Source: an archaeon
GTDB taxonomy: Archaea > Thermoproteota > Nitrososphaeria > Nitrososphaerales > Gagatemarchaeaceae
NCBI GenBank assembly: GCA_021827865.1
Contig: JAKAUC010000009.1
Coordinates: forward strand, 248,001-312,000
Length of the DNA stretch: 64,000 bases
Direction: 5' to 3'
In this document: positions 1 to 64,000 of the stretch, piece by piece
How positions within the stretch are numbered: the stretch's first letter is position 1
Layout: each line of letters begins with the position of its first letter
Made by a program: the position numbers and the translations under genes
Notes under the pieces: generated by a model
What the model was told of the DNA's origin: nothing
Database searches by the model: none
Seen by the model: only the letters and a program-made list of their open reading frames with translations

Positions 1-1245
1 GGCGAGGACTACGGGACTTCCGAGCTGAAGTTCGGCCCCGCGACCCTGGGTAACATCCCCGACGTGATCGAGAACCGCGGGTACTTCCCCGACACCAGGA
101 GCTCGATGGTCAGGATGACCGGCGGCCCCGACAAGAAGCTCCTCGTCGTAGGCCCCGACGTCTCGAACTTCGTGGAGGCGAAGAGGGACATAGCGGAGAG
201 GATGGTCTACCCCATGCGCAGCGGCGTCATAGACAGGGACGACGACAGGTCCTGGTCCGTGGTGAAGGAGCTGACGAGGTACGCGCTCCTCAGGCACGTC
301 CCCGACAGCCCGGGGTTCGAAGGGGTGAAGGCCGTGGCGGCCCTCTCTGCGGCCGCGCCGAGGTTCATGTACGAGAGGCTCTTCGACATACACCGGGAGC
401 TGAACCAGGAGGAGGGGAGGAAGGTGGTGAAGGCGGTCTCTGTCATCCCCCAGCCCTTCGCTGTGGCCATCTCCCAGAAGGTGCTGGCTTGCACCGTCCT
501 CGAGGCCGGGGCCGGGAACGTGCAGATCGCGCCTGTCAGCAGCGGCATGATATTCAACGCGCTCATCACCCTCAACAGGGCCGGAGGGGACTGCGACCTC
601 GTCGCGGCGGAGATACTCAGGGACGCCGGCTACGGGGACCTCGCCAGGGAGCCCAAGCTGGTGAAGCTGTTCAAGGAGTCCCTGGGGCTCGTCCCGAAGA
701 GCCTGAAGGACGTGATGGCCGACAAGAGCAACCCGAAGTACGGCGCCGTCTTCAGGGTCCCCAACACCAGGATATCCATAGACCTGGACAAGAACAGCTG
801 GCAGCGCTTCCTCATCGGGGAGTACTTCTTCGACCCGTCCAACGAGTACTTCTCGTCCTACTACCGCAGGGGGTTCCCCAAGCCGGCCGACTCCTACGCC
901 GAGGGGAGGCTTGTCTCCGGGACCACGGACATGGCCGAGGTGATCATCCAGTCGGTCCAGAAGTGCAGCTTCGAGATCCAGCCGGCCCTGTACCGCTCGA
1001 TATTCCTCTCCGGAGGGGGCTTCTCCTGGCAGGTCCCCCAGGGGATGGAGGGCTCGGCCGTCGACTCGTCCACGAAGCTGAAGCTGATGCTGGAGGCGAA
1101 GGGGATCCAGGGGGTCAACGTCACCCTGACCAAGAACCCGGTCTACAACGTCTGGCAGGGGTGCGTGGCCTACGGGATGTACATCCCCGACGACTTCACC
1201 TGGGACTGGGACGAGCGCGAAGGCTGGCAGTACCTAGACAGGTGA
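1..1245 (+). CDS. Actin-family ATPase (crenactin/archaeal actin-like), 5' end truncated by window edge
   Basis: Frame +1 is open from base 1 (GEDYGTSELKFGPATLGN..., phosphate-1-like DYGTSELKFGP); actin-like blocks LNRAGGDCDLVAAEILRDAGY, MAEVIIQSVQKCSFEIQPALYRSIFLSGGGF, NPVYNVWQGCVAYG and C-terminal WDWDEREGW. Confidence 0.85.
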   Translation, partial: GEDYGTSELKFGPATLGNIPDVIENRGYFPDTRSSMVRMTGGPDKKLLVVGPDVSNFVEAKRDIAERMVYPMRSGVIDRDDDRSWSVVKELTRYALLRHVPDSPGFEGVKAVAALSAAAPRFMYERLFDIHRELNQEEGRKVVKAVSVIPQPFAVAISQKVLACTVLEAGAGNVQIAPVSSGMIFNALITLNRAGGDCDLVAAEILRDAGYGDLAREPKLVKLFKESLGLVPKSLKDVMADKSNPKYGAVFRVPNTRISIDLDKNSWQRFLIGEYFFDPSNEYFSSYYRRGFPKPADSYAEGRLVSGTTDMAEVIIQSVQKCSFEIQPALYRSIFLSGGGFSWQVPQGMEGSAVDSSTKLKLMLEAKGIQGVNVTLTKNPVYNVWQGCVAYGMYIPDDFTWDWDEREGWQYLDR

Positions 1246-1252
1246 GGCCGCG

Positions 1253-2134
1253 TTGACGTTCGAAGAGACGGAGAAGAGGCGGGCCGCCCTGCTCCGGGGC
1301 CCCAGGAGCCCGAGGAAGGCCGCGAGGCCCCTGCTGGTCGTCTTCGTCGCGCTCACCCTCGCCCTGATCTACCTCATCGCGGCCCCCTACGTCGGCCAGC
1401 TGTCCAACGACTACGCGGCCACGGCCGGGGTGGGGGCCCTCGGCGCCCTGGTCCTCCTGGGCCTGAGGTACCCGTACTACAGGAAGGTCCACACGCCGTC
1501 CGGGTCGCTGTCCATCGCGTTCCTCGACGTCATGGCCTGGGTCGGGGTCGTGGGGGTCCTCGTCTGGAGCTTCGTCTTCCCCACCCTGCACTCGTTCCCA
1601 GCCAGCATGGTCCTCTACCTGTTCTACCTCCCCCAGTTCCCCATAGGGGTCTACTCGCTGACGTTCATCTGGGCGATGCTCATCGTCCTCAGGGTGGTCC
1701 TCCAGCCGTTCACCAAGCCGCCGTCGGAGAGGGTGTACGCAGACATCGAGTCGTCCCTCCGCAAGCTCACCGAAACGGTGAACCAGGTCGGCCTGCAGAT
1801 GAGGGGGACGGACCGCAAGGTCGACCCGGCCCTGGCGGACAAGGTGTCGTCGATAATGTCGGAGATAACCGCCGTGAGGAAGGACCTCTCCACGATAAAG
1901 ACCGCGGGGCCCGCCGTCTACTCCGCCCCGGCTCCCCCCAGCGTCTCCAGCGTGAGGGTCGTGGCCACCCAGGCCCCCCCGCCCCGCCCGAGGGAGCAGG
2001 TCGCGGTCGTGAGGCCCGCGCCCCAGGAGGTTCAGCCGAGGGCGGAGGGCGGGACAGGCGTAGCCGTCCCCGAGTCGGCGGTCAACAACCCCTGGCTCGA
2101 CGTGCTGTCCAGGCGGCGGGCGAAGAAGGACTGA
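1253..2134 (+). CDS. Membrane protein with several N-terminal TM segments and a C-terminal coiled-coil/Pro-rich tail; probably co-transcribed with the actin-like gene
   Basis: TTG start 8 nt after the actin-like stop; hydrophobic segments in the first ~150 aa then a heptad-like region ESSLRKLTETVNQVGLQMRG... Confidence 0.7.
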   Translation: MTFEETEKRRAALLRGPRSPRKAARPLLVVFVALTLALIYLIAAPYVGQLSNDYAATAGVGALGALVLLGLRYPYYRKVHTPSGSLSIAFLDVMAWVGVVGVLVWSFVFPTLHSFPASMVLYLFYLPQFPIGVYSLTFIWAMLIVLRVVLQPFTKPPSERVYADIESSLRKLTETVNQVGLQMRGTDRKVDPALADKVSSIMSEITAVRKDLSTIKTAGPAVYSAPAPPSVSSVRVVATQAPPPRPREQVAVVRPAPQEVQPRAEGGTGVAVPESAVNNPWLDVLSRRRAKKD

Positions 2135-2222
2135 GGGGCCAGGCAGGAGGCCTGTCCTTTTTTCGGATTACGTGGAATATTGGGGTCAGTTCCTATGTGA
2201 ATTCTGAACATCGACCTGAAGC

Positions 2223-2264
2223 TGCCTCGGGTCGGACGCTCCCCGACTTCTGGTCGGATTTGAG
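2223..2264 (-). repeat. Dispersed short repeat with tRNA-3'-end-like sequence (copy A)
   Basis: Minus strand CGCTCAAATCCGACCAGAAGTCGGGGAGCGTCCGACCCGAGGCA. Confidence 0.6.
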
Positions 2265-2519
2265 CGGTAATTAGCTGGCAAATTGAGAACGACTTTGGCC
2301 AAGGGCCCGAGCCGCATGGAGACAATACTCCACTACGCGACGACCTGGGCCAGAGGCAGGCGAACGGAACCGGATGTCCTAACTGAGGTCTGATAGGAAT
2401 ATACCACGAATTCGTCCGGTCCAGGCGAAATTGGCAGAGCTGCTGACTTATGCGCCTGCCGAATAATTGGTCATTGTATTGACCAAACCATTATAAAACA
2501 ATGGTCAACGAAGTACCTA

Positions 2520-4025
2520 ATGACCATGAGCACTCCAGAGTTGTTCGACAGCAATCCGTGGTGGGTCGACCCAAGCTCGATAGAGCGGGACAAAAACGTC
2601 CAAGAATGGGCGAATGCGAAGTTCAAGTGGAATCCAAGACTCGGAGAAACGATACGATGGGACGTTGATGTCATCTATGTATTGCGCGGGCCTCGGCAAG
2701 TAGGGAAGACCACCCTATCTAAGCTAAAAGTCAGAGAACTGCTTGGGAGAGGAACTCCGCCGAGAGCCATCCTCTATTGGGCTTGTGACCTGGTCGAAAA
2801 ACCAGAAAGGTTGGTGGAAATTGTAGATGCGTATCTAACCTTCTCGCGCGGAATCAAGGGAAGACGCTACATCTTCCTGGACGAGATATCCTCCGTCAAG
2901 GACTGGCAGAAGGGCATCAAGTATCTCTATGATCGAGGAAGACTGAAGGGCTCTACCTTGATATTGACGGGCTCTCACAGCATTGACTTGAGAAGGGCCT
3001 CGGAAAACCTAGCAAGGCGGAGGGGGGACGTTCACAAACTCGGGGACAAACTGCCCGACAAGATTCTATTGCCCATGAAATTTTCGGAATATGCGGAGAC
3101 GAGAAGCGAAAACATAGCGATGCTGATTAGCAGTCAGAACATTCTGAAGAGGGAAAGACGGCACCAAGTGATTTCGCAGATTGCAAGTGGTAACCTTCCC
3201 GAAGAATTACAGGAAGCATTTCTCCACTTGAAAGAATTGAACCAACTCTACAACGAGTATCTGATAACTGGAGGAATCCCAAGTGCCATCAATGCCTTCG
3301 TCTCAGATGGCACCATAACAAAGGACATCTACGAGGGATACGTCGAACTGCTTCTCAGAGACATCAGAAAGTGGGGCGGAAATGACGCGCTAATGAGGCA
3401 AGTGGTAAGAAAGATAGCGGACACTCTTGGGTCTCCCGTCAGTCTGCACAATCTGCAGGAGGATACAGAGATATCATCGCACAATACCGTCTCTTCGTAC
3501 CTAGAATATCTGAAGGATAGCTTCGTCTTGGCCGGAATTTACCGGCTAGACCAGAGCAAGGACTCACCCATCCACAGGGGGGAGAGGAAGATCTACTTCG
3601 AAGATCCGTTCATGTATCACGCCCTAAGGTCGTGGTCCCTAGCTGTTGAACCGTACGAGGAAGCTCTCGATTATCTCAAGAAAGCCGAGAACATCGGGAA
3701 GCTAACGGAGAGCGTCGTCGCGAATCACCTCGTGAGACTACTCTTTAGCTACTCGCCTTCCACTCAGTTCGACTATGCCACCCTGTTGTTCTTTTCACAA
3801 AGCAAGAAGAGACGCGAACTCGATTTCGCTGTCAGACAATCAACTCGATATCTGCCGGTCGAGGTTAAGTATCAAGCAAAAGTTCGGAAAGAGGATGGTT
3901 TTGGTATCATCGACTTTCAAAAGGGAGGTAAGGCCTCGAACGGCTTACTACTTACAAGGGACTCACTGGAATCCCGAAGAAGCTACTTGGAGATTCCTGT
4001 TTCCATATTCTTGCTGCTGGTGTAG
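2520..4025 (+). CDS. AAA-type ATPase with DUF4143-like C-terminal domain
   Basis: Walker A LRGPRQVGKTTLSK, Walker B RRYIFLDEIS, sensor LTGSHS, C-terminal nuclease-like ELDFAVRQ...YLPVEVKYQ; lower GC than flanks. Confidence 0.85.
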   Translation: MTMSTPELFDSNPWWVDPSSIERDKNVQEWANAKFKWNPRLGETIRWDVDVIYVLRGPRQVGKTTLSKLKVRELLGRGTPPRAILYWACDLVEKPERLVEIVDAYLTFSRGIKGRRYIFLDEISSVKDWQKGIKYLYDRGRLKGSTLILTGSHSIDLRRASENLARRRGDVHKLGDKLPDKILLPMKFSEYAETRSENIAMLISSQNILKRERRHQVISQIASGNLPEELQEAFLHLKELNQLYNEYLITGGIPSAINAFVSDGTITKDIYEGYVELLLRDIRKWGGNDALMRQVVRKIADTLGSPVSLHNLQEDTEISSHNTVSSYLEYLKDSFVLAGIYRLDQSKDSPIHRGERKIYFEDPFMYHALRSWSLAVEPYEEALDYLKKAENIGKLTESVVANHLVRLLFSYSPSTQFDYATLLFFSQSKKRRELDFAVRQSTRYLPVEVKYQAKVRKEDGFGIIDFQKGGKASNGLLLTRDSLESRRSYLEIPVSIFLLLV

Positions 4026-4241
4026 TGCAGGCCATTGATCGAGGAAATTCCAGTTTGTCTCCTCTGCTCCACCTTCTCTTGGAATTCAAAGAACCATCTT
4101 GTCTCTTCTAGCGTATTTTCACCAGCCCCGCAAAGCTCGGCCGCCAGCTTAGCGATATCATTCCACACCTCTGTTGACTCTTCATGATCGGTTCGAACGG
4201 AAGGCAACGGAATCACTTGGCGCCTACAACGTGATAAGGAC

Positions 4242-5402
4242 ATGAGAGAGCGACAGAATCGAGCGAAGACTGACGAAGGACCTATTCGAAAGGCTCGTAG
4301 GAAGACACAAGGCAAAGACAGCGGTCTGTCAGGATTGCCGGCGCTTTCGTCTGCCGTTGCCGGTTCTCAGTCGATTGGGGTTCTTTACGTAGTACCGATC
4401 ACACTTACGAATTCCCAGTCCTCGCCTACTCCTGCTCCATTCCAGCAGATGATTGTGGTGGACAGCGCCGCCTATGCGGCGCATGAGGCTCCGAACCTTC
4501 AGAACGTCGAGTTCCTCTATCCCAATGGGACAGCGATTCCCAGCTGGCTAGAAAGCGGCAACTCGAACACGGCGACTGCAACTGTGTATTGGCTCAAACT
4601 CTCTGGCGGCATCCCCGCTGATTCCAGCGTCACCGTGTACATGGGATTCGCCGATGTCAATGTGAACCTGTTCAGCATCTCCTCACACATGCATTCAGGT
4701 TTGGTAGGAGAGGCACCCGAACTCAGCCCCACCTACGCACAATACGACAACGGTAGAAGCGTGTTCAACTTTTATGACAACTTCGCGACTGCATCCAGCC
4801 TTTCATCGTGGACATACAGCCTTCCAGGAGGATCGTTCACCATCAACAATGGGCTAACGGTGAACTTCGCAACGTCAGGCCAATACTTCGTCACCACCGC
4901 CACCTATGGACCTGGGACAGCTTTCGACGCTTCCATGACTTACATCGCTGACACCGATAATGTAGGATATGTCAACGTCAACCAGCCAGGGTTTGGGATT
5001 GGAGGTGCCGTATGGTCAGGGGCTTTCATCAGGTTGGCCTGCGGAGTGACCTATCCTGACCAGCTCAGCGCCGGCGAAGTCAACGGGTGCGGCGGAGGGG
5101 GATTCGGGTACATCCTCCCGAGCGAAGGAGTGACGGGAGTCTATTCGGTCGACGTTCTGTCAGCCAGCTCCTCGATTCAGTATGTCGGTTACTCCATGGG
5201 TTCTTCGACTCAACCGATTAGCGGCCAGGCGCCCAACTATCCAAGCAATGTCGGGTTCCAGATAGCCAACTGTGGAGGGGGCCCCAACTGTTCTGGTTAC
5301 GGCAACTCGCTATCTGTCCAATGGGCCAGAGTTAGGGGGGCTCCGCCTAACGGCGTCATGCCAAGCGTATCTATCGGCACTCTAGAAGATTTTCACGGCT
5401 AA
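4242..5402 (+). CDS. Secreted/surface protein with DUF2341-like domain
   Basis: VPITLTNSQ...FQQMIVVDSAAY...NLQNVEFLYPNGTAIPSWLESGNSNTATATVYWLKLSGGIPADSSVTVYMGFA pattern. Confidence 0.7.
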   Translation: MRERQNRAKTDEGPIRKARRKTQGKDSGLSGLPALSSAVAGSQSIGVLYVVPITLTNSQSSPTPAPFQQMIVVDSAAYAAHEAPNLQNVEFLYPNGTAIPSWLESGNSNTATATVYWLKLSGGIPADSSVTVYMGFADVNVNLFSISSHMHSGLVGEAPELSPTYAQYDNGRSVFNFYDNFATASSLSSWTYSLPGGSFTINNGLTVNFATSGQYFVTTATYGPGTAFDASMTYIADTDNVGYVNVNQPGFGIGGAVWSGAFIRLACGVTYPDQLSAGEVNGCGGGGFGYILPSEGVTGVYSVDVLSASSSIQYVGYSMGSSTQPISGQAPNYPSNVGFQIANCGGGPNCSGYGNSLSVQWARVRGAPPNGVMPSVSIGTLEDFHG

Positions 5403-5537
5403 TGCGGCAAAATGCTCAAGCGCTAGGCCAACCTAGACTACCGCGTGATGATGTATTTCCGGTGGAGGCGCATGCGATCTTTGAGGGAAGGAGCGCCGAG
5501 GGTCTGATTCGATGCCACATCTGTTATATCAAATCCT

Positions 5538-5664
5538 AGCGTAAACAGCCAAAGTGGCGAACTTCTGGCGTTCGCCGTCAGGGTCAAGCATTCGGGACTT
5601 GCCAAACATTCCCTGCAAGACATTTCGAGACAGTCCGGGAGCAATTGCAGATTAGGGCGCGATG
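5538..5664. repeat. Copy 1 of a ~125-bp dispersed direct repeat
   Basis: TTCTGGCGTTCGCCGTCAGGGTC(A/G)AGCATTCGGGAC(T/C)TGCCAAAC(A/C)TTCCCTGCAAGACA...GGAGCAATTGC, also at 7272-7396. Confidence 0.8.
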
Positions 5665-5704
5665 AACTCTCCGTACAGTTTCAGCGGTCCATCTTCTTGG
5701 GGTG

Positions 5705-6373
5705 TCATCGCTTGGAAAGGGCACGGCTTTCGTACAACCTCTTCACCACCGAAGCCGCACCTTCCCTTGTGACCAGGTTCCATGACCTTGCGTAGCTGTC
5801 CTTCATGCCTGGGTTTGCCTTGGACGACTCCCACCACCTCTCCTGCTTGAGATATCGCTCCGAATCCTTCCCGAAGGCGGCCCTGAACGTCTCCACCATC
5901 AGTCCATGGACCGGGACATGAACGATAGTTGATTCGGTCTCTCCTCCAAGGGACTCCCTCAGCCTCTTCCAATAGCCTTTCAGCACACCGTCGTTGTCGT
6001 CGAACAGCGTGTGGGCCAACTCGTGGACGAGCGAGGTTATCTGTCCGTCTAGGTTCTCCCCTTTCTCCCCTATCCACAGGGTCAGGGGCTCAGAGAACGG
6101 ATATCTGACCGAGGAGACGACGTAGGCCCTGATCTCCTTTCTCTTCCATTCGAGGCCGGAGATTCTCGCCATCTGTGAGAGGAGGCACTTCGAGTGCCCA
6201 TCCCAGGTCCGTTGGATTCTTGCCGCCTGCTCTCTGCCCCTCCGAATCCCATCAGCAGTGAGTTCGCGCTCTTCATAGCCGCTGAGCACCCGATTGTAGA
6301 TTCTGGAGTAGGTTACCAGGACCTTCGGAAGGTTTCGCATCGAAGCGGAGGCTGGACGCCTTCTCTTAACCAT
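5705..6373 (-). CDS. Predicted zinc metallopeptidase-like protein (HExxH)
   Basis: Motif SLVHELAHTLFDDNDG in a 222-aa ORF. Confidence 0.55.
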   Translation of the reverse strand: MVKRRRPASASMRNLPKVLVTYSRIYNRVLSGYEERELTADGIRRGREQAARIQRTWDGHSKCLLSQMARISGLEWKRKEIRAYVVSSVRYPFSEPLTLWIGEKGENLDGQITSLVHELAHTLFDDNDGVLKGYWKRLRESLGGETESTIVHVPVHGLMVETFRAAFGKDSERYLKQERWWESSKANPGMKDSYARSWNLVTREGAASVVKRLYESRALSKR

Positions 6374-6396
6374 CTCTCAGCGGGGACGCATGAACC

Positions 6397-6816
6397 CTAG
6401 GCGCGGCCACCGAGCCTGACAACCTCTCTCGTGGTCCAGACCCTGACCTTGCTCTGGCGTTTCAAGTGCCTGTCGTCGCTCCATATCCCATCGCAGCGCG
6501 CAGCCAGGGCCGCGGCCACAAACGGGACGTCGTTTTCGTCCACCTTGTTCATGGCCTTCTCGGCTTCTCTCCACCGCGAAAGCACCTGGCCCTCTTCGAC
6601 AAATCGAGTCCGCCCGAGCAGGGCGTCCAGGACCGACTCGATTTCACTCCTTGAGAGGCCCGATTTCTCCTCCACTTCGTCCAGATGTTCCCTGGTTTCA
6701 TCGATGAGATGGGCTGGGACGAGGAACTCATGGTTCGAGCCCATGATGATCCCTCTGACGGTCGAGTTCTTGATCAGGGCCTTGAGGAACACGTTCGTGT
6801 CGAGCACGAACTTCAA
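6397..6816 (-). CDS. PIN-domain ribonuclease (toxin-like)
   Basis: [15 protein letters not shown]..., acidic residues at [25 protein letters not shown] typical of PIN. Confidence 0.85.
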
Positions 6817-7055
6817 TCGCTTCTTCGTTCCATTTTCTTCCTGTATCGGGATGCCAGAGCCGCGTTCACCCTGCGCCCCACTTCCAGGGCGTCCTTCTCA
6901 GTCAGTCTGCTCCTCCTTGTCACTTCGTCCATGAGTTCAAGCTTGCTCGCATACTCCCACATGGCCTGCCTGGCTACTTCGCTCCATTTTATCTCGGGAT
7001 GACTTCGCATGATCCTTCGGAGTTCTTCCGGAACTGCCAGGGTCACGTTTGCCAT
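6813..7055 (-). CDS. Antitoxin of the PIN toxin (RHH-like N-terminus)
   Basis: [41 protein letters not shown]; 4-bp overlap with the PIN start. Confidence 0.75.
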
Positions 7056-7199
7056 GCTCCTTCTCCCGTATTTGCGTTATGTGTATTCACATATTATTAA
7101 ACAAGCTGGCTTCGAGCCCAACTCTCCTGTGCTACTCATGCCCAACGCAGGCCGAGGCGTTCGCGCACAGGTGCAAGGACCACCTCTACGGGACAAAGG

Positions 7200-7250
7200 G
7201 TGCCGCGGGTCGGACACTCCCCTTCCCCTTCGGGTCGGACTTGGCCCGAC
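7200..7250 (-). repeat. Dispersed short repeat with tRNA-3'-end-like sequence (copy B)
   Basis: Minus strand TCGGGCCAAGTCCGACCCGAAGGGGAAGGGGAGTGTCCGACCCGCGGCACC. Confidence 0.65.
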
Positions 7251-7271
7251 GTGCACTGGCGCAGATCTTGG

Positions 7272-7396
7272 CACGAACGCCAAGAGTGGTAAATTTCTGG
7301 CGTTCGCCGTCAGGGTCGAGCATTCGGGACCTGCCAAACCTTCCCTGCAAGACACATCGAGATAATCCTGGAGCAATTGCGGGTGGGAGCGCAATG
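7272..7396. repeat. Copy 2 of the ~125-bp dispersed direct repeat
   Basis: See 5538-5664. Confidence 0.8.
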
Positions 7397-7400
7397 AGCC

Positions 7401-7823
7401 CTAGGCGCGGCTCGCCGGCACGAATATGACCTCGTCCTTCAGATCTCTGAAGTGCCTATCCCCAGTCACCACCCGGGCGCCGCATTCCCTCGCCGTGGCG
7501 AGCACAATCGAATCAGCCAACCCCCAGTCCTTCACCAACAGTCTTCTCTCGACGTCGAGCTCGCCCGCCTTGGTGGCCAGGTCTCCGTTAAGCGCCGTCA
7601 CATCGGATGATGACGCCACAAACGTCAGCTTTTGCAGCCTTCCCTCCTCGGTCTCTCGGCTGTGGCGAATCTCTTTCAGAAGCTTTCTGCTCAGCTCTGC
7701 GACAACGATCGTTGGCGTCGCGCAGTTCTGACCTTCGACGAAACTTCTCACCTTCCCCCCGGCGTCGCTACCGGCGAAGTACTCGACCCAGGCGTAGGTG
7801 TCTATCACGAAGTCAGAATTCAT
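7401..7823 (-). CDS. PIN-domain ribonuclease toxin (VapC-like)
   Basis: MNSDFVIDTYAWVEYFAGSDAG...TPTIVVAELSRKL...KDWGLADSIVLATARECGARVVTGDRHF. Confidence 0.9.
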   Translation of the reverse strand: MNSDFVIDTYAWVEYFAGSDAGGKVRSFVEGQNCATPTIVVAELSRKLLKEIRHSRETEEGRLQKLTFVASSSDVTALNGDLATKAGELDVERRLLVKDWGLADSIVLATARECGARVVTGDRHFRDLKDEVIFVPASRA

Positions 7824-8013
7824 GGAACTGCGACTCTTCTTCCTCGGTGAACGGCTTGAGACTGGGATTCGAGCCGAACATCGACTTGGGGACCTTCAGC
7901 TTCTCCTTCGCCAGAGCGGCGATGACCTCGTCGTAGCTCTTCGCCCCGGTCTTCTTCATCAACTCCTTGAGCAGATTGGCCGTCCTCTTCCTGGTCTGAA
8001 TCGTGGTGCTCAT
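7813..8013 (-). CDS. VapB-like antitoxin
   Basis: MSTTIQTRKRTANLLKELMKKTGAKSYDEVIAALAKEKLKVPKSMFGS...; overlaps the toxin start by 11 bp. Confidence 0.8.
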   Translation of the reverse strand: MSTTIQTRKRTANLLKELMKKTGAKSYDEVIAALAKEKLKVPKSMFGSNPSLKPFTEEEESQFHEF

Positions 8014-8018
8014 CGAGG

Positions 8019-8042
8019 TAACTATGGCTATAGCCATAGTTA
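8019..8042. promoter_or_regulatory. Perfect 24-bp palindrome immediately upstream of the antitoxin start (putative operator)
   Basis: TAACTATGGCTATAGCCATAGTTA equals its own reverse complement; 5 bp from the CAT (ATG on minus) at 8011-8013. Confidence 0.7.
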
Positions 8043-8110
8043 AAGTGAGCGTCCGAGTGCCAGGAGAGGCAGCCCTGGATGATGCAATGAAACTCCCACT
8101 TGTAATGTGG

Positions 8111-8158
8111 GTGCCGCGGGTCGGACGCTCCCCGACTTCTGGCCGGATCTGAACCGAC
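8111..8158 (-). repeat. Dispersed short repeat with tRNA-3'-end-like sequence (copy C)
   Basis: Minus strand TCGGTTCAGATCCGGCCAGAAGTCGGGGAGCGTCCGACCCGCGGCACC. Confidence 0.65.
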
Positions 8159-8217
8159 ATGTCAGATTGTGCAAGAACTCGACTCTGCAGTTCGCGCTGT
8201 AGACTACTCTGGCTCTG

Positions 8218-8598
8218 TCATGCGACCCCAACCGAGCCCATCAGTCTCTTCGCTCCCAGGACGTTGACCGCCCGCCGCATGTCGTAGGCCAGCATCGTGA
8301 AGCCGACCTCCCCGTTCACATTCCTCATGCCCTCGAGCAGCAGGCATCCCTGGTTGGACGCCCTCTTCATCGTGTCGAACGGGTGCTCGACGGTCTCCTT
8401 CCTCCTGCTGTGCTCTTCGAGCCCCTCGGCTCCGCGCGGCCTCGCCCTGGGCCTGCCGATGACATCCTGGTGCTCCGACCTGGCTATCACCCGCCCCAGT
8501 TTGTTCCTGGTGCACCTGCTCCTGAACCAGCAGGTCCCACATGCCGTAGTCCTGTGGAACCCCCCCGCCGCCGCCGCGTCCTTTCGCGTCCAACCCAC
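8218..8598 (-). pseudogene. C-terminal remnant of a DDE transposase (IS1182/IS5-superfamily-like)
   Basis: CGTCWFRSRCTRNKLGRVIARSEHQ...KETVEHPFDTMKRASNQGCLLLEGMRNVNGEVGFTMLAYDMRRAVN resembles the C-terminal part of such transposases; no upstream catalytic domain. Confidence 0.7.
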
Positions 8599-8605
8599 AG
8601 ATTTT

Positions 8606-8624
8606 CTTATCCCTATAGGATAAG
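8606..8624. promoter_or_regulatory. Inverted repeat CTTATCC-n5-GGATAAG just upstream of TATA-like GCTTTTATC
   Basis: 7-bp arms; ~30 bp upstream of the HTH gene ATG at 8655. Confidence 0.5.
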
Positions 8625-8654
8625 CTTTTATCGCCCTGGGGGCCTGTGGGTTCC

Positions 8655-9128
8655 ATGTCCAGCCTGGCGGTCCTCCTGGGGAGCGCTACGAGGGCGAACA
8701 TCATCCGGGCCCTCGCCCAGTCAGGCGAGCCGCTCGGCCCCTACAGGGTGGCGAAGATGTTCGGCATGAACGTGGCCAAGACCTACTCTGAGATGAAGAG
8801 ACTCGCCGCCCTCGGCGTGGTCGAGGGGGTGAGGGGAGGAAGGGGGACGGAGTACGTGCTCGTGGACGAAGACCTGAGGCGCCTCTCCCTCAGGCTGTCT
8901 CAGCGTGTGGTTCCTCTGGAGCGCTGGAAGAGCCCCCCCTCGAAGGCTTCGAGGTTCATGATGGGGATGCAGGCGGTCCCCGGCTTCGGCCTGGAGGGGG
9001 GAGAGGAGGCCACCTGGGCGAAGGCGTCGAGGCAGGAGGGGGAGCTCGACGGCCTGGCCGAGATGGGGCGGAAGAGGTTCGACGCAAAGTACCGCAGGGT
9101 CGGGGAGAGGGCTTTTGCCCGCCTATAG
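8655..9128 (+). CDS. HTH transcriptional regulator (winged-helix) paired with a nucleotidyltransferase-like protein
   Basis: LAVLLGSATRANIIRALAQSGEPLGPYRVAKMFGMNVAKTYSEMKRLAALGVVEGVRGGRGTEYVLVDEDLRRL. Confidence 0.75.
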   Translation: MSSLAVLLGSATRANIIRALAQSGEPLGPYRVAKMFGMNVAKTYSEMKRLAALGVVEGVRGGRGTEYVLVDEDLRRLSLRLSQRVVPLERWKSPPSKASRFMMGMQAVPGFGLEGGEEATWAKASRQEGELDGLAEMGRKRFDAKYRRVGERAFARL

Positions 9129-9702
9129 CACTGTGAGGAGGGTCGTCCTGCAGACAGAGGACCCGACCGAGAGGAAGATCAGGTTCATGGCGCTCCTGAC
9201 GTCGGGCCTTCCCAAGCAGCCCAGGGGGCCCATCCTCGTCGGCGGCTCGGCCATAGAGGTGTACCTCGACGGCATGCTGAGGACCGGGGACATGGACGTC
9301 GTGCACGACATGAAGGCCCTCGAGAAGGCGCTCCGTGGCTGGAGGTTCGAGCTTGGAGGGCTGAGGGCCTGGACCAACGAGGAGCTCGGCCTCGCCGTGG
9401 ACATCGTGGGGGCGGACTACACCGGGTCGCTGGATAGGACGACCACGATCACCACCAGCTATGGCCCCGTGAGGGTCGCGGGGGTCGAAGACCTCATCCT
9501 CAGGCGGTTGGCGTCTGCGAAGCATTGGAGGTACCCGGCTGACATGGAGCAGGCCTACCTCCTGGCGAAGGCGCACTACGACAGGATCGACTGGGCCTAC
9601 GTGTCGATGGAGGCGGAGCGCGACCTGACCTCGGACTACCTTCGGAAGCTGAGGCGCGCGCTCAGGAAGGAGGGAGCCCCGCCGGCGGCAGGCCGCGGTT
9701 AA
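9115..9702 (+). CDS. Nucleotidyltransferase-fold protein (AbiEii/DUF6036-like)
   Basis: GGSAIEVYLDGMLRTGDMDVV (GGS...DxD) and later AVDIVGADY; 14-bp overlap with the HTH gene. Confidence 0.75.
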   Translation: MPAYSTVRRVVLQTEDPTERKIRFMALLTSGLPKQPRGPILVGGSAIEVYLDGMLRTGDMDVVHDMKALEKALRGWRFELGGLRAWTNEELGLAVDIVGADYTGSLDRTTTITTSYGPVRVAGVEDLILRRLASAKHWRYPADMEQAYLLAKAHYDRIDWAYVSMEAERDLTSDYLRKLRRALRKEGAPPAAGRG

Positions 9703-10023
9703 GCATCCAGGGACGCCATTGTCGTCCACTATGCCGAAGAGGAGGCCCCAGAGAACATGCCGCACTCAAACCTGCAGCTGGACCTCGTCCACGCCGCCAG
9801 AGGCTCCCGGCCTTGAGGGCATGAGAGAGGCTAAAGCGAATTAGTTCCAGTTCAGCCCCGTAGCCTGGCCAGGTAGCCCTCAGGCAGATTCGGAAGAACG
9901 AGGAGGCAGCTTCCTTCTTCGCTCATGCCTGGTGGAGAGCGGACGATGACTTATTTGGTCATCGTGCATCAGAGTCTCAGAATTGAGACATGCATATATA
10001 GACACAAACTGCCCAGAGTCGCA

Positions 10024-10677
10024 ATGATCAGACCGGAGCTCTCAATCGCGCAGACCATGGGGGAGAAGCCAGCGTACCGCCTGGACGAACTGATGAGCGT
10101 CATGGGGTCGCGGGCCACCGCCTACAGGACCCTGCGGGAGCTGCGGAAGGCCGGATTCGCCGAACAGATCAAGGAGGGCTATTTCACCATCCGTTCGAGC
10201 CTCTTTCAGCCGTTCTACCTCTGGCAGCACTTTCTACCGTCTCTGCGAGCATTTCAGCAGGCCCGATACTTCGGCCGCTCCTACAACGAGAACGACGTGA
10301 AATTCGCCCGCCGAGCCCTTGACGGGATGGTCACCCTGGACTACCGCGCGTATGAGCTCACGGGGTTTCAACAGCCGCATTCGCTCTTCCTCTACCTAGG
10401 GGACCTGGGCAGAGCCGCGGCGACGCTGAAGAGCCACGGGTTTTGGGAAGGCACGCGGGGACGAGTAGCCCTTCTGCCACGAGCAGGGCCGATTCAAAAC
10501 GAGCTCCAACGGGTATATCTTGACTGCCTCGCCTACGGGGGGAGAAGCGCCCTCGACGCCATCGCAATCGAGGCGCTGTACGCGGATAGGCTGGACCCTA
10601 GGGTGAGAGGGGTCTTCAGATCCGAAGACATCCTGAAGGTGAGAGAGGAGCTTGCCCTGCTTAAACCTAGAGCGTGA
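10024..10677 (+). CDS. AbiEi-like HTH antitoxin/regulator (orphan)
   Basis: MIRPELSIAQTMGEKPAYRLDELMSVMGSRATAYRTLRELRKAGFAEQIKEGYFTIRSSLFQP; TATA-like CATATATAGA ~30 nt upstream. Confidence 0.65.
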   Translation: MIRPELSIAQTMGEKPAYRLDELMSVMGSRATAYRTLRELRKAGFAEQIKEGYFTIRSSLFQPFYLWQHFLPSLRAFQQARYFGRSYNENDVKFARRALDGMVTLDYRAYELTGFQQPHSLFLYLGDLGRAAATLKSHGFWEGTRGRVALLPRAGPIQNELQRVYLDCLAYGGRSALDAIAIEALYADRLDPRVRGVFRSEDILKVREELALLKPRA

Positions 10678-10952
10678 AGCAGCTAAGATCGCCGAGCTTC
10701 GAAAGGTAGCGGAGGCGCTGGCGACCTAGACGATCGCGACCCAGGCGCCTTCCGTTTCAATTCGACTCGCGCCGCCGGGGCAGATAGACAGACAGGTTAC
10801 CTCCTTCGCTTACCTGATGGCAGGGAACCTCTGCGCTGATGCGACGGGCGAAGGCCCGCAGGCCAAGGGGTTGCTTGGGCAACTCCAGCCACAATCCGCC
10901 AGTAAGCAAGAGCCGAAACCGCTTCGCTGGCCGAGATGTCCGCAAGGGGTGA

Positions 10953-11005
10953 GGTGCCGCGGGTCGGAGGCTCACCGCGCCCTTTTCGGGCCGGATTTGT
11001 CCCGA
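10953..11005 (-). repeat. Dispersed short repeat with tRNA-3'-end-like sequence (copy D)
   Basis: Minus strand CCTCGGGACAAATCCGGCCCGAAAAGGGCGCGGTGAGCCTCCGACCCGCGGCACC. Confidence 0.6.
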
Positions 11006-11124
11006 GGCACATGGTCGTAGATGACGTCGTTGTCGCGAACCTCGTCACCACGGAGCATAGGCGGTGAAGACGAAGGGAGCGAAGGGTCGCCCCACGGGTG
11101 TTGCAAAGGAGGACAGGTAGGACC

Positions 11125-11367
11125 TCAGGGGGCCCGCTTCTTGATGCGCCGCCGGCTCACCGCCTCCCACACGGCCTCGTTGGAGGCGTCGGCGTCGAAG
11201 AAGTCTGCGAGTATGGCGTTGACGACCTCGCTCCTGGTCACGCTGAGCTCCTTGAAGGCATCAGAACCCCGGTCCAGCGCGTCCACGATCTCTGGGTCGA
11301 AGGAGACCCCCATCCGGACCTTCTTGGCCCTCGGCCTCGTCAGGGGCGCATGACCGGAGCCTGACAA
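11125..11367 (-). CDS. Ribbon-helix-helix protein (orphan antitoxin-like)
   Basis: VRMGVSFDPEIVDALDRGSDAFKELSVTRSEVVNAILADFF. Confidence 0.75.
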   Translation of the reverse strand: MSGSGHAPLTRPRAKKVRMGVSFDPEIVDALDRGSDAFKELSVTRSEVVNAILADFFDADASNEAVWEAVSRRRIKKRAP

Positions 11368-11635
11368 CGCTGCTACATCTCATAGCACGAGGTAAAAAGA
11401 ATTATGAATTTCACAACCACCTAACGCCTCGCTCCGGGCCGTCCGATGAGTTGCGGCCCAGGGGGTGGGAGAGCGTGGGCCCCGTCGCGGAGGGTCGACG
11501 ATCCGCCGGGACTTTCCCCCGCGGCCCTGGCGGCAGACCCCGGCAGAGGGCGGGGCCGAGGATCGCCGTTCGTCGGACAGCGCCCTCCATGGCCCGGCCA
11601 AACCTTAATTCCAGCATGGGCCGCAACAGCTGCCC

Positions 11636-12487
11636 TTGAGCCAGGCCCGCCCGTGGCTAGCCCTCTTCAGGTTCCACGAGTACGGCCCCCTTTTCCTCCT
11701 CTGCGGCCTCGCGGGTGCGCTCTACGCCGGGGCGGGGGAGCCTCTCGGCCTGGCAGGCCTCCTCTGCTTCATCGCGCTCTTCTCGTCGTCGGCCTTCGTC
11801 CTCAACGACGTCGCCGACCGGGAGGAGGACGCCGGATCCGCAGAATCCAGGAACCCCATCGCCAGGGGGGAGATAGGGAAGGCGGCGGGGGTCGCGCTGT
11901 TCGCGCTCCTTGCCGCTGGCTCCCTCGTCGCCCTCCGCTTCGTCTCTGCGCCTGCGCTCTACGCGGCGCCCCTGGTCTACGGCCTCTACTGGGGGTACAG
12001 CTGGGGGCCCGGCTTCAAGGCGCGGCCCTGGGTCGACGTGGCCGTCCACGGCGCCGTCCCGGCCCTCTTCGTCTTCATGGGGAGCGCCCTCTACGCCCCG
12101 CCAGACCTGGGAGCCGTCCTGCTCGCGGGGGTCGTCTTCTGCATGGCAGCCATGTCCGGGGTCCTCCAGGGTGTCAGGGACATGGGGAAGGACGCGGCCC
12201 ACAGGAGGACCACGGCGCTGGCCCTGGGGAAGGGGCGCTCCGTCGACCTGTCCCTCGCGCTCCTCGCCTCCGGCGTGGCGCTGTACATCGCCGCCGTGGC
12301 GTCCGGGTCCCTGCCGCCGGTCATGGCCGCCCTGGTCCCATGCTCATTGCTCCTCGTCTCCCCCCTGCTCAGGCTGAGGGCCGGGACAGAGGGGGCGGGG
12401 GAGGTCATCAGCGCGGTGAGGCTCAGGGGGGTGCTGCTCGCCCTGGCCGCCATGGCCCTCTACGTCGTCTGGGTCCGGCCAGCATAG
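11636..12487 (+). CDS. UbiA-family prenyltransferase
   Basis: LNDVADREEDAGSAESRNPIARGEI and QGVRDMGKDAAHRRTTALALG Asp-rich motifs; polytopic. Confidence 0.85.
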   Translation: MSQARPWLALFRFHEYGPLFLLCGLAGALYAGAGEPLGLAGLLCFIALFSSSAFVLNDVADREEDAGSAESRNPIARGEIGKAAGVALFALLAAGSLVALRFVSAPALYAAPLVYGLYWGYSWGPGFKARPWVDVAVHGAVPALFVFMGSALYAPPDLGAVLLAGVVFCMAAMSGVLQGVRDMGKDAAHRRTTALALGKGRSVDLSLALLASGVALYIAAVASGSLPPVMAALVPCSLLLVSPLLRLRAGTEGAGEVISAVRLRGVLLALAAMALYVVWVRPA

Positions 12488-13731
12488 CCGGTCCGGGCAG
12501 GCTCCCGTGTTCGAGAAATCCAGTAGAGGTGGGGCCTAGACTGCCGGGTCGGCGGGCGCCGTGACGTCCACGGGGGGCCTCCCCTCCCCAGCGCGGAGGC
12601 CAGCCACTTCACGAGCGAGTGCCCCGTCCCCCCCGCCACGGAGAGACCGAGCAGGGCGAGGCACCCTGAGCGGAGGAGGGCCATGGCCTGCGGGAGGGTC
12701 CAGGCGTAGGTCGGCCCCCCGGTCGGGGTGGCCGGGACCGTGAACCAGGTGATGATGATCAGGGCGTTGAAGACGTCGAAGAAGTAGAGCGCCGGGGTGC
12801 TCACCACCATCACGGCGAGCAGGGGGATGAGGGTGACGTTGAACTGCGGGGCGTAGATGTAGGTCCCGAGGAGGTAGGCCGTGAGGGCCAGGAAGCTCCT
12901 GGGGACCAGGGGCATCTTCAGGGTGTAGACCCTGAGGAGGAGCAGCCCCATGACGGCGTAGCCGAAGAACTTCGCCGCGTGGGAGAACGGGTTCCCGAAG
13001 ATCCAGATGTACCAGGCGTCCTCCAGCCCCCAGTTGGCGAAGAAGGAGACGAACTGGCCGAAGAAGCCGAAGTTGAAGATGGCGATGGGGACCAGGGTGG
13101 CCCCGGCGACCGCGAGGGACACGGCCAGGTACTTTCCCTTCGCCCTCCCGCCGGCCAGCTCCAGGAGGAGGACCGGGAGGAGGACCACGGCTATCCCCTT
13201 CGTCGCTATCGCCAGGCCGAGGAAGAGGGCCGACCACCCGGGCCTCTTCTCCACGAAGAACTGCAGGCAGAGGACCACGAAGAGGGCGTCGAAGAGGTCG
13301 AAGTTGTAGACCCCGTAGATTATCATGCTCGGGAGGAAGAAGTAGACCGGGTTGAGCTGGACGCCGAGGGCCTTCGCGAGGCGCCAGGTGGACCATCCCA
13401 TCACCGCGGCGGCGACCAGGCTGAGGGCGCTGAAGGAATCGTAATAACCTGCGTATAGACCGCCGGCGGCCCCTGCGAACTCCCCGCCCAGCACCCTCGC
13501 CGCATAGAGGAAGAGCCCGGACATCGGGGGGTACTCGAGGAAGGTTCCGGGGGAGGAGTAGGGGACCCGGCCGGCGGCAACCCAGCCCCGGCCCCAGAAC
13601 GAGGCGATGTCGCTGTAGAGGGACGGGATCGCGAAGCTGGAGTGCAGGAAGGTGCTGAGGAGTATGGCCGCGACCGAAGACGCCACGGCCCCCCAGACGG
13701 CGGTCCGGTGGTCCATGGTGGCCGGGCTCAT
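12460..13731 (-). CDS. Polytopic membrane glycosyltransferase (GT-C/GT87-like mannosyltransferase)
   Basis: SDIASFWGRGWVAAGRVPYSSPGTFLEYPPMSGLFLYAARVLGG and multiple TM segments. Confidence 0.65.
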   Translation of the reverse strand: MSPATMDHRTAVWGAVASSVAAILLSTFLHSSFAIPSLYSDIASFWGRGWVAAGRVPYSSPGTFLEYPPMSGLFLYAARVLGGEFAGAAGGLYAGYYDSFSALSLVAAAVMGWSTWRLAKALGVQLNPVYFFLPSMIIYGVYNFDLFDALFVVLCLQFFVEKRPGWSALFLGLAIATKGIAVVLLPVLLLELAGGRAKGKYLAVSLAVAGATLVPIAIFNFGFFGQFVSFFANWGLEDAWYIWIFGNPFSHAAKFFGYAVMGLLLLRVYTLKMPLVPRSFLALTAYLLGTYIYAPQFNVTLIPLLAVMVVSTPALYFFDVFNALIIITWFTVPATPTGGPTYAWTLPQAMALLRSGCLALLGLSVAGGTGHSLVKWLASALGRGGPPWTSRRPPTRQSRPHLYWISRTREPARTGYAGRTQTT

Positions 13732-13757
13732 TCGCGCCTTAAATCGGTTGGCTCGGG

Positions 13758-15101
13758 TCAGGCTCGAGTGCCCGGGCCCGCCGTGAGGCGACGGCGCGCC
13801 AGCAGATAGGAGCCGGCCAGGACCGCAGTCAGGACGCCGACCCCCAGCGCGCTGAACGGGAACTCGGGGACCCCGCCGCTCCCTGCGGAGGAAGCCGAGG
13901 AGGTGATCGCCGAGGAGCTGGCGGTCGTCGTCGGCTGAGCTGTGGTGGGGGTCGTGGTAGACTGTGAGGTCGCGGAGGATGTCGTGGACGTGGTCGGCGT
14001 GTAGGTAGAGATGGTCGACGCCGCGGTGGAGGTCTCCGTCGCACTGGTGGTCGACGACGTGGATGTGGTGGACACCGCCGCGGGGACGAAGCTCGTCCCG
14101 AAGTTCACCGTCCCGAGGGTGACCACGAACTGGCCGTTGACCAGGCTGGTCTGGAGGTTGGTCGCGGCCTCGGCGGTGTCGCTCCCGAACTCGTAGAGGG
14201 AGCGGGGGAGGGCCGACTGGCCGTTGGTCAGGAGGTACGACATGCTGAGGACGGCGTGCATGGCCGTGTAGGTGGCGTTGGCGCCGTTGGCGTCCCCGCC
14301 GAAGTCAAGCTCGCTGTCGAAGTAGTTGGCGCTCGGGGTGTAGGCGTTCCCCGTGATGAGTATCGCCGCGGACTGGATCGCCTTGGGCTCGGTTATCGTG
14401 ACCAGGTCGTAGCCCGACGGGGTCCCGCTGAGGGGCGCGCCCCCCATGGCCTGCAGGTAGCTGAACGAGACCTGGACCGCGTCCCCGGAGGACGAGACGT
14501 TGATCGGGAGCTCCAGCGACAGAGGGAGGGTGTAGCCTGCCTCGGCGGTGCTGTAGCCGTAGAACGACTGGTTCCCGGACTTGCTCACCGACCCGAGGCC
14601 CGAGGTGATGTTCGAGTTCATTGTGGAGGTGGTGGAGGAGGAGTAGTTCCAGACGTTGGAGACGTAGTAGAAGGTGTCGTTGTTGGTGTAGAATGTCACG
14701 GTGTTCTGCAGCCAGTAGTCGTAGCTCGCCGACGTGGTGTTCACCTGCATTACCACGTTGAGCTGGAGGCCGGCGCCGTAGGGGCTCGAACCCTGGGGCG
14801 GATTCGCTATGGTGGACTGCATGCTCCCTATCACCGCGGTCCCCGTCACAGCCGTGGCCCTTTCGGTGTACGAGCTCAGGGTCCCGGAGCTGTTGAGGAT
14901 CCCGTAGTCGGCTATCCCCGTGGGGACCGGCTCCGCGGAGTAGCCGTAGTAGATGTTGATAGGGCTCCTGACGGCGCCTGGTCGGCGGCCAGGGGACTGG
15001 AGGGGGTGGGCCGGCGCCGCGGCGGCGGAGAACGCGCAGACCTGGACCACAAGCAGGAGTCCGAGGACAAGCGCCGACGCCCTGGTCTTCTGTAATCTCA
15101 A
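13758..15101 (-). CDS. Secreted surface protein with Ser/Thr-rich linker and C-terminal VPEF-type sorting/TM signal
   Basis: N-terminal signal peptide; TSTTSS... low-complexity stretch; C-terminus GGVPEFPFSALGVGVLTAVLAGSYLLARRR. Confidence 0.75.
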   Translation of the reverse strand: MRLQKTRASALVLGLLLVVQVCAFSAAAAPAHPLQSPGRRPGAVRSPINIYYGYSAEPVPTGIADYGILNSSGTLSSYTERATAVTGTAVIGSMQSTIANPPQGSSPYGAGLQLNVVMQVNTTSASYDYWLQNTVTFYTNNDTFYYVSNVWNYSSSTTSTMNSNITSGLGSVSKSGNQSFYGYSTAEAGYTLPLSLELPINVSSSGDAVQVSFSYLQAMGGAPLSGTPSGYDLVTITEPKAIQSAAILITGNAYTPSANYFDSELDFGGDANGANATYTAMHAVLSMSYLLTNGQSALPRSLYEFGSDTAEAATNLQTSLVNGQFVVTLGTVNFGTSFVPAAVSTTSTSSTTSATETSTAASTISTYTPTTSTTSSATSQSTTTPTTAQPTTTASSSAITSSASSAGSGGVPEFPFSALGVGVLTAVLAGSYLLARRRLTAGPGTRA

Positions 15102-15189
15102 TTACTGGAGGAACCTCGGATTCTCGCACATTTAATTTTTCCACGGCGGTGGGCGGATTCCGCGTCGTCGGGGGGGTCCGCCAGGCAGC

Positions 15190-15561
15190 GTGGACCCCTC
15201 GAAAGGGCGTAGCTTCATAAACGACGCACCGACAAACAAGCTCGTGACCGGGATACTCCCGCCTGACCTGTCCACGACGTTCCTCATAGCTGCGATACTC
15301 CCCCTGATAATCGGCTTCGTGGTGGGAGTGGTCGTCCGGAACGCCCTGAAGGTCGGCATCGCCCTGGCAGTGCTGGTGGTCCTCCTCATCGCCGCCGGGA
15401 TAATCACCCCGAGCCAGGTCATAGCCCCCCTGGCGGCGCTGGTGAAGTCGGGGGCGACGCAGGCGACGATCACCGCCTACGCCGACAGGGTCGCTGGGTA
15501 CCTCCCCTACTCCTCGCTGACGTTCATAGTCGGGCTGGCCCTAGGCCTCCTGAAAGGCTGA
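15190..15561 (+). CDS. Small integral membrane protein, unknown function
   Basis: 123-aa ORF with three hydrophobic stretches, high-GC codon usage. Confidence 0.55.
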   Translation: MDPSKGRSFINDAPTNKLVTGILPPDLSTTFLIAAILPLIIGFVVGVVVRNALKVGIALAVLVVLLIAAGIITPSQVIAPLAALVKSGATQATITAYADRVAGYLPYSSLTFIVGLALGLLKG

Positions 15562-15588
15562 GGACAGGACGGGCTCCTAGAAGGCTGC

Positions 15589-15855
15589 TCAGCCCAGGAG
15601 CCACTCGGCCGGCGGCCCCCGGACCCCGGCGCAGTCGACGGTCCCGCTCACCCTGCGGAGGAACGACGGGCAGGCGAAGCAGACGAGGAAGGCGACCTCC
15701 TTCTTCACCACCGGGCAGTCCACGCTCTCCTTCTTCATGCGGGATATGGCCTTGGCGCTGGCCGCCCCCTTCAGCTCGTCGGAGACGACTTTGGGGACCC
15801 TCTTGGCCTTGGCCGCGGGGTAGATGTCTACCTTGAACTTGGTGTCCTGAGACAC
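15589..15855 (-). CDS. Small Cys-rich conserved-looking protein, unknown function
   Basis: DCPVVKKEVAFLVCFACPSFLRRVSGTVDCAG. Confidence 0.5.
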   Translation of the reverse strand: MSQDTKFKVDIYPAAKAKRVPKVVSDELKGAASAKAISRMKKESVDCPVVKKEVAFLVCFACPSFLRRVSGTVDCAGVRGPPAEWLLG

Positions 15856-15956
15856 GAGCCTGGCTCATCCGGGTGGGGATAAAAGCCTGCGCCGTCGCCG
15901 CGCGCCTGGCAGCTACTGCGGACCTCCCCGGCGACGTTTCAGCGGCGGGGGCCGGG

Positions 15957-16355
15957 CTACTTGCCCGTCAGCCCGAGAGAGCCGGCGAGCCCCTGGACCT
16001 TCGCCTTCAGCTCCTGCCTCCCTGCCAGCGCCGAGTACACGGCGAGGAGCCTCAGCTGGCGCGCGACGTCAGACTCGGTCTCCTTCGTCAGCCGGGACAG
16101 CTCCTCCTTCCCCCTGCCGGAGATGATGTACCTCCGGACGTTGCCCTCGCGCTTGGGGAGCTCGGTGATCAGCCCCTTCTTCAGGAGCTCGCCGAGCATC
16201 AGATAGATCGACCCTGGGCCCGGGGCCCACTCCCCCCCTGTGACCCGGCGTATCTGGTTGGCGAGGTCGGTCCCGGACAGGGACGACTCGGAGAGCATCT
16301 TGAGGGCTGCCAGCCTGAGGACCCCCTTGGGGACGCTTATCATGGCGAGTAGCAC
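15957..16355 (-). CDS. PadR-family transcriptional regulator
   Basis: LRLAALKMLSESSLSGTDLANQIRRVTGGEWAPGPGSIYLMLGELLKKGLITELPKREGNVRRYIISGRGKEEL. Confidence 0.85.
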   Translation of the reverse strand: MLLAMISVPKGVLRLAALKMLSESSLSGTDLANQIRRVTGGEWAPGPGSIYLMLGELLKKGLITELPKREGNVRRYIISGRGKEELSRLTKETESDVARQLRLLAVYSALAGRQELKAKVQGLAGSLGLTGK

Positions 16356-16515
16356 CCTGGGCCCCGTCGACCAAAGCGTCCGCGAGCATGACCAGCCTCA
16401 AGGCGTCCGCCTCCGCTGCGAAGGCCCTCAGCCAGGGCGCGCCGTCGACGGCCTCCTCCTCGCACAGATTGCACTCTCACGTCCACAGGGAGGACAATCG
16501 GAGGTTTCTAAAGCC

Positions 16516-17484
16516 ATGTCAGCCTGTGAACCTTTTCATAATCCATCGCCGCCGCCCGGTGGAGAGACCTTTCTGAAACCATCAATCATAGTGCATGGAG
16601 GGGCGGGGAGCGGCAGGTATCGGGAGGAGGACCCGAGGTTCGCAGGCCTGGTCGGGGCGGTGGAGGCCGGGCTGGCGGCGATGAAGAAAGGGTCAGGGAC
16701 CGACGGCGCGGTGGCGGCCGTCGGGAGCATGGAAGACTCAGGGCTGTTCAACTGCGGCAGGGGGGCCTGCCTGACGGCCGAGGGGCGGGTCGAGCTCGAC
16801 GCGGCCGTGATGAGCGGGGACGGGCTCGCCGGGGCGGGGGTGGGGAACGTGACGTCGACGCACCGGCCGGTCGCCCTGGCGAGATGGGTGATGGACAACA
16901 CCGAGCACGTCCTGCTCGTGGGGGAGAGGACCAGGGACTACGTGAAGCTCGCCAGGCTGGAGGTGGAGGAGCTGACCCCGTCGGAGGCGTCGGCCGCCAG
17001 GTTCGAGGCGATCAGCAAGGAGGCGAGGCATAGGGGGGCCCTCCGGCTCGTCAGGAGGTTCAAGACTGGAGACACTGTCGGCGCGGTGGCCGTGGGCTCG
17101 GACGGGGTCCCGGCGGCCGCGGTCAGCACCGGAGGGAGGTGGATGAAGCTCCCGGGGAGGGTGGGGGACTCGGCCATACTGGGGGCCGGCCTCTTCGCCG
17201 ACTCGAAGCTGGGGGCGGCCTGCGCCACCGGGACAGGGGAGGATATAATCAGGGTGGGGCTCTGCATGAGGGCCTGCGAGTACATGGAGGCGGGGACAGC
17301 ACAGAGGGCGGCCGCCAGGTCCATAGACCGCATCAGCAGGGTCCGCGGCAGGGGGAACGCGGGCATAATCACAGTGGACCTGAAGGGGAGGGTCGGCGCG
17401 GCCTTCAACACCGAGGCCATGGGGAGGGCGTGGTTCGACGAAGTGAAGGGGAGGGTCGTCGCCACCGTCGGGCCGGACCGCTAG
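16516..17484 (+). CDS. Isoaspartyl peptidase/L-asparaginase (Ntn-hydrolase)
   Basis: IIVHGGAGSGRYRE..., autocleavage motif KTGDTVGAVAVGSDG, TGTGEDIIRVGLC. Confidence 0.88.
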   Translation: MSACEPFHNPSPPPGGETFLKPSIIVHGGAGSGRYREEDPRFAGLVGAVEAGLAAMKKGSGTDGAVAAVGSMEDSGLFNCGRGACLTAEGRVELDAAVMSGDGLAGAGVGNVTSTHRPVALARWVMDNTEHVLLVGERTRDYVKLARLEVEELTPSEASAARFEAISKEARHRGALRLVRRFKTGDTVGAVAVGSDGVPAAAVSTGGRWMKLPGRVGDSAILGAGLFADSKLGAACATGTGEDIIRVGLCMRACEYMEAGTAQRAAARSIDRISRVRGRGNAGIITVDLKGRVGAAFNTEAMGRAWFDEVKGRVVATVGPDR

Positions 17485-17521
17485 GCGCAGAGGGCTCTCG
17501 AGCATAGAGGGTGATGGTCGT

Positions 17522-18007
17522 TTGAAGCGAAGGACGCCGAAGGGGGTCTGGGCCCTGCGAGGGGTCACCGTTGCCGTCGCCCTGGTCGCCCTGCTGGTCG
17601 TCGGCTCCGTCGCCTACTCCGCCTACGAGGACTACAGCGCCCTGAGGTCAGGGCTGGCGTCGGGGAACAGGCCCATAGCCGGGACCGCCCTCTACGACCA
17701 GGCGACCGGGGCGGAGACCGTGTCCATCAACGTCACCGTCTCGAACAGAGGGCTCTACCCCCTGAACGTCACGATCTCCTGCTCGTCGTCCAGCCCTGAC
17801 GTGCAGTGCCAGACGGGGGGCGGGGTGGTCCCGCCGGGGCAGCAGCAGGTCGTCCGCTTCGAGATGACCGTGTCCGACGTCCAGCAGTTCCTCGCCTCCG
17901 GCAATCACCAGGTCAACGGGACCGTGGACCTGGCCCTGGAGCCGTTCGCTGAGCTGTCGGTGGGGGTGAACTTCACGGGGCTGATCCAGGTTCCAGGGGG
18001 TCCCTGA
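17522..18007 (+). CDS. Membrane-anchored extracytoplasmic protein, unknown
   Basis: N-terminal TM, Ig-like segment VSINVTVSNRGLYPLNVTISCSSS. Confidence 0.55.
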   Translation: MKRRTPKGVWALRGVTVAVALVALLVVGSVAYSAYEDYSALRSGLASGNRPIAGTALYDQATGAETVSINVTVSNRGLYPLNVTISCSSSSPDVQCQTGGGVVPPGQQQVVRFEMTVSDVQQFLASGNHQVNGTVDLALEPFAELSVGVNFTGLIQVPGGP

Positions 18008-18008
18008 G

Positions 18009-18455
18009 ATGTCATTCGGCAGGCAGGTCACGACGAGGAGGAGGGTGCTCAGCGCGGCCTGGGCCCTGGTCGTCAACGTGATATTCTGGATAGTTGTCCC
18101 CTACTACCTCGGCTTCTTCCTGGTGAGGTACGTCCCGGGCATACCCCTGGCCATCCCCACCTTCGTCTACGAGTTCGGCATCATGTTCACGGTCCTCGAC
18201 GTCGGCGCCGCCCTGCTCCAGGGGTTGGCCGCCTCGGTCCCGTTCCTCTCCGGGGCCGCAATCCTCAGCGCCGTCTACCTCTGGCTGGTCACCAACGGCG
18301 GGGACATGCGCGTCACTGCGGCCGGGGCGACCATCGGCCTGGAGTTCCAGCTGATGCTGTACGTCCTCATACTCCCGTCTCTTTGGGCGGCCCTGAGGGC
18401 CCCCTTGTCCTATCTCGCCTGGAGGGGCGCGGCCGTCGAGGAAGGGCCCGCCTAG
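18009..18455 (+). CDS. Integral membrane protein, unknown
   Basis: 148-aa polytopic ORF following the previous gene with 1-nt spacing. Confidence 0.55.
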   Translation: MSFGRQVTTRRRVLSAAWALVVNVIFWIVVPYYLGFFLVRYVPGIPLAIPTFVYEFGIMFTVLDVGAALLQGLAASVPFLSGAAILSAVYLWLVTNGGDMRVTAAGATIGLEFQLMLYVLILPSLWAALRAPLSYLAWRGAAVEEGPA

Positions 18456-20365
18456 GCCGGGAGCCCGACCTTCCTGCAGAACTCGGCGAAGCGCGGGTCC
18501 CTGCGGAGGGGCTCGGTGAGAGGGTCGACCTTGACGAAGGCGTACCAGGAGTGCCTCTCGGCCTGCTCCATCAGCGCGGCGTAGGCCTCGTCCATCCTCC
18601 CCAGGACCTGGTTGATCAGGACCATCCCGGTGCTCCGGATGTTGGGGGGAGCCCCCGAGAGCTTCGCCAGGGCGTCCTCGGCCCCCTTGGTGTCCCCCTT
18701 GACCCCGGCGATCACCCCCGTGATGACGACTGTCTGCGCGTCTCCAGGCTCGAGGGCCTCGACCGCGGCGTAGGCCTCCTCCGCCTTCGCGATGTCGCCG
18801 AGCTGCAGGTAGACGGTCCCGGCCCCGGCGTAGGCGACGATGGAGTTGGGGCTGAGGGCCTTCAGAGCGGCGTAGACCTGGAGGGCCTCGTCCGTCCTCC
18901 CAGCCATCCGCAGCATCGTCCCGAGGGAGTTCGCCATGCCGGCCGAGAGGGGGTCCAGGGAGAGGGCCTTCCTGCTGGCCGCGATCCCCTCCTCGAGGGA
19001 CCCGTGGGTGGCCAAGTTGACCCCCAGGATGTGGTGGGCCACGGCCAGGTTGGGGTTCAGCCTGATCGCAGTCTCGAGCTCCGCCATGCACTCGTCGAAG
19101 CGGTCGAAGGCGGTGTAGACGTCGGCCATGGCCGCGTGGGCCTCGGCCAGGTCGGGGGCCAGCTGCAGGGCCTTCTTCGCGGCAGCGTCCGCGCTGGCGA
19201 CGGCGGCGGCGAGGTCCTGCTCCGACGAGGCAAGGAACCAGTAGGTCCGCGCCAGGCAGGCGTAGGCCCTGGCGAACGAAGGCTCCTTCTTCACCGCGGC
19301 CTCGAAGAGTGACCTCGCCTCCCTGAGGTTGGCCGGGCTCCCCTCCCCCAGGCGGTGCAGCCCCCGAAGGTACAGCACGTAGGCCTCGGAGCCCACCTTC
19401 GGCTCCCCCAGGGCGGCTGCGTCGTCCACCAGCTTGAGCTTCAGGGCGCCGGCCACGTTCTCGGCCACCGAGCTCTGTACCTCGAAGACGTCGTCGAGGG
19501 TCCGGTCGTAGTTCTCGGCCCAGAGGTGCCCCTCGGTGTTGGCGTTGATCAGCTGGGCCGTGACCCTGATCCTGTTCCCGGCCTTCCTGACGCTCCCCTC
19601 GAGGAGGGTCCCCACCTTCAGCTCCCTCCCTATCAGCGCGGCGTTCTTCCTCTCCTTCTTGTAGTTCATGGCCGAGGTCCGCGCTATCACTTCGAGCCCG
19701 TTCACGAAGGAGAGCCTCGTGATCAGCTCCTCGGTCAGGCCGTCGGCGAAGTACTCGTCGTTGGGGTCGGGGCTGAGGCTGACGAACGGGAGGACAGCGA
19801 CCCGCCTGGGGTTCAGCCCCGGCGCCTCTGCCCCGCCCTCCTTCTCCCAGGGCATCACCATCCTGTAGACCTCGGTCGCCCCGGAGACGTTCTTCAGCTC
19901 CCTCGCGCCGACGCTCACGAAGGGGAGGCCGAGCTTGTTCGAAACCGACTCGTAGACCATGCGGGTCACGCAGACCCCGCCGTCCTGGGCCAGGGGCTCT
20001 ATCCTCGAAGCGACGTTGACCGCGTCCCCCGAGATGTCCCCCTGGGACTCGACCACGTCCCCGAGGTGGACCCCGATCCTCAGGTGGACCCTCCTGTCTT
20101 CAGGGAGCGAGATGTTGAACTCGCGGACCCCCCTCTGGATGTCGTAGGCGCACCTGACGGCGTCCAGGGCGCTGCCGAACTCAACCATGAAAGCGTCGCC
20201 TATCGTCTTCACCTCCCTCCCGCCGTGGCGCGCGAGGATGGGCCTGACCACCTTGCGGTGCTCGTCGACCAGGGCCAGGGAGAGGGCTTCGTTCCTCTGC
20301 CCGAGGGCTGTGTACCCGACCATGTCCGTGAACATGATCGCCGCGAGCCGCCGGGTCTGGGACAA
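18452..20365 (-). CDS. Class III adenylate/guanylate cyclase domain + TolB-like region + TPR repeats
   Basis: LAAIMFTDMVGYTALGQRN...IGDAFMVEFGSALDAVRCA...; FVSLSPDPNDEYFADGLTEELITRLS...; several TPRs; TTG start chosen at 20365 because upstream overlaps the + strand DHH gene promoter. Confidence 0.85.
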   Translation of the reverse strand: MSQTRRLAAIMFTDMVGYTALGQRNEALSLALVDEHRKVVRPILARHGGREVKTIGDAFMVEFGSALDAVRCAYDIQRGVREFNISLPEDRRVHLRIGVHLGDVVESQGDISGDAVNVASRIEPLAQDGGVCVTRMVYESVSNKLGLPFVSVGARELKNVSGATEVYRMVMPWEKEGGAEAPGLNPRRVAVLPFVSLSPDPNDEYFADGLTEELITRLSFVNGLEVIARTSAMNYKKERKNAALIGRELKVGTLLEGSVRKAGNRIRVTAQLINANTEGHLWAENYDRTLDDVFEVQSSVAENVAGALKLKLVDDAAALGEPKVGSEAYVLYLRGLHRLGEGSPANLREARSLFEAAVKKEPSFARAYACLARTYWFLASSEQDLAAAVASADAAAKKALQLAPDLAEAHAAMADVYTAFDRFDECMAELETAIRLNPNLAVAHHILGVNLATHGSLEEGIAASRKALSLDPLSAGMANSLGTMLRMAGRTDEALQVYAALKALSPNSIVAYAGAGTVYLQLGDIAKAEEAYAAVEALEPGDAQTVVITGVIAGVKGDTKGAEDALAKLSGAPPNIRSTGMVLINQVLGRMDEAYAALMEQAERHSWYAFVKVDPLTEPLRRDPRFAEFCRKVGLPA

Positions 20366-20467
20366 GGCGCAGGGCCTTGGGCGGATGCTGGCGTTAAATC
20401 CGTTGTGGGAGGATTCGGGCGGGAAGGGGAGATTTGTTAAAATCCCCTCCGGGCGGCCGGTGGGTCG

Positions 20468-21424
20468 TTGAAGGCGTACTGCGTTTCTCACAGGAAGGAC
20501 ATCGACGGCCTGGGCTCCGGCTCCCTGGCGGCCGCGGCCACGGGGGGGAAGGTCATACTCACCGACTACGACGACATGCTGGAGAGCCTGAGGAGGGTCC
20601 CGGACGACGCCGACAGGGTTGTGATAAGCGACCTCGGGGCAGACAGCGCCGACTTCGCTGGGTTCCTGGATGAGCTGAAGCGGCTGGCGAGGCACGCCGA
20701 GGTGACCTACATTGACCACCACTACCTCTCCGAGCCGGCCAGGAGGAAGGTGCTGAAGACGGGGGTGCGCCTCGTCCACGACGTCAACGAGTGCGCCTCC
20801 ATGCTCACCTACAAGACGTTCAGGGACCAGCTCCCGGCCGGGGCGGCCCTGGTGGCGCTGAGCGGCGCGGTGACGGACTACATGGACGACTCCCCCATGG
20901 GGAAGGAGATGATGGAGAAGATGGACAGGCACTTCGTCCTCGCGGAGTCGACGATGCTCGCCCTGGCCCTGGACAACAGGGGGTCAGAGGAGGGATACCC
21001 GGAGTCTCTGGTGGCCGAGATGATCAAGATGAAGAAGCCCCACGAGATGCCTGGGGTCCCCGAGGCCGCGGTCCGCCAGCTGGAGAAGGAGGCGAGCCTG
21101 GAGGACCTGGTGAAGGCGGGTGGGAAGAAGGAGGGGAGGCTGGCGTACATGGTCACCTCGGAGCACTCCACGGGGAACGTGGCCAAGGTCCTGATAGGCG
21201 CCTTCGACGTCCCGGTGGGGGTGGCGATGAAGCAGAAGCAGCCAGGGTGGTACGAGGTCAGCCTGAGGGGGACCAGCAGGTCCAAGGCCCATCTGGGGAG
21301 GACCATCTCGAAGATCGCCGCGGGCCTCGGTGGGAGCGGAGGGGGGCACCAGAAGGCGGCGGGGTGCAGGGTCCCCGCGTCCAAGGTCGACGAGATGATC
21401 GCTGCCCTGGCGAAGAAGGTCTAG
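20468..21424 (+). CDS. DHH-family phosphoesterase
   Basis: VSHRKDIDGLGSGSLAA, ISDLGADS, TYIDHHYL, GGSGGGHQKAAGC. Confidence 0.88.
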   Translation: MKAYCVSHRKDIDGLGSGSLAAAATGGKVILTDYDDMLESLRRVPDDADRVVISDLGADSADFAGFLDELKRLARHAEVTYIDHHYLSEPARRKVLKTGVRLVHDVNECASMLTYKTFRDQLPAGAALVALSGAVTDYMDDSPMGKEMMEKMDRHFVLAESTMLALALDNRGSEEGYPESLVAEMIKMKKPHEMPGVPEAAVRQLEKEASLEDLVKAGGKKEGRLAYMVTSEHSTGNVAKVLIGAFDVPVGVAMKQKQPGWYEVSLRGTSRSKAHLGRTISKIAAGLGGSGGGHQKAAGCRVPASKVDEMIAALAKKV

Positions 21425-22119
21425 GCCGCGCCCCTGGCGCCGCTGACGCACTTCGCGACCACCGCTCCGCCCATCTGCATCTCGTGGATGCTCGTCTCGC
21501 CGATGCAGCGGCCGAGGAGGGCCGTGAGCTCCGAGTTGTGCAGGAGCAGGTTGTAGGTGTCGAAAAGCGAGCCGTACCTCAGCCCCGACCTGCCGGTGGA
21601 CGCGAGGCCTATGACGCTGGGGACGACCCTGATGTAGAGCGCCAGGGCCAGCGCCCGGACGGGGTTGTCGGGCTTGCCGAGGTCGCAGAAGGCGAACCTC
21701 CCCCCGGGCTTTAGGACCCGCCTCAGCTGCGCCATGGCAGCCGGGAGGTCGTGGGCGTCCCTGACCGCGAAACCCGAGACCGCGCCGTCGAAGGCGCCGT
21801 CCCTGAACGGGAGCCGCTCGAAGACAGCCTGGACGGCGTTGGTGTACCCCGAAGCCCTGAGCATCGCCCTGGACGCGTCGAGGAGGACGGGCTCGCCCCC
21901 CGCCTTCTCCACAACCCTGGACATTGTCCCGGGCCCGGCCCCGAGGTCCAGGACGAGGTCCCCCCGCCGGGCGGCGAAGGAGGCGGCCTCGGCGCGCATC
22001 CTCCCGTCCTGGAAGAGGGAGATCCTGCTGGAGGCGGCCTCGTAGGACGGAACTATCTCCTGGAGGGAGTTGACCACGTAGGCCCACTTCCCCTGGAGCC
22101 CCGGGCGCCTGCTCTTCAA
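21421..22119 (-). CDS. Class I SAM-dependent methyltransferase (UbiE/MenG-like)
   Basis: VLDLGAGPGTMSRVV, LPFRDGAFDGAVSGFAVRD, LRRVLKPGGRFAFCDLGKP. Confidence 0.85.
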   Translation of the reverse strand: MKSRRPGLQGKWAYVVNSLQEIVPSYEAASSRISLFQDGRMRAEAASFAARRGDLVLDLGAGPGTMSRVVEKAGGEPVLLDASRAMLRASGYTNAVQAVFERLPFRDGAFDGAVSGFAVRDAHDLPAAMAQLRRVLKPGGRFAFCDLGKPDNPVRALALALYIRVVPSVIGLASTGRSGLRYGSLFDTYNLLLHNSELTALLGRCIGETSIHEMQMGGAVVAKCVSGARGAA

Positions 22120-22256
22120 CGGTCTCGTCCGTGAGCGCCGCGGTTTTCAAACTTCCGGTCGGCCTTCGGCCAGAGTTTCAGGAAAGGGCCCCCCGACCTT
22201 CCGATTTTTCTCGCCAGGCTTATGTGCAAGCTGCGGAAGTTCGGGGACGAGCCAAG

Positions 22257-22487
22257 ATGGATGACGCAATCGTGGACAAGAAAGGAAGGATCTTGGTCCC
22301 GGAGGAGGTGAGGACCAAGCTCGACCTGAGGCCTGAGACGAGGCTGAAGGTGCGGACGATGGGGGACGAGATAGTCCTCTCCACCACGACGAAGATGGAC
22401 ATGACCGTCGCCCAGGGGAGGGAAGACAGGACAGTGTCCGTGGACGTCGTGAAGGCCTACGCCTGGGCGGGGCACCCAAAGTACTGA
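22257..22487 (+). CDS. AbrB/MazE-type DNA-binding protein
   Basis: MDDAIVDKKGRILVPEEVRTKLDLRPETRLKV. Confidence 0.85.
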   Translation: MDDAIVDKKGRILVPEEVRTKLDLRPETRLKVRTMGDEIVLSTTTKMDMTVAQGREDRTVSVDVVKAYAWAGHPKY

Positions 22488-22523
22488 GGGGACGGGGGTG
22501 CGGTCGGGCCCTGGGCTCGCGGT

Positions 22524-23534
22524 CTAGGCCGAGGACCTGGAGGGGGTCGAGCGGGCCCTCCACACCATCCCCGAAACGTCTGAGATTATCTTCTCCCCCC
22601 TCCTGGTGTACCTGACGTTCCCCGCGGTAGGGATGTCGTTCACCAGGACAGCGAGGGCGTAGGCGTCCTCCCCCCTCATCACGATCCCCGCGTCGTTCAC
22701 CACCCCTCTGAGGGTCCCCGTCTTGTGGGCGAGGACGGCGTCCTTGGGGATCCCCCTCCGTATCCTGTTGGCCCCGGTCTCGCAGGCGGCCATGATCTCG
22801 AGGAACTCGTCGCTGAACTTCCCCAGGGCCCTCTCCGAGTACACCCGCCGGAAGGTCGCGACCAGGTCCCGGGGGGAGGTGACGTCGTCGTCCGTGGGGC
22901 CCTTCTGCCCCCCCGGCCGCTTGCGCTCCTCCTCTTTGAGGAGGGCGCCGAGCTCCCCCAGCGGGTGGACCCCCGAGAGCCTGTGGATGTTCCTCCGCAG
23001 CAGGCCGAAGGCCTCGTCCTTCGTCCCCCCGGGGTCGAGCCCCAATATGCGCAGGTAGCCCCTCACCTCGTCGGTCCTCAGCTCGTAGGCAAGGATGTCC
23101 TTGCAGGTCGACCTGACGGAGGTGTCCCTCAGGCCGAGCCAGGACACGGTGTCGGCTATGCTGTCGGGGCCGAGGTATCCGAAGAGGACGTCGGCGGCTG
23201 TGTTGTCGCTGATGATCATCATCAGCCGGGCGTAGTCCCTGAGCCTGAGGGGGGCCCCCTCCCCGACGTACTGCAGCACCCCCGACCCCGTCGCCCTGTC
23301 CGAGTCCTTGAGCTCGACCCTGGCCGCCGGGTCGAGGCGCCCCTCGTCGAAGCGGCGCAGCAGGTCGGCGAGGACGAAGACCTTGAAGACGCTGGCGGTA
23401 GCGAACTTTGAGCCTGGGTCCACCCAGGCGCTCTCTCCGCCGACGAGGGACATGTATCCGACCCCCACCCTCGCCCGGGCCTTCCCGCAGTACCGGGTCA
23501 GGGCCGCCTGGAGCCCCCCCGAGGCCTTGGTCAT
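22524..23534 (-). CDS. Serine hydrolase, class A beta-lactamase-like
   Basis: SVFK (ATASVFKVFVLADLL), SDN (MIISDNTAADVLFGYLG), KTG (LAHKTGTLRGVVNDAG). Confidence 0.8.
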   Translation of the reverse strand: MTKASGGLQAALTRYCGKARARVGVGYMSLVGGESAWVDPGSKFATASVFKVFVLADLLRRFDEGRLDPAARVELKDSDRATGSGVLQYVGEGAPLRLRDYARLMMIISDNTAADVLFGYLGPDSIADTVSWLGLRDTSVRSTCKDILAYELRTDEVRGYLRILGLDPGGTKDEAFGLLRRNIHRLSGVHPLGELGALLKEEERKRPGGQKGPTDDDVTSPRDLVATFRRVYSERALGKFSDEFLEIMAACETGANRIRRGIPKDAVLAHKTGTLRGVVNDAGIVMRGEDAYALAVLVNDIPTAGNVRYTRRGEKIISDVSGMVWRARSTPSRSSA

Positions 23535-24397
23535 GACAGCCTATCGAACGGTTTCAGAGCGTTTGCGACCTCGTTTGCAACGTCGGAGGCGGTGATGTGC
23601 AGGCCGAGCCTCTTCACGGCCTCCAGCCCCGCCGCGCCGTTGACGTAGGCCGCGGCGCAGGCCGCCTCGAAGGGCGGGACCTTCTTCGCCAGGAGCCCGG
23701 CCGTTATCCCTGTGAGGACGTCCCCGGTCCCCCCGACCGTCATGGCGGGGGAGTGGGTCTCGTTGAAGGCGACCCTGTCCCCGTCGGAGACGATGTCCGT
23801 GGGCCCCTTGAGGAGGACAGTGACACCCCCTCTCTTGGCCTGGGCGGCGACCACCTCGGCCCTCCCCTCCCTGTCGTCTGGGAGGGTGACGCCGAACAGC
23901 CGCTCGAACTCCCTGGCGTGGGGGGTGACCACCGAGCCCGTCCCCCTGATGGAAGGGATCACCTGCTCCCTGAGGGCGTCGGCGTCCACCACCAGCGACC
24001 TACCCTCGCCCTTCATCTGGTTGAGCGCCTGGGCCACCGACTCCGGCTTCTGGGGGCCGAGGCCGGGCCCCACTGCGAACACGTCCGGGTCGCGGACCCA
24101 GGACAGGAGCTTCGACACGTTCCCCCGGGTGAGCTTTGAGTCTGGGAGGGGGACGACGATGAAGTCCGGGGACAGGGCCCTGACCGAGCCCGCGATCTGG
24201 GCCGGGACGGCGAGGAACACCAGGTCCACCCCGGCACGCATGGCCCCGCTGGCGCAGAGGAACGGCGCCCCGTGGTAGAGCCTGCTCCCCCCGACAACGC
24301 AGACCGTCCCGTTCATCCTCTTGTGGGCGTCCCTCCTCCTCGGGGGGATGGCCCTGGCGACGAAGTCCGAGTCTATTGTGATGCTCATTGGTCCCAC
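23531..24397 (-). CDS. nnrD: ADP/ATP-dependent NAD(P)H-hydrate dehydratase (NnrD domain)
   Basis: GTVCVVGGSRLYHGAPFLCASGAMRAGVDLV, AVGPGLG, SVVTPHAREFERLFG, TVGGTGDVLTGITAGLLAK. Confidence 0.85.
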   Translation of the reverse strand: MGPMSITIDSDFVARAIPPRRRDAHKRMNGTVCVVGGSRLYHGAPFLCASGAMRAGVDLVFLAVPAQIAGSVRALSPDFIVVPLPDSKLTRGNVSKLLSWVRDPDVFAVGPGLGPQKPESVAQALNQMKGEGRSLVVDADALREQVIPSIRGTGSVVTPHAREFERLFGVTLPDDREGRAEVVAAQAKRGGVTVLLKGPTDIVSDGDRVAFNETHSPAMTVGGTGDVLTGITAGLLAKKVPPFEAACAAAYVNGAAGLEAVKRLGLHITASDVANEVANALKPFDRLS

Positions 24398-25137
24398 TAG
24401 TAGCTGTAGCGCCTCTGCTTCTGCTCCAGCGTGACCAGGGACTCGATGGGGCAGGTGAGGCCGAGCCTCTCCTTCAGCTTCTGCATGGACTGGTCCACCG
24501 AGGCTATGGCGAAGACCCCGACTATCTTTGCCCTCCCCTTCTCCGCCATCCTGGTCAGCGCCTCGATGGTCGTCCCTGACCGGACCAGGTCGTCGACCAC
24601 CAGGAGGTGCTCCCCCCTCTTCATGGACGTCTTGGGGAGGTAGAGGTACTTCACCGACGAGGGGGAGTACACTGCCTTCTGCTCGACGAACTCCTCCACC
24701 CCCAGCTCCCTCTCGGACCTTGCGACCGCCAGCCTCACGTTGAACTCCCCGGCGACTTCGGTGGCAAGAGGGATGCCGTCCACCTCCATGGTCACCACCC
24801 TGTCCACGGTCGCCACGCTGAACTCGCTGTAGACCACCTTCGCTATCTGCCTCAGGAGGCCGACGTTGTTCACCACCTCGCTGATGTCGTAGGACCCGTC
24901 CTGGGAGATCTTGACCGAGTCCATGACCATCTTCCGGAGCAGCTTCTCCCTGAATGTCGCGATGAACTTCTCGGAGCGGGCCGCGCTCGGGAGGACGTGC
25001 CCCCGGACGTACCTGCTCAGTATCGGGGCCGAGAGCCCCAGGACCGCGGAGAGCTCCCTGTAGCTGTAGCTCTTCTTCAGCGTCGCGAGGAGCTCCACCG
25101 AGGAGATGCGGGTCTTCACGTCCGCAACCCTGCTCAT
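24397..25137 (-). CDS. HTH + phosphoribosyltransferase regulator (GfcR-like)
   Basis: N-terminal HTH SYRELSAVLGLSAPILSRYVRG; PRPP motif EHLLVVDDLVRSGTTIEAL. Confidence 0.8.
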   Translation of the reverse strand: MSRVADVKTRISSVELLATLKKSYSYRELSAVLGLSAPILSRYVRGHVLPSAARSEKFIATFREKLLRKMVMDSVKISQDGSYDISEVVNNVGLLRQIAKVVYSEFSVATVDRVVTMEVDGIPLATEVAGEFNVRLAVARSERELGVEEFVEQKAVYSPSSVKYLYLPKTSMKRGEHLLVVDDLVRSGTTIEALTRMAEKGRAKIVGVFAIASVDQSMQKLKERLGLTCPIESLVTLEQKQRRYSY

Positions 25138-25214
25138 GGTGGAGAGTTGGCAGGGGTGTGTAGATTAGTCTTGTCCCTATGGTACATGTTTTCGCATTTA
25201 TTCTCCGCGGAGGC

Positions 25215-25535
25215 TCAGAGCGGAGCGGGCCACTCGTGGCGGGGGAGGAGGTCCCTGAGCTTCGCCGACTCCTTGCGCCCGAGCACCACCTCGGCCTCCA
25301 GGTTCCCTTCGTCCACCTGCCTCATGAACTCCCGGCACCGGCCGCATGGAGGGAGGACGTAGAGCGTCCCGTCTTCGTGCCTGGACACGGCGACGACCTT
25401 CCTTATCCTGTATTCCCCAGCGGTCACCATGGCCCCGATGGCCGAGGCTTCGGCGCAGAACCCGGTCCCCGACGGCGTGTCGATGCAGACGCCGGTGTAC
25501 TCGTTCCCCTTGTCGGTGACTATGACCGCGGCCAC
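25215..25535 (-). CDS. Cytidine deaminase-like protein (N-terminus uncertain)
   Basis: FCAEASAIGAMVTAGEYRIRKVVAV...VLPPCGRCREFMRQ. Confidence 0.8.
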   Translation of the reverse strand: MAAVIVTDKGNEYTGVCIDTPSGTGFCAEASAIGAMVTAGEYRIRKVVAVSRHEDGTLYVLPPCGRCREFMRQVDEGNLEAEVVLGRKESAKLRDLLPRHEWPAPL

Positions 25536-25732
25536 GTTGCCGATGACGCGGTCCTCGATCCGGTGCGGCTTGACAGCGCCCGCCGCCTTCGACTAACTCC
25601 CCGTGGTCCACGGGCGCTCACGGCGGGGGGGACGACTAAAGGGTTGCCGGGGCCGACAGGTGCATCCGCCATCCTCGGGGGCGAAGGACTCTCCCAGAGC
25701 TTATAGCGCCCCTTCTCCCTGCGGCGCAGAGT

Positions 25733-27199
25733 TTGGGGCTGTCCTTCGAGGTAAAGGAGTCGGACCTGCTGGGGAGGATAGGGACGCTGCAGGTCGGGGG
25801 CAAGACCCTCGAGACCCCCTACATGTTCCCTGTCATCCACCCGGTGAACCAGCTGATCCACCCTTCGGAGCTCCTGTCCATGGGGTTCAGGGGGCTCATG
25901 ACCAACTCCTACATCCTCAGGAAGAGGCGGAGGGACGAGGCGCTGGAGAAAGGGATCCACCGGCTCCTCGAGTTCGACGGGATGTTCATCACCGACTCCG
26001 GGGGGTACCAGGTGCTCGAGTACGGCGACCTCGACGTCGGCTACAGAGACGTGGCCGAGTTCCAGGCCGCCATCGGGACCGAGCTCGCGGTCACCCTCGA
26101 CAGGCCGACCGGGTACCCCCAGAGGAGGCCGGTGGCCAGGGAGACGGTGGAGTACAGCCTGAAGAACGCCCGGGGGACCCTGGCCGAGTTCGGTGATAGG
26201 CCGACGGCATGGGTCGGCCCCATCCAGGGGGGGCTCTACCAGGACCTGGTGAAGAGGTCGGCGAAGGCCCTGGTCGCGGCGGGGTTCGGCATCCTCGCCC
26301 TGGGGAGCCCGGTCCAGGTGATGGAGAACTACATGTTCGCGGACCTGGTCGACATGGTGATAGCGGCGAGGCGGGCCATCCCCTACTCGGTCCCCCTGCA
26401 CCTCTTCGGGGCCGGGCACCCGCTGACCATGCCCCTGGCCGTGGCCCTGGGGTGCGACACTTTCGACTCGGCCAGCTACGTCCTCTTCGCCAGGACAGGG
26501 AGGTACATGTCCAGGAGCGGGATCCTGACCCTGCAGTCGATGAAGCACCTCCCCTGCAGCTGCGCCGTCTGCTCCAAGACAAGCGTGAAGGAGCTCCTCG
26601 AGCTCGACCACCCGGGGAGGACCAGGGCCCTGTCGCTTCACAACCTCCACGTCCTCAGGGAGGAGCTGGAGGGTTGCAAGGAGGCGATCGTGGAGGGGAG
26701 GCTGTGGGACCTGGTGGAGGAGAGGTCCATGACCCACCCCAGGCTGAGGGACGCCTTCGCCAGGCTGGCGGAGTACTCCGAGGACCTGGAGGCCGGGACC
26801 CCGGCCATGAAGGAGAGGGGGCTCTTCGTCCGGAGCGACCTCGACCTGAGGAGGCCCGAGCTGGCCATGGCGGCCCGGAGGCTGGCGGGGGCGGCGCGGA
26901 GGTCGTCGAAGAAGGCCGTGATCGTGGAAGGGCATGGCCTGGGCTCCCCAAAGAGGGACGCGGACGCCTACGTCGTCCACCCGCAGCTGGGGCCTGTCCC
27001 GGCGGAGCTCTCCTTCCAGTACCCGTTCAGCCAGACCGAGGCGGCCCTTGCCCAGGGAGCCGGGGACGCGGCCGGGGCGAAGCGGAGGCTGAGGGAGCTC
27101 GGCTACTCGTCCGTGTCGGCTGGGGGGAAGGTCAGGAGTAGACGGAGCCGGCGGGGCGGTTCTCCTTCTCCTCGATCATCTTCAGCTCGGTCTCGATGA
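25733..27199 (+). CDS. tgtA: Archaeosine tRNA-guanine transglycosylase
   Basis: MFITDSGGYQVLEYGDL, VGPIQGGLYQDLV, HLFGAGHPLTMPLAVALGCDTFDSASY, zinc motif LPCSCAVC. Confidence 0.93.
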   Translation: MGLSFEVKESDLLGRIGTLQVGGKTLETPYMFPVIHPVNQLIHPSELLSMGFRGLMTNSYILRKRRRDEALEKGIHRLLEFDGMFITDSGGYQVLEYGDLDVGYRDVAEFQAAIGTELAVTLDRPTGYPQRRPVARETVEYSLKNARGTLAEFGDRPTAWVGPIQGGLYQDLVKRSAKALVAAGFGILALGSPVQVMENYMFADLVDMVIAARRAIPYSVPLHLFGAGHPLTMPLAVALGCDTFDSASYVLFARTGRYMSRSGILTLQSMKHLPCSCAVCSKTSVKELLELDHPGRTRALSLHNLHVLREELEGCKEAIVEGRLWDLVEERSMTHPRLRDAFARLAEYSEDLEAGTPAMKERGLFVRSDLDLRRPELAMAARRLAGAARRSSKKAVIVEGHGLGSPKRDADAYVVHPQLGPVPAELSFQYPFSQTEAALAQGAGDAAGAKRRLRELGYSSVSAGGKVRSRRSRRGGSPSPRSSSARSR

Positions 27200-27827
27200 C
27201 CTCCGCCCCCTTGATCAGCGGGGCGGTGTTGGCCGTGAACCCGTATCTCTTGGAGAGGAACTCGACGGCGACGGCGGAGGCCCTGGGGTCCACCCTCTCG
27301 GTGTTCGAGTAGGCGAGGACAGCGTAGGCTGGGAAGGAGTTCATCTCGAAGGCGTTGAGGAGCGAGGCCACCGGCCCGACTATCATCCTGTCCTCCTCGA
27401 AGACGGGCTCCCCCGGTAGGCCGCCCTGGGCCGACATGGCCCCGGTCATCGCCACCCTGTAGGTCCCGCCGTCGGTCTTCAGGGACTCGTCCAGCCCCCC
27501 CACCAGGGCGACCTCCTTCGCCCCCGAGGAGACTATCCACTCGGCCAGCTGGTGATAGAACTCGTTCTCCTTCTCCCTGACGGGGGAGACCTCGGCCTTC
27601 AGGAGGGACAGGGACCCGGCGGAGTAGACCTCGTAGGGGGTCGCGATCCTCCCCTCGGCCTGGGACGCCACGGCGGGGGAGTGCTCGTAGTCGATGAAGC
27701 ACTTGCGCTGCGCCTTCAGCTCCGTGACGAGGAACTTCACCGTCCAGTAGCCCGTGGCCCCTATGCCGTGGAACCCCGCTATCAGCGAGGTGCCGTCAAG
27801 CCTGCTTCCCTGCGGTACGATCTTCAA
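27132..27827 (-). CDS. PAC2-family protein (proteasome assembly chaperone family)
   Basis: LIAGFHGIGATGYWTVKFLVTEL, VALVGGLDESLKTDGGTYRVAMTG. Confidence 0.8.
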   Translation of the reverse strand: MKIVPQGSRLDGTSLIAGFHGIGATGYWTVKFLVTELKAQRKCFIDYEHSPAVASQAEGRIATPYEVYSAGSLSLLKAEVSPVREKENEFYHQLAEWIVSSGAKEVALVGGLDESLKTDGGTYRVAMTGAMSAQGGLPGEPVFEEDRMIVGPVASLLNAFEMNSFPAYAVLAYSNTERVDPRASAVAVEFLSKRYGFTANTAPLIKGAEVIETELKMIEEKENRPAGSVYS

Positions 27828-27858
27828 AGCCTTCGGGTCGGCCCGGCCGGAACCGGTC

Positions 27859-30800
27859 TTAAACCTGCGGTGGCTGGGTCAGCCCGCCCTTCTTCCTGTA
27901 GGCGAAGACGGCCACCACCAGGGCGACGAAGGCCACGGCCGCAACCGCGTAGACCAGGTCTGACTGCGGCAGGGTCGAGGTCTGGGAGCCGTAGAACGAG
28001 CCGGAGGTGGTGAGCGAGGTGGACGACAGCGTGAGCACGCCGACGTCGGTCCCCTGGAGCAGGGAGAGCTTGGATCCCGTGGCCGTGACCTTGGACACCT
28101 GGGAACCGACCAGGGTGACGGTGGCGTGGTTGATCGTCAGGTCGCCGATGGAGACACCGGACAGGGTGAGGTTGATCCCGGTCACGGTCAGGCTGTTGGC
28201 GCGGATGCCCGAGAGGGTGTACCCTCCGCCGCTGGCCGCCACCAATGGCGCGCTCGCTATGTTGGAGGGGCCCAGGGTGTCGTTGGTGTAGTAGGTGTAC
28301 GGTAGGACGTCGACGTAGGACTCGACGGGGACCACGCTGGCAGCCGACGCCGACTGGCCGCTGACGAAGATCGTCCATGGCCCCGCGGCCAGGGCAGGGG
28401 TGTTACCGATGAACGAGTTGTAGGATGTCAGGGCCGACGGGACCTGGATGTCCCCCTCCCACTCGCCGATGGATGAGTTGTACTGCATCGGGGTCCCGGT
28501 GAGCCCCAGGGCGTCGGTCACGTACGACTCGAAGGTGTACCCCGACGGGATGGCCGTCGCGAAGAACACCCCGGAGGTGACCTGGCTCCCGGTGGAGTTG
28601 GTGACCCGGGCGAGGACCCTGACGGTCTGGCCCTCGTACACCGCAGCCGGGGCCGAGACGTTGTAGGCGAGGGTCGGCGCCGAGACGTAGAACCCGGTGG
28701 TGTAGTTCCCCTGCTGTGTCCCCGAAGTCTGGTTGGCTTCGTAGGAGGAGATGAACTGGATCTTGTAGAACCCCTGGGAGAAGGCGGTCGGTATGGTGTA
28801 GTTCGCCTGGTTGTACCTGAAGAAGTTGAAGACGCCGTACTGGGCGCTGTTGGGGGCCGGCGCCAGGTCCACGGAGGCCATCAGGGTCCCCGACAGGCTG
28901 TAGATCTTCGCGGTGACGTTGGAGGTGTAGACGCCGGTCCCCTGGGCCGTCTGGGTGCTGGCCAGTAGGACCACCTGCTGCCCAGGCGCCGCCGAGGGGA
29001 TGGCCGTGTCCAGGGGGGTCAGCATCACCCCGGTCACCTCCTCCCCGACGTAGAGGTAGGTGGACACGCTCCCGGCCCCGGGGCTCTCGACGACCAGGGA
29101 ATAGGACCCCTGGGGCTGTGAGGTCGTGAGCGTCGTCGTCCCCGAGTACGTCCCCGCGCCGTCCGCGGTCAGGTTGACGTTCTGGACCACTGTCCCCTCG
29201 TAGATGAGGTTGGCCTGGAGGTCCAGGCTGTTGAGGGATGTCCCGTTGGGGAGCTGGGCCACGGCGGTGATAGTGAACGGGACGCCGGGCTGCACCGCGC
29301 TCCCGAACGGGTAGGGGACCGGGGTGGCGATGCCCAGGCTGTCGCCGACGGAGACGTCAGCGATGCCGTAGCCCGTCGAAGTCCCCGAGCTCCCGTAGAC
29401 CTGGACCGTCCAGGACCCAGGAGGGTCGGCCGACCCGACCGTGTAGGACCCGGTCCAGGTGTTGCCGTTGAACGTCAGAGGCACCGAGGCCACGAGGCCG
29501 CTCGGCGCCAGGAGGTTGGCGTTGAACTCCCCGGACGTCACCGGGGTCCCCCCGGGCCCGGTCGCCACCGCCGAGACGGTGAAGCTCCCGCCGTACTCGT
29601 ACTGGGCCGGGGCCGAGGAGGACGTCCCCCTGGTCGTGCTCACGGTGATCTGGATCCCCTGGGACTGGCTCTTGATGGCGGCGGCCAGGTTGGGGAGGTT
29701 CGGCGACCCCAGCCCCGTCACGGTGTTGTAGCCGGGGCCCGCCTGATACTCGCCGTTGAAGCCGAAGGTGACCTGGTTGAAGGCGCTGGCGTACTCCGCC
29801 TTGTTGGAGTAGATAGAGTAAAGGTACGGGTTGAGGAGGCCGAGGTCCCGCCCGACGTACTGGTTCATGTCCGCGGTCATCCCTGCCCACAGCGGTGAGG
29901 CGAGGCTGGTCCCGCCTATGGCGTAGTCCACCCCCTCGAGGACGATCACCAGGCCGGTGTAGGGGTTGGCCACGGCGGACACGTCAGGGGACGCCCTGGT
30001 CGCCGACGAAACCACCCCGGACTGGTAGTAGGGCCTGGCGAAGATGGTGCTGTAGCCCCCTCCGGAGCTTACACCCTGGGCCCCCACGTACTGCGGGGAG
30101 ACGCTCCAGGCTGTCTCTCCCTGGTAGGTCGCCGTGGCGTTGGGGGACAGGGGCGAGCCGGAGGCGGGGGACAGGTACAGGGTCGTCCCGCCCACGCCGG
30201 TGACGAAGGGCGAGGTGGAGGGGAAGTCGGCTGTCACCGTGGTCGTCCCGTCGAAGGCGCCGTTGTCCCCGGAGGACGCGAAGAACGAGATCCCCTCGGC
30301 CGCGCCCTTCTGGAAGTAGTAGTCGAGGTAAGCGTAGTTCAGGAAACCGGCGACGGAGAAGCCCGACTCCCCGAAGGAGTTCTCCCCGAGCCCCCAGCTC
30401 ATGGTCACGACGTTCCCCAGGTGCTTGTTGACGGCCATCTTCACCGCCTGGAAGAGAGCGTTGCTGGCGTTGGAGGCCACCAGGAGGTTGATGTGGGCGT
30501 AGGGGGCGGCGAGGTGGGCGGCTTCGACGTCCAGGGCGACCTCGGCGTCCCAGCCGAAGGTGATCCCGTTGGCGGGCTGGTAGGGGCCCACGGGTATGAC
30601 AGTGAGGTTCACCGGCGGCAGCCCGAACTGCTTGTCGAAGGACGCCACGTCCTGGTAGATGGTCGGGTCACCGTAGGCGTCGATTATCGCGATCGTCTCT
30701 CCCTTCCCGCCGTACCCCTGCGAGATGAGGCCCGTCATGTTGTAGGCCGACTGGATCTCCTTGGGGGTGTAGAAGGTGGCTGCATACTGCATCCCCTGGG

Positions 30801-31050
30801 CGAGGGGGACGGAGTTCGGGAGCTGCGACTGGACCACCTGGGTCCCCTTCAGCTTCCCGAGTATCTCGTAGTGGGGGCTGAAGCTAGGCGCTCCCGTGGG
30901 TGCCGCCGGAGCGGGCGCGGCGGGCGGTGCACCGGCCTGTGAAGCCCTCGGGGAGGCGGCCGCGATGGCGGGGACCGGCTGGAGAACCATGAGCGTGAGC
31001 AAGGCGAGGGCGGCGGCCGGAAGCAGTCTTCGCCCCCCGGAAAAATTCAA
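27859..31050 (-). CDS. Large secreted S53 (sedolisin-like) serine-carboxyl peptidase with C-terminal Ig-like region and TM anchor
   Basis: IAIIDAYGDPTIYQDVASFDKQFGLP, GWDAEVALDVEAAHLAAPYA, FFASSGDNGAFDG, YAIGGTSLASPLWAGM; start placed at TTG 31050 with TATA-like box ~25 nt upstream. Confidence 0.88.
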   Translation of the reverse strand: MNFSGGRRLLPAAALALLTLMVLQPVPAIAAASPRASQAGAPPAAPAPAAPTGAPSFSPHYEILGKLKGTQVVQSQLPNSVPLAQGMQYAATFYTPKEIQSAYNMTGLISQGYGGKGETIAIIDAYGDPTIYQDVASFDKQFGLPPVNLTVIPVGPYQPANGITFGWDAEVALDVEAAHLAAPYAHINLLVASNASNALFQAVKMAVNKHLGNVVTMSWGLGENSFGESGFSVAGFLNYAYLDYYFQKGAAEGISFFASSGDNGAFDGTTTVTADFPSTSPFVTGVGGTTLYLSPASGSPLSPNATATYQGETAWSVSPQYVGAQGVSSGGGYSTIFARPYYQSGVVSSATRASPDVSAVANPYTGLVIVLEGVDYAIGGTSLASPLWAGMTADMNQYVGRDLGLLNPYLYSIYSNKAEYASAFNQVTFGFNGEYQAGPGYNTVTGLGSPNLPNLAAAIKSQSQGIQITVSTTRGTSSSAPAQYEYGGSFTVSAVATGPGGTPVTSGEFNANLLAPSGLVASVPLTFNGNTWTGSYTVGSADPPGSWTVQVYGSSGTSTGYGIADVSVGDSLGIATPVPYPFGSAVQPGVPFTITAVAQLPNGTSLNSLDLQANLIYEGTVVQNVNLTADGAGTYSGTTTLTTSQPQGSYSLVVESPGAGSVSTYLYVGEEVTGVMLTPLDTAIPSAAPGQQVVLLASTQTAQGTGVYTSNVTAKIYSLSGTLMASVDLAPAPNSAQYGVFNFFRYNQANYTIPTAFSQGFYKIQFISSYEANQTSGTQQGNYTTGFYVSAPTLAYNVSAPAAVYEGQTVRVLARVTNSTGSQVTSGVFFATAIPSGYTFESYVTDALGLTGTPMQYNSSIGEWEGDIQVPSALTSYNSFIGNTPALAAGPWTIFVSGQSASAASVVPVESYVDVLPYTYYTNDTLGPSNIASAPLVAASGGGYTLSGIRANSLTVTGINLTLSGVSIGDLTINHATVTLVGSQVSKVTATGSKLSLLQGTDVGVLTLSSTSLTTSGSFYGSQTSTLPQSDLVYAVAAVAFVALVVAVFAYRKKGGLTQPPQV

Positions 31051-31302
31051 CGAAGAAAGCTGTGGACGTCCGAAATATAAGGTAATCCGCGGGAGGCCCG
31101 GGCCTCCCAGGGCCCAGCGGAGGGCACCGGCAGAGCGGACGTCTGGGGGGCACGGCCGCGGTAGCCGGAGGAGCCGTCCGTTCCCATCCGGCCAACCGCG
31201 TTCTGACATTCAGCCCAACAGTGTGACTTCCATGTCGGCTGGAATCGCCCGCGTGAAAAGCAGAAGAGCCTAGTATATCAGGCCCGAACGGAGGACTCGC
31301 CT

Positions 31303-32220
31303 GTGGGAAGGATAGTCGTGTTGTCCGCGCCGACAAATCTCGGGTTGCGTCCACCCCGACCCTCCGCCGCGCCAGGGTGTTCGAAGGCTCCTGAAGCGCT
31401 GAGGAGGGCGGGGCTCTTCCGGTCCTTCGTCGAAACGGGAGGGATAGACGCGGGGGCGATGATCCCCGGCAGGTACTCGGCCAAGGTCTCTCCGGGAAAG
31501 ATACGAAACGAAGACGAGATCATAAGCTACTCCAAGAAGATGGAAGAGCGGATCGCGACGATCCTGGAGGATGGAGATGCGCCCCTGGTCGTCGGCGGAG
31601 ACTGCAGCGTCCTGCTCCCGGTGGGGCTGTCGCTCAAGAAGCGAGGTAGCTACGGGCTCGTCCACATCGACGGCCACACCGACTTCCGCCATCCGGGTAA
31701 TTCCAGCGAATGCGCGAGCCTCGCCGGCGAGGACCTGGCCGCAGCGGTGGGGCTCCACTATCCGAGGATATCCGACATAGACGGTCTGGGGCCTTACTTT
31801 GAGCCAGGAAAGGCGGTGCACTGCGGATGCAGGGACGAGGATGAGCATCTGTCTGAAGCGTCGGAGAAGCTCAGGCTGGTGGTTCCTGCGAGCGACGCGA
31901 TGGCGGACGGAATGGCGAGGACAGCCAGGCGCATCGTAAAGGCACTGAAGGATTCTGGAGGGACGCCCTATTGGCTCCATGTCGACCTGGACGTCCTGGA
32001 CCCCAGCGTGATGCCTGCCGTCGACAGCCCCGATGACGGAGGCTTTGACGGGAAGCAGCTCATCGAGCTGATAGGTGCCCTGGCCCCGGGCGCGATGGGG
32101 GCTGACGCCACCATCTTTGACCCGGACCTCGACCCGGACGGAAGATACGCCGCCTATGTTGCCAGGGTCCTCTCCGAGGGACTGAGGGATCTCGGCGGAG
32201 CGCGCGGCGACCCGGTCTGA
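31303..32220 (+). CDS. Arginase/agmatinase-family ureohydrolase
   Basis: LVVGGDCSVLLPV, YGLVHIDGHTDFR, WLHVDLDVLDPSVMPAVDSPDDGG. Confidence 0.87.
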   Translation: MGRIVVLSAPTNLGLRPPRPSAAPGCSKAPEALRRAGLFRSFVETGGIDAGAMIPGRYSAKVSPGKIRNEDEIISYSKKMEERIATILEDGDAPLVVGGDCSVLLPVGLSLKKRGSYGLVHIDGHTDFRHPGNSSECASLAGEDLAAAVGLHYPRISDIDGLGPYFEPGKAVHCGCRDEDEHLSEASEKLRLVVPASDAMADGMARTARRIVKALKDSGGTPYWLHVDLDVLDPSVMPAVDSPDDGGFDGKQLIELIGALAPGAMGADATIFDPDLDPDGRYAAYVARVLSEGLRDLGGARGDPV

Positions 32221-32376
32221 ACGTGTCATAGGCCTCCCTCGGAACTTCTCTACGGAGAGGGTCCTTTCGAGAACCTGCTCGGCCCCTCCCCCATCGACCC
32301 CCGAGATAATTTACCGTGGGCGGAGAAAGGCTTAACTAGAGAGAAAAAATCCGCAGTATCAAGAGTTTACGAACAG

Positions 32377-33633
32377 ATGGAAGTGAAGGTTCTGGGAGCC
32401 GCCAGGCAGGTCGGCCGCTCCGCATTTCTTCTGACGCACAAAGACAGCAAGATCCTGCTGGACTACGGGGCCATGACGACGAAAGTGCCTGGTTTCCCCA
32501 TGCACGTCCCCCCCAAGGACATCAAGGCGATCGTCCTTTCTCACGCGCACCTGGACCATTCGGGCGCGGCGCCGCTTAATTTCCTCAGCGGGAGCATGAA
32601 GCTCCACTCCACCCCTATCACATCAGAGCTGGCCAACCTCCTCATCCAGGACTTCATCAAGATCTCAGGCCAGTACCTCCCCTTCGAGTTCCTCGACCTG
32701 ATGGCCATGAACTCCAACACGGTGCACCACGGCTACATGGAGCCGTTCCAGGTCGGAGACTTCACCATCCAGTTTTACGACGCGGGGCACATCCCCGGCT
32801 CGGCCATCATCGCGGTGGAGGCCGGGAACAAGCGCCTCATCTACACCGGGGACATCAACGGCGACGAGACCAACCTCATGCCCGGGTCCTGGAAGAACCT
32901 GGGGGAGGCTGACATGGTCATCACGGAGAGCACCTACGCCCAGGCCGACCACCCCGGGAGGCACAAGGCCGAGCAGGAGCTGGTCGAGTTCGCGCGGACG
33001 GTGGTGGAGAGGGGGGGCGTCTTCCTCATCCCTGCCTTCTCTGTCGGGAGGGCACAGGAGGTGGCCATGACGCTGGTGAAGAACGGGTTCAATCACCCCA
33101 TAGCCATGGACGGCATGGCGCTGAAGGTCAACGGGATACTGCTGCGGTACCAGGAGTTCCTCCGGGACCCGGCGGCCCTCCGCAAGATGCTCGAGACCAT
33201 CGAGGAGGTCACAAGCTGGACCCAGAGGAGGCGCCTGGTGAAGAGGCCAGGGGTCATCGTCTCCCCGGCGGGGATGCTGGTGGGCGGCTCTTCCATATTC
33301 TACAACGAGCACCTCTCGATGGACGAGAAGAACGGCATAGGGATAGTCAGCTTCCAGGTCCCGGGGACCCCCGGGAGGACCCTGATCGACAAGGGGCTGA
33401 CGATATACCGGGGCAAGCCCACCAAGGTGAAGGCCGAGGTGAGGCGCTTCGACTTCTCGTCTCACTCTGGCAGGTCGACCCTGCTCAGCGACCTCAAGGG
33501 GGTCCAGGGGAACCCGAAGTTCCTCACGGTCCACGGCGAGGAGGAGTCATGCCTGGCCCTGGCCAAGGAGCTCCACGACGGCTTCGGCGCCGAGGCCACT
33601 GCGGCGATGCCCGGACAGGAATTCACCGTCTAG
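32377..33633 (+). CDS. Metallo-beta-lactamase/beta-CASP ribonuclease (aCPSF2-like)
   Basis: VLSHAHLDHSGAAP, YDAGHIPGSA, IYTGDI, FSVGRAQEV, SPAGMLVGG, DFSSHSGR, VHGEEE. Confidence 0.9.
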   Translation: MEVKVLGAARQVGRSAFLLTHKDSKILLDYGAMTTKVPGFPMHVPPKDIKAIVLSHAHLDHSGAAPLNFLSGSMKLHSTPITSELANLLIQDFIKISGQYLPFEFLDLMAMNSNTVHHGYMEPFQVGDFTIQFYDAGHIPGSAIIAVEAGNKRLIYTGDINGDETNLMPGSWKNLGEADMVITESTYAQADHPGRHKAEQELVEFARTVVERGGVFLIPAFSVGRAQEVAMTLVKNGFNHPIAMDGMALKVNGILLRYQEFLRDPAALRKMLETIEEVTSWTQRRRLVKRPGVIVSPAGMLVGGSSIFYNEHLSMDEKNGIGIVSFQVPGTPGRTLIDKGLTIYRGKPTKVKAEVRRFDFSSHSGRSTLLSDLKGVQGNPKFLTVHGEEESCLALAKELHDGFGAEATAAMPGQEFTV

Positions 33634-33660
33634 GCGGCGTTTGAGGTCGCCCCTCCGGAA

Positions 33661-34542
33661 ATGAGCGACCAACAGCAGCCGGATGGGAAGCGGGTAACCC
33701 CCGTCAACCTCCTCGTGGCCGCAGCGGTGGTCATAGCGACCCAGGTCGTCGCCCTGCTGATCACCAGCCAGAACCTCCCGGTCTACGTCAGCGTGGTGGA
33801 GACGACGGGCCCGAGCTACGCCCCGGCGGGGACCTCCCTCGCAGGGTCCGCCCTGAACGCCGCGCTGCTCGTGGGCTTCGCCTTCGCGCTCACCCTGGTC
33901 CTGGTCTGGCTCCTGAGGAGGAAGCTGGTCCTCCCGTTCAAGGTGTTCGTCTTCGGGTCGGTGGCCTTCTCCGCATTCATACTGACCCTGGTGACGGCGG
34001 GGCAGTTCGCGTTCAACTACCTGCCGGCCAGCCTCGTGGACCCGGTGGCCTTCGGGGTCCCCGTCGTCGTGGTGGCCCTCATCGCATACACCATATTCGT
34101 GAAGAACGTCAACTGGCTGGCGACGATAATACTTGCCTTCGTCGGCGCCGAGGTCGGGAGCTTCTTCGCCGAGACACTCCCGACGTGGACGGCCCTGGCG
34201 CTCCCCATCGCGTTCGCAGTCTACGACATCTACGCGGTGTTCAAGGGTCCCCTCAAGGCGCTGGTCGGGACGGGCCAGGGGATCGCGCTGGTGGGGATGT
34301 CGATCAAGGCGGGGGAGTTCACCCTCGGGCTCGGGGACGTGGTCTTCTACACGCTCCTCCCGTCGCTGGCGCTCTTCCAGTTCTACGATGCCTTCGGGGC
34401 CCTCCCGGCCGTGCTCACCATCGCGGCCATCGACGTCGGGATGGTCATCACCCTCTTCCTCCTCTCGAGGAGGAGGATCCTCCCCGGGCTCCCCATCCCC
34501 ATGCTCCTGGGGGTCCTGGTGATCCTGAGGTTCCTGGTCTAG
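33661..34542 (+). CDS. Presenilin/signal-peptide-peptidase-family intramembrane aspartyl protease
   Basis: AVYDIYAVFKGP (YD motif), FTLGLGDVVFYTLLP (GxGD), C-terminal GLPIPMLLG (PAL-like). Confidence 0.88.
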   Translation: MSDQQQPDGKRVTPVNLLVAAAVVIATQVVALLITSQNLPVYVSVVETTGPSYAPAGTSLAGSALNAALLVGFAFALTLVLVWLLRRKLVLPFKVFVFGSVAFSAFILTLVTAGQFAFNYLPASLVDPVAFGVPVVVVALIAYTIFVKNVNWLATIILAFVGAEVGSFFAETLPTWTALALPIAFAVYDIYAVFKGPLKALVGTGQGIALVGMSIKAGEFTLGLGDVVFYTLLPSLALFQFYDAFGALPAVLTIAAIDVGMVITLFLLSRRRILPGLPIPMLLGVLVILRFLV

Positions 34543-34733
34543 AACTCTACGACAGGCTTCTTGATGCCCTTGACGAGGGCGTCGGCTTCCTCGGACGTGG
34601 TCCTGAGGGTGTAGAGGGCGTCCCTGGTCCTCAGCTTGACCTTGGCGCTGTCCCCCTGGCGGGCCACGCGGACCTCGGTCGCGTCCGCGAGCAGCTTCGT
34701 GAACTGTTCCTTGTCGGTGATTTCCTTGGGCAC
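34539..34733 (-). CDS. rpl38e: Ribosomal protein eL38
   Basis: GTG-initiated VPKEITDKEQFTKLLADATEVRVARQGDSAKVKLRTRDALYTLRTTSEEADALVKGIKKPVVEF, eL38 architecture (F..LL, VKIK.., LYTL.....A..L). Confidence 0.8.
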   Translation of the reverse strand: MPKEITDKEQFTKLLADATEVRVARQGDSAKVKLRTRDALYTLRTTSEEADALVKGIKKPVVEF

Positions 34734-34823
34734 GTAGGCACCCCCACGCGGGGCGCTTATGAACACTAGCGGCCTCGCGCGGCCCCGAATACCGTTAAAT
34801 AATCAGATTTCGCACAAAATGCG

Positions 34824-36185
34824 ATGAAGAAAAGTCTGTTATTGACAACACTAGCGTTCTCTTTCATCCTAGTCGCAAGCCCGCTCGCGCTGGCAGCGCC
34901 GGCGAGCAGCAACAGCGACTTCAATTATAACCCCATGATCATCTACCAACTCGCCAGCACGAAAACGGTCACCGTCACGCCAAGTTTCAACCCCCTGACG
35001 TCCTGTTCAGCTGTCGGCCTCGTCTGCTACAGCCCAGCGTACATAAGGTCGGCCTACAACTACCCGGGTAACCTCGACGGCTCAGGGCAGACCATAGTCA
35101 TAGTCGATGCCTACGGCAGCCCAACCATAGCGAGCGACCTCGCCCTGTTCGACAAGACCTTCGGCATAGCCGCGCCGCCCTCGTTCGCCATAATCTGCCC
35201 GCCCGGCGGATGCCCGACCCCGAGCTATACCTCCCTCAACCCCCTCGGGGCGTTCGGGTGGTCCATCGAGACCAGCCTTGACGTAGAGTACGCCCACGCC
35301 ATGGCGCCGGGGGCCAACATCGTCCTCGACGTCGCATCGTCGCCCAGTGGCAACGCAATCAACGTCGCCGAGAGCAGGGTCATCCCCATGTTCCCCGGGG
35401 CGATCATGTCCCAGAGCTTCGGGGTCCCTGAATACCTGATCCACAACAACAACGCGCAGGTGCTACAAGCGGAACAGAACTACGCAGAAGCGAACGCGCT
35501 TGGATGGACCGTCTTCGCCTCCGCAGGCGACTCCGGCGCCACCAACGGCATCGCGACCCCCAACGCCCTCTTCCCATCTTCGGACCCGCTCGTGACGGCG
35601 GTAGGCGGCACCCAGGGCAACCCGTACCCCGGCGGCCTGGCCGCAGGCTCCTGCCCCCCCACCGGAGGCTGTAGCCCGTCAGGCTACGGAGGTGAGTCGG
35701 TCTGGAACGAGCACACATACGGTGCGGCAAGCGGCGGAGCGCCGAGCCTCATCTTCACCACGGTCCCGAGCTTCCAGTCAGGACTCGGCCTCAGCGCCAG
35801 GACCACCCCCGACGTGTCCTACAATGCGGCAGTCAACGGCGGAGTCCTCGTCGTCTGGAGCGCCTGTCCGTCGTGCATCGGAGCCACCGGCCCGGTCTTC
35901 TTCATAGTCGGAGGGACCAGCGCAGGGTCTCCGCAGTGGGCTGCCATCGCAGCCCTGGCGGACCAGGCAGCGGGCAAACCTCTCGGCGACCTCAACCCCT
36001 CGATCTACGAGATCGGCAACAGCCCGTCAGCCTACCCAAGCTCCTTCCACGACATCGTCGCCGGCAACAACACCCTATTCGGTACGAACTACGGATACTT
36101 CGCGGGACCCGGCTGGGACGACGCTTCAGGCTGGGGGACGCCCAACGTCGCGAACCTGATACCATACCTAGTCAGTCCACCATAA
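34824..36185 (+). CDS. Secreted S53 (sedolisin-like) peptidase
   Basis: Signal peptide; IVIVDAYGSPTIASDLALFDKTFG, GWSIETSLDVEYAHAMAP, VFASAGDSGAT, FIVGGTSAGSPQWAAI. Confidence 0.9.
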   Translation: MKKSLLLTTLAFSFILVASPLALAAPASSNSDFNYNPMIIYQLASTKTVTVTPSFNPLTSCSAVGLVCYSPAYIRSAYNYPGNLDGSGQTIVIVDAYGSPTIASDLALFDKTFGIAAPPSFAIICPPGGCPTPSYTSLNPLGAFGWSIETSLDVEYAHAMAPGANIVLDVASSPSGNAINVAESRVIPMFPGAIMSQSFGVPEYLIHNNNAQVLQAEQNYAEANALGWTVFASAGDSGATNGIATPNALFPSSDPLVTAVGGTQGNPYPGGLAAGSCPPTGGCSPSGYGGESVWNEHTYGAASGGAPSLIFTTVPSFQSGLGLSARTTPDVSYNAAVNGGVLVVWSACPSCIGATGPVFFIVGGTSAGSPQWAAIAALADQAAGKPLGDLNPSIYEIGNSPSAYPSSFHDIVAGNNTLFGTNYGYFAGPGWDDASGWGTPNVANLIPYLVSPP

Positions 36186-36196
36186 CAGATTCGAGA

Positions 36197-36213
36197 GGAG
36201 GGCCCTAGGCCCT
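36197..36213 (+). terminator. Hairpin GAGGGCC-CTA-GGCCCTC downstream of the S53 gene
   Basis: Perfect 7-bp stem 12 nt after the stop, followed by ...CTGTTTTCC. Confidence 0.4.
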
Positions 36214-36410
36214 CCCACCCTCTGTTTTCCTAGGCTCAGTCAGATATGTGGGGGAGCACGCGAAAGTCTCCCATCCCCACAGGGGGAGGGGCAAATCAGC
36301 CCGGCGCTGTTCGCCCCCGGAGGGACAGCCGCGAACCTGACATCCGAGGCAGTCATCCTTAATAACTCGCCAAAGGGAGCAAGTTTTCAGCGGCACCGAA
36401 CGCAGCTAGG

Positions 36411-36744
36411 ATGTGAAAAGACGAGTTTCGGACGAGGAGGCTATGGGCGAAGCAGCAGCGGCGGAAGCGGCGGCGGCTTCAGGTCCTTCAAGCCAAAGCC
36501 TGTTGAGGTCGGGAAGGAGTACGACGTTACTATTTCCGAAATCAGCAGACGCGGTGACGGCATCGCGAAGATCGACGGTTTTGTCATCTTCGTGGCCGGC
36601 GCTAAGCAGGGCTGGCAGGGCAAGGTCAAGGTGACCCAGGTAGCCAACAGGTTCGCCACCGGCGCGGTCGTTGGCGGGTCTGAGGGCATGTCTGGCGCTG
36701 AAGGCCAGGCCTCCACAAGCGCGAGCGAAGAGCAGGGAGAGTAA
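36411..36744 (+). CDS. TRAM-domain RNA-binding protein (Gly-rich N-terminus); reading frame offset by 1 nt from the only plausible ATG
   Basis: Frame +1 from 36415: (E)KTSFGRGGYGRSSSGGSGGGFRSFKPKPVEVGKEYDVTISEISRRGDGIAKIDGFVIFVAGAKQGWQGKVKVTQVANRFATGAVVG...GE*; absent from the ORF track. Confidence 0.75.
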
Positions 36745-36937
36745 GGTCCGCCAAGGGCCTTCGTCCCGGATTGGCGGCTCGTCTTCAACGACGGCCGCTC
36801 CGCTTTGATTTTTGATTTCCTCCAGGCTCGGCACCCGCACGGGGTGACCCCGCGGAGGGTGCGCCGGGCCGCCCCCGCCTGGGCCGTCCTCCCGGATAGG
36901 GCAAAGGCTTAATCGAGCCGCCGGCCGTCGAGGACGC

Positions 36938-37366
36938 ATGGTTCTATACGCCAGGGACATAGTGGAGAAGGAGTTCCTGTCGCTCACAGAGGAGAGCACA
37001 GTCATGGACGCGGCCAAGGCCATGAAGGCGAGGAAGCGCGGCTTCGTCCTGGTGGGATCCGCCGCCAGCCCCCGGGGGATAGTGACGGAGTGGGACATCC
37101 TCTCCAAGGTGGTCTCCGAGGGGCTCGACCCGGTGAAGGTCACCCTCGGCGATGTGATGACCAGGGACCTGCTGAGCATCGACGGAGGGGCGGGGCTGGC
37201 CGCCGTGTCGCAGCTGATGTCCGAGCACGGGGTGAGGCGCCTCCTGGTGAAGGAGCACGACCAGGTGATAGGCTACATCACGTCGAGGACCATGCTGGCC
37301 CGCATGAACGACTACGTCGACAAGGTCTCTTCCCAGATAAGCCTCCTCCAGGCCCCCTGGTTCTGA
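36938..37366 (+). CDS. CBS-domain protein
   Basis: Two CBS motifs: STVMDAAKAMKARKRGFVLV... and VTLGDVMTRDLLSIDGGAGLAAVSQLMSEHGVRRLLV. Confidence 0.85.
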   Translation: MVLYARDIVEKEFLSLTEESTVMDAAKAMKARKRGFVLVGSAASPRGIVTEWDILSKVVSEGLDPVKVTLGDVMTRDLLSIDGGAGLAAVSQLMSEHGVRRLLVKEHDQVIGYITSRTMLARMNDYVDKVSSQISLLQAPWF

Positions 37367-37375
37367 GGTGGGCCG

Positions 37376-37801
37376 TTGACGGTCACGGTGTACGTCGACG
37401 GGCTCGCCGAACCAAGGAACCCGGGGACAGGGACCTACGGCTACCTCATCTACGACGGGGGGAAGAAGCTGGGGGAGGGCTCGGGGCTCGCCGGCCGCGG
37501 CGTGACCAGCAACTTCGCGGAGTACACGGCCCTCGCCGAGGCCCTGAAGAGGCTGAAGGCGCTGGGGCTCGCCGGGGACGTGCTGGTCAGGTCCGACTCG
37601 AAGCTCCTGGTCGGCCAGATGGCCGAGGGGTGGAAGGTCAAGGGAGGGATGTACGTCGGCAAGCTGAAGGAAGCCACTGACCTGCTGAGGGGGTTCGGGT
37701 CGGTGAGGTTCGAGTGGATACCGAGGGAGCAGAACAGGGAGGCGGACCTGCTGACCCGGGTAGCCTACGAGCGGGCCCGCGGGGACGAGGCTTCGAGATA
37801 G
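37376..37801 (+). CDS. rnhA: RNase HI-like ribonuclease
   Basis: VTVYVDGLAEPRNPGTGTYGYLIY, NFAEYTALAEAL, VRSDSKLLVGQM, WIPREQNREADLLT. Confidence 0.87.
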   Translation: MTVTVYVDGLAEPRNPGTGTYGYLIYDGGKKLGEGSGLAGRGVTSNFAEYTALAEALKRLKALGLAGDVLVRSDSKLLVGQMAEGWKVKGGMYVGKLKEATDLLRGFGSVRFEWIPREQNREADLLTRVAYERARGDEASR

Positions 37802-37842
37802 CCTCGCACACTTATCAGCGCGTCATCCCCGGTGAAGCTGGA

Positions 37843-39603
37843 TTGCGGAGAGACACCGGCCGCAGCGCGGCCCTGGTCCTGGCCCTCGCCGCCCTGCTGG
37901 TCACCCCCTCGGCCGTCCCCCTCCGCGTCGCGCCGCGGCCCCACCCCCCTCCCCTGGTCCCCACGGCCCCGGCCCCCGGGGGCGCCCCGGCCCCGGCCGC
38001 AGCTTCCGCCCCCCTCTCCCCTGCGCCAGCCCTCCCCGCATCGCCTTCCTCTTCCTCGGCCCTCTACGACGAGCAGCTAGGCCTCACCTTCACCACCGGG
38101 TTCTACTCGATGCTCTACAACGTGACCGCAGTCCCCCAGGTCGACCCTGTGTCTGGGACCGGCCCAGCCTACCTCCTCAACGGGCTCACGTCGTCCGGCT
38201 ACTGGTACCAGGTCGGTGTGTCGTGGGACTGGAGCCCCGGGGAGGGGTTCGGGATGAACTACGAGGTCTACGGCCCCTCCGGGGCGTCGGTCTACCCCTC
38301 GGCGGCCGGGAGCGGGATCCAGAAGTTCAGCGGCCCCGTCCACCCCGGCGACTCGGTCTCCCTCAACCTCTACTTCAAGTCCGGTGAGGTGGTGATGGTG
38401 GCTGTAGACAACAGCACCCACGCCTACGCCCAGGAGACCTACAGCGCCGAGGGGGCGACGAGCTTCGTGCAGCCCCCGTCGAGTACCGCGAACTCCAACG
38501 GCTACTTCACCGGGCTGATGACCGAGTGGTACCACGGGAGCCCCTACTACCAGAACCAGCAGGCGACCTCCTACTCGACGACCCTCCCGCAGAAGTCGGC
38601 CTGGATGTGGATCGACGAGTTCGCGTGCACCGACTCCAACTGCTCCACCCGGGCGACCCTCTTCAATGCGGCCACCTTCGGCCCTGTCTTCTACGCCGAC
38701 CCCAGCACCCTCGTCCGGTTCACATCCCACGGGGCGGTCGAGGTCAGCGACGCCTACTCGTTCGTCACGGGGTCCCTGAGCCAGCCCACGGTGGAGCTGA
38801 CCGTGGGATACTCCTACCTTGGAGGCGGCCTCCCCTCCCCCCCTGCCTTCAGCTACGTCCAGGGCGGGTCCGTCTTCACCGCGAACCTCACCACCGCAGG
38901 CTCCACCTACCTGGTCGACCTGGGGAGCGCTTGGAACGTCACCGGGGCCCTCTCGGGCGCGGTGGCCGGGGAGAGGTGGGTCACGGGGAACGCGACCAGC
39001 GGCGTGGCGGCGGCCTCGCAGACCCTCAGCTTCGTCTACCACCGGCAATACTTCGTCGGCACCGAGGGGGTCGGCGGGACGGCAGGCCCGGCCCCCGGGT
39101 GGTTCCCCGCCGGGGGGACCGTGGTCCTCCTGGCCACGGCGAGCCCTGGCTGGGAGTTCGAGGGGTGGTCTGGGTCCGGGGCCGGGGCCTACTCGGGGAG
39201 CGCCCCCTCCGCGTCCCTGACCCTGGAAGGCCCGGTGAACGAAACAGCCCTGTTCTACCCGGGGCTGACGGTGACAGCCGACCGAGGGGGGACGGTCGTC
39301 TACTCCTACGGAGGGAGCGCAGGGACCGTCGCCTCGGGCTCGGCGACGATCTACGCGCCGGTGGGGACCGAGGTGACCCTCACCGCCCGCCCGTCGTCCC
39401 TCCTCTTCGTGTTCTCCGGGTGGGGGGGAGGAGGGAAGGGGGCCTCGGAGACCCTGCGGCTGACCGCCCCGGCTGCCGCGGAGGCGCACTTCGGGTACAA
39501 CTACGACGCGCTCTTGGCCGTGGCCGCGGCCCTGGCCCTGGCGGCGGGGGCGCTGCTGGTCTGGCGGATGCGGAGGCCGGCGCCCCCGAGCATGGCAGCC
39601 TGA
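37843..39603 (+). CDS. Secreted/surface protein with C-terminal Bacterial-repeat-like (InlB-like) domains and TM anchor
   Basis: TTG start; signal peptide then Pro/Ala-rich linker; ATASPGWEFEGWSGSG...LTARPSSLLFVFSGWGGGG; C-terminal ALLAVAAALALAAGALLVWRMRR. Confidence 0.75.
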   Translation: MRRDTGRSAALVLALAALLVTPSAVPLRVAPRPHPPPLVPTAPAPGGAPAPAAASAPLSPAPALPASPSSSSALYDEQLGLTFTTGFYSMLYNVTAVPQVDPVSGTGPAYLLNGLTSSGYWYQVGVSWDWSPGEGFGMNYEVYGPSGASVYPSAAGSGIQKFSGPVHPGDSVSLNLYFKSGEVVMVAVDNSTHAYAQETYSAEGATSFVQPPSSTANSNGYFTGLMTEWYHGSPYYQNQQATSYSTTLPQKSAWMWIDEFACTDSNCSTRATLFNAATFGPVFYADPSTLVRFTSHGAVEVSDAYSFVTGSLSQPTVELTVGYSYLGGGLPSPPAFSYVQGGSVFTANLTTAGSTYLVDLGSAWNVTGALSGAVAGERWVTGNATSGVAAASQTLSFVYHRQYFVGTEGVGGTAGPAPGWFPAGGTVVLLATASPGWEFEGWSGSGAGAYSGSAPSASLTLEGPVNETALFYPGLTVTADRGGTVVYSYGGSAGTVASGSATIYAPVGTEVTLTARPSSLLFVFSGWGGGGKGASETLRLTAPAAAEAHFGYNYDALLAVAAALALAAGALLVWRMRRPAPPSMAA

Positions 39604-39624
39604 CCACCGGAGACGCTCTGGGGC

Positions 39625-39702
39625 TGGTGGGCCCGCCCGGACTCGGACCGGGGATTTCCGCCATGTGAGGGCGGCGTCATAACCAGACTAGACCACGGGC
39701 CC
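39625..39702 (-). tRNA. tRNA-Val (anticodon CAC), CCA encoded
   Basis: Minus strand GGGCCCG TG GTCT AGTCTGGTTA TGAC G CCGCC CTCACAT GGCGG AAATC CCCGG TCCGAGT CCGGG CGGGCCC A CCA; all stems pair. Confidence 0.95.
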
Positions 39703-39739
39703 GGCGGTGCCGCCCCTGAACCCGATATTTGCCTTTGCT

Positions 39740-40996
39740 TCAGCCGGTCGGGCCCGGAGGCTCCGCCTGCAGCGAGGCCATGAAGTCCCTGAACCCGAAG
39801 GAGGACCTGTGCCTGATCCACGCCGCCCCGATGACCGTGACCACGTTGGTGAAGATGATCACGTAGGAGACCAGCCCCAGGAAGGTGGTCCCCAGTGGGA
39901 GGCCGTAGCTCAGGGTGAGGATGGCCAGGGTCGCCTGGGTCACCCCCTGGGCGGACAGGAGTATCACCTCGGCCCTGTTCTTGGACGTCTCCGCCCCGGC
40001 CGTGGCCGCGACCACCGAGATCGACCTCGCCCCCAGGAGCCCGGTGGTGAGGAGGACCCCGACCGTGACCCCCATGAAGACGCTGTGGAAGCCGAGGTCG
40101 AAGTTCAGCCCGAGGAAGACGAAGAAGAGGGTGTTGAGCAGGAACGATATCTCCTCCTGGATCCCCGAGACCTTGGACATCAGGGGGTCGATGTCCACCT
40201 GCTTTGTCCTGAGGAGGTTCAGGACCTTGTAGTTGCCGAATATCAGCCCGAAGATGAAGACGGCCAGCTCCCCGCTCCCGCCCAGGGCCTCGGTCCCGGC
40301 GTAGGTCGCGAGTATCATGCCGAGCATCAGGACGTAGGTGTACCTCTGGTCCTTGACCCTCTCGAGGATGAAGAGCCAGACGAAGGAGAAGGCCACGGCG
40401 GGGACTATCCCTATGGAGAAGGTGGAGGCGATCTTGGTCAGCGATATGGCGAAGCTCACCACCGGGGAGGCGTACAGCTGGACCAGGGCGAGGAAAGTGA
40501 TGATCCCCACGATGGAGTTCAGCACCGACTCCGTGGTCACCAGGGCGACGGTGTCGGCCGGGAGCTTGAGGGACCTCGCCAGAGGGACCACCACCGGGGT
40601 GCTCGTCTGCCCGGCTATGATCGAACCGAATATCATCGCCTCCACCAGGTCCCACCGCATGATGTAGAACCCGAAGGCTGTGATCCCCGTCATGGCCAGG
40701 GTGAAGTAGAGGACCACCAGCGCCACCCCCCTCCCGCCCCCCTGGGCCAGGCTCTTGAGCCTCAGCTGGATGCCGCTGTAGAAGAGTATCATCATCAGGG
40801 TCAGCTCTGCGAAGAGCCCCAGGACGGGGCTCAGCTCCGCCCCGGAGAAGACGTGGAACCCTGGCCCCAGGACGACCCCTATGAGTATGAGGAAGAGGAA
40901 CGAGGGGACCCCGGTCCTTCTGAACAGGAGCTCCCCCAGGAAGCCCATGAAGACTATGGCTGCGACCACGCCGAACACCAGTATGATATCGGCCAA
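39740..40996 (-). CDS. Cation:proton antiporter (CPA2/KefB-like)
   Basis: Polytopic; GELLFRRTGVPSFLFLILIGVVLGPG, FYSGIQLRLKSL, GSIIAGQTSTPVVVPL. Confidence 0.87.
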   Translation of the reverse strand: MADIILVFGVVAAIVFMGFLGELLFRRTGVPSFLFLILIGVVLGPGFHVFSGAELSPVLGLFAELTLMMILFYSGIQLRLKSLAQGGGRGVALVVLYFTLAMTGITAFGFYIMRWDLVEAMIFGSIIAGQTSTPVVVPLARSLKLPADTVALVTTESVLNSIVGIITFLALVQLYASPVVSFAISLTKIASTFSIGIVPAVAFSFVWLFILERVKDQRYTYVLMLGMILATYAGTEALGGSGELAVFIFGLIFGNYKVLNLLRTKQVDIDPLMSKVSGIQEEISFLLNTLFFVFLGLNFDLGFHSVFMGVTVGVLLTTGLLGARSISVVAATAGAETSKNRAEVILLSAQGVTQATLAILTLSYGLPLGTTFLGLVSYVIIFTNVVTVIGAAWIRHRSSFGFRDFMASLQAEPPGPTG

Positions 40997-41226
40997 AGAC
41001 GAGTTCCGCCGAAGGGGGACGCCATTTAAGGCCTTGAAGCGCCCTCCCGCTCCAGGCTGGAGCCGACCCTAGCCACTGGGGAGGGTCTGGGCGGCCATCC
41101 TCGGCCCCAGGCGACCCTGGCGACGGAGGGGGGTGTGAAACACGCGACACAGCCGCTGGTGAGACGATGGAGGGGACGCTGCCCCGGGGGGACCCTTGGG
41201 ACGGCCGGTGTCTCGGAGGGCCGCGG

Positions 41227-41394
41227 CTACTTCTTCAGCCCCACGGACCTGTTCTTCAGCCTGAGGTCCGAGGACTTGCACTTCCTGCACCTGTCGGCGT
41301 TGAGGGGGTTCCGGGCGCCGCACCTCAGGCAGACCTGGAGGAAGAGCCTCCTCTTCTGGGCTATCTGCTTCTTGGCGGCGTCTGCTATGGGCAT
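41227..41394 (-). CDS. rpl40e: Ribosomal protein eL40
   Basis: MPIADAAKKQIAQKRRLFLQVCLRCGARNPLNADRCRKCKSSDLRLKNRSVGLKK*, read by hand; CxxC...CxxC zinc ribbon; below ORF-track length cutoff. Confidence 0.92.
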   Translation of the reverse strand: MPIADAAKKQIAQKRRLFLQVCLRCGARNPLNADRCRKCKSSDLRLKNRSVGLKK

Positions 41395-41449
41395 GGCGAC
41401 TTCGCTCCGCCTTCCGAGTCCCGACTATAAGTTTTCGGTGGGCGGCCGC

Positions 41450-42322
41450 TCAGCCCAGGGCCTGGCTGACGAGCCCCGGGACCTCCATGGGGGTCTTCGC
41501 CACCTTCACCCCGGCCGCGGTCAGCGCCCGTATCTTCGAGTCGGCGGTGCCGTAGTCGCCGTAGATTATCGCCCCGGCGTGCCCCATCTTCTTCTCCTTG
41601 GGGGCGTGCCTCCCGGCGATGTACCCGACTATGGGCTTCTTGTACCCCGACTTCTGTATGTGCCTGGCGAGGCGCTCCTCCGCGTCCCCGCCTATCTCCC
41701 CCACTATCACCACCGCCTCGGTGTCGTCCATCCCCTGGACGTGGTCCATCCACTCGATGGAGGTGGTCCCGTTGACCGGGTCCCCCCCGATCCCCACCGC
41801 CAGGGACTGGCCGTAGCCGGCGGCCGTCAGCTGCCCGGCGATCTCGTAGGTGAGGGTGCCGCTCCTGGAGTAGAGGGCGACGTTCCCCGGCGAGAAGGAC
41901 GGGGCTGGCATGATCCCGAGCTTGGCCTTCTGCGAGGGGATGATGATCCCGGGGCAGTTGGGCCCTATGATGGACGCCCCCTTGCCCTGGGCCAGCTGGA
42001 CCAGCCTGAGCTCGTCCCTGACAGGGACGTGCTCCGTGATTATCACGAGCAGCTTGATGCCGGCGTCGAGGGCCTCCTTCCCCGCCGCCAGGGTGTACTC
42101 GGCCGGGACGAAGCAGATGGACGCCTTCGCGCCTGTCTTGGCCACGGCCTCGGCCACGGTGTCGTAGACCGGGACCCCTTCCACCGACTGGCCCCCCTTC
42201 CCCGGAGCCGCCCCCGCGGCGACGTTGGTCCCGTAGTCGAGCATCAGCCTGGTGTGGAGCCGCCCGTACCTCCCGGGCATGTTCTGCACGACGACTGGGT
42301 CTCCTTTCCTGGGGAGAATCAT
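41450..42322 (-). CDS. sucD: Succinate-CoA ligase alpha subunit
   Basis: ASIIGPNCPGIIIP, ALYSRSGTLTYEIAGQL, GYIAGRHAPKEKKMGHAGAII. Confidence 0.93.
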   Translation of the reverse strand: MILPRKGDPVVVQNMPGRYGRLHTRLMLDYGTNVAAGAAPGKGGQSVEGVPVYDTVAEAVAKTGAKASICFVPAEYTLAAGKEALDAGIKLLVIITEHVPVRDELRLVQLAQGKGASIIGPNCPGIIIPSQKAKLGIMPAPSFSPGNVALYSRSGTLTYEIAGQLTAAGYGQSLAVGIGGDPVNGTTSIEWMDHVQGMDDTEAVVIVGEIGGDAEERLARHIQKSGYKKPIVGYIAGRHAPKEKKMGHAGAIIYGDYGTADSKIRALTAAGVKVAKTPMEVPGLVSQALG

Positions 42323-43416
42323 GCCCCTTTCACCACCGCTGCCACCGCCTCCGGGGCGGTCTTGTACATCCTGACCGCCGTCCCCGCCAGCATCTGGCGG
42401 GCTGCCTCCTCCTCGGCGCCGCTGACCCTGGCGTAGATGGGCTTCATCCCCCCCTCGGATATCACGGCCTTGATCCCGGCGGCGACGTCGGTGCTGCGGG
42501 TGATCCCCCCGTAGATGTTGACCAGTATCCTGCTCGCCCCTGGGAGCCTGTTGACCAGTCGGATCGCCGCCTCGACCCTGTCCTGCTGTGCCCCCCCGCC
42601 CAGGTCCAGGAAGCATGCGGGCTTCCCTCCCGCGTCCCCGACCAGGTCGAGGGTCGAAAGGACCAGCCCGGCCCCGTTCCCCACCACGGCGACGTCCCCG
42701 TCCAGCCTGACGAAGGCGAAGCCCTGGCGCGACGCCTCCCCCTCGAACTCGTCCTCGGGGTGGAGCTTGGAGAACTCTGGGTGGCGGAAGAGGGCGTTGT
42801 CGTCGACGATCACCTTGGCGTCCAGTGGGAGGAGGGTCCCGTCCTTCCCCACGGCGACGGGGTTGATCTCGGCGAGCTCGCACTCCTTCTCCCTCGCGAG
42901 GCGCTCGAGCGAAAGCAGTATCTTGGCGAACTGGGCGGCCTGGGCACCCTGGAGCTTCAGCTCCGAGGCGACGTCCTTCGCGAACTTCTCGTCGATGCCG
43001 TCGACCGGGACCCTGCGCACCACCTTGCCGGAGAGGGACTCCACCTCGATCCCTCCCGCGCTGGCCGCGATGGCCACGAAGGACCTCTCCCCCCTGTCGA
43101 GGGTCACCGAGAGGTACATCTCAGAGTCGTGAGGGTAAGCTTCCTCGACCAGCAGCGCGGCGGGCCTCTCCCCTCCGATGGGGAGCGCGAAGATCCTCTT
43201 CGCCTCGGCCTCGGCCTTGTCCGGCCCGTCCACCAGTGCGATGCCCCCTGCCTTCCCCCTCCCCCCCGCCAGGACCTGCGACTTCACGGCGACCGGGGGC
43301 TTTAGCGACGCGAAGGCCCCCTTCACCTCGGCCGGGTCCCTGGCAAGGACGGACAGGGGGACCGGGAGGCCGTACTCCCTGAAGAGCTCCTTCGCCTGAT
43401 ACTCGTATAGGCGCAT
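42319..43416 (-). CDS. sucC: Succinate-CoA ligase beta subunit
   Basis: MRLYEYQAKELFREYGLPVP, VKSQVLAGGRGKAGG, AEINPVAV, 4-bp overlap with sucD. Confidence 0.93.
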   Translation of the reverse strand: MRLYEYQAKELFREYGLPVPLSVLARDPAEVKGAFASLKPPVAVKSQVLAGGRGKAGGIALVDGPDKAEAEAKRIFALPIGGERPAALLVEEAYPHDSEMYLSVTLDRGERSFVAIAASAGGIEVESLSGKVVRRVPVDGIDEKFAKDVASELKLQGAQAAQFAKILLSLERLAREKECELAEINPVAVGKDGTLLPLDAKVIVDDNALFRHPEFSKLHPEDEFEGEASRQGFAFVRLDGDVAVVGNGAGLVLSTLDLVGDAGGKPACFLDLGGGAQQDRVEAAIRLVNRLPGASRILVNIYGGITRSTDVAAGIKAVISEGGMKPIYARVSGAEEEAARQMLAGTAVRMYKTAPEAVAAVVKGA

Positions 43417-43607
43417 AGCAGGCGCGCCGATGACATGGGGATTAAACTTAGCGCCGGGACCCTCGTCCGACGGGGCGGAGGCCGGCCCCGGGCTCACCCC
43501 CTCCCGGGCCAGGGCGGAGCCTGATCCCGGCTTCGGGTCGACGCCGGGGCTTGAGATAGACCTTTCATTCATAGCGGATAAATAGGCCGTGAAAGACATC
43601 GAGTCCA

Positions 43608-43949
43608 ATGGCCAACCAACCAGAACACGAAGAAATGCAACCACGCGAACCAAACACGATCTACGTCGGCAAGAAGCCCACAAACGAATAGAAGGTACAC
43701 CCTTCGTTCGGTGGCTTGAACTACGTTCTTGCCGTCCTGACGCAGATCAACAATGGGTCCAACCCGGTCACCGTGAAAGCTCGAGGAAGAGCGATCTCGC
43801 GGGCGGTCGACGTGGCCCAGGTGCTGACGAAGAGGTTCGCCACAGACGTCCGTGTGCAGAACATCGCCATCAACACGGAGCAGGTCAAGAGCACCATGAC
43901 CGGTGGCATGAGCAACGTCTCCTCCATAGAGATCAAGCTCGCGAAGTAG
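43608..43949 (+). CDS. albA: Alba chromatin protein, coding sequence interrupted by in-frame TAG (candidate 33-nt mRNA intron)
   Basis: MANQPEHEEMQPREPNTIYVGKKPTNE*KVHPSFGGLNYVLAVLTQINNGSNPVTVKARGRAISRAVDVAQVLTKRFATDVRVQNIAINTEQVKSTMTGGMSNVSSIEIKLAK*; TAG at 43689-43691. Confidence 0.85.
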
Positions 43950-44092
43950 AAGCCCAGGAGACGGCGAGGGGAAGCCCCGCTACAGGCCCGTGAGCCAGCG
44001 GGAGCTGTGAGGCCGCCGAGGCGCCAGGAAGGCGCCCCAGATGACCGGCCTCCGAACATTTTTTATGCGCGCATAGCGGAGCATTCTCAGAG

Positions 44093-44629
44093 ATGCAGCC
44101 GAAGCTCCCCATCTGCGCTTTCGACGCTAAGACAGGGATACTCTGCGGGAACTGCGAGTCGAGGCTGGCGAAGGGGGAGATATCGAAGGCGGACGTCGAA
44201 GCTTCCAAGGCGGTGGCGGGGCTGGCGGACCGGTTCCCGGAGCTCGCCAAGGTCACCCTGAAGCGCGCCTCGGAAGCGAAGGGGTCCTACGTGATGGAGT
44301 TCGAGCAGTCGGACATGGCGGCCCTGAGGTCGAACCCCCGGCTTCACGAGGAGCTGGAGGGGGCGCTGAAGGGGAAGGCCTACCTCGTCGGAGCGGGGGT
44401 GAGCGACAGGCAGTTCCTGGAGGAGATATTCTACCCGGCCAAGGTGCTCACGGTCAACACCGTCTGGCTCCCGGACGGGGAGAAGAAGACGAAGGTGGTG
44501 GTCCCTGCCAAGAGGAGCGAGAGGAGGATCGGGGACTTCGACAAGCTCAGGGACGCGGTCAAGCGCGCCAGGGGGATAGACCTGCTGGTGGAGACGGAGC
44601 GCGAGGTCGCGGCCAGCCTCTATTCGTGA
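44093..44629 (+). CDS. Conserved archaeal protein, possibly KH/NusA-like
   Basis: MQPKLPICAFDAKTGILCGNCESRLAKGEISKADVEASKAVA...; TATA-like TTTTTTATG ~30 nt upstream. Confidence 0.6.
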   Translation: MQPKLPICAFDAKTGILCGNCESRLAKGEISKADVEASKAVAGLADRFPELAKVTLKRASEAKGSYVMEFEQSDMAALRSNPRLHEELEGALKGKAYLVGAGVSDRQFLEEIFYPAKVLTVNTVWLPDGEKKTKVVVPAKRSERRIGDFDKLRDAVKRARGIDLLVETEREVAASLYS

Positions 44630-44689
44630 CCGGCGGTCAGCGTTCGCCGTCGACGCCTGGGGAGGGAGCGTCCTTCCTGGGCTGGGCGC

Positions 44690-46003
44690 CTAGGGCTGCA
44701 GCCTTTCCGGGTCCCTCGGGAAGAGGACAGCCTCCTTGACGTTCTCGATCCCCAGGAGCTTCGCGGTGAACCGCTCGATGCCGAAGGAGAAGCCGCCGTG
44801 GGGCGGGACACCGTAGCGGAACGGCTCGGTGAACCATTCGAGGGACTTTGCGTCCATCCCCTTCTCCCTGAGCTGGGCCATGACCTTCTCGTGGCGGTGC
44901 TCCCGTTGCCCCCCGGAGGAGAGCTCCAGGCTCCCGAGGAAGAAGTCTGTGGACCGGGCGAAATTCGGGTCGTCGTCGTACCTCATGATGTAGAATGGCT
45001 TGGGCTCCGAGGGGAAGCGGTTGACGAAGTAGTACTCGGAGCCCAGCTCGTCCCTGGCGTAGGATGCGAGGAGGTCCTTGGACTCTTCGTCGAGGTCCTC
45101 CCCCCTGGGGAGCTTCTTCCCCTTGGATTCCAGTATCCCGTAGACGTCGGGGAAGTCGATCTCTGGGAAGGGGATCTTCGGCAGCGTCAGGTCCTTCTTC
45201 AGGACGGCCAGCTCGTCGGGACAGCGCTTCAGCGCGTTCTCTATGCCGTGGACCAGCATCTCCTCCTCGAGGCGCATCACATCCCTCTCATCGGCGATGA
45301 ACCCCATCTCCGGGGCTATGGTCCTGTGCTCGCTCAGGTGGCGCGGGGTGTGGGACAGCTCGGCCCTCCAGTTGGTCCCCAGGTCGTAGACGCGGTCGAA
45401 GCCCCCGGCTATGGTGAGCTGCCTGTGAAGCTGCGGGTCCTGCCTTAGGAAGGCCTCCCTGCCGTAGTAGTCGAGCTTGAAGACCTCCGACCCCCCTTCG
45501 GACACCCCCCCGATTATGCTCGGGGTGAAGGCGCGGATGAAGCCCCGCCCCTGGAGGTAGTCCTCGAACCCCTGCACCAGGGCGTTCTGTATGATGAAGA
45601 CCGCGGCCGTCTCGGGCCTGCGGAGCTCCAGGGACCTCCACTCGAGGCGGGTGTCCAGGGACGCCGGGGTGACCCCCCTGGGGTCCAGGGGGAGCGGGGC
45701 CGCGGACCGGGCGATGACCTCGACCGACGACGGGAGTATCTCGAAGCCCAGGCGCGCCGCCTTGCTCTCCTTCACCTCGCCCAGGCACGAGATGACGTCC
45801 TCCTGGCGGAGCCCGGCGACCAGGGCGAAGAGCTCTGGGGGGACAGCCTTCTTCGGGACCGCGAGCTGGACCACCCCCCTGGAGTTGCGGATCAGGACGA
45901 AGCTGATCCCCCCGAGGGCCCGGACGTCGTGGACCCAGCCTTCGAGGCGCACCTGCCTTCCTATCCTGGCCTTGAGGTCAGCGGGGGAGAACGGCTCTTG
46001 CAA
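44690..46003 (-). CDS. aspS: Aspartyl-tRNA synthetase (Asp/Asn type)
   Basis: VRLEGWVHDVRALGGISFVLIRN, FTPSIIGGVSEGGSEVF, AELSHTPRHLSEHRTIAPEMGF, GGFSFGIERFTAKLL. Confidence 0.93.
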   Translation of the reverse strand: MQEPFSPADLKARIGRQVRLEGWVHDVRALGGISFVLIRNSRGVVQLAVPKKAVPPELFALVAGLRQEDVISCLGEVKESKAARLGFEILPSSVEVIARSAAPLPLDPRGVTPASLDTRLEWRSLELRRPETAAVFIIQNALVQGFEDYLQGRGFIRAFTPSIIGGVSEGGSEVFKLDYYGREAFLRQDPQLHRQLTIAGGFDRVYDLGTNWRAELSHTPRHLSEHRTIAPEMGFIADERDVMRLEEEMLVHGIENALKRCPDELAVLKKDLTLPKIPFPEIDFPDVYGILESKGKKLPRGEDLDEESKDLLASYARDELGSEYYFVNRFPSEPKPFYIMRYDDDPNFARSTDFFLGSLELSSGGQREHRHEKVMAQLREKGMDAKSLEWFTEPFRYGVPPHGGFSFGIERFTAKLLGIENVKEAVLFPRDPERLQP

Positions 46004-46045
46004 TGGCAGGGGCTCGTCGCGGCGGTAGAAATAGATTCGATGGGC

Positions 46046-46405
46046 CTAGCCCAGCGCGCTTCTGGGGGCGGGCCTCTCCAGGGAGAAGAACGCGCCCGCG
46101 ACTTCGGGGGTGAGGACCCTGAGGCCGTAGCTCAGCGCGAGCTGGCCCGCCTCGGCCGTCACCCTGTCCGCCGGGCAGACGATGCTGACAGAGCACCCGG
46201 TGTCCAGCTTCTTGGCGTAGGACTTTACAGCCTCGATGTCTGTGACCGAGTCGTAGATGTCGAAGGCGTACAGCCGGCGCCCGTCGGAGAAGAGGAGGTT
46301 GAAGGAGTGGACTACCCCTGACTCCCCCTGGACGGTGCGAGGGGTGACCGGCTTGAGCCCCGCCTTGGCGGCGCCCACTTCAAGGGTTAGTTTCTCGAAC
46401 TCCAT
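46046..46405 (-). CDS. Conserved protein, unknown
   Basis: 119-aa ORF with typical codon usage, MEFEKLTLEVGAAKAGLKPVTPRTVQGESGVVHSFNLLFSDGRRLYAFDIYDS. Confidence 0.5.
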   Translation of the reverse strand: MEFEKLTLEVGAAKAGLKPVTPRTVQGESGVVHSFNLLFSDGRRLYAFDIYDSVTDIEAVKSYAKKLDTGCSVSIVCPADRVTAEAGQLALSYGLRVLTPEVAGAFFSLERPAPRSALG

Positions 46406-46609
46406 ATGACTCTATGGGTCGGCGGCGTTCGGGGTTTGCTTATAAGCCCTATGGATGCCTGACCCATAATACCGCCGGCGGGCCCCTCTCGATGCGGACC
46501 CCGGCGTCAGCCGCTGGGACGACGCCGACCCCCGAGTGTGGAGCCGCAGCGAACCAGAGCCGGCCGCTTTTCCTCCTGTGACCCGCCCGCGGCCCGGGGC
46601 GTCCTCGGC

Positions 46610-48925
46610 CTAGAGGGCGCTGAAATTGTTCGTCCACTGCTGGTAGGCCCGGAGCATGTCGGGGGACACCGAAGGCTTCCTCGTCCTCATTATCTCCTTG
46701 AAGTCGCTCAGGTCGATGGGGCGCGGGGACGACTCCTTGTCGAGGGCGTTGCCGGACTTGAACAGCTCCCTGACCACCCTCAACTGGACCCCCTGGCAGA
46801 TGTCCTTGATGTCGCTCCCCGAATACCCTTCGCTGAGCTTGGCCAGGGTTGGAAGCTCGACGTCTTCCGCGAGGGTGAGCGGCGCGGTGTAGAGCTTGAA
46901 CTGCGCCATGCGGGCGTCGTTGTCCGGGAGGGGGACCAGGATCCTCTTGGAGAACCTGCGAAGGAAAGGAGGGTCGAGGGACCACGGCTTGTTGGTGGCT
47001 CCGATGACGTACAAGTGGAGGTTCTTCCCCTTGTCGTTGATGCCGTCGGTCTCCTTCAGGAACTGGTCCCTGACCCTCACCTCGCCCCCCACCTCCTGGC
47101 CCCTGGTCCCGAGGAGCGAGTCGATCTCGTCGACGAAGACTATGACAGGCTTGTTGTCGCCCAGCATCTTCCTGGCGTTGGCGAAGAGCTTGGCCACGTT
47201 CTTCTCCCCCTCCCCCAGCCACTTGCTCATGATGGAGGCCGCGTCGACAGAGATGAAGTAGCCGTCGATCTCGGCGGCCGTGGCAGCTGCGACCATGGTC
47301 TTCCCGCAGTTGCCGCTCCATACGGCCTTGCCGTTGCGCCTGACGTAGATGACGTGGTTCTGGACAGTCACGTCCCAGACCATGCCCGAGTAGTCCTCCC
47401 ACTGCTCTATGCTGGGCTTGTCGACTCGCGTTTCGCCTCTGCGATATAGGATACTCAGCCTGTAGTTGGCCGTCGTCCGAGTTATCGTCCTCTCCTTTCC
47501 ATCCGCCCCTACGATGGCGGCCGTGGAACCGGCATCCGTGTGGACCACATAGTTGCACGCCATGCCCGCCTTGAGGGTGATTTCCATCAGGTCGTCCCGC
47601 AAGCGCGGCGAGGAAGTTTGGCAACGCACCCTGGTGGCGCCAACCTCGGCTTCGTCCACCTCGTGCGTCCCATCGCCCCGCGCGTAGTACTCCAGGATGC
47701 TCCGCAGGAGGGCGGGGGACAGGTCCTTGATTTCATCCGGAATGTACTTGGTGTATTTGTCGCCGATCGGCCGGAGGAGCTCGTACAGTTGCTTGTTGAG
47801 GACCGTTACGCGCCCGTCTGAAGAGTAATGTGGGTTGAGCCCCCACTTCTTGAGGCTATCGTATGCGAAGTCGAGGAGGTCCTGGTCCAGGTTCCTTATC
47901 CCGACGTGGTAATTGCCTCCCCAGTAGGCGGTATAACCCTCGGCAAGCCAAAGCCCGAAGAACGGGGCCCATTCGGACATGGGTATCCTGATCTCCTCAT
48001 GTTTTGGCCCGCTCCCTGATTCGCGCTGGGGCAGAAGAACGAATTCCCTGTCGATGCCGCGCCACTTGGCATCTTTCTTGTAGTAGGGGTAAGTGCCGCC
48101 GTTGCTCCTTCCGAACACATCACCTGGATGGGCAAAATCGTACTTCACCTTGCCCTGCTGAGCCTTCTTCCCTACCCAGAGCTGATGGTCGGGCGTGACC
48201 ATCAGGCTGACCTGGGTGGACTCCAGGCGGTACATCTTTCCTTCGTAATGATATTGGATCTTTCGTACAATCGGGTGGTACTCGAGTTCGTTCGTGCCGG
48301 GGTTGAGCGTGGCCACGACCTCGTCATCGGCCAGTTCGGTGTATTTCTTCCATCCCCGCTTGGTAAGGATCTCCGTCTGTTCGTCAAAGCATCCTGGCGG
48401 GCCGTAGAGGAGGATGCCCCTGGGCCACCCGAGCTTGAAGAGGTCTGGGCGCAGGTAGGGGAATACGATGGACTCGCGTATCGCCTGCTTGCAGTCTTCC
48501 AGGCCGATGACGTCGTCCCACTTCACGTCAGGCTTCTCGGTGACCACGAGCTCGTTGAAGGACGCCTTCAGCTGCTGCACGACCTGGGGGCCGGCAGGGG
48601 AGTTGGGGCTCGAAGTCGGCGGTGCCCCCGAGCCGGGCTTCCCGACCACGGTCCCCGGGGTCCAGCCGGGCTCCTGTGACGAGTCCGGAGGGAGCAGCCC
48701 GTGGGCCGCCTGGATGGCCTTGACCCTCTCCTGATAGGCCATGGCCCTCTCCGTGTACTGCTTGTTGAGCCTGTAGTCGGGGTAGAGGTGGACCAGCTTC
48801 ACCAGGGTGGAGATGGCCTTCTGGTACATCTGGATGGCCATGCCGTGGGCCCCCTGTGAGTCGAGCCTGATCGCCTCGGAGGCGTACTTCTTCGCGTCGT
48901 CCTCCAGCTCCTTGGCCGCGACCAC
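46610..48925 (-). CDS. cdvC: CdvC (Vps4-family AAA ATPase with MIT domain) interrupted by an intein in Walker A
   Basis: N-terminal MIT (AKKYASEAIRLDSQGAHGMAIQMYQKAISTLVKLV); ILLYGPPG-[intein]-CGKTMVAAATAAE; Walker B VIVFVDEIDSLLG; C-terminal Vps4 region. Confidence 0.95.
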   Translation of the reverse strand: MVAAKELEDDAKKYASEAIRLDSQGAHGMAIQMYQKAISTLVKLVHLYPDYRLNKQYTERAMAYQERVKAIQAAHGLLPPDSSQEPGWTPGTVVGKPGSGAPPTSSPNSPAGPQVVQQLKASFNELVVTEKPDVKWDDVIGLEDCKQAIRESIVFPYLRPDLFKLGWPRGILLYGPPGCFDEQTEILTKRGWKKYTELADDEVVATLNPGTNELEYHPIVRKIQYHYEGKMYRLESTQVSLMVTPDHQLWVGKKAQQGKVKYDFAHPGDVFGRSNGGTYPYYKKDAKWRGIDREFVLLPQRESGSGPKHEEIRIPMSEWAPFFGLWLAEGYTAYWGGNYHVGIRNLDQDLLDFAYDSLKKWGLNPHYSSDGRVTVLNKQLYELLRPIGDKYTKYIPDEIKDLSPALLRSILEYYARGDGTHEVDEAEVGATRVRCQTSSPRLRDDLMEITLKAGMACNYVVHTDAGSTAAIVGADGKERTITRTTANYRLSILYRRGETRVDKPSIEQWEDYSGMVWDVTVQNHVIYVRRNGKAVWSGNCGKTMVAAATAAEIDGYFISVDAASIMSKWLGEGEKNVAKLFANARKMLGDNKPVIVFVDEIDSLLGTRGQEVGGEVRVRDQFLKETDGINDKGKNLHLYVIGATNKPWSLDPPFLRRFSKRILVPLPDNDARMAQFKLYTAPLTLAEDVELPTLAKLSEGYSGSDIKDICQGVQLRVVRELFKSGNALDKESSPRPIDLSDFKEIMRTRKPSVSPDMLRAYQQWTNNFSAL
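47309..48391 (-). mobile_element. Intein with LAGLIDADG-like homing endonuclease domain, inserted in cdvC P-loop (361 aa)
   Basis: Starts CFDEQTEILTKRGWKKYTEL (block A), block B VSLMVTPDHQLWV, LAGLIDADG-like FFGLWLAEGY and LLRSILEYYARGDGTH, blocks F/G VWDVTVQNHVIYVRRNGKAVWSGN|C. Confidence 0.95.
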
Positions 48926-48927
48926 GC

Positions 48928-49788
48928 TCAGTTCCCAGAGCCTCCGTCGCCTAGCTTGACCTTCCCCTGGGCCATCAGCGTGAGCATCGCCTGCTCCACC
49001 TCGTCGGAGGGCATCTTAAGCACAGAGGAAGCGTCCGTTATGTCGACGTTGCCGTCGTGGATGGCTGCGTACTGCAGCACCTGCTCCTCGGCCTGGTCCC
49101 GGGGGTGGGGCGCGTAGAGGGCGCCCAGGACCTGGGAGTCCTCCTCGTCGTCGTCCCCCGCAGCCAAGAGGGGCGTCCGCTCCTGGAGCTCCGGGGCCTC
49201 GCGCTGGAGGACCCTCGGGGAGACCATGAGCGTCCGCTTCATCTCCTCGGCCCTCTCCTCGGCCAGCTTCCTGGCCTGCTCGATGAGCTCCTCGCCGCTG
49301 TCCGTCTGGATGTTGAGCTGTATCCCCGGGGTGACGTTCCCCATGCCGGCCATGGTCTCGCTGAGGGCGCTGCTGATCTCGTCCGAGGCCTGGTCCAGGG
49401 AGGGGGCCATCCCCTGGACTGTCTTGTTGACCTTGCGGAGGACCCTGAAGGCGCTGCTCATGTGGGACATCACGTCCCCGACCTCAGCTATGCTCTCGAG
49501 CCTGAGGACGACCTGGGTCAGGGCGAGCTCGCTGGCGTAGACGACCTTCCCCACCTTCCTTAGCTCCGCCCACTCGTTGGCGTAGACGTTGGCCTTGGAC
49601 TGGTCCTTGGTCTTAATGGCCCTGACTGTGGTGTCGAAGAGGGCCTTCCTCCTCTGCTCGAGCCTCATCCGGATGTTCTCCAGCTCCTTGCGGTGGTACT
49701 CTATCTCTTTGATCGTGGACGTGATCTTCGGCTTTATGGCGTCCTCTCGGCCTATGCCTAGTAGCCTCAGAGGTGCACGGGCGGACAA
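48928..49788 (-). CDS. cdvB: CdvB (ESCRT-III/Snf7-like) with C-terminal winged-helix-like domain
   Basis: KPKITSTIKEIEYHRKELENIRMRLEQRRKALFDTTVRAIKTKDQSKANVYANEWAELRKVGKVVYASELALTQVVLRLESI...; C-term VLQYAAIHDGNVDITDASSVLKMPSDEVEQAMLTLMAQGKV. Confidence 0.92.
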   Translation of the reverse strand: MSARAPLRLLGIGREDAIKPKITSTIKEIEYHRKELENIRMRLEQRRKALFDTTVRAIKTKDQSKANVYANEWAELRKVGKVVYASELALTQVVLRLESIAEVGDVMSHMSSAFRVLRKVNKTVQGMAPSLDQASDEISSALSETMAGMGNVTPGIQLNIQTDSGEELIEQARKLAEERAEEMKRTLMVSPRVLQREAPELQERTPLLAAGDDDEEDSQVLGALYAPHPRDQAEEQVLQYAAIHDGNVDITDASSVLKMPSDEVEQAMLTLMAQGKVKLGDGGSGN

Positions 49789-50005
49789 ATACGCCGCTTC
49801 ACGGGTCGCCCCCCATAATCACGGGGTTGGTCAACAAAAGCGATACAATATGGTGAAAGTTTGTTCGAACTGCGTTGCGCGGCGGTTGCGGCGCTCGGCT
49901 CCTCCCGAGGGGTGCGGCCGCGGCTGTGGTGGGGCGGGTCAGGTTCCTGCGAGGGGCATGGTGCCCACTGGGGCTCGGAGAAAAGAAAGGAGCGAGGGCC
50001 CCTTC

Positions 50006-50659
50006 TTAGTAGGAGGTGCCCTCGGTAGAGGTAGCTTCGGCAGACGGGAGAGACGACGGGATGTCCGGGAACTTCTCGCGCATGCGCGTCTCAGCCACCG
50101 CTGAGGCCTCGGCCAAGATTTTCTCGGCGTCCTCGTTGGCGGCTTCGAAGTTCAGGGAGTACCCACCGACCGTTCCTGCGTCCACCAGGATGCTACTTAG
50201 CAGCCCAGAGATCTCGCCGATCTCGCTCTCGGCCTCGGGGAGGACGCCCACCAAGCCTTGCTTGACGTTGCGTATCACCGACATGGCCGGGGTCAGGGTG
50301 ACGACGATGTCGCCCAGTTCCGTGATTGTGTTGAGTCTGAGCACTATCTGCTCCAGAGCGAGCTTGGCCTGCGTGACCATCTTGTTCATCTTTCTGATCT
50401 CGGCCAGCTCGTTCGCGAAGACGGATGCGTGCTGAGTGTCGTGCTTCTGTAGAGAGCTCACGACCTTTGCGAAGATCGAGTTGTCCCTCTCTCTGAGTTT
50501 GGTGGATGTGGAGTCGAGTTTGGCTACTTGGACTTGGATTTGTCGGACTGCGAGGTCGAGCCTCGGCTTCAGGGGTCCGGGATTCCTCACGGAATCCTTT
50601 ACCCGAGTTCCGAAACTCTGGGTGTTTTGCTTTTCCCATTTACCTGCGAACGTAGACAT
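50006..50659 (-). CDS. CdvB paralogue (ESCRT-III/Snf7-like, short form)
   Basis: LKPRLDLAVRQIQVQVAKLDSTSTKLRERDNSIFAKVVSSLQKHDTQHASVFANELAEIRKMNKMVTQAKLALEQIVLRLNTITELGDIVVTLTPAMSVI. Confidence 0.9.
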   Translation of the reverse strand: MSTFAGKWEKQNTQSFGTRVKDSVRNPGPLKPRLDLAVRQIQVQVAKLDSTSTKLRERDNSIFAKVVSSLQKHDTQHASVFANELAEIRKMNKMVTQAKLALEQIVLRLNTITELGDIVVTLTPAMSVIRNVKQGLVGVLPEAESEIGEISGLLSSILVDAGTVGGYSLNFEAANEDAEKILAEASAVAETRMREKFPDIPSSLPSAEATSTEGTSY

Positions 50660-50801
50660 AGGTAGCTTCGAGCAATCACGCGGCCAAATTCTCTATGTGG
50701 GGTGTAGTATAATCTGCTTCACCAACGCATTAACTATTGTTCTTTTTGTTGACACGCGGCCCGGGCCGAGGTTTTTCTGGCCCCCGGAGGGGACCAGGGG
50801 G

Positions 50802-51488
50802 GTGAAGGTCGCCGTCCTCTCCGACGTGCACGGGAACCTCGAGGCGCTGGGCGCGGTCCTCGGGGAGGCCGAGGGGCTGGACGTCTACTGCCTCGGGGAC
50901 TTCGTCGACTACGGGGCCCAGCCCAACGAGGTCATAGAGGCGCTGAGGGACCGCGGGGCCAAGAGCGTGGTCGGCAACCACGACGTCGCCGCCCTGGACG
51001 GGGACACCTCGGGGTTCAACGCCAGGGCCGCCATGTCCTCGGTCTGGACCGCGAAGCACATCACCCAGGAGAGCGCGGCCTACCTCAGGGGGCTCCCCCA
51101 GGAGCTCAGCCTCGACATCGGGGGGACCAGGGCCTACTTCGCCCACGGCAGCCCGGACGACAGGCTGTGGGAGTACGTCGACCCGCGGACCCACTCGAAC
51201 CTGTTCGGATACTACCTGGGAAGGGTGAAAGCCAGGGCCATCGGCCTGGGGCACACCCACGTCCCCTACGCCTGGAAGGAGGGGGATGGGATGGTGTTCA
51301 ACCCTGGCTCGGTGGGGCAGCCCAGGGACGGAGACTGGAGGGCCGGCTTCGCCCTGGTGAGCTTCGACGGTGGCAGGGTGGAGGTGGAGGAGAGGAGGGT
51401 GAAGTACGACGTCGAGGGGGCCGCGAGGAAGATACTGGACGCCGGGCTCCCGGAGTACTTCTCGAGGCGGCTGCGGACGGGGACATGA
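50802..51488 (+). CDS. Metallophosphoesterase (YfcE/MJ0936-like)
   Basis: GTG start; VAVLSDVHGNLEAL, YCLGDFVDYG, SVVGNHD, IGLGHTHVPY, NPGSVGQPR. Confidence 0.88.
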   Translation: MKVAVLSDVHGNLEALGAVLGEAEGLDVYCLGDFVDYGAQPNEVIEALRDRGAKSVVGNHDVAALDGDTSGFNARAAMSSVWTAKHITQESAAYLRGLPQELSLDIGGTRAYFAHGSPDDRLWEYVDPRTHSNLFGYYLGRVKARAIGLGHTHVPYAWKEGDGMVFNPGSVGQPRDGDWRAGFALVSFDGGRVEVEERRVKYDVEGAARKILDAGLPEYFSRRLRTGT

Positions 51489-51574
51489 ACCCCGAAGATG
51501 CAGGTCTCGCCCGGGGGAGCGCGGAGGGCGCCGGAAGCTAAAATAGCCCCCCGATTGACCGATTGGTGGCTTGA

Positions 51575-54500
51575 GTGGTTACAAAATTAGCCCGACGTTC
51601 TAGAAGGCGCCCAGCACTCAGCCAAGACTACGACTGGAAGAAGATCGAAGCGAAGGCCAGGAGGTTCTATGCCTCCCCCGGGGCCAAGGCCAGGATAGCG
51701 AAGGCGGTGTCAGGGAGCAGGCCGGTCGGCTACGTCGAGGGGCCCCCGACCCTGAACAACCAGCCCCACGTCGGCCACGTGAGGGGGAGGATGATGAAGG
51801 ACCTCTGGTACAGGCATCGGACCATCCACGGGGAGAACATAGTCTTCCGGGGCGGGTGGGACACCCAGGGGCTCCCGGTGGAGCTGCAGGCGGAGAAGGA
51901 GCTGGGGCTCTCGGGGAACAAGTGGGAGGACCTGGAGAAGGTGGGGGTCGACAAGCTGGTGGCGGAGTGCAAGCGCATCATCGGGACCTACAGGAAGGAC
52001 TGGGAGGAGGCGGACGGGCTCCTGGGGCTGATGCTGGACCACAGCCGGGCCTACATGACCTACCGCGACGAGTACATAGAGCGGGAGTGGTCCTACCTGG
52101 AGACGGCCTGGAAGAGGGGGCTGCTGGGGGAGGGGTTCAAGGTGGTCCCCTACTGCCCAAAGTGCCAGACGGCGCTGAGCGCCGGCGAGGTCAGCCTCGG
52201 CGGCTACGAGAAGCTCGAGGACCCCAGCCTCTACTACAAGGCGAAGGCCGAGGACGGGGCCTACCTCGTGGTCTGGACGACCATGCCGTTCACCGTGGTG
52301 ACAGACGAGCTCGTGGGGGTGAAGCCCGGGGCGGACTACGAGTACGTCGAAGCCGGAGACGAGGTCTGGGTGGTGAACTCCGGGAGGAAGGAGGCCCTGG
52401 CCAAGGAGCTGGGGGTGCAGTTCGGCGAGACCAGGAAGCGGGTGAAGGGGGAGGCGCTGGAGGGGCTGAGGTACCAGCACCCGCTCCTGGACCTGATACC
52501 CGGGCTCAGGAAGGCGGCCCTGGGCGGGAAGGTGCACAGGGTGGTGGCCGAGGAGTACGTGGACGTCACCACCGGGACCGGGCTGGTGCACATGTCCCCG
52601 GCCAACGGGGAGGAGGACTTCGCGGTGGCCCAGAGGAGGGGGGTCCCGGTCTTCGCCCCCTTCGACGACAGGGTGAGGTTCACCCAGGAGGCGGGGAGGT
52701 TCGCGGGGCTCTTCGCCAGGGACGCGGACCAGGCGGTCGTCGACGAGCTGAAGGGGAGGGGGGCCGCCGTCGGCGCCGGGAGGATCGTCCACGACTACCC
52801 CGTCTGCTGGAGGTCAGACGACAGGCTGGTCTGGCTCGCCAGGCGGGAGTACTTCTACTGGGTCGACAGGATCAGGGCGGACGTGGTCAGGGCGGCAGAG
52901 AAGGTCGAATACTACTTCGACGGGCCGAAGAACAGGTTCCTGGCCGGGCTGGCAGAGTCCCCTCCGTGGTGCGTGACCAGGGAGAGGGTCTGGGGGACAC
53001 CCCTCCCCATATGGGTCTGCGAGTCCTGCGGCGAGAAGACCGGGGCGTTCTCCAGGAAGGCGGTGGTCGCCCAGGCGCTGGAGCTCCCCGACGGGCCGAG
53101 GTTCGAGCTCCACAGGCCCTGGGTGGACAGGGTGGTCCTCAGGTGCAGGAAGTGCGGCGGGAGGGCGAAGCGGGAGCCCTTCGTCCTGGACACCTGGCAC
53201 AACAGCGGGGCCGCCCCCTACTCGTCGTTCAGCGACAGGGAGTTCTCGGCCCTCGTCCCCGTCGAGTTCCTCACCGAGGCCATAGACCAGACCAGGGGTT
53301 GGGCCTACACCCTGCTCCTGCTGAACGTCATCAGGACGGGGAAGCCGGTCGCCCCCTACAGGGCGTTCCTGTTCCAGGGGCACGTCCTGGACGAGAACGG
53401 GCAGAAGATGAGCAAGAGGCTCGGGAACGTGGTCCAGGGGCTGGACCTCCTCCGCAACAACCCGGTGGACGTCGCCAGGTTCTACGTCCTCGCCAAGGCG
53501 TCCCCCGAGGACTCGGTCAACTTCGACCCGAAGGAGATGTCCGGGAGGGCCTACCAGGTGATGAACACCCTCTACCACCTGCACCTGTACCTGCAGCAGA
53601 ACGGGGCCGTGGACGGCTACTCCCCGGCGAGGCACGGCCTGGCCTGGGCGGCGAAGAGGGGCGCCCTCACCACCGTGGACAGGTGGGCGCTGCGGAAGCT
53701 GGCCCGGGCGGAGCGGGACGTGGAGCGGGGGTACTCGACCGGGAGGTACAACGAGGCAGCGAAGAGCCTGGAGGAGCTTGTGATCGCGCACCTCAGCCAG
53801 ACCTACGTCAGGCTGGTGAGGAGCGAGCTCTGGGACGACGACCCCAGGGGGAGGGGGCGCCGCCTGGCGATCTACGCCGTGCTGGGGCACGCCCTCAGGA
53901 GGGCCGACCAGCTGCTGCACCCCATAGCCCCCTTCGCCACCGAGTACCTCTACCAGGAGGTCTTCGAGGCGGGGGGGTGGACGGCCCCCATCATCTCGAA
54001 GGGGATGTGGAAGGGGACGGGCCACAGCTCGGCCGGGGCCGAGGAGGTGGTCGACTTCTCGCTCAGGGTGGAGGACGCGTGCAACTCTGCGAGGGCCAGG
54101 GCGAAGCTCAAGCGGCGGTGGCCCCTCAGGAGGGTGGAGCTCCTGGTGCAGCCCCCGGCGGAGGGGGTCGCAGGCAGGGCGAAGAAGACGGTGTCGCTGC
54201 TCTGCAACGTGAGGGGGGTCGGGGTGCGGACCGAGCCCGAGGGGTTCCCTGCTGCCTTCGCCCTCCGGGCTAACACGTCGAGGGTGGGCGCCCTGTTCAA
54301 GGAGAGGACCAGGGAGGTCCTCGCGGCGATCAGGCCCCTGGAAGGGAGGGCGGCGCTGGAGGCGTACTTCTCAGGGAAGCCCGTCAGGGCCGGGTCCTTC
54401 GACGTCCCCCTTTCGGTCTACGAGCTCTCGGTCGTCCCCGGGGAGGGCTTCGAGGTTGCGGAGAAGGGAGGGGTTTTCGTCGCCCTCCCCAGGGAGAGGG

Positions 54501-54772
54501 ACAGGAAGCTGGTGGCCGAGGGGCTGGTCAGGGACCTGGCCAGGAGGCTGCAGGCCCTCAGGAAGGAGAAGGGCTTCGTCCCGACGGCGATGCTCGGGTC
54601 AGCCTCGGTGGCTGGCCTGGAGGCCGAGGACGTGGAGTTCGTGGAGCCGCTGAAGGACGAGCTCGCCTACCTGGTGAGGGTGAAGCGGGTGAGCCTGTCG
54701 ACGGAGAAGGCAGGGAAAGGGTGGTCCGAGGCGGAGCTGGACGGGAAGCCCGTCTACCTCAGGGTCGGCTAG
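51575..54772 (+). CDS. ileS: Isoleucyl-tRNA synthetase
   Basis: EGPPTLNNQPHVGHVRGRMMKD, GGWDTQGLPVE, KMSKRLGNVV. Confidence 0.95.
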   Translation: MVTKLARRSRRRPALSQDYDWKKIEAKARRFYASPGAKARIAKAVSGSRPVGYVEGPPTLNNQPHVGHVRGRMMKDLWYRHRTIHGENIVFRGGWDTQGLPVELQAEKELGLSGNKWEDLEKVGVDKLVAECKRIIGTYRKDWEEADGLLGLMLDHSRAYMTYRDEYIEREWSYLETAWKRGLLGEGFKVVPYCPKCQTALSAGEVSLGGYEKLEDPSLYYKAKAEDGAYLVVWTTMPFTVVTDELVGVKPGADYEYVEAGDEVWVVNSGRKEALAKELGVQFGETRKRVKGEALEGLRYQHPLLDLIPGLRKAALGGKVHRVVAEEYVDVTTGTGLVHMSPANGEEDFAVAQRRGVPVFAPFDDRVRFTQEAGRFAGLFARDADQAVVDELKGRGAAVGAGRIVHDYPVCWRSDDRLVWLARREYFYWVDRIRADVVRAAEKVEYYFDGPKNRFLAGLAESPPWCVTRERVWGTPLPIWVCESCGEKTGAFSRKAVVAQALELPDGPRFELHRPWVDRVVLRCRKCGGRAKREPFVLDTWHNSGAAPYSSFSDREFSALVPVEFLTEAIDQTRGWAYTLLLLNVIRTGKPVAPYRAFLFQGHVLDENGQKMSKRLGNVVQGLDLLRNNPVDVARFYVLAKASPEDSVNFDPKEMSGRAYQVMNTLYHLHLYLQQNGAVDGYSPARHGLAWAAKRGALTTVDRWALRKLARAERDVERGYSTGRYNEAAKSLEELVIAHLSQTYVRLVRSELWDDDPRGRGRRLAIYAVLGHALRRADQLLHPIAPFATEYLYQEVFEAGGWTAPIISKGMWKGTGHSSAGAEEVVDFSLRVEDACNSARARAKLKRRWPLRRVELLVQPPAEGVAGRAKKTVSLLCNVRGVGVRTEPEGFPAAFALRANTSRVGALFKERTREVLAAIRPLEGRAALEAYFSGKPVRAGSFDVPLSVYELSVVPGEGFEVAEKGGVFVALPRERDRKLVAEGLVRDLARRLQALRKEKGFVPTAMLGSASVAGLEAEDVEFVEPLKDELAYLVRVKRVSLSTEKAGKGWSEAELDGKPVYLRVG

Positions 54773-55200
54773 CCGGGCGCGGTCGACGCCTCCTCCCTCT
54801 TTATCCAGGTGAAGCGCACGCTGAGCCAGTAGCGGAGGAGGAAGGCCGCGGCTATGCCGAACAGGTTCGAGACAGCGTAGTTGATCCCCAGGTAGGTGGT
54901 GAGGCTGTAGAGGATGCTCAGGTTGACCACGAGGCCGATGATCATCAGGGCGTTGAACTTCACGAGGCGCACCGCGATGTGGCCGTGGCGCCTGTCCCTG
55001 AAGGTCCAGTAGTCGTTGAGGAAGAAGTTCGAGAGGATGGAGGCCTCGATGGCGACGGCGTCGGCGTGGAGGAGGTAGACCCTCGCGTAGACCAGGGCGA
55101 GGAGGAGCCCCTCGTTGACCATGACCCCCGAGAGCCCCACCACGTTGAACTTGATGAAGCTCAGCCAGTAGCTCAGCCTAAGGGTCTTCTTGAGGTCCAA
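54769..55200 (-). CDS. GtrA-family membrane protein
   Basis: FIKFNVVGLSGVMVNEGLLLALV, AIEASILSNFFLNDYWTFRDR. Confidence 0.85.
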   Translation of the reverse strand: MDLKKTLRLSYWLSFIKFNVVGLSGVMVNEGLLLALVYARVYLLHADAVAIEASILSNFFLNDYWTFRDRRHGHIAVRLVKFNALMIIGLVVNLSILYSLTTYLGINYAVSNLFGIAAAFLLRYWLSVRFTWIKREEASTAPG

Positions 55201-55269
55201 TGCGTCAACTCTGCCTCGTCCGGGGCAATGAGACGGGCCGAAAGCCGGGGCTATTTAACGGGCCGGGAG

Positions 55270-56259
55270 TCAAAAGTCAGAGATGGAGGACTGGTAGGGG
55301 GCAAGGGGCCTGGCGGAGAAGCCGAGCTTCCTGAGGTCCTGGGCGAACTCGGAGGCGAAGCCGTGGACGGTGTACACCGTCTCCGGGGACACGGCCCTGA
55401 CCAGGCTTAGGAGCTCCTGGTAGTCGCAGTGGTCGCTCAGGGGGAAGGAGTAGTCCGCCCCCATGGTGAACTTGTACCCCTGGCCCAGGGCCCAGCCGCT
55501 GAAGGCGACCAGGATGGCCCCGTACTTCTTCTTCAGGTGGGACATCACCCTGCTCTTCCCGCTGGCCATGGGGCTGACCATCAGCCAGGGGCCGCTGGGG
55601 AGGTCGTCAAGGCCCTTGGAGGGGTCGAAGGTCGTCCCGCGCTTGAGGGGGACGCCGTGCTCGATGTGTATCCTGTTCATCGTCGCGACCTTCTCGTGGT
55701 AGATCATCGGCTCCCAGCTGGAGAAGAAGTAGGAGAGGAGCTGGGCCTTCCCCAGCGGGTACCCCATCAGGACCACGGGGTTCCCCCTGTCGTAGGCGGA
55801 GGCGATCACCGAGTTGACTTCCTTCACCAGCTTCGCTGTCGGCGGGAAGACATACTCCGGGGTCCCGTAGGTCGTCTCCATCACCAGTATCCGCGCCTGC
55901 CTGGTCCTGCACTTGCCGAGGAAGGCCCTGGTCCTCCCGGACGCGTCCCCGGTGTAGTAGACCTCGTCGGCGATGCGTATCGCCCTGGAGCCGAGGATGT
56001 GCCCCGAGTCCAGGAGCTCGACCCCCTCGACCTCCTCGGTGGTGCGCCCCAGGTCGTACCCCCTCGCCTTGGCCAGCTCCCCGGTGACCGACGACGCGAT
56101 GACCTTCTCGGTCTTCGACGGGGCGTGCATGTGGTCGATGTGGGCGTGGGATACGAAGGTGTAGTCGGCCCTGACGTGGGAGTGCGGGTCGAGGGCGTAG
56201 CGGGTCTCCCCCAGGTCTACAAGGATGCCGCCGTTGGCGGTGACAGAGGCGCCCCCCAA
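55270..56259 (-). CDS. Metallo-beta-lactamase/beta-CASP exonuclease-like protein
   Basis: YTFVSHAHIDHMHAP, ELLDSGHILGSRAIRI, YTGDASGR, PLSDHCDYQEL, VYTVHGFASEFAQDL; TTG start at 56259 with TTAAAT box upstream. Confidence 0.82.
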   Translation of the reverse strand: MGGASVTANGGILVDLGETRYALDPHSHVRADYTFVSHAHIDHMHAPSKTEKVIASSVTGELAKARGYDLGRTTEEVEGVELLDSGHILGSRAIRIADEVYYTGDASGRTRAFLGKCRTRQARILVMETTYGTPEYVFPPTAKLVKEVNSVIASAYDRGNPVVLMGYPLGKAQLLSYFFSSWEPMIYHEKVATMNRIHIEHGVPLKRGTTFDPSKGLDDLPSGPWLMVSPMASGKSRVMSHLKKKYGAILVAFSGWALGQGYKFTMGADYSFPLSDHCDYQELLSLVRAVSPETVYTVHGFASEFAQDLRKLGFSARPLAPYQSSISDF

Positions 56260-56288
56260 GATGCGAGCCCTGACCGCGCGGGCGGGAT

Positions 56289-58595
56289 TTAAGGTGTAGA
56301 GACCCTGTACGCCTTCCAGCCCGCGGGGCCGACGGCGGCTTCGAAGCCCATCGAGGTGGAGACCCTGACCGTCCCCAGCTTGGTCCAGGAGCCGGCGGCC
56401 GGGTCGAACTCCTCGAGGTTCGTGCTGAGCCGCCTCGCCAGCTCCGCCGCCCTCGGCGGGAAGGCGACGTTCAGCCTGACGGGCCCGGGGGACGAGTTCC
56501 CCAGGCAGACCACCTGCCCCGGCGTGTGGAATGAGATTCCGCGGACCGAGCGGACCCCCGTGTCGACCCGCTCCCAGCCGGCGAAGCGCGCGCTCCCCCT
56601 CGACTCGAGCTTCGTCCCGCTGTAGAACAGCCGCGCCCTGCCTCCCCCCCTCCCGACGAAGGCGGCCGAGTCCCCTCCGGCCCAGAAGCCCGCGGCGAGG
56701 ACCCATTCGAAGTTAGACGAGGCGGCCGGGGCGATGGACCCCCTCTCCGCCCCCTGGGGGAGCCCCAGCTCCCCCTCGAGGAGGCACTGGAGGAACCTGG
56801 CGGCGGCCACGGGGTCGGGGCCGTCGCCGTGGGCTTCCCTGGCTTCGACGTCGACCCAGGACGGGAAGAAGCCGGGAGGAGCTCCTAGCCTGAGGGAGTC
56901 GTCGGCGACCACCCTGGCGGCCTTGGCCAGAGCGAGCCCCCCGACCCCGGCCAGCCCCGTCCTGTAGCAGAGGAGGGCGTAGGCGAGGGCGGCCCTGGTC
57001 CAGACGCCGCCGAGCTGGCCGTCGCCGTAGGAGCCGTTGAAGTACATCAGGTTCGAGGTCGGGACGGACCGGGGTCCGTAGGGGGTGTCGAAGTCCCTTT
57101 CGAGGAGCCTGTGGGCCGCGGCCTGCTCTGCCGAGGCCATGAACGGGTGGCGGAACGCCGCCACGGCCATGTCAGCTGTCTCGTCGGTGCGCAGGCGGCC
57201 GGCGGAGTCGCGGCAGAGGGAGAGGAACCCCCTTTCGTCGAGCAGCTTCTTCCTCACCCGCTCGGATATCAGCTTCGAGCGCTCGAGGAACCTCCCGGCG
57301 TCGTCGTGCCTCGACATGGCCCGGGCCACGAGCGAGGCGCCTTCGAGCCCCCCGGCGACGGCCAGCGAGACCTCGGGGATCTCGTGGGTGGGGTATCCCC
57401 TCCCCAGGCGCCTCCGCCACCCCTGGGGGAGGGCCGGGTCGGTGGCGACCGTGGCGTCCTTCGACGACGCCATGAGGAACGCCCCGAGCTTCTTGACGAA
57501 GGGGTAGGACGCCCTGGACGCTTTCTTGTCCTGGCCGAGCAGCAGGGCGGACGACGCGGCCTGGAGGAGGACGGCGGTCTCGAGGATCCCCGGCCGGGAC
57601 CTGTCGAGGGAGTGCGGGAGGGCCCCGTCCCTGCGCGCCAGGGTCCTGGCCTCCGACTGGACCGCCGAGGCGAGCTTCGGCTCGAAGTAGATGAGCGCCT
57701 TCAGGGACTCGAGCCTGTCGAGGAGGTCGTCGGCGTAGGGCGCGGACCTGACCGCCTCCAGGGCCCAGGCCGCCGCCTCGGCGACCGACGGGTCGGAGCA
57801 GGCGAGCTCGGGGGACGGGGGAGGGGGACGGCCTCCGGCGGTGCGGAGCCGGCCGAACTCGGCCAGGGCCTCCTCGAGCTTCCCCGGGGTGTAGATCGAC
57901 GCGAAGGCGATGTCCCTGGACTCTCCGGGGGGGAGGTCGAGCTCGTGGGCCGAGATGGTGAGCACCTGGCCGGACATCCCGGCGGTCCCTTCGGGGACCT
58001 CGCCGGTGGCGACGGCTTCGAGGGCGCGTGGCTTGCTGGTCGTCAGGTGGTATCTCGACGGCGGCGGGGACGCGCCCACCACCCGGGAGGCAGGCGGGTC
58101 GGACACCTCGTCCATGGCGACGTGGCTCTCCCTGTTGAAGGCGTTGACGCCGAGGGAGCCCCAGCGGGCGTGGGTCTCGAAGTGCGCTCCCGCCACGTCG
58201 GTGACCTCGAGGACCCTGAGTCTCAGCTGGGAGCGGCCCGCGTTCCTCAGGGCTATCCGCCTGACGAACCCCGGAGACGCGCCGGGGAAGAACTCGATGG
58301 ACTGGGCCACTTCGACGTCGAAGACCCTCCCCAGGAGCCTCGCCTCCTCCGGGGCCAGCTTCACCAGCCAGTCGGGCCTCTGCCCCGGGACCACTATCCC
58401 AGCCTGGACCTTGTAGAACCACACCTGCTCGAGGCCGAAGAGCGCCCTCTTCTCCCGCTGCGACTCGAGGGACCTGACAGCCCCGTCGGGGTCCACCTGC
58501 AGCCTGCACCCCCCGGAGTAGAGGGACAGGGGGCGCTTCAGGGCGGAGGACCTGAAGCCGTCGGACCTGGAGACAGACTCGGCTGCGGCGGCCAC
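56289..58595 (-). CDS. Glycoside-hydrolase-like protein (six-hairpin/(alpha/alpha)6 glycosidase)
   Basis: N-terminal beta-sandwich-like region then alpha-helical region; DPALPQGWRRRLGRGYPTHEIPEVSLAVAGGLEGASLVARAMS. Confidence 0.5.
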   Translation of the reverse strand: MAAAAESVSRSDGFRSSALKRPLSLYSGGCRLQVDPDGAVRSLESQREKRALFGLEQVWFYKVQAGIVVPGQRPDWLVKLAPEEARLLGRVFDVEVAQSIEFFPGASPGFVRRIALRNAGRSQLRLRVLEVTDVAGAHFETHARWGSLGVNAFNRESHVAMDEVSDPPASRVVGASPPPSRYHLTTSKPRALEAVATGEVPEGTAGMSGQVLTISAHELDLPPGESRDIAFASIYTPGKLEEALAEFGRLRTAGGRPPPPSPELACSDPSVAEAAAWALEAVRSAPYADDLLDRLESLKALIYFEPKLASAVQSEARTLARRDGALPHSLDRSRPGILETAVLLQAASSALLLGQDKKASRASYPFVKKLGAFLMASSKDATVATDPALPQGWRRRLGRGYPTHEIPEVSLAVAGGLEGASLVARAMSRHDDAGRFLERSKLISERVRKKLLDERGFLSLCRDSAGRLRTDETADMAVAAFRHPFMASAEQAAAHRLLERDFDTPYGPRSVPTSNLMYFNGSYGDGQLGGVWTRAALAYALLCYRTGLAGVGGLALAKAARVVADDSLRLGAPPGFFPSWVDVEAREAHGDGPDPVAAARFLQCLLEGELGLPQGAERGSIAPAASSNFEWVLAAGFWAGGDSAAFVGRGGGRARLFYSGTKLESRGSARFAGWERVDTGVRSVRGISFHTPGQVVCLGNSSPGPVRLNVAFPPRAAELARRLSTNLEEFDPAAGSWTKLGTVRVSTSMGFEAAVGPAGWKAYRVSTP

Positions 58596-58634
58596 GCCGG
58601 AGAGTGGGCGCGTGGCGGATAATATGTGGAGGAT

Positions 58635-60056
58635 TTACTGTATTTGAGCTGGAGGAGACCTTCCGTTAACTTTCTTCCACCTGGTCCCCCCCGGGGTGTC
58701 CTCGACCACCACCCCCGCGTCCAGGAGCCTCGCGCGCAGCCTGTCGGACTCCACGAAGTCCTTCCTCTTCCTGGCTTCCTCCCTCTCCCTCACCAGGCCC
58801 GCGAGCTCCGGCTCCAGCTCCTCCTCCCCGAAGTCGATTATGCCGAGGACCGAGTCCGCCCTAGCCAGGGCGTCCAGGGCGGCCCTCGCCCCCTGCCCCC
58901 CCATCTCCCCCGAGTCGATCATGGCGTTCGCGTCCTTGGTGAACGTCAGCGCGGCTGCCAGGGCCCGTGGGGTGTTCAGGTCGTCGTCCATGGCTGACTC
59001 GAACTCGGAGAGGAAGGCGCCGACGGCTCCCGGGACCCGAGGCGTCCCTCCCTTGACCCCCCTCAGCCTGGCCACCAGCTCCTGCAGGCGCCCCCTCTGC
59101 GACTTCGCCTGGGAGAGCGCGGCCGAGGTCAGGTCCATCTGGTCCCTGTACCTCGCGGAGACCAGGAAGGCGCGTATGGTCAGGGGGTCCCAACCCTGCT
59201 CCTTCAGGTCCCTCAGGGTGACGAAGTTCCCCCTGGACTTGTGCATCTCCTCGCCGCGTACGTTGAGGAACTCGGAGTGGAGCCAGTAGTTGACGAACTT
59301 CCTCCCCGTGGCAGCCTCCGACTGGGCTATCTCGTTCTCGTGGTGAGGGAACTTCAGGTCCATCCCCCCTGTGTGGATGTCGAAGGTCTCGCCGAGGTAC
59401 TTCATCGACATCGCGGAGCACTCGACGCTCCACCCGGGGCGCCCCTTGCCCAGGTCGGTCTCCCAGAAGACGTCGCCGTCGTCTGGGTCCCAGGCCTTCC
59501 AGAGGGCGAAGTCGGCGGCCTCCCTCTTCTCCTCGTAGTGGTCGCTGGCGACCCGCCCCGCCGGCCTCAGGGCGTCCAGCTTGACCCCGGAGAGGGCCCC
59601 GTAGGCCTTGAACTTCGAGACGTCGAAGTAGAGGGACCCGTCGGGCGCCGTGTACGCGTACCCCTTCTCCACCAGCTTGTGCATGAGCCCGAGCATCTCC
59701 TCAAGGTGCGCCGTCGCCCTCGGGAGGACGTCTATCCCCTCGATGTTCAGGGACGCCAGGTCTTCGAGGAAGGCCCCCGCGTAGAAGTCGGTGAGCTCCT
59801 TCAGGGACCTGCCCGTCTGCCTGATCCCCTTGATTATCTTGTCCTCCACGTCCGTGATGTTCATCACCGACGTGACCCTGTACCCCTTGAACTTCAGGTG
59901 ACGCCTCAGCACGTCGTAGAAGACGAAGGTCCGGAAGTTCCCTATGTGGGCGTAGTTCCACACGGTGGGGCCGCAGTTGTAGACCCTGACCTCCCCCTCC
60001 CTGATCGGCTTGAACTCCTGCAGCTCCCGGCCGAGGCTGTTGAAGAGCTTGAGCAA
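58635..60056 (-). CDS. cysS: Cysteinyl-tRNA synthetase
   Basis: VYNCGPTVWNYAHIGNFRTFVFYDVL, GWSVECSAMSMKYLGETFDIHTGGMDLKFPHHENEIAQSEA, KSRGNFVTL. Confidence 0.95.
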   Translation of the reverse strand: MLKLFNSLGRELQEFKPIREGEVRVYNCGPTVWNYAHIGNFRTFVFYDVLRRHLKFKGYRVTSVMNITDVEDKIIKGIRQTGRSLKELTDFYAGAFLEDLASLNIEGIDVLPRATAHLEEMLGLMHKLVEKGYAYTAPDGSLYFDVSKFKAYGALSGVKLDALRPAGRVASDHYEEKREAADFALWKAWDPDDGDVFWETDLGKGRPGWSVECSAMSMKYLGETFDIHTGGMDLKFPHHENEIAQSEAATGRKFVNYWLHSEFLNVRGEEMHKSRGNFVTLRDLKEQGWDPLTIRAFLVSARYRDQMDLTSAALSQAKSQRGRLQELVARLRGVKGGTPRVPGAVGAFLSEFESAMDDDLNTPRALAAALTFTKDANAMIDSGEMGGQGARAALDALARADSVLGIIDFGEEELEPELAGLVREREEARKRKDFVESDRLRARLLDAGVVVEDTPGGTRWKKVNGRSPPAQIQ

Positions 60057-60282
60057 GGTCCCGGGGGCTTCGGCCCGTTCTGATAAAAGGGGAGTGGGTG
60101 CGGGAGAGCGGCAAGGCTGGGGCCGAGGCCCGGGTCCGACCGCCGAACCTGCAGGACGCGTCCAATCTGGGTCCCTGGAGCGGCCATCTGGAGGCGCCGC
60201 GATGGTTTCTGTCCATCAGGGCAAGAGCCGGCGAACAGGGACGGCAGAGACGCGGCCACGGAAAGTGCGGACTGCGCCATCC

Positions 60283-61890
60283 TCAGCTGACGCAGGCAGG
60301 CTCGGCCGGCCACCCCTGGGCCCCTGTCAGGTAGGACACGTAGGAGCCGAAGACGAACTCCGTGGAGTTGGTGAGCCCCGCCCCCCAGGACATCGCGGAG
60401 AAGCCGCTGACCCTGATGTAAGTCTGGCCGTAGAGCTGGGTGGAGCAGACGCTCATGGCGTTCGGGAAGAGGTCGAAGTTCCCCTGGGTCAGCTCCCCGT
60501 TCAGGAGGGTCTGGTTGATGGAGGGGATGTTGTAGATGACCTGGCCTCCGCCGATCATCCCGACCTTATGCGCGGTTAAGGAAAGGTTCCCGTAGGTGGT
60601 GAGGTTGAGCACAGGCGGCATGGCGTAGGAGGGGATGGGAGGTGGTGGTGAAGGCAACGAGGACACGTCGAGGCTCGCCGCCCCAGAGGAGACCGCGTCG
60701 GTTGTGTCCCCCGAATAGGTCCCCGTCACCGTGTCAGATCCCACCGGGGCTTTGGTGGAAGCACAATTCCCAGCGCCTCCCGAGAGCGTCGCCGTGCACA
60801 GGGCCGTGGACCCTACGGTGAAGGCCACGGTCCCGGTCGCGGTGCTGGGGGAGACCGTGGCGGAGTAGGTGACGGACGTCCCATTGCTGACGGAGGTCGG
60901 GGACACGAAGACGGATGTAGTGGTCTCGGCGACGTAGGCGGCAAGGAAGGTCACAGCGGCCGACACCGTGGGCGTCCCGGTGCATCCGGTGATGCAGACG
61001 TAGGTCGCGACCGAGCCCGTCACCGGAGTGTCCAAGGAGTAGGTGAGAGAGCCCCCGAGACTGGGGACTGCTATGCTTCCCCCTGTGCCTGTGTGGTCGG
61101 TCGCGCCGAAGGGCCAGGTCACCGTGACCCCCCAAGTCACGCCGGTGGTGGGGATGCCGCTCTGGTCGAAGGTGACGGTATAGCAGGCGATGGCGTTGAG
61201 GGAGTTGCCCGAAAATGCCGGGGATGATGGCGTGACGCCGCAGTAGTCGTTGATGGTGCCGCCGTTGTATAAGCCGAGGTCGATGGCACCGCCGCTGGCG
61301 GTGCTGTCCATCGCCCCGTCGTTGTTGATGGTGCCGGTGTTGTAGATGCCGGTGCCGGCGATGAGGCCAGAGACGGCGCCGGTCATCGTCCCGTCGTTGT
61401 TGATGGCGCCGCCGTTGTTGCGGATCCCGATGCCGTTGACGCCGATGCCGTCCATCGTCCCGTGGTTGTTGATGGTGGCGGCGTTGAGGATGCCGTCGGT
61501 GCCGGCGGTGCCGCTTATCGTCCCGTAGTTGTTGATGATGCCGCTGTTGGAGATGCCGATGTAGTTGTTGGTGGCAGTGACATCAACCCCGGCACCCACA
61601 TCTAAGGTGGTTCCTGACGGGATGGTGGCCTCAGGCATGGTGCAGGTCGAGCCGCTCCAGGTCCCCCCGAGGGAGCCGGGGCACACCGTCGAACCGTCGG
61701 ACGTGGTGATCGAGATAACGTTCGCAGCGTGGGCCGCCGGGGTGAGCAGCACCAGGGGCGCAGCGGCTGCGCCGACGAGGAGGAGAAGGATGACCGCCAT
61801 AGAAGGTACGACGCACCGCTCCGTGCGCACGGGCAGGGCGCGCGTTCCCGAGGAGATAAGCCTTCCCGAACCTGTTCGGGAACCGCGCAC
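60283..61890 (-). CDS. Secreted repeat-rich adhesin-like protein with Ig-like domain
   Basis: Signal peptide (MAVILLLLVGAAAAPLVLLTPAAHA); repeats IINNYGTISG/TINNHGTMDG/AINNDGTMTG/TINNDGAMDS; Ig-like SVFVSPTSVSNGTSVTYSATVSPSTATGTVAFTVGS. Confidence 0.7.
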   Translation of the reverse strand: MRGSRTGSGRLISSGTRALPVRTERCVVPSMAVILLLLVGAAAAPLVLLTPAAHAANVISITTSDGSTVCPGSLGGTWSGSTCTMPEATIPSGTTLDVGAGVDVTATNNYIGISNSGIINNYGTISGTAGTDGILNAATINNHGTMDGIGVNGIGIRNNGGAINNDGTMTGAVSGLIAGTGIYNTGTINNDGAMDSTASGGAIDLGLYNGGTINDYCGVTPSSPAFSGNSLNAIACYTVTFDQSGIPTTGVTWGVTVTWPFGATDHTGTGGSIAVPSLGGSLTYSLDTPVTGSVATYVCITGCTGTPTVSAAVTFLAAYVAETTTSVFVSPTSVSNGTSVTYSATVSPSTATGTVAFTVGSTALCTATLSGGAGNCASTKAPVGSDTVTGTYSGDTTDAVSSGAASLDVSSLPSPPPPIPSYAMPPVLNLTTYGNLSLTAHKVGMIGGGQVIYNIPSINQTLLNGELTQGNFDLFPNAMSVCSTQLYGQTYIRVSGFSAMSWGAGLTNSTEFVFGSYVSYLTGAQGWPAEPACVS

Positions 61891-62018
61891 CGTCGAACCC
61901 TAACGCGGCGTCGACGCGTGGCGAAGCTCGAGCCTGGAGGGAGTCGGCTGGTGCGGGAGAGCCTGTGGAGAGAGTCGGCGCTCGGGTCGGCGAAATAAAA
62001 GGAACGGGAGATTGGAAT

Positions 62019-62222
62019 CTACTTCAGCTTACCAATCCTGAAGATGGCCTTGCCGCACGAGGCGCAGATGCCCTTGATCGCGGGGCGGCCGTTCTTCAGT
62101 TTGATTTGCTTGGGATTCTTGATCTCCCGATTTTTCTTCTTCTCGTACACGCAGTATCCGGTTACCACTGCGATTTGCCTCGGCAGCCAATCCGAGCAGT
62201 TTGCTATATAAACCTGAGCCAA
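62019..62222 (-). CDS. Small zinc-ribbon protein (DUF5679-like); true start probably internal
   Basis: VTGYCVYEKKKNREIKNPKQIKLKNGRPAIKGICASCGKAIFRIGK. Confidence 0.75.
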   Translation of the reverse strand: MAQVYIANCSDWLPRQIAVVTGYCVYEKKKNREIKNPKQIKLKNGRPAIKGICASCGKAIFRIGKLK

Positions 62223-62546
62223 CGGGGCTCAAATTGAGGTTTTTTCGGTTCTGGGGCGGTTTTGGGGGCGAATTGGGATTCTAACGCCTAGGTACCGAAG
62301 CAGAAGAGTTCCAGAATCTTCGAGATTCGGCGGCTTCGGGCATCTCCTACCGTCTCGCATTTCTGATTTCGACAATCGCGGCGCGGCCCGTGGGAGCGAG
62401 TCGCCTGGCGCAGCCTTGGCCGCGGGCCGATTTACAACCAAGGAACCATATTCTTGGCTCGCAGCTCTGGAGGAGCAAGATTCCACACCCTACGATTCGA
62501 TTATAGGGCGACGGGGGCCGGGGGCGTCCCGCGATTGATCCGCTCC

Positions 62547-63716
62547 ATGCAGAGCCGGCGTGCCCTCGGGTCGCTGGTCGTCGCCCGGGCCATCTACGCG
62601 ATCAACTGGGTCAACGTCGGCGCGATCTTCTACCTGATGGGGCCGGACCTCAGGGCGGGGGTGACGGGGCTCGGGCTCGTCACCGCGACGTTCTACCTTG
62701 GCCTCGGGCTGCTGCAGGTCCCGGGCGGGTTGCTCGCAGCCAGGTGGGGACCAAAGAGGGTCGTGGTGGTCGGGATATTCCTCTCCTCGTCCGCGGTCCT
62801 CGCCACGTCCGTCGCCGCGGGCGTCGTCGAAGTCGCTGTCCTCAGGTTCGTCGTCGGGTCGGGGATGGCCTTCGTGTTCGCACCTTCTGTCATCATAATC
62901 GCGGGGCTGCTCCGCGGAGGCAAGTCCGGGATGGGGGTCGGGGTGATGAACTCCGCCTTCGATATCGGGGGAATCGCAGGCATATTCGGCTGGGTGGTCC
63001 TCGCGACGGTGACCGGCTGGAGGCCGAGCCTGCTGCTGGCTGGGGTCATGGGGTTGGCGACCGGGGTCCTCGTGGCTCTCTTCGTCCCCGGGGCGGCCGT
63101 GGGGAAGGTCCCCAGGGTGGACAGGAAGGCGCTCCGAGCTGTGATCCGCGACAGGCAGCTGATCCTCCTTGGGCTGGGGACGGTGGGGTTCGGGGTGGCG
63201 GCCACGGACATCGCCGGGTTCATGACCCTCTACGGTGTGAAGTCGCTCTCCGCTTCAGGGGCCCTCGCCAGCGGGGTGACGTCCCTGGTCTACGTCGTCC
63301 CCATCTTCACTTCGCTCTGGGGAGGGCGCGCCTTCGACGTCCTCTCGAAGCACAGGATGGTGATGGTCGCGTCCCTGGCGGGGAGCGCCGCCGCCCTCGC
63401 CCTGGCCGCCTACCCGTCGGTGCCGGCCGCAGCCGTCTGCTCGGGGCTGGGGGGCCTGGTGTCCGGGATCGGCTACACCTTCGCCTTCGCGGGGGCGAGG
63501 GAGCTCAACAGGGCGGGGAAGGAGTACGAGAGCCTGGCGGTGGCCTGGGTCAACAGCCTGTCCCTGACCGGGTCGTTCTTCCCCCCGATATTCTTCTCCT
63601 ACCTGGTCGACGGGTACGGCTACCAGGCGGGATGGCTCTGGAGCGGGGCGCTCACCCTGGTGTTCGTGGTGCCTGTCCTGCTCATGGTGGAGAGCTGGCG
63701 GCCTAGAGCGGCGTAG
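62547..63716 (+). CDS. MFS transporter
   Basis: 12-TM-like; GLGLLQVPGGLLAARWGPKRVVVVG, LRFVVGSGMAFVFAPS. Confidence 0.87.
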   Translation: MQSRRALGSLVVARAIYAINWVNVGAIFYLMGPDLRAGVTGLGLVTATFYLGLGLLQVPGGLLAARWGPKRVVVVGIFLSSSAVLATSVAAGVVEVAVLRFVVGSGMAFVFAPSVIIIAGLLRGGKSGMGVGVMNSAFDIGGIAGIFGWVVLATVTGWRPSLLLAGVMGLATGVLVALFVPGAAVGKVPRVDRKALRAVIRDRQLILLGLGTVGFGVAATDIAGFMTLYGVKSLSASGALASGVTSLVYVVPIFTSLWGGRAFDVLSKHRMVMVASLAGSAAALALAAYPSVPAAAVCSGLGGLVSGIGYTFAFAGARELNRAGKEYESLAVAWVNSLSLTGSFFPPIFFSYLVDGYGYQAGWLWSGALTLVFVVPVLLMVESWRPRAA

Positions 63717-64000
63717 CGATTATCTCGTCGCCCTTGTTCACGCTCACTTCGAGCCCCGCCAGGCCTATCTCCTTGATCTCCGGGACGGGTATCCCCAGCT
63801 CCTCTATCTTCGACCTGTGGCGTGATATGGCCTTCAGCCAGGCGTCGGACCTGTCCTCCACTTTGGGGACGCCCAGCCCGGACCTGGCGGCCAGCTCCTC
63901 GAGCTTCTGGTCGTACTCGAAGAAGTCCTCGGGGAGCTTCCAGAAGTCGCTCATCGGCTTGAAGAGCAGCGGGGAGAGGTAGATGAAGCCGTGCTTGAGC
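63703..64000 (-). CDS. Unknown protein, 5' part beyond window
   Basis: Frame remains open to the window edge upstream of MSDFWKLPEDFFEY (LKHGFIYLSPLLFKPMSDFW). Confidence 0.55.
   Translation of the reverse strand, partial: LKHGFIYLSPLLFKPMSDFWKLPEDFFEYDQKLEELAARSGLGVPKVEDRSDAWLKAISRHRSKIEELGIPVPEIKEIGLAGLEVSVNKGDEIIATPL

Follow-up and report, generated by a model that had tools for sequence, protein, structure and literature searches.

Introduction

P-loop ATPases are classic intein hosts, and most of those hosts function in replication and repair. Class 1 inteins adopt the Hint fold and carry a Cys or Ser at position 1, a block B TxxH motif, a terminal Asn and a Cys, Ser or Thr at position +1; a penultimate His is usual, not obligatory. 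In class 3 inteins the first nucleophile is an internal Cys, and a Trp-Cys-Thr triplet occupies positions B:12, F:4 and G:5. Cysteine nucleophiles can be redox sensitive. CdvC is the ESCRT motor with a presumed part in the division of the archaeal cell into two.

Inteins that lie in the Walker A motif of a P-loop ATPase have been described for RadA of the Thermococcales and for mycobacteriophage TerL (PMC5790916, PMC5050341). The CdvC intein reported here is likewise positioned. Conversely, the RadA elements are mini-inteins, have a different host gene and have been shown to splice conditionally (PMC5790916). TerL1-a also has another host gene, and its insertion site is between the P-loop Lys and Thr (PMC5050341). 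Phage class 1 inteins that end in Gly-Asn and have a LAGLIDADG endonuclease (P1201, ET08 gp3, terminases, portals) resemble the CdvC intein in their block A start and can be aligned with it over the full length at about 23–34% identity. They also share a VPNH..YVRRNGK.VW.GN-like end of blocks F and G. In contrast, the CdvC intein lies in a cellular gene, for an archaeal ESCRT ATPase. Kelley et al. found that a mycobacteriophage intein with a penultimate Gly splices completely, that changing this Gly to His slows splicing and that a His in block F can substitute for the penultimate one (PMC5050341). Older work, as cited in PMC5050341, gave mixed outcomes for other inteins.

Results

An insertion splits the Walker A motif of CdvC

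We analysed a window of 64,000 nucleotides from an archaeon of the Nitrososphaerales. An open reading frame on the minus strand (46610..48925) encodes a Vps4-like AAA ATPase precursor of 771 amino acids, intein included, with no internal stop. The start codon is GTG at 48925, and the true start may be 1–2 codons further upstream. The N-extein (178 codons; 48392..48925, minus strand) comprises the MIT domain, a linker and the start of the AAA domain up to GPPG. The C-extein (232 codons plus stop; 46610..47308, minus strand) runs from CGKT onward and includes Walker B, the lid and Vps4_C. Between them are codons 179–539, which form an in-frame segment of 361 amino acids with no stop, beginning CFDEQTEIL and finishing AVWSGN. 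The segment is preceded by GILLYGPPG and followed by CGKTMVAAA. Thus, the first half of Walker A (GPPG; 48392..48403, minus strand) is separated from the second (CGKT; 47297..47308, minus strand), of which the Cys is the +1 nucleophile. The initial annotation had placed an intein at 47309-48391, interrupting Walker A between GPPG and CGKT; the ORF translation and the joined flanks, which restore GPPGCGKT, show that placement to be exact to the base.

The host protein was assigned using profile searches and gene context. Matches to the AAA, AAA_lid_3 and Vps4_C profiles of Pfam were all above cut-off, and the MIT domain scored 28.3 bits, just under its cut-off of 30. The CdvC profile NF041006 matched the precursor in three stretches (475.2 bits, E=1e-142) and the joined exteins, a 410 amino acid CdvC, in a single unbroken stretch (497.5 bits, 2e-149); the cut-off of this profile is 650, and every CdvC of this order scores below it. 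Directly upstream, after a gap of 2 bases, is a cdvB-like ESCRT-III (Snf7) gene (48928..49788, minus strand; PF03357, 27.5 bits, cut-off 27.3) that is probably in the same operon. The domain set and ESCRT-III neighbour identify the predicted host protein as CdvC, the Vps4 AAA ATPase. It has a single copy in the genome (one match at E<=1e-75). CdvA and two tubulin/FtsZ-family proteins are encoded elsewhere. In Nitrosopumilus, the Cdv proteins are found at mid-cell and FtsZ is not (PMC3684127). Hence, by analogy, CdvC is probably important for division in this archaeon too. Upstream of the cdvB-like gene, the ORF at 50006-50659 (minus strand) looks CdvB-core-like by eye and has no Pfam match at 0.001. 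Two large ORFs elsewhere in the window (27859-31209 and 56289-58595, both minus strand; 1116 and 768 amino acids) have no Pfam match at 1e-10.

The insertion is a class 1 intein with a LAGLIDADG endonuclease

The segment at 47309..48391 (minus strand) is assigned as a class 1 intein with a LAGLIDADG homing endonuclease on the basis of profile matches, a predicted structure and orthologues. In profile searches with the precursor, where the initial annotation had looked to intein and LAGLIDADG models, only the former expectation held, and in part. The intein N-terminal profile TIGR01445 scored 27.3 bits (cut-off 24.5), while the general intein profile PF14890 (16.9 bits) and LAGLIDADG_3 (18.3 bits, cut-off 22.5) gave suggestive matches below their cut-offs. 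The AlphaFold2 model of the intein, for which the input was the window and sequences of the genome collection only, has a mean pLDDT of 88.8 and a pTM of 0.88. The model of the whole precursor has a pLDDT of 44. When the intein model was compared with the PDB using Foldseek, the 16 best matches were all endonuclease-bearing inteins or variants thereof (best E 4e-16). They include TliVMA, PhoVMA, PI-SceI, PI-PkoII and PI-PfuI.

The catalytic motifs are in the expected places. Block A, CFDEQTEILTKRGW (48350..48391, minus strand), provides the nucleophile Cys1, which is invariant in 33 family members. Block B, TPDH (48185..48196, minus strand), provides T66 and H69; across the same 33 sequences H69 is invariant and T66 nearly so. 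These three residues are present in 8/8 CdvC inteins, which bears out the blocks A and B recognised initially. The two LAGLIDADG-like helices then noticed were equally well founded. The first, FFGLWLAEGY (47933..47962, minus strand; helix 138–151 of the model), ends with the acid E151. The second, RSILEYYARGDG (47669..47704, minus strand; helix 226–240), ends with D240. Both acids are invariant in the eight CdvC inteins and conserved at >90% across the intein family; together with the PI-SceI-, PI-PkoII- and TliVMA-like fold they mark a LAGLIDADG endonuclease. Blocks F and G, GMVWDVTVQNHVIYVRRNGKAVWSGN (47309..47386, minus strand), contain D340, H346, G360 and N361. The block F His H346 is invariant in the eight CdvC inteins, as are N361 and the following Cys+1, also correctly read at the outset. 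Block F has Asp in 7/8 CdvC inteins (VWDVTV), whereas the family mostly has Cys (VYCVTV). Seven orthologues share the length of 361 amino acids.

Cys1, T66, H69, N361, Cys+1 and the Hint fold seen by AlphaFold2 and Foldseek are the marks of class 1; the usual penultimate His is absent and is replaced by Gly360. A class 3 mechanism is excluded because Cys1 is present and the Trp-Cys-Thr triplet is not: Leu71 is at the Trp position, Asp340 at F:4 and Ser359 at G:5.

The intein has moved between related species

We next consider which relatives carry the intein. Among 46 genomes of the family, mostly metagenome assemblies like the other genomes compared, the CdvC intein occurs in 8 species, all of a single uncultured Nitrososphaerales genus. 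In one of the eight the contig ends soon after the intein. Conversely, the site is empty, with an unbroken GPPGCGKT, in 25 relatives (13 other species of the genus and 12 of other genera); the +1 Cys thus belongs to uninterrupted CdvC itself. Across the order, 314/350 genomes have a CdvC match, and an interrupted signature (E about 1e-100 with an ORF of about 800 amino acids) was recognised only in the window's genus; a few weaker matches, in G282, G297, G313 and G423, may be truncated.

On the tree of cdvC exteins, the pattern of presence and absence needs 6 changes, and well supported branches force at least 5 of them. The nearest cdvC to that of the window (L024) has an empty site. Divergence at four-fold sites also differs between intein and extein. 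For the window and L034 it is 0.14 in the intein and 0.50 in the extein (p 2e-10), for L030 and L034 0.15 and 0.56 (6e-13), and for L031 and L034 0.15 and 0.57 (4e-13). An intein with lower divergence than its surrounding cdvC must have passed between species after cdvC diverged; hence, as judged from these sequences, the CdvC intein has moved horizontally. The window and L033 show no such deficit (54% vs 55% at four-fold sites), and in the deepest intein pairs synonymous divergence equals or exceeds that of the exteins. Thus, not every transfer was recent. No clear drop in divergence was found in the flanks near the insertion site, as co-conversion would leave, so transfers were not very recent or conversion tracts were short. 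A recent transfer from a known virus was also considered and rejected; the best viral identity is 34% and no donor was found.

Selection was assessed from the same pairs. The dN/dS ratio of the intein is 0.06–0.27 in all pairs but one, and the intein is therefore under constraint. The exteins are strongly constrained (0.01–0.13). GC3 is 0.72–0.82 in the intein vs 0.86–0.92 in the extein, with the truncated L035 left aside. The intein of genome G022 (L029) has evolved faster at the amino acid level than other copies, with dN/dS up to 0.27, and was perhaps relaxed after fixation.

Phages commonly carry inteins of the CdvC intein family

In viral contigs, 44 loci matched the intein, and about 30 of these aligned over the full length at 24–34% identity. 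Most start with a C(F/Y)DEQTE-like sequence and end YVRRNGK..W.GN-like, followed by C, S or T. By profile match, the viral hosts comprise, among others, portal, terminase, head morphogenesis, primase and epimerase genes. The intein stretch itself is hit by PHROG family 85 (thymidylate synthase), presumably because inteins were present in the members from which that family was built. In GenBank, 153 phage records match, including the thymidylate synthase of Corynebacterium phage P1201 and gp3 of mycobacteriophage ET08.

Within the archaeal class, 98/400 genomes match a wider intein profile. The hosts of the full-length matches that were read are PurD (at two sites), a Hel308-type helicase, DNA polymerase B and topoisomerase VI B, with UDP-sulfoquinovose synthase, a DNA methylase and a papain-like peptidase as further hosts. 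In the wider phylum, anaerobic ribonucleotide reductase is also a host. Well sampled insertion sites form their own clades in family trees. Inteins in TIGR00375 (PHP-domain) genes, which in archaea we take to be EndoQ-type, form the clade that is sister to the CdvC inteins (support 99/90). These inteins (L147–L151 and L111) occupy one conserved insertion site, have the same ends and length and score 205–233 bits with a model of the CdvC intein. They differ in lying between ALETGLS and SDPPMNW, where there is no P-loop, in having a +1 Ser and in occurring in several families of the phylum.

Another intein of this family is encoded by the same genome as the window (contig 20, 486555-487655; L122), in a Hel308-type helicase. 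It splits Walker A at the corresponding point, between APTA and SGKT. Origin of the CdvC intein from this element, an appealing idea given the shared split point, gains no support from the trees, in which the Hel308 intein is not a sister of the CdvC inteins. Hence, the P-loop was probably hit independently. Judged by profile matches, the genome is intein-rich: outside the window, eight loci (L001–L008) match an intein splicing profile, two of them over cut-off, and they include a translation-factor-like ORF with the intein directly after GHVDSGK.

Two further observations concern related elements. In the same genus, the CDC48-like AAA ATPases L045 and L046 have a different-looking intein (CIVGDSLIALENGG) directly after GPPG, the P-loop position used in CdvC. 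A radical SAM gene on the 84-kb archaeal plasmid P-10H_0 (LC711081.1; L146) contains a further intein of this family, ending YVRRHGKAVWCGN before T. The plasmid is a possible vehicle for spread.

The penultimate glycine is the family norm

The initial annotation had noted that the residue before the terminal Asn is Gly, as is so in 8/8 CdvC inteins, and had taken this as a sign of slow or conditional splicing. Examination of the C-terminal pairs of 66 family members does not bear out the second step. Gly-Asn is present in 62, Leu-Asn in 2 and Ser-Asn in 2. Together with the complete splicing of the phage Gly-Asn intein, and its slowing by a Gly-to-His change (PMC5050341), this means that the Gly has no predictive value for slow or conditional splicing. 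Nor was any sequence feature that predicts conditional splicing found in the CdvC intein.

Discussion

Our data describe an insert in the CdvC P-loop that has the fold of a splicing and endonuclease element, retains its catalytic residues, is missing from relatives, has moved between species and has phage-rich kin. We consider it very probable that this is a mobile class 1 LAGLIDADG intein that persists by homing and that splicing is, most likely, constitutive. We infer that the intein splices. On folding of the precursor, Cys1 would attack the Gly178-Cys bond and the N-extein would then pass to the CdvC Cys at +1. Asn361 would cyclise; with Gly at the penultimate position, the block F His346 would probably assist. 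Joining of the exteins would yield the normal 410 amino acid CdvC with GPPGCGKT. The freed endonuclease probably cuts the DNA of cdvC alleles that lack the intein, at the conserved codons of the P-loop, whereupon the element would be copied in; the scattered presence and the transfer between species support this indirectly. Homing, and a location where only exact loss is tolerated, would allow it to persist.

A different reading is that the intein is a regulatory switch, so that splicing is slow or depends on temperature, pH or redox state and division waits for it. The unspliced precursor can soundly be expected not to bind ATP, because the P-loop is cut between GPPG and CGKT, and so should be inactive. 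Both nucleophiles are cysteines, the intein is under purifying selection in eight species and the P-loop intein of Pyrococcus horikoshii RadA splices conditionally in its native exteins (PMC5790916). We nevertheless think such a switch very unlikely. The penultimate Gly is no sign of it, horizontal spread explains the presence of the intein with no host benefit required, and the genome also encodes the two tubulin/FtsZ-family proteins. Furthermore, close sister species have no intein at all, and division control in the genus is therefore independent of it; this argues against a needed regulatory role, though the intein may have an effect in carriers. The coupling of division to splicing conditions that was first suggested thus finds no support, and the observations are those expected of an element that is mobile, splices and homes. 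The stronger proposal, that splicing is rate-limiting and responsive to the environment, with a selfish element turned into a post-translational brake on ESCRT-driven division in carriers, we regard as distinctly improbable.

It is very doubtful that the intein is instead decaying and splices poorly, so that CdvC would have little activity and FtsZ-family proteins would carry out division. Genes of that family are present and the L029 intein is evolving faster, but across eight species no splice-site or catalytic residue has changed despite large synonymous divergence, the CdvC exteins are strongly constrained and CdvC is single copy. That the segment is an integral extra domain of CdvC is scarcely credible: the open reading frame would allow it, but the 25 empty sites rule out both this and chance, the fold and motifs match inteins, and the same kind of element occurs in unrelated genes.

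The intein is of a known kind, but its host gene cdvC, and with it the insertion site, appears to be new. In mostly open-access literature on inteins together with CdvC, Vps4 or ESCRT and archaea, InBase aside, we found no report of an intein in CdvC. This host is the ATPase that carries out ESCRT remodelling in the Cdv division system. An intein family that also occurs in phages has thus entered a cell division gene, and the nearest kin of the element are the TIGR00375/EndoQ-type inteins. A common reading is also corrected, since in this intein family a Gly preceding the terminal Asn is usual and does not point to crippled splicing. Because sister species with and without the intein exist as a natural mix, its cost or effect can be tested.
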